The notes under the pieces are model-generated. The model had not been told where the DNA came from. It saw only the letters and a list, made by a program, of their open reading frames with translations, and ran no database searches. Positions 1-22,614 of a stretch of DNA of 22,614 nt are shown here, piece after piece. The translations under genes were made by a program, and so were the position numbers. Source of the stretch: a virus; the IMG/VR virus record IMGVR_UViG_3300030101_004561, positions 8,484 to 31,097 of that record; one strand, written 5' to 3'. Every line of letters starts with the position of its first letter. Within the stretch, counting starts at the first letter, position 1.

Positions 1-2030
1 TGATCTCTATATGTACCTTCTAAATCTACTCCTATATATTTTTCTATATATGACTCTATCGCAGATGCATGAGACTGCTTGACATCTTCTGAAGTATTAG
101 GTATACCGCCTATTTCTTTTTCAGTCTTAGATAATTTATTATAATGCCTATCAGGTCTATTCATACAGAATCCTCTATAACCCCTATTTTTAAAATGATA
201 CAGTAAACGTGGTTTATTATTCTCTATTAAAATAGGCATACTATAAAACACACATGCCATTAACACCTCCTCAAAAAATATCTCCGCTGTTTGTGGGCGA
301 GCTACGTATTCTAAAAAAAATTCATTGCTTGGAGCGTGATCCATATTGTATTTTGTTAAACCATGTAATGCCCCGTTTGATCCTCTTCCGCCCACTGTTC
401 CAGATATATCGTAACTATCACAACCAAAAGCTCCAATGTGCTCATTAACAGGATAATATACACCGTTTCTATTTTGTGTTTTATTAGCTAACTGTTTATT
501 TGGAGTCCATGATACTCTAAATCTTCCCTGTGAGTCTGGTGTCCATATAACCTCGGTATCTTTTACACCATCCTTCCAATAAAACTTACCTGTTGTTACG
601 TGCTGGTTCATTATTAACGAATCATTATAATCTATTTGTTGATATATCTTTGTCAAGTTAAATAGACTTCCCTTGCTTTCATCTCTAAACGCATGGCTTT
701 CAGTTCGAGGAAACTGTCTATAAAACTCATTTAAAGCATCTGGATCTTTTTTTAAAGACTCAACTTCAGCCTCCCAGTAGTCTATGGCTCCATTGTATAT
801 ATATTCGTTGTCCACACCCAGCACAGGTTCTATTGGTGTATATAAAACAGGCATCCCATAACGATCTATAAATCCTTCCATATTCCATTCCATAGGAATA
901 AATAGACTATACATTCCGCTTTTTGTCTGACCGTTTGCATTTCTAGTAGATAAGTTAGAATCTTCGTATAGTTTCTTAAAGTTTTCTCCACCCTTACTTA
1001 GAGCGTTTGATGTAGATCCCATCATACATTTTCCAATTATCTTGCTTCCAAGCCTCAAACATGTTTTAGTTACACGCCAATTGTTTAATATGTTATTTGG
1101 CTTAATCCATTTACCACTTTCATCATGTACTAGAAGCAATAACTTTTCACCATCGTAAGAGTTTTCATCTGTATTCTTCCAATCTATTGTTGTGTCTAAT
1201 CCATACAACTCTTCATCTACAATGTCGTACATGTTTTTTTTGGTTATTTTACTTGCAGGAATACGAAATGCTAGCTCTGTTTTAGGTTTATCCATACCAT
1301 CCTGTATCGGCTTGAAAAAAAACGGAAGCCTACTAGATATAGGTACTACTTTATCAGTAAACATCTTTTTTGCATCAGCTCCGGTTTTAGATAGTATACC
1401 AACTCTAGAGTCTTTCGCTAATGTTCCAGTGTTGATGCACTCAGAGGAGCCCATATAAGAAAACCCTGATCGTCTTATCTTTAAATAATCCAACCCAAAG
1501 CATCTATTATCGGCTTTGCATGCTTCCCAAAACATAAAAAATATACGGTTAGCTTCTCTAAAATCTGGATAGCCTACATCAATACTAGTCCATTGTAAAT
1601 ACATATAGTGAGATCCTGTAATGTATGTAGGTATACCGTTATTATTAAACCAATACCCTTCTTCTCTTCTATCAAATTCTTTTTCTATGTAGTCAATCCA
1701 TTTGTTTTTAAAGACTGAGTTCATTTCGTTCCATTGAAATATAGATTGTATTTTAGACAAACTTTTATGTAGAGGCGCTCGTTCCCAATATTGTTGCGAT
1801 TTTGTTTTGGATCTACTATATATTTTGTCTGGCTGTTTGGGTAAACCTAAAACTAGACCATTTATATTTATTATCTCTCCTAGCGTGCCGTCTTTTGAAA
1901 TAATAACTACATCATATTTTTTATTATATCCATATACCCATGTCCGTCCAGAATTTTTGGTAGTTATTACGCCTTTTGGTATGTAATTACTTAAAACTTG
2001 ATATAAACTATTTTGATCTTCTTTCTGCAA
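1..2030 (-). CDS. terL: Terminase large subunit (ATPase/nuclease), 3' end cut by window edge
   Basis: This is the DNA-packaging motor: an ATPase drives DNA into the prohead and a nuclease cuts it. My reverse-strand translation gives 676 residues before the edge. Seen: a Walker A-like stretch KIRRSGFSYMGSS (about 184-196), a Walker B-like KLLLLVHDES (about 296-305), a coupling motif MMGSTSNALSKGG (about 336-348), then an RNase H-like nuclease with GCDSYDISG (Asp537) and LIENN (Glu603). The frame has no ATG until about residue 103, yet residues before that look like the conserved N-terminus of this family (QYWERAPL, KSLSKIQSIFQWNE). I therefore take TTG at 2030 as start, which overlaps the upstream gene by 23 nt. 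A frameshift from the upstream frame is the alternative. The identity is confident; the start is not. Confidence 0.93.
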   Translation of the reverse strand, partial: MQKEDQNSLYQVLSNYIPKGVITTKNSGRTWVYGYNKKYDVVIISKDGTLGEIININGLVLGLPKQPDKIYSRSKTKSQQYWERAPLHKSLSKIQSIFQWNEMNSVFKNKWIDYIEKEFDRREEGYWFNNNGIPTYITGSHYMYLQWTSIDVGYPDFREANRIFFMFWEACKADNRCFGLDYLKIRRSGFSYMGSSECINTGTLAKDSRVGILSKTGADAKKMFTDKVVPISSRLPFFFKPIQDGMDKPKTELAFRIPASKITKKNMYDIVDEELYGLDTTIDWKNTDENSYDGEKLLLLVHDESGKWIKPNNILNNWRVTKTCLRLGSKIIGKCMMGSTSNALSKGGENFKKLYEDSNLSTRNANGQTKSGMYSLFIPMEWNMEGFIDRYGMPVLYTPIEPVLGVDNEYIYNGAIDYWEAEVESLKKDPDALNEFYRQFPRTESHAFRDESKGSLFNLTKIYQQIDYNDSLIMNQHVTTGKFYWKDGVKDTEVIWTPDSQGRFRVSWTPNKQLANKTQNRNGVYYPVNEHIGAFGCDSYDISGTVGGRGSNGALHGLTKYNMDHAPSNEFFLEYVARPQTAEIFFEEVLMACVFYSMPILIENNKPRLLYHFKNRGYRGFCMNRPDRHYNKLSKTEKEIGGIPNTSEDVKQSHASAIESYIEKYIGVDLEGTYRD

Positions 2031-2286
2031 ATCCTTGTTTTGTATTTATATTAATATTTTTATCTTCTTCTTTTAGCTCTTGTTCTTCTTGATCAATCTT
2101 ATTTAATATATCAAATGCATCAAATATAGCTAGTTTTTTGGTGGCTGCAGCATTTTTTAATCTATCAGCTGCAAGTTCATCTTCTGGATCTGGTTTTATA
2201 ATATCTTCTTTGGCAACTTTAATTAATTGCTCAACAGCTTTTCTGCCAGCTTCCACAATTTTAAGTTTTAATATTTCAGATTTCAT
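2008..2286 (-). CDS. Putative terminase small subunit / helical protein preceding TerL
   Basis: A 92-residue, highly charged and predicted helical protein with a basic N-terminal helix and a Glu/Lys-rich C-terminus (EEQELKEEDKN). The central AADRLKNAAATKKLAIFDAF segment resembles proteins I recall directly upstream of the large terminase in marine Bacteroidota phages. Position, size and helical charge suit a small terminase, which recognises packaging sites and regulates the motor, but I see no clear helix-turn-helix. It overlaps the oxygenase stop by 1 nt (ATG start at 2286) and the terL frame by 23 nt, so the three are probably translationally coupled. The small-terminase role is inferred from synteny. 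Confidence 0.7.
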   Translation of the reverse strand: MKSEILKLKIVEAGRKAVEQLIKVAKEDIIKPDPEDELAADRLKNAAATKKLAIFDAFDILNKIDQEEQELKEEDKNININTKQGFAERRSK

Positions 2287-2753
2287 TATTTTAATTTTAT
2301 AAACATTACTTGAACTAGACGTGAATCTTTTTTGGTACCAAAATTTTCATATATGTTTCTAGAGTGTGGAATCTTAGAATCGAATATTACCATTCTATTA
2401 TACGCAGCATAAAAAACACACATAGGTTTGTCATCTTGATAAAGTGTAGTTCCAGCTTGTTTTGGATATTTTTTATTTAAATATAAAAGTATTGTCATGT
2501 CCCCCATCATTTCATCCGTATGTATAAAATTTGGTTCCTTTTGATTAACTGGAGACTGTCTCACAAAATTGTAAGTGACAAAATATTTAGGGAAAGCTTT
2601 TTCCACCTTTTGTTGTAGTTCGTCATTAGATCGAACTTGAATTCCTTTAAAAACATTATCGCCGTCCTGAACATCTATAAACTCTCCCTTTAGTATATTG
2701 TTTACATATTGATCAGGATCATCTATTATATTATTTATAATAATATTTGTCAT
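2286..2753 (-). CDS. 2-oxoglutarate/Fe(II)-dependent oxygenase-like protein (DUF6445-like)
   Basis: 155 residues with the iron-binding triad of the double-stranded beta-helix dioxygenases: the proximal HxD is in FIHTDEMMGDMTILLYLN (about 97-115) and the distal His is in SKIPHSRNIYENFG (about 127-140). The Arg in DSRLVQVMFIKLK near the C-terminus could bind the 2-oxoglutarate carboxylate. Such enzymes hydroxylate or oxidise an amino acid, nucleobase or small molecule using O2 and 2-oxoglutarate. The substrate cannot be read from the sequence. It sits between the tandem Cpn10-like gene (4-nt overlap) and the putative small terminase (1-nt overlap), so it is likely expressed late with packaging genes and may modify a virion or host protein. 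Confidence 0.85.
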   Translation of the reverse strand: MTNIIINNIIDDPDQYVNNILKGEFIDVQDGDNVFKGIQVRSNDELQQKVEKAFPKYFVTYNFVRQSPVNQKEPNFIHTDEMMGDMTILLYLNKKYPKQAGTTLYQDDKPMCVFYAAYNRMVIFDSKIPHSRNIYENFGTKKDSRLVQVMFIKLK

Positions 2754-3316
2754 ATCGCCATAGTAATTTGATGGTCATACATTCTATAAAGCTTTTCTCC
2801 GTCTACCATAAAGGGATACTCTGTGTCAGGTTTAAAACTAACTAAAGTGTGTTTTTTTATACCTTGTTTTTTTAAATAAGTGTTTGGATATATCATCTCC
2901 GCCATTAAAGGTTCTTCCGAAGTATTTTTGTATATAATAGATTTTTTTGTTTTTACCGGTTTTACAAAGCAATAACGATCATGGCTATACCATTTATTGT
3001 TATGTTTATACATATAAAACTGTTCGCTATCTACAAAAAATAAATTGTCTCTAAAAAAACTTTTACAACTTTTTTCCCGACCCTTCATATCATAATAAAA
3101 TTTAAAAACATTATGATGAACCAAAAGAGTATCTCCAATTTGTATTGGACCATTGTATATTATTGGCAAACTTATAACTATAGCCTCTCGATTTGAAGCT
3201 ATATGATTTTCTTGGCTTGTGCTGGTAACAAAATCTATGCCACCTATTTTTTTTGTGTTATTATATCTTTTATTATTAAGGGGTTTAACTATAAAATTAT
3301 ATGGTGATCTCATCAA
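2750..3316 (-). CDS. Tandem GroES/Cpn10-fold-like protein
   Basis: 188 residues that appear to hold two successive Cpn10-like beta-barrels. The first half (about 1-100) has the N-terminal strand NFIVKPL, an AIVISLP strand and IQIGDTLLVHHN, which parallels the 'G.V..VG...V..GD.V.F' core of GroES. The second half (about 112-188) begins with DRYCFVKPV and has a similar order of strands ending in GEKLYRMYDHQI. Between the barrels, SFFRDNLFFVDSEQFYMY resembles the end of a Cpn10 domain. The usual mobile loop is not obvious, so a role as co-chaperonin is uncertain; a structural or folding role in head assembly is also possible. It is separated by about 12 kb from groEL/groES in the same late arm and has 4-nt overlaps with both neighbours. 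Confidence 0.6.
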   Translation of the reverse strand: MMRSPYNFIVKPLNNKRYNNTKKIGGIDFVTSTSQENHIASNREAIVISLPIIYNGPIQIGDTLLVHHNVFKFYYDMKGREKSCKSFFRDNLFFVDSEQFYMYKHNNKWYSHDRYCFVKPVKTKKSIIYKNTSEEPLMAEMIYPNTYLKKQGIKKHTLVSFKPDTEYPFMVDGEKLYRMYDHQITMAI

Positions 3317-3537
3317 AAATTAATGTTATATTCTAAAGAGAAAGGCATGTTGGCATTGAACTCTTTCCATAAAACTACCTCATCATCTTTTTGTATCCAT
3401 ATTTTTATAGAGTTTGCATAATTATCAAATTGTATGAGATGTATTTTGTAGTCGCCATTTAATATAGATTGTCCCACTATATAATGCATAGCACCTGATT
3501 TATAATCAGATCCTACAGATATTTTTCTAATATCCAT
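3313..3537 (-). CDS. Conserved phage protein of unknown function, 74 aa
   Basis: A 74-residue protein alternating short hydrophobic and charged strands (YKIHLIQFDNY, SIKIWIQKDDEVVLWKEF), which suggests a small all-beta fold. There is no signal peptide, membrane segment or metal motif. It starts at an ATG in an A/T-rich leader and ends by a 4-nt overlap with the tandem Cpn10-like gene, so the two are coupled. I recognise it only as a protein that recurs beside that gene in related phages (memory, unverified); no function can be stated. Confidence 0.75.
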   Translation of the reverse strand: MDIRKISVGSDYKSGAMHYIVGQSILNGDYKIHLIQFDNYANSIKIWIQKDDEVVLWKEFNANMPFSLEYNINF

Positions 3538-3573
3538 TTGATTAAATTAAATTTATATAAAGATACAAATTAT

Positions 3574-3711
3574 TTAACGCCCTTGCCCCCTGTAAACCTT
3601 CTGGTAGTTTTTCGAAGATTTTAAAGATGAAGTTTTTGTTTTGGCGTGTACACCTGGACGTTTAACTTTTGTTTTTTTTATAGAAGTGCTATAATTCAGT
3701 CCCCTCGCCAT
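3574..3711 (-). CDS. Small basic conserved phage protein, 45 aa
   Basis: A 45-codon gene that starts with ATG inside the 3' end of the holin gene (23-nt overlap). The product is rich in Lys, Ser and Thr with no acidic residues: KVKRPGVHAKTKTS is followed by SKNYQKVYRGQGR. The RPGVHAKTKTS and KNYxKxYRGQGR pieces look like a conserved family in marine phages, which makes this a real gene despite its size. A nucleic-acid-binding or virion role is plausible from charge only. Confidence 0.75.
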   Translation of the reverse strand: MARGLNYSTSIKKTKVKRPGVHAKTKTSSLKSSKNYQKVYRGQGR

Positions 3712-4189
3712 TTTTATTTATTAAATTAGTTTTTTGTTTACTACCGGCTGAAGATCCAAAATAATATCCAATGACTTGTGTAAAAGCAGCCACAACCGCC
3801 CCGAATCCCATATCAAAAAGCCTTTGAGATTCTTTAGGTATTTCCCACAGCCCTATTGCTCCAGCGACTACACCTATAAAACATAGTGTTATGCCCCAGC
3901 CTACAGTTTTAAATAATATATCATTAGAGCCTGCCGCTAACGCTGCCATCTCTCTTTGTCTAGCACTTGCTCTATCTGCTACCTCAGCCTCATATGCTTC
4001 CAATACCATCTCTTGTGCTCTAATTTTATCCTCAGCAGGTGCGTCAGAATTTTTTATAGATGACACCACTTGTTCAACCGACATGTCGCCTTGAATCAAT
4101 CTACCAAGCGTAGGATTTATAAGACCAACAGAGGCTTTTAATAACCTACCAACTGTTGTTTGTCCAAACTTTTTTTTAGGTTTACTCAT
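3689..4189 (-). CDS. Holin-like membrane protein (3TM holin family)
   Basis: 166 residues. The soluble N-terminal half contains a helical region ending in ADRASARQREMAAL, a motif typical of 3TM holins. It is followed by a strong membrane segment (about 96-116, TVGWGITLCFIGVVAGAIGLW) and a second one (about 127-145, GFGAVVAAFTQVIGYYFGSS) before a Lys-rich tail. Holins permeabilise the inner membrane at the programmed time so that the endolysin can reach peptidoglycan. It directly follows the M15 endolysin gene with a 4-nt ATGA overlap, the expected lysis-cassette arrangement. The membrane topology is clear; the holin function is inferred from family and context. Confidence 0.85.
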   Translation of the reverse strand: MSKPKKKFGQTTVGRLLKASVGLINPTLGRLIQGDMSVEQVVSSIKNSDAPAEDKIRAQEMVLEAYEAEVADRASARQREMAALAAGSNDILFKTVGWGITLCFIGVVAGAIGLWEIPKESQRLFDMGFGAVVAAFTQVIGYYFGSSAGSKQKTNLINKNGEGTEL

Positions 4190-4647
4190 ATTACGGTATA
4201 TTTAGTTTTTCCATTTTCTCTACTTGCTCTTAATGCACGTGATCTGTTTTCATTTTCAGAGACATAACTCATATGTACCCAGTCGGGATTATTATCATCA
4301 CCAAACTCCCAAATAATTTGATCAAAATCTAAATTGTTCTTTATGTAATCAAACATCTCTGCGTTTGTTTTGTGCCCAAAAGTATCATCAATATCAACAG
4401 CTCTTCCTTGACAATGTTGAGAACTTGAACTTCCACCTATTGCTTGATTCAAATCAGGTGATCTATAAAATGAATTTATCTTTATCGGACCGCCAACCCA
4501 TTTTCTTAGTGGTTCAAAGAGTTCATCAGCAAGGATTCCCATATTAGATAAATGATAAGAGTTAGGTGTATTGTCTATACCTAATCTAGAAGCAGTGTTG
4601 GATTTAGTCGCTTCTTTATACGAAACATGATCACTTATTTTTTCCAT
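4186..4647 (-). CDS. M15-family zinc peptidase endolysin (D-Ala-D-Ala carboxypeptidase-like)
   Basis: 153 residues from the ATG at 4647. The M15 zinc site is complete: SQHCQGRAVDID supplies His78 and Asp85, and DWVHMSY supplies His125, with Glu114 in IIWEFGDD a candidate catalytic base. The enzyme should cleave peptide bonds in the peptidoglycan stem during lysis. A longer frame could start at TTG 4680, but the ATG start is preferred because MEKISDHVSYKEA is the family's usual N-terminus and the preceding small membrane gene ends at 4631, leaving a modest 17-nt overlap. There is no signal peptide, which agrees with export through the holin encoded next in the operon. Confidence 0.92.
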   Translation of the reverse strand: MEKISDHVSYKEATKSNTASRLGIDNTPNSYHLSNMGILADELFEPLRKWVGGPIKINSFYRSPDLNQAIGGSSSSQHCQGRAVDIDDTFGHKTNAEMFDYIKNNLDFDQIIWEFGDDNNPDWVHMSYVSENENRSRALRASRENGKTKYTVI

Positions 4648-4780
4648 GCATAATATACCATTTATGTATAGTGTAGCCAATAGCTACAAGTGATAATATA
4701 ATCTTTAAGATGACATCTAAATCTGTTAAAGATGTCATAAGTGCAAGAAAGTTAATGCTATATATTTTTAAATCATTCAC
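4631..4780 (-). CDS. Small membrane protein of the lysis cassette, 49 aa (GTG start)
   Basis: A GTG-initiated 49-residue protein with one membrane segment near its C-terminal half (VILKIILSLVAIGYTIHKWYIMH) and a short basic tail. It lies immediately upstream of the endolysin gene, overlapping it by 17 nt, and its own start lies within the end of the preceding small frame (8-nt overlap). Size, single hydrophobic helix and position suggest a holin- or antiholin-like accessory factor, although a 3TM holin also follows the endolysin. The hydrophobic pattern and the packed overlaps make chance unlikely. Confidence 0.7.
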   Translation of the reverse strand: MNDLKIYSINFLALMTSLTDLDVILKIILSLVAIGYTIHKWYIMHGKNK

Positions 4781-4847
4781 ATTTATCATCTATAAATATA
4801 TATTTAACCTTTATGTCTCCTGCAGTCGTTGTAGTGTAATAATTCAT
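4773..4847 (-). CDS. Tiny ORF between lysis-region genes, 24 aa
   Basis: A 24-codon frame whose ATG overlaps the stop of the 99-aa gene as ATGA (4844-4847) and whose stop overlaps the GTG of the next gene by 8 nt. The product MNYYTTTTAGDIKVKYIFIDD looks like a short beta hairpin. The exact stop-start coupling argues for translation, at least as a leader that delivers ribosomes to the GTG-start gene. I do not recognise it, and it could be only a coupling peptide or the remnant of a longer protein. Confidence 0.4.
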   Translation of the reverse strand: MNYYTTTTAGDIKVKYIFIDDKCE

Positions 4848-5143
4848 TTTTTCTTCGGTTTTTTTCCTGACCTGCTTTTGCCTTTGAAAGCACTTGGCAC
4901 ATCTCCTATTTGGTTGCCAACTTCTTTTATAGCTTTGGTAACGTCTTTAAGTTCTTGACCTACACGATCAACTCTTTTAGACACATCCATTTTTAAAACA
5001 GCAAACTTTTCCTCAAGTATATCAGGAATCATATTATTGTTTTCGTCTTTAGTAAGACCTTTTTTTGTAAGCCATATTGCGGCTATGTTTATTATGATTA
5101 GTAAAACTACTAACCCTATTAATATTAATATAGTTGTATTCAT
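4844..5143 (-). CDS. Membrane-anchored coiled-coil protein, 99 aa
   Basis: The N-terminus is a single strong membrane helix (about residues 4-26, ILILIGLVVLLIIINIAAIWL). A short acidic loop DENNNMIPDILEEK follows, with Asp/Asn spacing like a calcium-loop motif. Then comes an amphipathic helix VSKRVDRVGQELKDVTKAIKEVG (given approximately) and a very basic tail ending in PKKK. This architecture fits an inner-membrane protein with a cytoplasmic or periplasmic coiled coil, such as an i-spanin-like or holin-accessory factor. No lipobox or o-spanin partner was seen. It precedes the lysis genes and is coupled to them, which supports a lysis or virion-membrane role. The function is inferred. Confidence 0.75.
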   Translation of the reverse strand: MNTTILILIGLVVLLIIINIAAIWLTKKGLTKDENNNMIPDILEEKFAVLKMDVSKRVDRVGQELKDVTKAIKEVGNQIGDVPSAFKGKSRSGKKPKKK

Positions 5144-5150
5144 AGTTTAA

Positions 5151-7142
5151 TTAATTTGCAGCTATTGCTAAATATAAATATTTTTCACCATTTGCATTAT
5201 ATCCTGAATCAGTAGTAACAATTTGAAATCCATTGGTTAAAAAATCCACACTCACCATCGTTACTTCAGCATCTGACCTATTGGAATATAACTCTTTATT
5301 TCTAGGATTAGTGGGAGATCTTTTATTATCTACTATATACCAATATTTTGAGACATCTATATTTTTTACCAATAAAAAAGCTGGCTCAAATCCCGTGTTA
5401 ATAGTAGGACCACTACTATTTCCATTACCTGTATAATTTCCAGCTTGCTGATAACCCGATATGTTTGCAAAACAATATGCTATATAAGAATCACCACTTC
5501 TATTAACTACATCCCACCCTCCTACATTAAATGTTGTAGTTGTTGGTGCACTATTCCATATTTTAGTACTACCTCCAGGAGAACCTTTCGGACTATCATC
5601 ATTTAAAACTAAACTTTCTCCGTTTCCTGTTGTCCAAGGACTCGCAGAAATTGCGTCTGCACCCACATAGAAACCCCCTAAATTATTAGTTTTTTTAATA
5701 ATAATTAAAGATGGAGCGACACCTAATGAATGGTCAATATTCCAACCAACGCCGCCATTATTACTACTATCACTTGTTGCACCAGGAGCGCCATCATATT
5801 GAACTATACTGAATCCTGCTTTTGTATTAGCTGATATTTTTTTAGCAACTATTGTTCCTGTTAATGCTGCCGTTGAGTCAGCATCATCTACCTTCACACT
5901 TCCAGATGTTGGAACATTTCCAATTCCAGCCACATTGTTTGTAGTGGGTGCTCCTCCAGCCTTCCAACACCAAGCCACATAAGTTTGATCGTTTGTATTA
6001 AGCGCATTATTATCGCCTGTTGTAAACCCATCAGAATCAAAAGAACTTAATGCATTTGTTTTTGTACTTTGCGCACCATCTGAATTACTTCTTAATTGTT
6101 CTTGAGCACCACGCACTGAGTCGAAAAGAACATTGTCTTCTGTTGAGCTCCTTCTTTTTACCCAAACAAAATCAGGTTGAAATAACAATCCTGTATATCC
6201 AATATTTGTTGTAGTTCCTCCGTATGTGCCGCTTACATCTGCGGCGTTACCGTTAAACTGATAAGTAGCTATTGCAGTTTTTCCTGATGGAAAGTTTAGT
6301 GTGGATGCAGTGGTTGCTGTTTCATTGTTATACAAATTTGAAACATCAGTATTGCTCAATTTAGAATTATATATTCTAACCTGGTCGATACCTCCATCAT
6401 AAGGATTTTGTATACCTGAATCATTTCTATAACCTATTCGAACCTGTAAATTATATGAGCTATTTCCTAGGGGAGAATCAGCTGACAATGTTGTGTTTCC
6501 ATCAGGTGAGCCGTTAATATAAAACTGTATAGCATCACCAATGGAGTTGCCCTCATAACTAAGCGCAACATGTGTCCAAACATCAGCATTTAGTGTGCTT
6601 GTTTCTAAAGGACTAGTGCTTAAAGCATTACCACCGCCTGTACTATATTGATATAATTGCATTTTTCCGTTAGAACCCAATCTTATAAGTTGTCCGTAAG
6701 GGGGGCTCCACCCACCGTTTGGAGAGGTAGCAAATATATCTTGATCTGCGCTAACTGTATTAGGTTTTATCCAAAAAGATAACGTGCCTCCTGTGTCGGG
6801 AAATATTACAGGATTATTAGGTGTAAAGTCTATAGATGAGTTTGAACCGTTAAGATTTGCAGCTTGATCAAATTTGGCATTTATTATTTGAGTAGAACTA
6901 GATCCTACATATGTGTTTACATTAAAGTTTTGATCTGGAAAAATTGGCAGAGCCTCAGTGTCTATCTGTCTCCATGTAGTGCTATCCCAAAACTCTACGT
7001 ATTTAAGTTCATTATTATATCTCCATTCACCCGTACTTGGTGCCGAAGGTCTTGATGCTGTATCCCCTGTAGGTAACTGTAGTGTCGTATTTAGAGAGCT
7101 AAAGTCAAATAGTTTTGGTGTTGTAATTTTAGTTGTTGCCAT
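5151..7142 (-). CDS. Tail-fibre/adhesin-like protein with LamG (concanavalin-A-like) domain
   Basis: 663 residues with modular structure. The N-terminal segment (1-65) starts MATTKI and contains PSTGEWRYNNELKYVEFWDSTTW-type elements (abridged) seen in phage fibre shafts. Residues about 85-275 form a LamG/concanavalin-A-like domain: FDQAANLNGSNSSIDF, GTLSFWIKP, VWTHVALSYEG, IQFYINGSPDG and GGIDQVRIYNSKLS are its usual strands. The rest holds about three diverged repeats of a fibre domain, each with a 'F.PDFVWVK / S.DGFTTG / YVAWCWKAGG'-like pattern. LamG domains bind glycans, so this is likely a receptor-binding or capsid-decorating adhesin. It shares the MATTKI start with the next fibre gene. 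Which virion part carries it cannot be told. Confidence 0.85.
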   Translation of the reverse strand: MATTKITTPKLFDFSSLNTTLQLPTGDTASRPSAPSTGEWRYNNELKYVEFWDSTTWRQIDTEALPIFPDQNFNVNTYVGSSSTQIINAKFDQAANLNGSNSSIDFTPNNPVIFPDTGGTLSFWIKPNTVSADQDIFATSPNGGWSPPYGQLIRLGSNGKMQLYQYSTGGGNALSTSPLETSTLNADVWTHVALSYEGNSIGDAIQFYINGSPDGNTTLSADSPLGNSSYNLQVRIGYRNDSGIQNPYDGGIDQVRIYNSKLSNTDVSNLYNNETATTASTLNFPSGKTAIATYQFNGNAADVSGTYGGTTTNIGYTGLLFQPDFVWVKRRSSTEDNVLFDSVRGAQEQLRSNSDGAQSTKTNALSSFDSDGFTTGDNNALNTNDQTYVAWCWKAGGAPTTNNVAGIGNVPTSGSVKVDDADSTAALTGTIVAKKISANTKAGFSIVQYDGAPGATSDSSNNGGVGWNIDHSLGVAPSLIIIKKTNNLGGFYVGADAISASPWTTGNGESLVLNDDSPKGSPGGSTKIWNSAPTTTTFNVGGWDVVNRSGDSYIAYCFANISGYQQAGNYTGNGNSSGPTINTGFEPAFLLVKNIDVSKYWYIVDNKRSPTNPRNKELYSNRSDAEVTMVSVDFLTNGFQIVTTDSGYNANGEKYLYLAIAAN

Positions 7143-7146
7143 TCTT

Positions 7147-8640
7147 TTAATTAAAAGTTATTGTTCCAGATCCGCTCGTAAATGTTGTGTATTTGTCTGT
7201 TCCTCCACTGACAGTCCCATTTTCAACGCCAGTTACTAACCCTGCTCCTACACTAATATTATAACTTGGTGAATATCTTAATATTACGATTCCAGAACCG
7301 CCTGTTCCTCCAGTCACATCACCTGAAGTAGTGTAATTGGCAGATCCTCCTCCGCCACCGCCGCCTAAATTATCAGTTCCATTATTACCGTTATATGCAG
7401 AGCCTACTGATGTACCAGCGTCTCCTCCGCCTCCTGTTCCTCCGCTGCCTGGTGAAACTGTTCCGCCATAAGTATACAACCATTGACCTCCGCCTCCGCC
7501 ACCAGCATACGTCACTGAAGATCCTGTGATTGATACAGCTAAACCGTTTCCTCCATTTCCACCAGAGCTGTTGGTTCCAGCTGAGCCAGTTTCACCGTTT
7601 CCTGCTCCTCCGCCCCCTCCTGATCCTGATCCAGCGCTACTAGTGGAACTACGAGCTCCACCTGCATTACCTTGATTAGCTGTGCCAGAGCCTGGTGTTT
7701 GGCCATTATAATATTGTGCGCCACCTCCGCTTCCTCCAGTTGTTAAAGTAGATGTAGAGCTAGGCCAAGCTGAACCTCCACCCCCGCCACCTACAGATGT
7801 TATTGAAGAAAAAACGGAATCATCTCCATTCGCCCCGTTTGCGGTTGCAGTGCCAGCGGTTCCGCCATCTCCAACGGTTACAGTATAAGTAGTTGTTCCA
7901 TCGGCAGTTACAGTTATAGCGGATTCTACTGATCCGCCTCCACCAGAGCTGCTTCCAAAAGAAGTTCTTAATCCTCCTGCTCCGCCTCCGGCACCAGCTG
8001 TATACCCACTATTTGAGCCACCACCGCCACCGCCTCCAGCGACTACTAAATAATTTACTGTAGTAGTAGGCACTACATTGACAAAATTTTTCCAATTAAT
8101 TCCATTATAATGTTGCATAGTAGATGCTGAACTTGCCGAACTTTGAGAAGTATCATTTCGCATCATTCCCTCAAATGCCGTTTCTCCGCCCGGAAAAGCC
8201 GTACCACTAGGCATTTTAAGACCTGCATCTGAATACACAGAAACTAAATTATCTAGCCCTCCCATGTAGCCGTGAATTTTACAATAATAACTAGCTACAC
8301 CAAAATCAGCAGTCACTGTTATAGTTACATCTCCTGAGTAAAAAGTATATACAGGTCCACCTGGATCCGGAACGTTTCTAGTTCCTTCATTAACAGTTCC
8401 TGTATATGTAATACCTGTAAGTCCATCATTTAAAATAGCAATAGGGTGAGCGCTCGGCACGCCTGTTAAAACAGTTGTGCCAATTCTAAGACCAAACTTC
8501 CCGTCATATACCCCATCAAAATAATATTTGTTTGCCCCTGAAGCATTTGAAACAGTAACAGCATTAGTTGCTTTTAAAACATTTACAGGATTACCTGGGT
8601 TTAGCTCTAGTACGTTAGGTATAATTTTTGTTGTTGCCAT
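7147..8640 (-). CDS. Glycine-rich tail-fibre protein with cupredoxin-like N-terminal domain
   Basis: 497 residues. Residues about 20-135 look like a cupredoxin: VPSAHPIAIL supplies His65, and the loop ASYYCKIHGYMGG supplies Cys120, His123 and Met126, the His-Cys-His-Met set of type 1 copper sites. A short segment with MQHYNGINWKNF (about 165-185) links it to a very long glycine-rich region (about 195-455), which starts YLVVAGGGGGGG and includes AGGLRTSFG. Polyglycine-rich phage domains form bundled helices exposing receptor-binding loops. The C-terminal strands end in TTFTSGSGTITFN. It is probably part of a tail fibre or adhesin. Copper binding is a prediction from the ligand pattern, and the domain may keep only the fold. 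Confidence 0.85.
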   Translation of the reverse strand: MATTKIIPNVLELNPGNPVNVLKATNAVTVSNASGANKYYFDGVYDGKFGLRIGTTVLTGVPSAHPIAILNDGLTGITYTGTVNEGTRNVPDPGGPVYTFYSGDVTITVTADFGVASYYCKIHGYMGGLDNLVSVYSDAGLKMPSGTAFPGGETAFEGMMRNDTSQSSASSASTMQHYNGINWKNFVNVVPTTTVNYLVVAGGGGGGGSNSGYTAGAGGGAGGLRTSFGSSSGGGGSVESAITVTADGTTTYTVTVGDGGTAGTATANGANGDDSVFSSITSVGGGGGGSAWPSSTSTLTTGGSGGGAQYYNGQTPGSGTANQGNAGGARSSTSSAGSGSGGGGGAGNGETGSAGTNSSGGNGGNGLAVSITGSSVTYAGGGGGGQWLYTYGGTVSPGSGGTGGGGDAGTSVGSAYNGNNGTDNLGGGGGGGSANYTTSGDVTGGTGGSGIVILRYSPSYNISVGAGLVTGVENGTVSGGTDKYTTFTSGSGTITFN

Positions 8641-8645
8641 AAAAT

Positions 8646-9545
8646 TTAAAATCTAGGTTCCCATTGTTGTTCATCTTCATTCCATTGAAATTCATTATAT
8701 GGTGTTGGCGATTCTATTGGAGCAACCCATTTAGTTCCATCATAAATCCAACTAGGGTAAGGTTGTTCATCTATTGGAGGTTGCCAATAATAATCCACCC
8801 ACTCCGTTGTATCCTCTTTCCAATACCATATTCCCTCTGGCTTTGTTATTGGAGGTTCCCACACGCAGGTGTCTTCGTTTAATATCCAACTAGCATAAGG
8901 TTGTTCACCATAAAATGCATCTCTAACAGGATCGTATATCATACCTCTTCCTGCATAATTTTTTCTAAAAGGAGTGCCTCCCAACTGATGAACGCCTTCC
9001 CTTGTATTGTATGAAGTTCTTTTTGCGCTTCCTATATATCCTTCCCAATAAACTGTATTATCTTTTTCTACTGGTGGGTCGCCGCTAACCATTTCTATCT
9101 CATCCGCACCAGTATAAACTGCGGTAACTCTTGCTAAAGAATTTGATATGGTTGTATTTAAAGTTTCAATCTCTGTTGTTAACGCTTCAGTTCCCTCTTG
9201 TTGTTTTGCTGTTAGGTCAGCAAGTGCTGTTTCTTGTCCTGGAACAAGGGCTGCTTTTTCTGCATCTATTTCAGATTGTTTATTATTTACTGCTGTTTGA
9301 TGAGCTGATTTTTCTTCATCTGTCATAAATAGGGTGTCTTCAGATTTTAAAACATCCATTTCACTTTCTAAAGTTTGTAATGTCTCTGAAGTAAAAGAGT
9401 TTGTGTACACTTCTTGTAATGTAGCATACTCATCTGTTGCCATGTTGCTGGCTATTATAGCAGACTTTTCACTTCGCGCCTCTTGCAGTCTAGCTCTTTC
9501 ACTTACCGTGAACTCCTCATTTGATATTTTTGCGTAGTGTGCCAT
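8646..9545 (-). CDS. Tail-fibre-associated protein with N-terminal coiled coil and Trp-rich repeats
   Basis: 299 residues. The first part (about 10-150) is a long helical coiled coil, rich in Glu, Ala, Lys and Ser. The middle (about 165-215) carries the conserved block SYNTREGVHQLGGTPFRKNY followed by YDPVRDAFYG. The C-terminus consists of Trp-rich repeats: QPYASWILNEDTCVWEPP, YWKEDTTEWV, QPYPSWIYDGTKWVAP and FQWNEDEQQWEPRF. The middle and C-terminal parts match a family I know from marine T4-like and other phages that begins MAHYAK/MAHFAK. Here the usual N-terminal beta part seems replaced by the coiled coil. It probably belongs to the tail or fibre attachment, given its place between fibre genes. 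Confidence 0.8.
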   Translation of the reverse strand: MAHYAKISNEEFTVSERARLQEARSEKSAIIASNMATDEYATLQEVYTNSFTSETLQTLESEMDVLKSEDTLFMTDEEKSAHQTAVNNKQSEIDAEKAALVPGQETALADLTAKQQEGTEALTTEIETLNTTISNSLARVTAVYTGADEIEMVSGDPPVEKDNTVYWEGYIGSAKRTSYNTREGVHQLGGTPFRKNYAGRGMIYDPVRDAFYGEQPYASWILNEDTCVWEPPITKPEGIWYWKEDTTEWVDYYWQPPIDEQPYPSWIYDGTKWVAPIESPTPYNEFQWNEDEQQWEPRF

Positions 9546-9546
9546 A

Positions 9547-10671
9547 TTAAGTGAAATTAATTATCCCAGAATTTGATTTAAAGACAGAAACAAGATCGCT
9601 TCCAACTGTAAAAGGCGAACCTGTAGGTTGATTTAAGGTACCAGAAACTATGTTTAATGTGAGGGTACTTGGATACCTTAAAATAACCACGCCTGATCCA
9701 CCAGCTTTTGCAGGGCTTATTGTGTTTCCACCCGGTCCTCCTGCGCCACCACCAGTGTTCTCATCACCATCAGTAGCTGTATATGTAGGATTAGCTAGCC
9801 GACCTCCGCCTCCGTTTCCGCCGCCGCCTAAACCTCCCGCTCCTTGTGTTCCTGATCCGGTAGTAATGCTATTATAACCTCCGCCTCCACCGCCTGCATA
9901 ATAAACATCAGTACCGACAACTTCACCAACTTCTGCATAGCCTGTGCCAGCATCTGTAGACGGTAGTATATTTACTTTAACTCCCGCTCCTCCTGCTCCA
10001 CCTATGGTATAGCCTCCGGCACCACCTGCTGCACCTGCGCCGCCTCCTCCGCCACCACCTTCATAGTTAGAAGTTGAGTTGGCAGCACCGCCATCGTTAC
10101 CTTGACCTGCGGGTGTAGCTGTTCCTACTGTTCCTAGATTTCCAGATGCTGAACCAGCACCACCGCCAGAACCACCGTCTCCCCCATTGACAGCAGGGGC
10201 AGCATAACCTACACCTCCGCCTCCTCCTCCTGCGGAAGTAATAGTAGCGAACTGTGAGTCTCCTCCTGTTCCGCCTGTGGTAGAGCCTGTAGCTGCACCT
10301 CCAGCTCCTATTTCAATAGTATAAGATGTGCTTAGTGAAACACTAAATTTACTGTCAGTTGAAGAAGGACCGAAAGAGGTTCTTAATCCTCCAGCGCCTC
10401 CACCACCTGTTCCTCTGTTTTGACCTGTGCCTCCACCTCCAGCAACTACTAAAAAATCTATTAGGGTGCTTACACCTTCTTCTTTTAAATTTCTCCACTC
10501 TGAAGTGCCTGTTTGGTCAGTATATATCTCAACCTTATTAGTGTCTGTGTTTGCACGAAGATCTCCAAGCGTAGTGGTAGTTCGTTGCGCAGTAGTTCCT
10601 TTAACCCAGGTAAGACCTCCTGTGTTATCACTCATGTCAATCACATTAGTATTTACTTTGTTTGTTGACAT
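9547..10671 (-). CDS. Glycine-rich tail-fibre protein
   Basis: 374 residues. The N-terminus (about 1-70) includes TTTLGDLRANTDTNKVEIY and EWRNLKEEG, a trimerising shaft-type segment. From about residue 72 it becomes a glycine-rich domain that opens with DFLVVAGGGG and GGGGAGGLRTSFG, continues with YTIEIGAGG and many GGGG blocks, and closes with SGVVILRYPS. The same opening and closing phrases occur in the gene at 7147-8640, so the two share a homologous glycine-rich module on different N-termini. This suggests a receptor-binding fibre or tip adhesin with variable loops between polyglycine stretches. Assignment to a specific virion location is inference. Confidence 0.82.
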   Translation of the reverse strand: MSTNKVNTNVIDMSDNTGGLTWVKGTTAQRTTTTLGDLRANTDTNKVEIYTDQTGTSEWRNLKEEGVSTLIDFLVVAGGGGTGQNRGTGGGGAGGLRTSFGPSSTDSKFSVSLSTSYTIEIGAGGAATGSTTGGTGGDSQFATITSAGGGGGGVGYAAPAVNGGDGGSGGGAGSASGNLGTVGTATPAGQGNDGGAANSTSNYEGGGGGGGAGAAGGAGGYTIGGAGGAGVKVNILPSTDAGTGYAEVGEVVGTDVYYAGGGGGGYNSITTGSGTQGAGGLGGGGNGGGGRLANPTYTATDGDENTGGGAGGPGGNTISPAKAGGSGVVILRYPSTLTLNIVSGTLNQPTGSPFTVGSDLVSVFKSNSGIINFT

Positions 10672-10681
10672 TTAGATAAAA

Positions 10682-11833
10682 TTAAGAAGTTATTACTACA
10701 TCTATACCATTTGCAGCGGTTACAGGAGGAGCTGTAACAAAAGTTAAATTTGGACTTGCTCCAGATCCAACACTGTAATTGTCAGTACCGCCTGAATCTT
10801 TTTGATTTTGATATACTCCAGATATAAATATATTTAAGTTTGCTACCGTAAGTCCCGCTGGGGCCCCTGTAAGTGCGAAAACTGCTGTGCTATTATTTCC
10901 TGTTAGTTGCGTTTTAGAAATAGTAGGTGCTCCACCTGCGGGCCATGTTACTGTAGATACGTCCACAGCCGTCACGTGACCTTCTGTAGATGTGGTTATA
11001 GTTTTTACCAAATCAACTGTTCCTCCAGCTGAAGGGCTGTCTGCTGATGTAGTATCTGTTCGGGTAACACTATTGTGATTTACTGTTATGGTATCAGAAG
11101 AACTGCCAACAGTTCCCATTAATGTTCCACCAGCAATTGTAACTGTTTGTCCATCGGTAACGGTTTCTGTAGTTCCTGAATCTCCTGTAATACTAAAACT
11201 AGTGAATCCGCCTCCTCCGCCAGATGGAGTTGACCAATTACCTTGATAATCTAAATATTGCCCAGCCGAGCCACCTGTGACTGTAAGACCTATATCACCC
11301 GCACTAGTGATAGGTGAATTACTTACTTGAAATGCGGCTAAACTAGTTAAGGCTAAACCTACTGAACTGACTCCACCACCACCACCGCCTCCGGTTGAAG
11401 ATATTTCAATCTCGGTAGCAGAGTTTTGTGTTAAGGTTATATTTGATCCCTCTTTTAAGTTTACTACAGAATCGGTAAAAGATCCAGAAGCATTGAGATT
11501 TATTGGTACTGATGAGCCCGCCTTGGTTCCAGCCTCTAAAGCATATGTTACACTATCAATAGCTATTGCATTACTACTAGAACCAGTTAATGTCGTACCC
11601 CCTGTGGAAGTTAATGTTACTACCGTATCGGCAATAGTCTCTCCTGTTTTTGTTCCGGCTAAAGTAAGTACAGGAGAGCTGCCGTTGGTTGTTCCAAACG
11701 TGTATGTTGTGTCTAATGCAGAGGGAGGTATCTTAACGTTTAGTTGTCCGGAAGTTAAATAACCTACTATATCTGTTACCGATGTAGAAGTAGCATCGCT
11801 TTTTGGGGTGAAATCTGAAAATTTTACTGCCAT
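10682..11833 (-). CDS. Tail-fibre-like structural protein, beta-rich
   Basis: 383 residues, almost entirely Ser/Thr/Gly/Val with no Cys, typical of extended phage fibre beta-structures. It contains a GGGGGGGVSSVGLAL linker near residue 155, a GQYLDYQGNWSTPSGGGGG element near 195-215, and a C-terminal domain with NLNIFISGVYQ and DNYSVGSGASPNLTF that looks like a fibre knob. The N-terminal MAVKFSDFTPKSDATSTSVTDIVGY is a conserved-looking attachment segment (first 20 or so residues). It is the first large fibre gene in transcription order after the decoration-type protein. I infer that it forms a shaft or neck fibre. Confidence 0.78.
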   Translation of the reverse strand: MAVKFSDFTPKSDATSTSVTDIVGYLTSGQLNVKIPPSALDTTYTFGTTNGSSPVLTLAGTKTGETIADTVVTLTSTGGTTLTGSSSNAIAIDSVTYALEAGTKAGSSVPINLNASGSFTDSVVNLKEGSNITLTQNSATEIEISSTGGGGGGGVSSVGLALTSLAAFQVSNSPITSAGDIGLTVTGGSAGQYLDYQGNWSTPSGGGGGFTSFSITGDSGTTETVTDGQTVTIAGGTLMGTVGSSSDTITVNHNSVTRTDTTSADSPSAGGTVDLVKTITTSTEGHVTAVDVSTVTWPAGGAPTISKTQLTGNNSTAVFALTGAPAGLTVANLNIFISGVYQNQKDSGGTDNYSVGSGASPNLTFVTAPPVTAANGIDVVITS

Positions 11834-11842
11834 AATTTATTT

Positions 11843-11986
11843 TTATTCTGTTACTATGTCTTGTGGACTGCCCCCTTCGGTTACGATTTGAGCACTCGCT
11901 TCTGTTATTATATTTAAACCGCTGATCTGTCCTGGTGCTATTAAATCGTTAGCGATGTAAATTCCTATGGCAATTTGTCCCGGCAT
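11843..11986 (-). CDS. Small conserved structural-region protein, 47 aa
   Basis: A 47-codon ATG frame filling the gap between the decoration-type gene (ends 12011) and the fibre gene (starts 11833). The product begins MPGQIAIGIYIANDLIAPGQ and continues with a Ile/Val/Thr-rich half. It has no charged clusters and looks like a short beta-strand protein. Its even spacing in the operon and the family-like MPGQIAIGI start support a real gene. Function unknown; a minor virion component is the simplest guess. Confidence 0.65.
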   Translation of the reverse strand: MPGQIAIGIYIANDLIAPGQISGLNIITEASAQIVTEGGSPQDIVTE

Positions 11987-12010
11987 ATTATAAATTTATA
12001 ATTACACCTA

Positions 12011-12514
12011 TTACCATAGCGCTACGATATTACTAGCACTAGTACCAGTATCAAAAACTTTTTTCACTTGTACTGGAAAAAATGTTCCAGCATTTAGTGC
12101 ATTGAACGTGACTGTATCACCAGCCACAGTTGTAACTTTTAAGTTGCCTGCTCCTCCAATATAAAGAACAGCTCCTTCTTGATCTCCTCCGTAAATAGCA
12201 TACGCTTTTGCAGTAGAAGAAAATATATTATTGTCTACGTCCAAAGTTGTGTCATTCACCACTCTACTGATAGTTGTCTGACTTCCATCGGTTGTATTAA
12301 CGGCTATCATCCCTGGCTTGATACCGGCTAGGGTAAATTTAAGTGTGACCATATTATCAGGATCGTCTCCTGTTCTGTTCGCATCTATAAGTTGTGTGGT
12401 GCTTCCTGATGTGGTTGTGCCAGTTGCACCTCCAACTCCTATGTTTGGAATATCAGTATTATCACTTTTGTAAACTTGCCATGCTTTGCCAGCTTGTAAT
12501 CTTTGATAAGCCAT
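12011..12514 (-). CDS. Head decoration/fibre-type structural protein
   Basis: 167 residues with an all-beta composition. It starts MAYQRLQAGKAWQVYKSDN and has GIKPGMIAVNTTDGSQTTISRV (abridged), a repeated 'I.PGM.V.NT.D' surface-domain pattern. The C-terminal module LYIGGAGNLKVTT, then VTFNALNAGTFFPVQVKKVF, resembles the 'GGAGNLKVTTVGGDTVTF..V..GTFFPV.VK' domain found in many phage minor capsid or decoration proteins. That similarity is recalled, not searched. It leads the structural fibre block. I favour a head-decoration or capsid-attachment role, but a tail protein cannot be excluded. Confidence 0.75.
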   Translation of the reverse strand: MAYQRLQAGKAWQVYKSDNTDIPNIGVGGATGTTTSGSTTQLIDANRTGDDPDNMVTLKFTLAGIKPGMIAVNTTDGSQTTISRVVNDTTLDVDNNIFSSTAKAYAIYGGDQEGAVLYIGGAGNLKVTTVAGDTVTFNALNAGTFFPVQVKKVFDTGTSASNIVALW

Positions 12515-12520
12515 ATTATT

Positions 12521-12673
12521 TTATTTATAAGGTATTAATCGATTTAGTGTATCACGTCTTTTATCACAACCGCAATCAGTATTTGTTGCCTTGGCAACAG
12601 TATCTACTACTCTTTTAATTCCAGTGGCAGTTGTAAATTTATGTACCGTATCTCCGAATCCTCTTGATTTCAT
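12521..12673 (-). CDS. Conserved small protein with DCGC motif, 50 aa
   Basis: A 50-residue ATG frame in the gap between the decoration-type gene and the 68-aa gene. It begins MKSRGFGDTVHKFTTATGIK and ends TDCGCDKRRDTLNRLIPYK. The KSRGxGDT...TGI and DCGCxKRxxxLN parts look like a conserved phage family. The two Cys could bind metal or form a disulfide in a dimer. It belongs to a run of very small basic genes with tight spacing. Function unknown. Confidence 0.72.
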   Translation of the reverse strand: MKSRGFGDTVHKFTTATGIKRVVDTVAKATNTDCGCDKRRDTLNRLIPYK

Positions 12674-12675
12674 AT

Positions 12676-12882
12676 TTATTTTTTACATCCAAAATTGTTA
12701 GCATAATTTGCCATAGCCACAACTGGTTTGGAAAACTTATTTTTGTTTTTCATGACCTTTGCTGCAGCATTACACGTTGATGTGCCTGGCATATTTTTCT
12801 TTACCCAATTAGTAAACTTTCCTTGATTTTTTTTTGCAATCATAGGAAAGCCTCCTTTCTTGGTTCTGCCGTTGATTGCCAT
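12676..12882 (-). CDS. Small basic protein, 68 aa
   Basis: 68 residues with strong positive charge. The core is NQGKFTNWVKKNMPGTSTC followed by AAAKVMKNKN and MANYANNFGCKK. Two Cys (one after TST, one near the C-terminus) may pair. The first ATG at 12882 overlaps the stop of the 75-aa gene by 1 nt. A shorter form from the Met at residue 14 is possible. I recognise the pattern as a recurrent small phage protein without known role. DNA or RNA contact is plausible from charge. Confidence 0.68.
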   Translation of the reverse strand: MAINGRTKKGGFPMIAKKNQGKFTNWVKKNMPGTSTCNAAAKVMKNKNKFSKPVVAMANYANNFGCKK

Positions 12883-13109
12883 TACTTTCTTATTAAAGAA
12901 CCCAAATGATCTTTTACACTCCTCTTTTCTCCGTGAGACTCATAAGTCATTGAGTGATCTCCTCCATAAGAATGACCATATAATTTTTTTGACATAGCTT
13001 TACTTTCATCTCTTCTAGCTTTCATGCTTTGAGATTTTTTTCCATGTTTCATACCGAGAGACTCATCAAGTCTGTCGTTATATCCTTGTTTGTATTTTAC
13101 TGTAGGCAT
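12882..13109 (-). CDS. Small charged protein, 75 aa
   Basis: 75 residues, rich in Lys, Arg, His and Ser. YNDRLDESLGMKHGKKSQSM is followed by KARRDESKAMSKKLYGHSYG. The segment 'DRLDESLGM..G....QS.KARRDES' looks conserved among phages from memory. The protein is highly hydrophilic and probably largely helical or disordered. It is the first gene after a 33-nt gap that carries an exact Bacteroidota -7 box, so it may start a sub-operon. Function unknown. Confidence 0.68.
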   Translation of the reverse strand: MPTVKYKQGYNDRLDESLGMKHGKKSQSMKARRDESKAMSKKLYGHSYGGDHSMTYESHGEKRSVKDHLGSLIRK

Positions 13110-13134
13110 AATAATTATTTTTAAATTTATAAAA

Positions 13135-13142
13135 CAAATATA
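13135..13142 (-). promoter_or_regulatory. Candidate Bacteroidota -7 box (TATATTTG)
   Basis: On the minus strand the gap before the 75-aa gene reads TATATTTG, an exact match to the Bacteroidota TAnnTTTG -7 consensus, about 26 nt upstream of the ATG at 13109. I found no TTG at the expected distance for a -33 box, so this is a half-supported internal promoter. Confidence 0.35.
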
Positions 13143-13433
13143 CTAATATTTTCCTTGTCTATTTTTAGGGCTGCTTTTTGTTGAACCACCAGGCCCAGAC
13201 CACAAAGTTTTACATGCCCAGTAGCGAGCAGACATTTTATCTTTTGCAGAACTACATCTGTGTCTAGCACGAAAAGATTTTCTTGCAGCACTACTATAAT
13301 TATGTCCGTAACCTGAAGCTCCAAAATGTATTAATTTTTCTTTACCACCGGAACAAGCCTTTACCATTTTCTTTTTTCCAGCCCTGTCGCTTCTAGTTAC
13401 GACATTACATTTCATTTTGCTCTTATTAGCCAT
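13143..13433 (-). CDS. Basic Cys-containing conserved protein, 96 aa
   Basis: 96 residues with high Lys/Arg content. It starts MANKSKMKCNVVTRSDRAGK and contains the block LIHFGASGYGHNYS then ARKSFRARHRC and ARYWACKTLW. The 'HFG....R.SF.ARH.C......ARYW.CK.LW' pattern looks like a family of unknown function that I recall from phages and large DNA viruses (DUF5754-like, unverified). The spaced Cys and His residues could bind zinc. Its start overlaps the stop of the 77-aa gene by 1 nt. It is likely a nucleic-acid or virion-associated protein, inferred from charge and context. Confidence 0.75.
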   Translation of the reverse strand: MANKSKMKCNVVTRSDRAGKKKMVKACSGGKEKLIHFGASGYGHNYSSAARKSFRARHRCSSAKDKMSARYWACKTLWSGPGGSTKSSPKNRQGKY

Positions 13434-13666
13434 TACGCATTTCTTACTGCTCGTGTGTTTCTAATAAATTGTTTTTTTCCTCCTGAAGCTTTTTTCTTTT
13501 TTGCAGTTGCAGCTAATGCTTTCTTGCTAAGTCGCCGAGCTTTAGCGAGTGGCAAACAGCGATCAGGATTTTTTTTATTCTTGCTCGTACCACAAGGACC
13601 TTTAATCTTTCCATCAGTTCCAATGCGGACCCACTTCTGCTCTCGCCATTTTTTTAACTCACCCAC
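13433..13666 (-). CDS. Basic protein, 77 aa (GTG start)
   Basis: 77 residues starting at GTG 13666, directly after the preceding stop. KKWREQKWVRIGTDGKIKGP leads to CGTSKNKKNPDRCLPLAKAR and then a Lys/Ala-rich tail. The WREQxWVRIxxxGxIxGPCG and RCLPLAKAR phrases look conserved in marine phages and resemble a family I recall as DUF6321-like (unverified). Two Cys flank a basic loop, which would suit a small metal or disulfide knuckle. The lysine-rich C-terminus suggests binding to DNA or RNA. Confidence 0.72.
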   Translation of the reverse strand: MGELKKWREQKWVRIGTDGKIKGPCGTSKNKKNPDRCLPLAKARRLSKKALAATAKKKKASGGKKQFIRNTRAVRNA

Positions 13667-13668
13667 CT

Positions 13669-13800
13669 TTATTTCATTTGAGCTCCAGCTATTCTATCGG
13701 CCTGAGTAGGATTGGGGTTATTATCTATTCCAGCTTTTACACTAAGCATTCCAAACGAAGATCTTTTTTTCTTCCGCATTTTTTTGTTCATCTTACTCAT
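13669..13800 (-). CDS. Small conserved protein, 43 aa
   Basis: A 43-codon ATG frame. The first third is almost pure Lys/Arg/Met (MSKMNKKMRKKKR), then comes SSFGMLSVKAGIDNNPNPTQ and ADRIAGAQMK. The FGMLSVKAGIDNNPNPT phrase looks strongly conserved among related phages (memory). It begins with a 4-nt ATGA overlap with the 40-aa gene and ends 2 nt before the GTG of the 77-aa gene, so it lies in a fully coupled series. Function unknown. Confidence 0.75.
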   Translation of the reverse strand: MSKMNKKMRKKKRSSFGMLSVKAGIDNNPNPTQADRIAGAQMK

Positions 13801-13919
13801 TTCTTTTTGCTTTTATTCATTCCCTTAATCATTCTGTCGATCTTTGCAGCCTGACCTTTATGTAGAGCTGATGCTTTTCTTAGTTGAGATGCAATCTCTT
13901 TTAATTTTTTTCCGTCCAT
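13797..13919 (-). CDS. Small basic helical protein, 40 aa
   Basis: A 40-codon ATG frame, starting at 13919 with a 1-nt overlap of the upstream stop and ending with ATGA at 13797-13800. MDGKKLKEIASQLRKASALH continues into a Lys-rich helix ending NKSKKK. It looks like a single amphipathic basic helix pair. Real-gene support comes from both precise overlaps. No known domain. Confidence 0.65.
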   Translation of the reverse strand: MDGKKLKEIASQLRKASALHKGQAAKIDRMIKGMNKSKKK

Positions 13920-14077
13920 TATCTTTTACTTTTTTTTGCGTAGTTAGGGTCTTTACAATATTTGCTTGCGGCCATATTAGCATAAGCAGAAGGGTACTTG
14001 TCAAAAGTACGCTTAGCCCAAGCTATGCCCGCAGGACAAATCTTGTTTCCTTTTTTCTTGGTTCTTCCTTTAGCCAT
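13919..14077 (-). CDS. Small basic protein with paired Cys, 52 aa
   Basis: 52 residues. GNKICPAGIAWAKRTFDKYP is followed by AYANMAASKYCKDPNYAKK. The 'ICPAGIAWAKRTFD.YPSAYA.MAASKYCKDPNYAK' frame is a highly regular pattern that I take to be a conserved phage family. Two Cys bracket the core helix, suggesting a disulfide or metal site. Both ends overlap neighbours as TAATG. A virion-internal or DNA-binding role is plausible from charge alone. Confidence 0.72.
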   Translation of the reverse strand: MAKGRTKKKGNKICPAGIAWAKRTFDKYPSAYANMAASKYCKDPNYAKKSKR

Positions 14078-14229
14078 TAATACCCTGACTTGGTTTTTTT
14101 CTCCATACCATATCCTGGATTGTAGGATATTTTACCTTTCATCATTTTTGCAAATGAGTCTGCTTGCGCTTTTCCAACAGCGTTGTATGGAAAAGTTCTT
14201 TTCATGTTTTTTGATTTAACTGTAGGCAT
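14077..14229 (-). CDS. Small basic protein, 50 aa
   Basis: 50 residues starting MPTVKSKNMKRTFPYNAVGK and continuing AQADSFAKMMKGKISYNPGY. The first five residues, MPTVK, are the same as those of the 75-aa protein at 12882-13109, so the two may share a start module. It overlaps the next gene by 1 nt (TAATG). Lys-rich, no Cys. Function unknown. Confidence 0.65.
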   Translation of the reverse strand: MPTVKSKNMKRTFPYNAVGKAQADSFAKMMKGKISYNPGYGMEKKTKSGY

Positions 14230-14237
14230 AATATATA

Positions 14238-14351
14238 TTATTTAATTTCAACTTGTTCATATCTCTCACCGGTCCAAATTTTTCTAAACTTTGGCTCAGG
14301 TGCTGCTTTTTTAGGAGCAGATTTTTTTGATGTTTTTTTAGCTTTTGCCAT
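14238..14351 (-). CDS. Tiny Lys/Ala-rich protein, 37 aa
   Basis: A 37-codon ATG frame. The first half (MAKAKKTSKKSAPKKAAPEP) is a histone-H1- or protamine-like Lys/Ala/Pro tail. The second half KFRKIWTGERYEQVEIK is more ordered. It lies between the 115-aa membrane protein gene and the basic cluster with short gaps. The composition suggests binding to nucleic acid; no family recognised. Confidence 0.6.
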   Translation of the reverse strand: MAKAKKTSKKSAPKKAAPEPKFRKIWTGERYEQVEIK

Positions 14352-14355
14352 AATA

Positions 14356-14703
14356 TTAATTTTTATTTGATTTAAGTTCTGTTAGCTTATCTATCATTTC
14401 TTTTTGCATTTCAATTATCATTTGCTCAAGCTGATCGTTTCTAGTTTCCATCTGATCATTGATAGAAGTAAGCGATTCGTTTTTCTTTTGTAATTTATTT
14501 ACCTCGTCTGGCTGTTGTCCCACAATAGTATACACAACCATACCTAAAGATGATACAAGGGTACCAACTATAGCTACAAATAAATCTTTATTTACTGGAG
14601 GTATTTCAACAAAGGATAAAAATAGTAGTAGGCATATTATCAAAAGAAATATTCCCAAGGCTCCTAAATAGTGCCTTAAATCTTTATTTTTATCATTCGT
14701 CAT
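14356..14703 (-). CDS. Two-TM membrane protein with C-terminal coiled coil, 115 aa
   Basis: 115 residues. A membrane helix near 11-31 (LGALGIFLLIICLLLFLSFV), a short loop, a second near 41-62 (LFVAIVGTLVSSLGMVVYTIV), then a coiled coil (about 70-113) rich in Gln, Glu, Leu and Met. This could be a holin-like or virion membrane protein; distance from the lysis genes argues against a simple holin. It is the first late gene after the divergent promoter at 14722-14754 and may be transcribed together with the basic cluster and structural genes. Confidence 0.72.
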   Translation of the reverse strand: MTNDKNKDLRHYLGALGIFLLIICLLLFLSFVEIPPVNKDLFVAIVGTLVSSLGMVVYTIVGQQPDEVNKLQKKNESLTSINDQMETRNDQLEQMIIEMQKEMIDKLTELKSNKN

Positions 14704-14721
14704 AATTTAAATATATTTATA

Positions 14722-14754
14722 CAAAGTTATAAAAAATTTTATTTGTTATGTCAA
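14722..14754 (-). promoter_or_regulatory. Bacteroidota-type promoter for the leftward late operon
   Basis: On the minus strand TTG (14754-14752) is followed after 22 nt by TAACTTTG (14729-14722), matching the Bacteroidota TTG...TAnnTTTG consensus exactly. The start of transcription would fall near 14715, giving a short leader before the ATG at 14703. This is the best promoter I found and supports the host assignment. Its -33 element lies inside the first codons of the divergent plus-strand gene. Confidence 0.6.
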
Positions 14755-15200
14755 GACTTTCTCCACCAAAAAACAACTACATGAAATACTACAGAGTCAT
14801 CCGTTATTTTATCAAAAAAAAATACAACTTGTCTCAAGCGGACCTAGAAATGCTGTACTTTTTACATGACGAGGAATATTTTAGTAAAATTATTTTTAAA
14901 AAGTATAACGACATCATGACCTGGGATAAAAATAGATTTCAAAGATTAATAAAAGAGGGGTGGATTGTAAAGTTTCGAAACCATAACAATACAAGAAAAG
15001 CTTTATACCAATTGTCATACAAATCTGTAAATGTGATACGGTCAGTATATGCTAAACTATCTGGTGAGGTTATGCCATCATCAAACAAAGGCAACCCGCT
15101 TTTCAGGGGTAACTTATCTACAAAGGATACTGCCTACAAAAATATGATAGTGGAGATGAATAATTTTATAAAACGACAACGACATCCTTTTCTTGGATGA
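14748..15200 (+). CDS. Winged-helix/MarR-like regulatory protein, 150 aa
   Basis: 150 residues, the only plus-strand gene inside the minus-strand late arm. The helical region YRVIRYFIKKKYNLSQADLE leads to MLYFLHDEEYFS, an arrangement like the first helices of winged-helix domains, and RFQRLIKEGWIVKFRNHNNT (abridged) followed by KALYQLSYKS looks like recognition helix plus wing. It shares its upstream region with the late promoter at 14722-14754 and could repress or activate it. Its end overlaps groES by 35 bp tail-to-tail. Regulation of the late genes is inferred from position; DNA binding is inferred from the fold pattern. Confidence 0.75.
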   Translation: MSRLSPPKNNYMKYYRVIRYFIKKKYNLSQADLEMLYFLHDEEYFSKIIFKKYNDIMTWDKNRFQRLIKEGWIVKFRNHNNTRKALYQLSYKSVNVIRSVYAKLSGEVMPSSNKGNPLFRGNLSTKDTAYKNMIVEMNNFIKRQRHPFLG

Positions 15201-15423
15201 TGGTGTAGGGCTTGTCTTGTATTAACATAGTGTGCCCCGCTCGTTTGTCGTAATTTATCATCTGACCGTCTTTGATAACCTGTACATCTGAACCTACTTT
15301 TATCACCAAAGCTTTTTTATATCTGAGCTGGTTCATGTCCTCGGCAGATAACAGTAGCCCAGAGTTTGTTTTTATCTCTTCTTCTACTGGGGTTATAATT
15401 ATATTCTTTCCTATTGGTTTCAT
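15166..15423 (-). CDS. groES: GroES-like co-chaperonin
   Basis: 85 residues with the Cpn10 layout: N-terminal strand KPIGKNIIITPVEEE, mobile-loop region around KTNSGLLLSAED, the strand ALVIKVG, and a C-terminal strand QEKDVVVVL. It is shorter than bacterial GroES (about 97) and lacks most of the roof hairpin. It would cap a GroEL ring and close the folding chamber; the partner is most likely the phage GroEL encoded two genes upstream in the same operon. The start overlaps the 90-aa gene by 4 nt. The 3' end is antisense to the last 35 bp of the plus-strand winged-helix gene. Confidence 0.88.
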   Translation of the reverse strand: MKPIGKNIIITPVEEEIKTNSGLLLSAEDMNQLRYKKALVIKVGSDVQVIKDGQMINYDKRAGHTMLIQDKPYTIIQEKDVVVVL

Positions 15424-15692
15424 CTATTCTCTATTGCATCATACTTACCTTTGGAAAATCCTCTGTTATATCCATTTTCATATGCCGTCTCAAATATTTT
15501 TGGTCGAGGGCATCTTGGAATCCATGGGCATCGGCTATATCTTCCTTTGACGTATTTCCAACCTGCGCAGTAGCCTATGTCCCAGCCTTGGCAAAACTCA
15601 GTTTGCATGTCCAAGCCAAAGTCTTCTACCGGTTTTATTGTATCTACTTTCTGAAAGTTGATTAAAAAAAATAAAATTAATATAGCTCTCAT
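15420..15692 (-). CDS. Small Cys-rich, possibly exported protein between groEL and groES, 90 aa
   Basis: 90 residues. The N-terminus MRAILILFFLINFQ resembles a short signal peptide or membrane anchor. The mature part has four Cys (FCQGWDIGYCAGWKYVKG, then SRCPWIPRCPRP) and ends in YENGYNRGFSKGKYDA, a repeated 'Y..GY..G' pattern. It sits exactly between the two chaperonin genes with 4-nt overlaps on both sides, so it is translated with them. I recall similar proteins in marine phages but no function. It could be exported to the periplasm, where disulfides would form. Confidence 0.75.
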   Translation of the reverse strand: MRAILILFFLINFQKVDTIKPVEDFGLDMQTEFCQGWDIGYCAGWKYVKGRYSRCPWIPRCPRPKIFETAYENGYNRGFSKGKYDAIENR

Positions 15693-17305
15693 TTTGTCTC
15701 GTATGTTCTTGCCATAGTAACTATAGCGTTGGTCGATAAAATTGATTTCGATACAGCCACGGCATTTAGTAGTGCCTCCTTGGTTACCTTTAATGGATCA
15801 ATAATGCCCATCTCTATCATGTCCCCATTTTCTCTTGTCTTTACATTTGTGCCCGACCCTGATTTTTGCTCAGGGAAGACGTCAAAGTCTAGTCCTGCAT
15901 TACTTAGAATCTCTTTACATGGTTTTTGTATAGCAGATAAAAGTATTGCAAAGGCAATGCTTTTCGAATTATTTTTTTTCTGCGTCTTTTCTGAATAGTG
16001 TTTGTCATATATGTCAGCAAGTGCCACCCCACCTCCTGGAAGTATACCTTCGTCAAGAGCTGCTTTGACGGCATGCACAGCATCATCAACTCTATCATAC
16101 AGCTCCTTTTGTTCCAGGTCCGTAGTGCCCCCTACATGTATTACGCCTATAGCGCCAGTTAGTGTAGCGATACGTTGGCGTATGAATTTTTTGTCCACAT
16201 TTTTCTGAGTAATCTTCTCTTGCTCACGCAGTTGGTCCACTCTGTCTTTGATTTGTTCTTTGTTGTTTATTGCATCATCTTTGATTATGATTGTCTCTGA
16301 CTTGGAGACAATAACTTTTTTGGCATGCCCTAAATCAGAAAAAGTAATTAGGCTTAGGTCATCACCTGTACTTTCAGAAAAATAAGTAGCACCAACTGAC
16401 AAAGCAATATCGCTCATCAGCTCCTGTTGCTTGTAACCAAAATTAGGCGGAATAATGGTGCACAGCTTCAGGTTGTTCTTCATGACATTCGCCCCCATTG
16501 TATTGATGACGTTGACAGAACAGGGTGCTACTATTAACAGTTTTTTATTTTCCTGTATGATTGGTTTTAGTATCGCCTCTATGTTTAGTATGTTTCCAAT
16601 CTCTGCATCACAAACTAGAACATGTACATCATCTAATATACACTGGTCTTTTTTATGGTCGTTTATAAACAGGTGTGATGAGTAGCCTCTGTCTACTTTT
16701 ATTCCGTTTGTAGTCTCTGCATAGGTAGAGCTGGTATCACTCTTTTCAATTGTAACTATCCCGTCTTTGCCTACCGTCTTATAAGTGTCGGCTATAATTT
16801 TTCCCATCTGTGGGTCATTATTACACGATATGGTAGCCACGTCTAGTAATTTTTTTTGGTCTAGCTTTACTGATTTTCTCTCCAACTCCTTTACAACAAA
16901 ATCTGCAGCACTGTCTAACTCTCTTAGTATCTCGGTCTTATTGTTCTTCGGGTCATCAATTCCCCAGTCATGAGCTAAGTTTATGATTGCATCTGCTAGA
17001 ACAATAGCAGTGGTGGTCCCATCACCGGCACGGGTTGCTGTCTTCTCAGCTGCCTCCCTTACCATCCGAACCGCAAGGTTCTCTACTGGGTCAAGTAGAG
17101 ATATGCTTTTTGCAACAGTTACTCCGTCTTTGGTAACTGTTATTCCTCTTGTGTGATCTGCCGATTCAATCAGCACCGTCTCACCTAGTGGACCTAGTGT
17201 TGATGATACTGCTTTAAATAATTTTTGTATTCCTGAAAATAATTTACCTCTAGCCTCCTTGCCAAAGTGTAAATCTTTGGGTGAATATCCGCCTTGTTGT
17301 GTCAT
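15689..17305 (-). CDS. groEL: GroEL-like chaperonin (Hsp60)
   Basis: 538 residues, full-length for the family. Seen: the ATP-binding loop TLGPLGETVLIE, the KDGVTVAKSI segment, GDGTTTAIVLA with the nucleotide-binding Asp95, RVDDAVHAVKAALDEG with the catalytic Asp equivalent to E. coli Asp398, and PGGGVALA. The sequence ends in IVTMARTYETK with no GGM-repeat tail. Compared with bacterial GroEL it is quite divergent in the apical domain, as expected for a phage copy that folds its own capsid or fibre proteins. It heads a three-gene operon (groEL, Cys-rich protein, groES) with ATGA overlaps. About 400 bp of gene-free DNA with a GAGCA/TGCTC array lies upstream and probably controls it. Confidence 0.96.
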   Translation of the reverse strand: MTQQGGYSPKDLHFGKEARGKLFSGIQKLFKAVSSTLGPLGETVLIESADHTRGITVTKDGVTVAKSISLLDPVENLAVRMVREAAEKTATRAGDGTTTAIVLADAIINLAHDWGIDDPKNNKTEILRELDSAADFVVKELERKSVKLDQKKLLDVATISCNNDPQMGKIIADTYKTVGKDGIVTIEKSDTSSTYAETTNGIKVDRGYSSHLFINDHKKDQCILDDVHVLVCDAEIGNILNIEAILKPIIQENKKLLIVAPCSVNVINTMGANVMKNNLKLCTIIPPNFGYKQQELMSDIALSVGATYFSESTGDDLSLITFSDLGHAKKVIVSKSETIIIKDDAINNKEQIKDRVDQLREQEKITQKNVDKKFIRQRIATLTGAIGVIHVGGTTDLEQKELYDRVDDAVHAVKAALDEGILPGGGVALADIYDKHYSEKTQKKNNSKSIAFAILLSAIQKPCKEILSNAGLDFDVFPEQKSGSGTNVKTRENGDMIEMGIIDPLKVTKEALLNAVAVSKSILSTNAIVTMARTYETK

Positions 17306-17420
17306 GATAAGATTTAATTAAATTAGATTATAATGCTGTAAATATCGTAAAATTTTTCTAACTGCTATATATATTTACTATTTTTTATTTATTTTTTTTA
17401 TTCTGATTTTGGTATAAAAA

Positions 17421-17649
17421 CGAGCACTTAGAGCATTGTGCTTGATAATCAATTAGTTATAAATTTAACTAGAGCATTGTTTGAGCACAGTTTGTGCTTA
17501 ATGTTGAGCATAAATTATCTTTGCTCTATTAAAAGATATATTATTAGTATAGTGCCTACTAGAAGAAATTGTGTACTTAACATATTAAAATTATATTTTG
17601 TGCTTGAAATTTTAAAATAAATGCTCGATTAGTGCTCAATTAGTGCTCA
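17421..17649. repeat. Array of GAGCA/TGCTC (GTGCTC-like) motifs upstream of groEL
   Basis: The gene-free stretch 17306-17707 holds at least eight GAGCA or TGCTC cores plus several TGCTT variants. Forward GAGCA cores start at 17422, 17431, 17472, 17483 and 17506. TGCTC cores start near 17522, 17622, 17633 and 17644. TGCTT variants lie near 17439, 17496 and 17600. The last three TGCTC copies are direct repeats exactly 11 bp apart (AGTGCTCAATT unit), and other neighbours are 11-12 bp apart, so they lie on one face of the helix. This fits a multi-site operator for groEL or iterons of a replication origin. The rest of the gap (17306-17420) is plain A/T-rich leader. Confidence 0.7.
17481..17501. 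promoter_or_regulatory. Palindromic operator candidate within the array
   Basis: Two 9-bp arms, TTGAGCACA and TGTGCTTAA, face each other across the spacer GTT with a single mismatch. It is the most symmetric element in the array and looks like the binding site of a dimeric regulator. Another weaker inverted pair, CGAGCAC with GTGCTTG, lies at 17421-17444. Confidence 0.5.
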
Positions 17650-17674
17650 AAAAAAAAGCTACATTTAAGTAGCT
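17649..17674 (-). terminator. Rho-independent terminator after the 69-aa gene
   Basis: On the minus strand AGCTAC-TTAAAT-GTAGCT forms a perfect 6-bp stem, followed by eight or nine T. It lies 33 nt after the stop of the 69-aa gene (17708), and would separate that transcript from groEL. The last array repeat abuts the T run. Confidence 0.65.
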
Positions 17675-17707
17675 CTTTCCAAGAAAAAAACACAATAACT
17701 TATCAAG

Positions 17708-17917
17708 TTATCCAAACAATTTCTTTCGCATCTCAGATCTCTCAATCCCATCTGCAATCATTTTAATTTGTCTATCCTCATCGATAATACGTTTCATGTT
17801 AGCAGCTTGCTGTATTCCTGTCATCCCATCAGGACGCCCATTAATCAGCCTGCCGTCTTTTACATATAAACCGTCTACAAAATTGCTTATCGTAGAATCT
17901 TTGTCCATGTGTGCCAT
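17708..17917 (-). CDS. Small hypothetical protein, 69 aa
   Basis: 69 residues: MAHMDKDSTISNFVDGLYVK, then DGRLINGRPDGMTGIQQAAN and a charged helical C-terminus ending RKKLFG. It looks soluble and partly helical. The gene stands alone: a terminator follows it and the divergent region of the two arms lies upstream, so it is probably transcribed separately, perhaps early. I do not recognise the family. The regulated location makes a small regulator possible, but nothing in the sequence proves it. Confidence 0.65.
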   Translation of the reverse strand: MAHMDKDSTISNFVDGLYVKDGRLINGRPDGMTGIQQAANMKRIIDEDRQIKMIADGIERSEMRKKLFG

Positions 17918-17959
17918 AATATGAAATTTACAAAACTAAGATACAAAAATTTTTTTAGA

Positions 17960-18200
17960 TATGCGGAGTGTTGAGGTTATATACTGTGTCACGGAGCCAG
18001 GCGCCCAGGCGAAAACGATATTTTTGTTTTCAGCTCGTTGTGTTTTGTTTCGTTGGTTGTGATTTTTTGCCGTTTTTGTTCTGCCTGTAGTCCTGCAGGG
18101 CGAATCGATACGGGTTGCAAGGTTCAAACCTTCCTTCGGTTTGACGTTTGAAGGTAAGGCGAGCGTCCCGTTAACCCCATCCCCGTTACCCTTGTAAACC
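17960..18200. other. GC-rich, strand-asymmetric non-coding block between divergent arms
   Basis: The 448-bp gap 17918-18365 separates the two transcription arms. Its centre differs sharply from its surroundings: by hand count 18001-18180 is about 48% GC, while 18281-18360 is about 12%. Between 18031 and 18090 the plus strand has 32 T but only 3 A. It also contains inverted repeats such as TTCAAAC...GTTTGAA (18123-18150), AAACC...GGTTT and the palindrome CCTGCAGG. I see no tRNA, tmRNA or RNase P signature. A structured RNA, an origin region or a diversity-generating template repeat (A-rich on the minus strand) are possible; none is proven. Confidence 0.45.
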
Positions 18201-18346
18201 AAAAAGAAAAGATAGTAAACTTGAATTTTCAATGTATTGTAATTGTTGAGATGGTCAGCTTTTATGCACTTCCAATAAGGACAGAACAAAAAATAAATTA
18301 GAATTTAAGTAGATTTTAAAAATAAAATACTTATATTAGCAAATAT

Positions 18347-18369
18347 TAATTATAAATAACACATTATGA
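18347..18369 (+). repeat. Leader repeat, copy 1 (23 bp including start codon)
   Basis: A 23-bp sequence ending in ATGA (core ATTATAAATAACACATTATG) precedes the 61-aa gene. An identical copy at 18599-18621 precedes the 184-aa gene. The A-rich, Shine-Dalgarno-free leader suits Bacteroidota translation initiation. Confidence 0.7.
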
Positions 18370-18551
18370 AAAACACAATTCAAATATTCTCGAACTCGGA
18401 AATTCTTACATCTAATGCACTAGATAAGTTAGATGCATTTAAAGGACTGAATCCTCATACATTAAGACTTATCAATGCAGTAGTTTATAACGTATGCGAA
18501 CAATTAGAAAATACCGAACAATTAAAAAAGCATTCAATCAAGATTAACTGA
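18366..18551 (+). CDS. First early-arm protein, 61 aa, unknown function
   Basis: 61 residues: MKNTIQIFSNSEILTSNALD, a mostly helical middle, and C-terminal KKHSIKIN. No domain recognised. It is the first gene of the rightward arm and starts within the 23-bp leader repeat. Its last codons (AAG ATT AAC) and stop TGA (18549-18551) are also part of a hammerhead ribozyme: AGATTAA forms stem I and the stop lies in the CTGATGA core. Translation termination and ribozyme folding must therefore compete for the same RNA. Confidence 0.65.
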   Translation: MKNTIQIFSNSEILTSNALDKLDAFKGLNPHTLRLINAVVYNVCEQLENTEQLKKHSIKIN

Positions 18552-18599
18552 TGAGGATTGAAAATCCGAAACTACCTCCTAGTGAGGTAGTCTTAATCT
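18541..18599 (+). ncRNA. Hammerhead ribozyme, type I
   Basis: All core elements are present in order. Stem I 5' strand AGATTAA (18541-18547); core CTGATGA (18548-18554); stem II GGATT-GAA-AATCC (18555-18567); core GAAA (18568-18571); stem III from A18571 through CTACCTC, loop CTAGT, GAGGTAG and T18591; cleavage-site C18592 in the triplet GTC; stem I 3' strand TTAATCT (18593-18599), fully complementary to AGATTAA. Stems are perfect at 7, 5 and 8 bp. Cleavage is expected between 18592 and 18593. The upstream product would keep a hairpin at its 3' end and the downstream product would start just before the leader of the 184-aa gene. Confidence 0.93.
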
Positions 18600-18621
18600 A
18601 ATTATAAATAACACATTATGA
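18599..18621 (+). repeat. Leader repeat, copy 2 (23 bp including start codon)
   Basis: Identical to 18347-18369 over 23 bp. After hammerhead cleavage at 18592/18593 this leader would be nearly the entire 5' untranslated region of the 184-aa gene. Confidence 0.7.
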
Positions 18622-19172
18622 CAAAATATAAAAACACAATTCAACAACGAGTTTTCGAACAACTTGTTGATAAGAAGTCCTTCACTAGGGCAGAACTTGA
18701 CAGAGCCATTTGGATTGCTCAAGGAAATGACACCATACAATTTAATCGTAGAGGAGGATATTATGGTACAAATTTAGCAGTTTGGATTTCTACCAAGCTA
18801 GTTAAAAGAATCAAGAGAGGAGTATTTAAAATTACTTCTAGAGGTAAACTTTACTTAACTGATAGAGGTAGATGTAATAAGATAATTAGAGATGAAAAAA
18901 AGAGAAGAGAAGAATCAAGAAGATTGTATAAATCTATTGATAGACACGTAGACTCTTTCAAAGATTTAGTTGGTACAAAAATAAAATCTGTACGAAGAAT
19001 GTCCCAAGATGAATTAGGTAATTTAGGATGGACAAAGAATCCATTAGTATTAGTACTAGACAATGGTACGTGTTTGATACCACAAACAGATGATGAAGGT
19101 AATGATGGAGGTGCAGTTTTACACTACAATTTCCGTAGAGGAGGAGAATGCAAAATAATTTATACAACGTAA
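18618..19172 (+). CDS. Early protein with helix-turn-helix-like N-terminus, 184 aa
   Basis: 184 residues in two parts. The N-terminal half (about 1-100) is basic and looks winged-helix-like: FTRAELDRAIWIAQG, then VKRIKRGVFKITSRGKLYLT (abridged) as helix and wing, followed by a very charged linker (EKKRREESRR). The C-terminal half (about 112-184) has KIKSVRRMSQDELGNLGW, LVLVLDNGTCLIPQTDDEGN and DGGAVLHY, a domain I recall from many phage early proteins whose function is unknown. It is translated from the leader left after ribozyme cleavage. DNA binding is inferred; it may regulate early transcription. Confidence 0.7.
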   Translation: MTKYKNTIQQRVFEQLVDKKSFTRAELDRAIWIAQGNDTIQFNRRGGYYGTNLAVWISTKLVKRIKRGVFKITSRGKLYLTDRGRCNKIIRDEKKRREESRRLYKSIDRHVDSFKDLVGTKIKSVRRMSQDELGNLGWTKNPLVLVLDNGTCLIPQTDDEGNDGGAVLHYNFRRGGECKIIYTT

Positions 19173-19174
19173 TT

Positions 19175-19348
19175 ATGAAGAACATAAATGAATTTTTAAG
19201 ACAAGCATTTCTAGAATATATTCTAGATGGAAACGTAATTGAGATTAAGAAAAATGTATTTGCAAATCAAGTCTCAATGTATCAAGATAGGCAAGTTGGA
19301 TATTTCCAATTGTATAGATACTTCATCAAAGAAATAATGACTAATTAA
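19175..19348 (+). CDS. Small early protein, 57 aa
   Basis: 57 residues from ATG 19175, 2 nt after the preceding stop. An in-frame upstream start at 19148 would overlap the 184-aa gene and is less likely. MKNINEFLRQAFLEYILDGN is followed by a more hydrophilic part with several Gln and Tyr. Mostly helical, no known motif. Confidence 0.6.
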   Translation: MKNINEFLRQAFLEYILDGNVIEIKKNVFANQVSMYQDRQVGYFQLYRYFIKEIMTN

Positions 19349-19359
19349 AAATCAGAGAT

Positions 19360-19707
19360 ATGAATGCATTTATAAACGTAACAGAACTTGCGTGTGATTT
19401 AGCAAGTAAAGAATTAGAAAATCACAGAGATGAATTTCCAAATGGAGACCCATTAGTTTATGATAAAAATAACAACTCAAGTTATTGTGATAAGGCACAA
19501 GATTTATTCAATAATTATAACGATGATTGGGAAGAGGAAATTATGAAAAGCGAGGTTTACAAAAATCCTAAAGATAAGTTATATCATGTGAGAGAGTTAC
19601 TGAAAGAGTTAATTGATATTGGTGCCGATTACGGAGTATTTCAGTCTGCACAAATAACTAATAAGAATCTTAAAAAAGCATATAAACTTTTAGAAGGATT
19701 GAGTTAA
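19360..19707 (+). CDS. Early protein, 115 aa, unknown function
   Basis: 115 residues, acidic and helical: NVTELACDLASKELENHRDE at the start, then DLFNNYNDDWEEEIMKSEVY (abridged) and a C-terminal helix NLKKAYKLLEGLS. No catalytic or binding motif recognised. The transcript continues after its stop into a GAAA-tetraloop hairpin and the second hammerhead ribozyme, so its mRNA 3' end is probably set by self-cleavage at 19737/19738. Confidence 0.65.
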   Translation: MNAFINVTELACDLASKELENHRDEFPNGDPLVYDKNNNSSYCDKAQDLFNNYNDDWEEEIMKSEVYKNPKDKLYHVRELLKELIDIGADYGVFQSAQITNKNLKKAYKLLEGLS

Positions 19708-19713
19708 TCTTAT

Positions 19714-19731
19714 GGGAGGAGAAATCCTCCC
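19714..19731 (+). other. GAAA-tetraloop hairpin before hammerhead 2
   Basis: GGGAGGA and TCCTCCC form a perfect 7-bp stem around a GAAA tetraloop. It is not followed by a T run, so it is not a standard terminator. It ends right where ribozyme stem III begins and would stand 6 nt from the cleaved 3' end, a position suited to blocking 3' exonucleases. Confidence 0.75.
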
Positions 19732-19782
19732 TCTGTACATAGATGTGTATCTATGCTGATGATTCCTAAAGGATGAAACAGA
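19732..19782 (+). ncRNA. Hammerhead ribozyme, type III
   Basis: Order: stem III 5' strand TCTGT (19732-19736); cleavage-site A19737 (triplet GTA); stem I CATAGAT-GTGT-ATCTATG (19738-19755), perfect 7 bp; core CTGATGA (19756-19762); stem II region TTCC-TAAA-GGAT (19763-19774); core GAAA (19775-19778); stem III 3' strand completing ACAGA (19778-19782), complementary to TCTGT. Stem II is the weak part: its closing position is a T-T mismatch above only three pairs, so activity could be reduced. Cleavage is expected between 19737 and 19738, leaving the stem I hairpin at the 5' end of the downstream mRNA. Confidence 0.85.
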
Positions 19783-19805
19783 TTTAATAATTAAAATTAA
19801 ATAAC

Positions 19806-20072
19806 ATGTTAAATTCAAAAATTTCAGTCCATTGCAACACAGATAGTAACTTTGTTGCAGTCCACTTAAATACCTCAATGGGATTTGTAGTGCATACATT
19901 TAATGTTACTCCATTAGATGATAAAGAAAGACAATGGAGTTTAGAAGTAGACTCTAGTAAACAAGAACAATTTCAAGAAATTGCAGATTGTTGTCAAACC
20001 ACAACTTTAAAATTAAGACAGAGGTTAGTAGATGAATTTAGAGATAAACTTAAATCAGAGAGAGATGCATGA
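19806..20072 (+). CDS. Early protein, 88 aa, unknown function
   Basis: 88 residues. The N-terminal half is beta-rich (KISVHCNTDSNFVAVHLNTS, then MGFVVHTFNVTPLD) and the C-terminal half is a charged helix ending RDKLKSERDA. Three Cys, no clear metal motif. It starts after an A/T-rich leader downstream of hammerhead 2 and overlaps the next gene by 8 nt. I do not recognise it. Confidence 0.65.
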   Translation: MLNSKISVHCNTDSNFVAVHLNTSMGFVVHTFNVTPLDDKERQWSLEVDSSKQEQFQEIADCCQTTTLKLRQRLVDEFRDKLKSERDA

Positions 20073-20367
20073 TAAAATCACATACACAATACAATACAAA
20101 ACTTTAAATAGGAAGTATAAAACAATCACAAAAAGTTTTGAAAATAGAACCCATTATAACAATTGGCGTAGAAAGATGGAGTCTTTCGGTCATAAAATTA
20201 TTGGAACATTTGATGAGTCACATGATAAATCTCAACTTCTGATCCTACAAAAAGATATTCAATTTCAACTTGATAATTTCCGTAATGGGATTATAGAAAA
20301 AGAAGATTTCTTCCAAGCTATGGATGAGATTTTACATGGAAAAGTAGAACCACCACTACCATTTTAA
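20065..20367 (+). CDS. Early protein, 100 aa, unknown function
   Basis: 100 residues from ATG 20065, which overlaps the previous stop by 8 nt. A farther start at 20032 would overlap more and is less likely. It has a beta-hairpin-like start (MHDKITYTIQYKTLNRKYKT), then an aromatic helix region FENRTHYNNWRRKMESFGHK and an acidic C-terminal helix. Family not recognised. The basic middle could bind nucleic acid. Confidence 0.65.
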   Translation: MHDKITYTIQYKTLNRKYKTITKSFENRTHYNNWRRKMESFGHKIIGTFDESHDKSQLLILQKDIQFQLDNFRNGIIEKEDFFQAMDEILHGKVEPPLPF

Positions 20368-20378
20368 AAGCAAATAAA

Positions 20379-20543
20379 ATGAGAATATTTATAGAAGATT
20401 ATTTCGGAAATGATTTATGTTCAATTAACATAGATTCATTTACAGATTTATGTCAAATAAAAAATTTGACTGATTGCTCATTAGCAGATGAAGAAACAGA
20501 TGCTAATGGAACGTACATAAGAATACAATTAAACAACAAATAA
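20379..20543 (+). CDS. Small early protein, 54 aa
   Basis: An ATG frame of 54 codons filling the space between the 100-aa gene and the zinc-ribbon gene. MRIFIEDYFGNDLCSINIDS is followed by an acidic half with two more Cys. Predicted beta-alpha, acidic, no motif. Its start lies 11 nt after the previous stop and its end 3 nt before the next ATG, consistent with operon packing. Confidence 0.6.
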   Translation: MRIFIEDYFGNDLCSINIDSFTDLCQIKNLTDCSLADEETDANGTYIRIQLNNK

Positions 20544-20546
20544 ATT

Positions 20547-20693
20547 ATGAAATATTATATACAAGACATATTAAATGCACAAATTAATTTAACACCACTT
20601 CATTGTAAATTTTGTGATAGCGATGAAGTTGTATTTAATCAATATATAAATGATGCTTGTTGCCAAAGTTGTGGCGAATGGCAAGACAATTAA
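20547..20693 (+). CDS. Small zinc-ribbon-like protein, 48 aa
   Basis: 48 residues with two CxxC knuckles: LHCKFCDSDE (Cys20, Cys23) and ACCQSCGEW (Cys39, Cys42). The spacing of about 16 residues between knuckles is typical of zinc ribbons. Such small proteins often bind DNA, RNA or polymerase subunits. It precedes the first methyltransferase gene by 15 nt. A role in early transcription control is inferred only from fold type and position. Confidence 0.68.
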   Translation: MKYYIQDILNAQINLTPLHCKFCDSDEVVFNQYINDACCQSCGEWQDN

Positions 20694-20708
20694 TTAAAAC
20701 TAAATTAA

Positions 20709-21359
20709 ATGAATGTACTAGAACTTTTTAGTGGAAGTCGAAGTATCGGTAAAGTAGCCGAGAAAAGAGGTCATAATGTGTTTTCTGTAGACAATGTCCC
20801 TTACCCAAATACAAATTGGGTTGGGGATATTCTCGATTGGAATTACAATGGACTCTATGCATGGGCAGATGTGATATGGGCATCGCCTCCATGCACTGCA
20901 TTTAGTGTCGCTTGTATAGGTAAAAAATGGGTCAAGGGAGAAACATTCCTACCCAAGACAGAAGATGCAAAACATGGTGTTAGGATTTTGAATAAGACTA
21001 TTGAAATCATAAGATACTTTTTAAAACACCGACCTTACCTTTTATTCTACATAGAAAATCCAAGAGGTAAGATGAGAAAATCTCCCATTTGGGATGAGTT
21101 TGAAAATGAGAGAAAAACTGTTACGTATTGTCAATATGGAGATACAAGAATGAAACCTACTGACATATGGACTAACGATTTCCGATGGGATCCCAAACCC
21201 ATGTGTAAGAATGGTGACCCTTGTCATGTCTCTGCACCGAGAGGAAGTCAGACAGGAACACAAGGATTGAAAGGTAACCACGAACGAAGTAAAATTCCAA
21301 GTGAGTTATGTTTAGAAATAATTAAATCAGCAGAAAATAAATACAATAAAACAAGATGA
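20709..21359 (+). CDS. Cytosine-C5 DNA methyltransferase-like protein (short, ENP variant)
   Basis: 216 residues with a SAM-binding motif I (NVLELFSGSRSIGKVAEKRG, then NVFSVD), motif IV WASPPCTAFS with the candidate catalytic Cys62, and a motif VI variant IENPRGKMR where classical enzymes have ENV. The target-recognition domain usual in cytosine methyltransferases is absent or minimal; only about 90 residues follow motif VI, including a CxxxxxxC-like pair. It may methylate phage DNA to evade host restriction. It ends in an ATGA overlap with the 57-aa gene. The fold is confident; activity and site are not. Confidence 0.85.
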   Translation: MNVLELFSGSRSIGKVAEKRGHNVFSVDNVPYPNTNWVGDILDWNYNGLYAWADVIWASPPCTAFSVACIGKKWVKGETFLPKTEDAKHGVRILNKTIEIIRYFLKHRPYLLFYIENPRGKMRKSPIWDEFENERKTVTYCQYGDTRMKPTDIWTNDFRWDPKPMCKNGDPCHVSAPRGSQTGTQGLKGNHERSKIPSELCLEIIKSAENKYNKTR

Positions 21360-21529
21360 ACACATATTTTAATGACAAACCAAAACAACAAACATCATTT
21401 CAAATTTTTTATTCCCCAAAGTTTAAAATGTATGACTTCACGATATACAATTTTGAAAAAGAAGTGTTATATCATTATCACTTCTCAAACTTAAAAGAGA
21501 TAAACAAACTAATACAAAAATATAAATAA
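21356..21529 (+). CDS. Small early protein, 57 aa
   Basis: An ATG frame of 57 codons that overlaps the methyltransferase stop as ATGA. The product is rich in Tyr, Phe, Lys and Asn: MNTYFNDKPKQQTSFQIFYS, then FKMYDFTIYNFEKEVLYHYH. This looks like a compact beta-sheet protein. Translational coupling supports its reality. Unknown function. Confidence 0.6.
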   Translation: MNTYFNDKPKQQTSFQIFYSPKFKMYDFTIYNFEKEVLYHYHFSNLKEINKLIQKYK

Positions 21530-21530
21530 A

Positions 21531-21716
21531 ATGAGTAGAGATGTAGACAAGGCAAAAGATATTGTGAATGATATCGAGCCACATTTAACTGAATATATAA
21601 TGGATCTGATGCATGAGAAGATTCATGAATTAAATATAGAAGAGGACTACAGGGTTAAAATATTAACTGATGTAGTTAAAGTAAAATTATTAGAACAAAT
21701 CAAATCAAACTTATAA
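21531..21716 (+). CDS. Small helical early protein, 61 aa
   Basis: 61 residues, acidic and helical: MSRDVDKAKDIVNDIEPHLT, then EYIMDLMHEKIHELNIEEDY and a Leu/Lys-rich end. The gene starts 1 nt after the preceding stop and ends 1 nt before the next start, so it is a tightly packed operon member. No family recognised. Confidence 0.62.
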   Translation: MSRDVDKAKDIVNDIEPHLTEYIMDLMHEKIHELNIEEDYRVKILTDVVKVKLLEQIKSNL

Positions 21717-21717
21717 C

Positions 21718-22368
21718 ATGAAGATACTTGTAGCTTGTGAGGAAAGTCAAGCAATAACAAAAGAGTTTAGAAAATTAGGTCATGAGGCATTTTCTTGTGA
21801 TTTAATTCCTTGTAGTGGTGGTCATACCGAGTGGCACATTCAAGGCGATGCCTTAGAGGAGGCGAATAGTCGCAAATATGATTTGATGGTGGCTCATCCT
21901 CCATGCACCTATTTGTCAGTAAGTGGCAATCGGTGGCTATATAATAAAGATGGTTCAAAGAATGAGGAACGTTGGGAAAATAGGCGAAAGGCATTGTTCT
22001 TTGTCAAGCAACTTATGGATGCACCGATTAAGCATATAGCGATTGAGAACCCAATTAGTGTGATTTCATCACAGATACGAAAGCCTAATCAGATTGTTCA
22101 GCCCTATATGTTTGGGGATGAGGCAAAGAAAACAACTTGCCTTTGGACAAAAAACCTTCCACTCCTGGTCCCTACAAAAACTGTTTCAGATGGGGAGTTT
22201 GTGGAGTGGACAGATAAGAATGGAAAAGTAAAGAAAATGGCTAAGTGGTATGATGATGCACGAAGTCATAAAGACAGAGCAAAACTGAGGAGCAAGACAT
22301 TTCCAGGAATGGCGAAGGCGATTGCGACTCAGTACTCTGAGTATATTATTAATTTAAACCAACAATAA
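21718..22368 (+). CDS. Second cytosine-methyltransferase-like protein (PPC/ENP family)
   Basis: 216 residues, the same length as the other methyltransferase but a different subfamily. Motif I-like ILVACEESQAITKEFRKLGH with FSCDLIPCSGG and W.IQGD; motif IV VAHPPCTYLSVSG with Cys63; motif VI-like AIENPISVI. The C-terminal part has LWTKNLPLLVPT and a basic region RAKLRSKTFPGMAKAIATQY, which ends like the helix after motif X of phage MTases. Proteins of this subfamily are often annotated as phage DNA methylases, though activity is rarely shown. With its neighbour it likely modifies phage DNA early. Confidence 0.82.
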   Translation: MKILVACEESQAITKEFRKLGHEAFSCDLIPCSGGHTEWHIQGDALEEANSRKYDLMVAHPPCTYLSVSGNRWLYNKDGSKNEERWENRRKALFFVKQLMDAPIKHIAIENPISVISSQIRKPNQIVQPYMFGDEAKKTTCLWTKNLPLLVPTKTVSDGEFVEWTDKNGKVKKMAKWYDDARSHKDRAKLRSKTFPGMAKAIATQYSEYIINLNQQ

Positions 22369-22369
22369 A

Positions 22370-22543
22370 ATGATAACAAACGAACAAGTAATTAAATATG
22401 CAAATTGGGTATATGGCGAATGCGATACACCTATTAGTGAAATAGAATGGCTAAGTGAAATGATACTTAGCGATAGAACAAAAGAGGATATTAAAAAAGA
22501 ATTTAAAGAAAACATCCAAGAATTATTAACACAAATAAAATGA
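22370..22543 (+). CDS. Small early protein, 57 aa
   Basis: 57 residues: MITNEQVIKYANWVYGECDT, then EIEWLSEMILSDRTKEDIKK and a Glu/Lys-rich helix. Acidic, helical, one Cys. It starts 1 nt after the methyltransferase stop and ends with an ATGA overlap. Unknown function. Confidence 0.6.
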   Translation: MITNEQVIKYANWVYGECDTPISEIEWLSEMILSDRTKEDIKKEFKENIQELLTQIK

Positions 22544-22614
22544 AAACAATAACAGAAAATAAATTCAAAGTAATTGCTGACTGCGAAGTCAGAGAGATAG
22601 AAATACAATTAGAG
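22540..22614 (+). CDS. Start of next early gene, cut by window edge
   Basis: An ATG in a 4-nt overlap with the preceding stop opens 25 codons (MKTITENKFKVIADCEVREI...) that remain open to the window end. The product begins beta-rich. Nothing more can be said about it. Confidence 0.5.
   Translation, partial: MKTITENKFKVIADCEVREIEIQLE

What the first reader, a model, noticed from the sequence alone, without database searches (positions are those of the whole stretch)
18541..18599. Complete type I hammerhead ribozyme with a stop codon inside its catalytic core
Seen: perfect stems I (7 bp), II (5 bp) and III (8 bp), the invariant CTGATGA and GAAA cores, and a GTC cleavage triplet. The TGA that ends the 61-aa gene is bases 2-4 of CTGATGA and the last sense codons form stem I. 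A terminating ribosome would cover the core, so translation of the first early gene could block folding, and cutting would follow only after the ribosome leaves. This couples mRNA processing to translation. Hammerheads in phages are known; the stop-in-core arrangement is what I find unusual.
Basis: partly seen in the sequence, partly recalled or inferred. Interest (0 to 1): 0.88.

Follow-up and report, generated by a model that had tools for sequence, protein, structure and literature searches.

The report
Self-cutting RNA between phage genes
Between the first two early genes of an uncultured phage whose known relatives infect Flavobacteriia lies a complete self-cutting RNA that probably splits the joint message into separate gene messages; hundreds of similar elements sit at the same kind of place in other phages, and some related phages appear to use one such cutter for many sites.

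Summary
The hammerhead is real: 18541-18599, type I, stems 7/5/8 bp, perfect core, GTC triplet, predicted cut after 18592, and the TGA at 18549-18551 ends the 61-aa gene. A covariance model built without it scores it 58.1 bits (E 5e-14); Rfam misses it at its gathering cut-offs. The stop-in-core arrangement is neither unique nor good evidence for translational gating: CTGATGA holds two in-frame TGAs, and 35 of 156 phage type I hammerheads end their upstream gene there. The general rule is different. In about 120 viral contigs type I hammerheads abut gene ends, and the next ATG lies a median 27 nt after the cut. The window has a second hammerhead, type III, 19732-19782. At homologous junctions relatives swap devices: type III (window), type I (L001) or a catalytically empty site (L334, L335, L341). 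Best reading: intercistronic mRNA cutters giving mRNAs with a 3' hairpin and a short 5' leader. Most novel lead: in three phage lineages one complete hammerhead precedes 1-8 core-less sites matching its two arms, suggesting a natural operon-wide hammerhead acting beyond its own site. Cleavage was not tested. The dicing idea itself was proposed in 2011 (PMC3088659).

The parts
18366..18551 (+). first early gene, 61 aa; its last codons and TGA form the 5' strand of stem I and part of the core
   Evidence: ORF list; 79% identical homologue in L334
18541..18599 (+). HH-A, type I hammerhead ribozyme, stems I/II/III 7/5/8 bp
18549..18551 (+). TGA stop codon inside the catalytic core CTGATGA (18548-18554)
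18592..18593 (+). predicted cleavage between C17 (18592) and 18593, triplet GTC
   Evidence: position in the consensus; not tested experimentally
18571..18591 (+). stem III hairpin, would remain as the 3'-terminal hairpin of the upstream mRNA
   Evidence: role inferred
18593..18617 (+). short A/T-rich leader of the downstream mRNA; TAATTATAAATAACACATTATGA repeats the leader of the first gene (18347-18369)
18618..19172 (+). 184-aa gene downstream of HH-A, unknown function
   Evidence: relatives L001-L007
19360..19707 (+). 115-aa gene upstream of HH-B
19714..19731 (+). GGGAGGA-GAAA-TCCTCCC hairpin abutting HH-B; probable 3' end of the upstream mRNA
19732..19782 (+). HH-B, type III hammerhead, triplet GTA, predicted cut 19737/19738; stem II with U-U at 10.1/11.1
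   Evidence: the same 22 fixed core letters in 77 viral contigs
19806..20072 (+). 88-aa gene downstream of HH-B; homologues in L001, L334, L335, L341

Best explanation
HH-A is a self-cleaving type I hammerhead that cuts the early polycistronic transcript between its first and second genes. Shown: sequence, structure, position, membership in a large phage family with fixed gene geometry. Inferred: cleavage after 18592 in the cell. The upstream mRNA would end in the stable stem III hairpin with a 2',3'-cyclic phosphate; the downstream mRNA would begin with a 5'-OH and a 25-nt A/T-rich leader like that of the first gene. HH-B does the same further down with type III topology, where a separate hairpin replaces stem III as 3' cap. 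The stop codon lies in the core because the ribozyme is packed against the gene end and its conserved letters supply stop codons.
For: Structure and family. Geometry: of 203 hammerheads in 119 viral loci, 162 have a gene stop within -15..+17 of C3 versus 61 of 676 other CTGANGA motifs (odds ratio 40, p 2e-84); next ATG a median 27 nt after the cut, 117 of 169 within 20-32 nt. Clusters: 48 of 112 loci with two or more, e.g. 8 in 5.8 kb (L179) and 7 in 3 kb (L019). Device swapping at one junction: before the 88-aa gene homologue the window has type III, L001 type I, and L334/L335/L341 a core-less site; after the 61-aa gene the window has HH-A and L334 a core-less site. Hairpin directly before the cut: 29 of 54 type III sites versus 1% in shuffles and 5% at control positions. 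No hammerhead in the first 8.6 kb of the record, which carries long minus-strand genes. Named isolates carry members: Cellulophaga phage phi19:3 and Flavobacterium phages elemoA-F.
Against: No cleavage data. The viral sample was drawn with a pattern that fixes the core, AA before it and GTC, so sample fractions are not population fractions. L001, 70% identical in the 184-aa protein, lacks a hammerhead at the HH-A junction, so this particular cut is dispensable. Helix covariation in A2 comes from rows chosen for full pairing. Gene calls are simple ORFs except in named records.
Confidence: 0.8

Rival explanations
1. Translation-gated cutting: a ribosome terminating at the TGA in the core blocks folding, so the operon is cut only when the first gene is not being translated.
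For: Stop lies in the core; at nearly all type I sites the stop lies -15..+17 from C3, within reach of a terminating ribosome (footprint size from general knowledge).
Against: Stop position is spread over several conserved stop triplets rather than fixed at +3. Type III and core-less sites have the stop well upstream. CTGATGA unavoidably contains in-frame TGAs.
Confidence: 0.15
2. Mobile or selfish ribozyme cassette: hammerheads spread with small phage genes and have no role for the phage.
For: The leader plus first codons are duplicated on both sides of the 61-aa gene and HH-A; patchy presence at orthologous junctions; same stem I reused within a genome.
Against: Constant distance to the next start codon, hairpin placement, and exchange of unrelated topologies at one junction argue for selection on a cut at that place.
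Confidence: 0.1
3. Inactive relic: HH-A has the consensus but does not cut in the cell.
For: Some members have decayed: elemoD/F have a disrupted stem II where elemoA-C are intact.
Against: HH-A is perfect in core and stems; its stem I/loop II combination fits a subfamily rule: 7th pair with loop II ending in A 12 of 12, versus 6 of 149 without the pair.
Confidence: 0.08

Closest known systems
Clustered hammerheads flanking phage genes (Perreault et al. 2011, PMC3088659; A. tumefaciens ardA, C. scindens, A. caulinodans)
   Same: Hammerheads between genes of phage transcripts; the authors proposed processing into single-gene mRNAs and showed cutting in vitro and, for A. tumefaciens, in E. coli
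   Different: There mostly prophages, and no stop/start geometry was found in the passages read; here a phage group with fixed gene-end/leader geometry, device swapping and core-less sites
Rfam Hammerhead_1 (RF00163), RAGATH-1-hammerhead (RF03152)
   Same: Type I order of stems, same core
   Different: HH-A reaches neither at the gathering score; of ten sources with members scanned none gave a hammerhead hit at gathering score; L128 does reach RF00163 (40.6, cut-off 34)
Rfam Hammerhead_3 (RF00008), for HH-B
   Same: Type III order, core, 29.7 bits
   Different: Below the cut-off of 48.5; U-U instead of a pair at 10.1/11.1, loop I mostly GNGU, shared with most of 74 other phage members
HHphage of haloviruses HF1/HF2 (PMC3088659)
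   Same: Hammerhead in an early transcript close before a start codon; mapped 5' end within 3 nt of the cut
   Different: Archaeal virus, a single variant-core element

Membership tests
Type I hammerhead ribozyme (HH-A) | Core CUGANGA ... GAA, three helices, stem I open | tested here: met
Type I hammerhead ribozyme (HH-A) | NUH triplet 3' of stem III | tested here: met
   GTC 18590-18592
Type I hammerhead ribozyme (HH-A) | Covariance-model match to related ribozymes | tested here: met
   58.1 bits, E 5e-14 with a model not containing it
Type I hammerhead ribozyme (HH-A) | Tertiary contact stem I/loop II | tested here: inconclusive
   Loop II last letter correlates with the 7th stem I pair across members; contact itself not shown, some members are closely related
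Type I hammerhead ribozyme (HH-A) | Self-cleavage giving 5'-OH and 2',3'-cyclic phosphate | not testable with these tools
   needs in vitro transcription
RAGATH-1-hammerhead (RF03152) | Score at or above gathering cut-off 56.3 | tested here: not met
   26.6 bits
Type III hammerhead (HH-B) | Core, closed stems I and II, open stem III, NUH | tested here: met
   stem II starts with U-U
Hammerhead acting on core-less sites (L334, L128, L116 groups) | One core, several sites complementary to both arms, no other core in the record | tested here: met
   core pattern found once in 9 records, in L341 the core is present with a longer stem II
Hammerhead acting on core-less sites (L334, L128, L116 groups) | Cleavage of those sites by the core | not testable with these tools
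   needs in vitro assay

The most novel reading that the evidence does not exclude
In phages sharing the window's early genes, and in two other lineages, a single complete hammerhead at the 5' end of an early operon cuts not only itself but 1-8 downstream intercistronic sites that carry only hairpin + substrate (ACGUC^UAUUACU in L334/L335/L341; ACGUC^UUAUAU in L128; GGUGUC^UUAACC in L116/L054/L051/L097). This would be a natural hammerhead working on many separate substrates, in trans or at long range on the same RNA. Rival: the repeats are leader or phage-promoter motifs of which only the first is cut.
Probability: 0.55. Interest if true: 0.92.

Novelty: new variant of a known kind. Interest (0 to 1): 0.74.

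Why it matters
What hammerheads do for phages is described as an open question in the literature read (PMC6155905). The fixed geometry gene end - hairpin - cut - about 27 nt - ATG, and the exchange of type I, type III and core-less sites at homologous junctions, point to one answer: RNA-only dicing of operon transcripts into separate mRNAs with defined ends. The answer is testable now, because cultured phages (elemoA-C intact, elemoD/F naturally broken, all on Flavobacterium sp. BAL314; Cellulophaga phage phi19:3) carry members. If the core-less sites are cut, phages have a natural RNA enzyme with many targets.

Tried and rejected
DNA similarity of the region to named phages: none. RF03152 in the window's own record: no hit and no control rang, so uninformative. 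Search for relatives of the 111-aa gene: none. GTDB scan with the type I pattern: 118 stretches, only 6 with a full structure, the rest chance. Blastn of a consensus ribozyme against named phages: nothing useful. A further core-less lineage by pattern: none new. Core-less sites for HH-A's own arms in the window: none. MW202828, the nearest named relative by terminase, has no hammerhead. Considered and rejected: that the stop in the core is a special signal. No paper describing core-less sites or this geometry was found in the held library; the library is partial.

Full report
WHAT IS THERE. The window is 22.6 kb of a 31.1-kb virus record. Its terminase is closest to an unclassified podovirus from a Florida spring (MW202828, 75.6%) and then to phages of Flavobacterium, Cellulophaga and Tenacibaculum. 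Genes on the minus strand include terminase, tail proteins and GroEL; the plus strand from 18366 is an operon of small genes with two DNA methyltransferase-like genes. HH-B, a type III hammerhead, lies at 19732-19782 between the 115-aa and 88-aa genes. Other junctions between these genes are short or overlap. No hammerhead occurs in the remaining 8.6 kb.

IS IT MORE THAN CHANCE. Shuffled windows give one descriptor hit in 3 of 500 cases and never two. A covariance model from 27 other phage hammerheads scores HH-A 58.1 bits. Those 27 were chosen for complete pairing, so the covariation count must not be read as independent proof. HH-B's unusual stem II (U-U, UCC/GGA) looks like a defect but is a family trait: the 22 fixed letters CTGATGATTCCNAAAGGATGAAA occur in 77 viral contigs, and 74 of 80 occurrences in the loci held complete a type III structure, mostly with loop I GNGU.

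THE FAMILY. Ten sources with members, scanned at Rfam gathering scores, gave no hammerhead, so such elements are largely invisible to standard annotation; L128 is an exception. Stem I is typically 6 bp flanked by A and A, with loop II UNANU; a second form has a 7th A-U pair and loop II ending in A, and HH-A belongs there (12 of 12 versus 6 of 149; several rows come from one contig, L179).

GEOMETRY. 162 of 203 hammerheads have a gene stop at -15..+17 from C3, against 61 of 676 other CTGANGA motifs in the same loci; the next ATG is a median 27 nt from the cut. Stops at +3 are 35 of 156, at -1 30, at -7/-6 42. So the stop in the core is one of several recurring solutions. The sampling pattern favours some of these; in members outside the pattern +3 is 4 of 36. 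In phi19:3 the deposited annotation places the stop of gp051 at 21812-21814, directly before the core. Type III sites put a separate hairpin before the cut in 29 of 54 cases, as the window does at 19714-19731, and their ATG follows the ribozyme by about 20-30 nt.

SAME JUNCTION, DIFFERENT DEVICE. Before the homologue of the 88-aa gene the window has type III, L001 (51.7% identity) type I at 1525-1580, and L335, L341 and L334 (31, 28, 26%) a core-less site. After the 61-aa gene the window has HH-A; L334 (79% identity) keeps the codons AAG ATT AAC TGA that form stem I in the window, but has a core-less site instead of a core. L001 has nothing before its 184-aa homologue; L003 (35%) has a type I hammerhead there. 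This supports selection for a cut at given junctions more than for a given ribozyme.

CORE-LESS SITES. L334 has one hammerhead in the leader of its first plus-strand gene and 8 further copies of ACGTC-TATTA(C/T)T, each 26-27 nt before an ATG, nearly all directly after a hairpin, none with a core. Over the whole 41-kb record there is one core, and 8 exact sites, all on its strand, one its own and the others downstream. L335/L339 and L341 have the same plan; L128 has one core and 4 sites with different arms; L116, L054/L100, L051 and L097 have one core and 4, 3, 2 and 1 sites with yet another pair of arms. Arms fit the far sites as well as or better than the near one: L128 and L341 pair 5 positions of stem III with far sites but 4 with their own. 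Requiring both arms and an ATG, 47 sites are found against 10 on the other strand and 9 with reversed arms; several loci are overlapping copies of the same phage, so independent lineages number three. Cautions: the arms are weak (-1.3 to -5.6 kcal/mol per helix), repeats could be leader or phage-promoter motifs, and a few sites follow a hairpin plus T run. Most other hairpins have no T run, which speaks against simple terminators.

MECHANISM. Most likely RNA-only dicing of the early transcript. Steps shown: structure, family, placement. Steps inferred: cleavage, protected 3' hairpin, short-leader 5'-OH mRNA. Translation gating is possible but unsupported.

KNOWN OR NEW. Perreault et al. 2011 (PMC3088659) found clustered phage hammerheads and suggested processing into single-gene mRNAs. 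What I did not find in the literature held is the fixed gene geometry, the swapping of devices, and core-less sites. Hence new variant of a known kind for HH-A and its family; the core-less arrays would be more if confirmed.

Noticed in passing
L334, L335/L339, L341, L128, L116, L054/L100, L051, L097: One complete hammerhead followed downstream by 1-8 intercistronic substrate-like sites without a core, matching both arms of that hammerhead.
   Followed up: partly
L351 1436-1503: Hammerhead core between tRNA-Gln and tRNA-His genes; predicted cut leaves one G before the ARAGORN start of tRNA-His (1504), the position of the G-1 of tRNA-His.
   Followed up: partly
L368, L369, L370 versus L252, L371 (elemo phages): Type I hammerhead intact in elemoA, B, C and with disrupted stem II in elemoD and F, all isolated on Flavobacterium sp. 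BAL314; a type III hammerhead lies in the leader of the first gene of the early operon in all five.
   Followed up: partly
L251 (MW202828) 14257-28089: About 13 copies of the palindrome GTGTCGTTAACGACAC at gene junctions shortly before start codons, with no hammerhead in the record.
   Followed up: no
window 18347-18373 and 18599-18625, with 18369-18383 and 18630-18644: Direct repeats of leader, start codon and first codons on both sides of the 61-aa gene plus HH-A, suggesting insertion of a gene-ribozyme cassette.
   Followed up: no
L179 (contig binned as Aliivibrio sp.): Eight type I hammerheads in 5.8 kb, gene by gene; leaders resemble those of the Bacteroidota phage group, so the contig may be a misbinned phage.
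   Followed up: no
L128 2160-2195 minus: DUF805b RNA (RF02914), 50 bits, above its gathering score.
   Followed up: no
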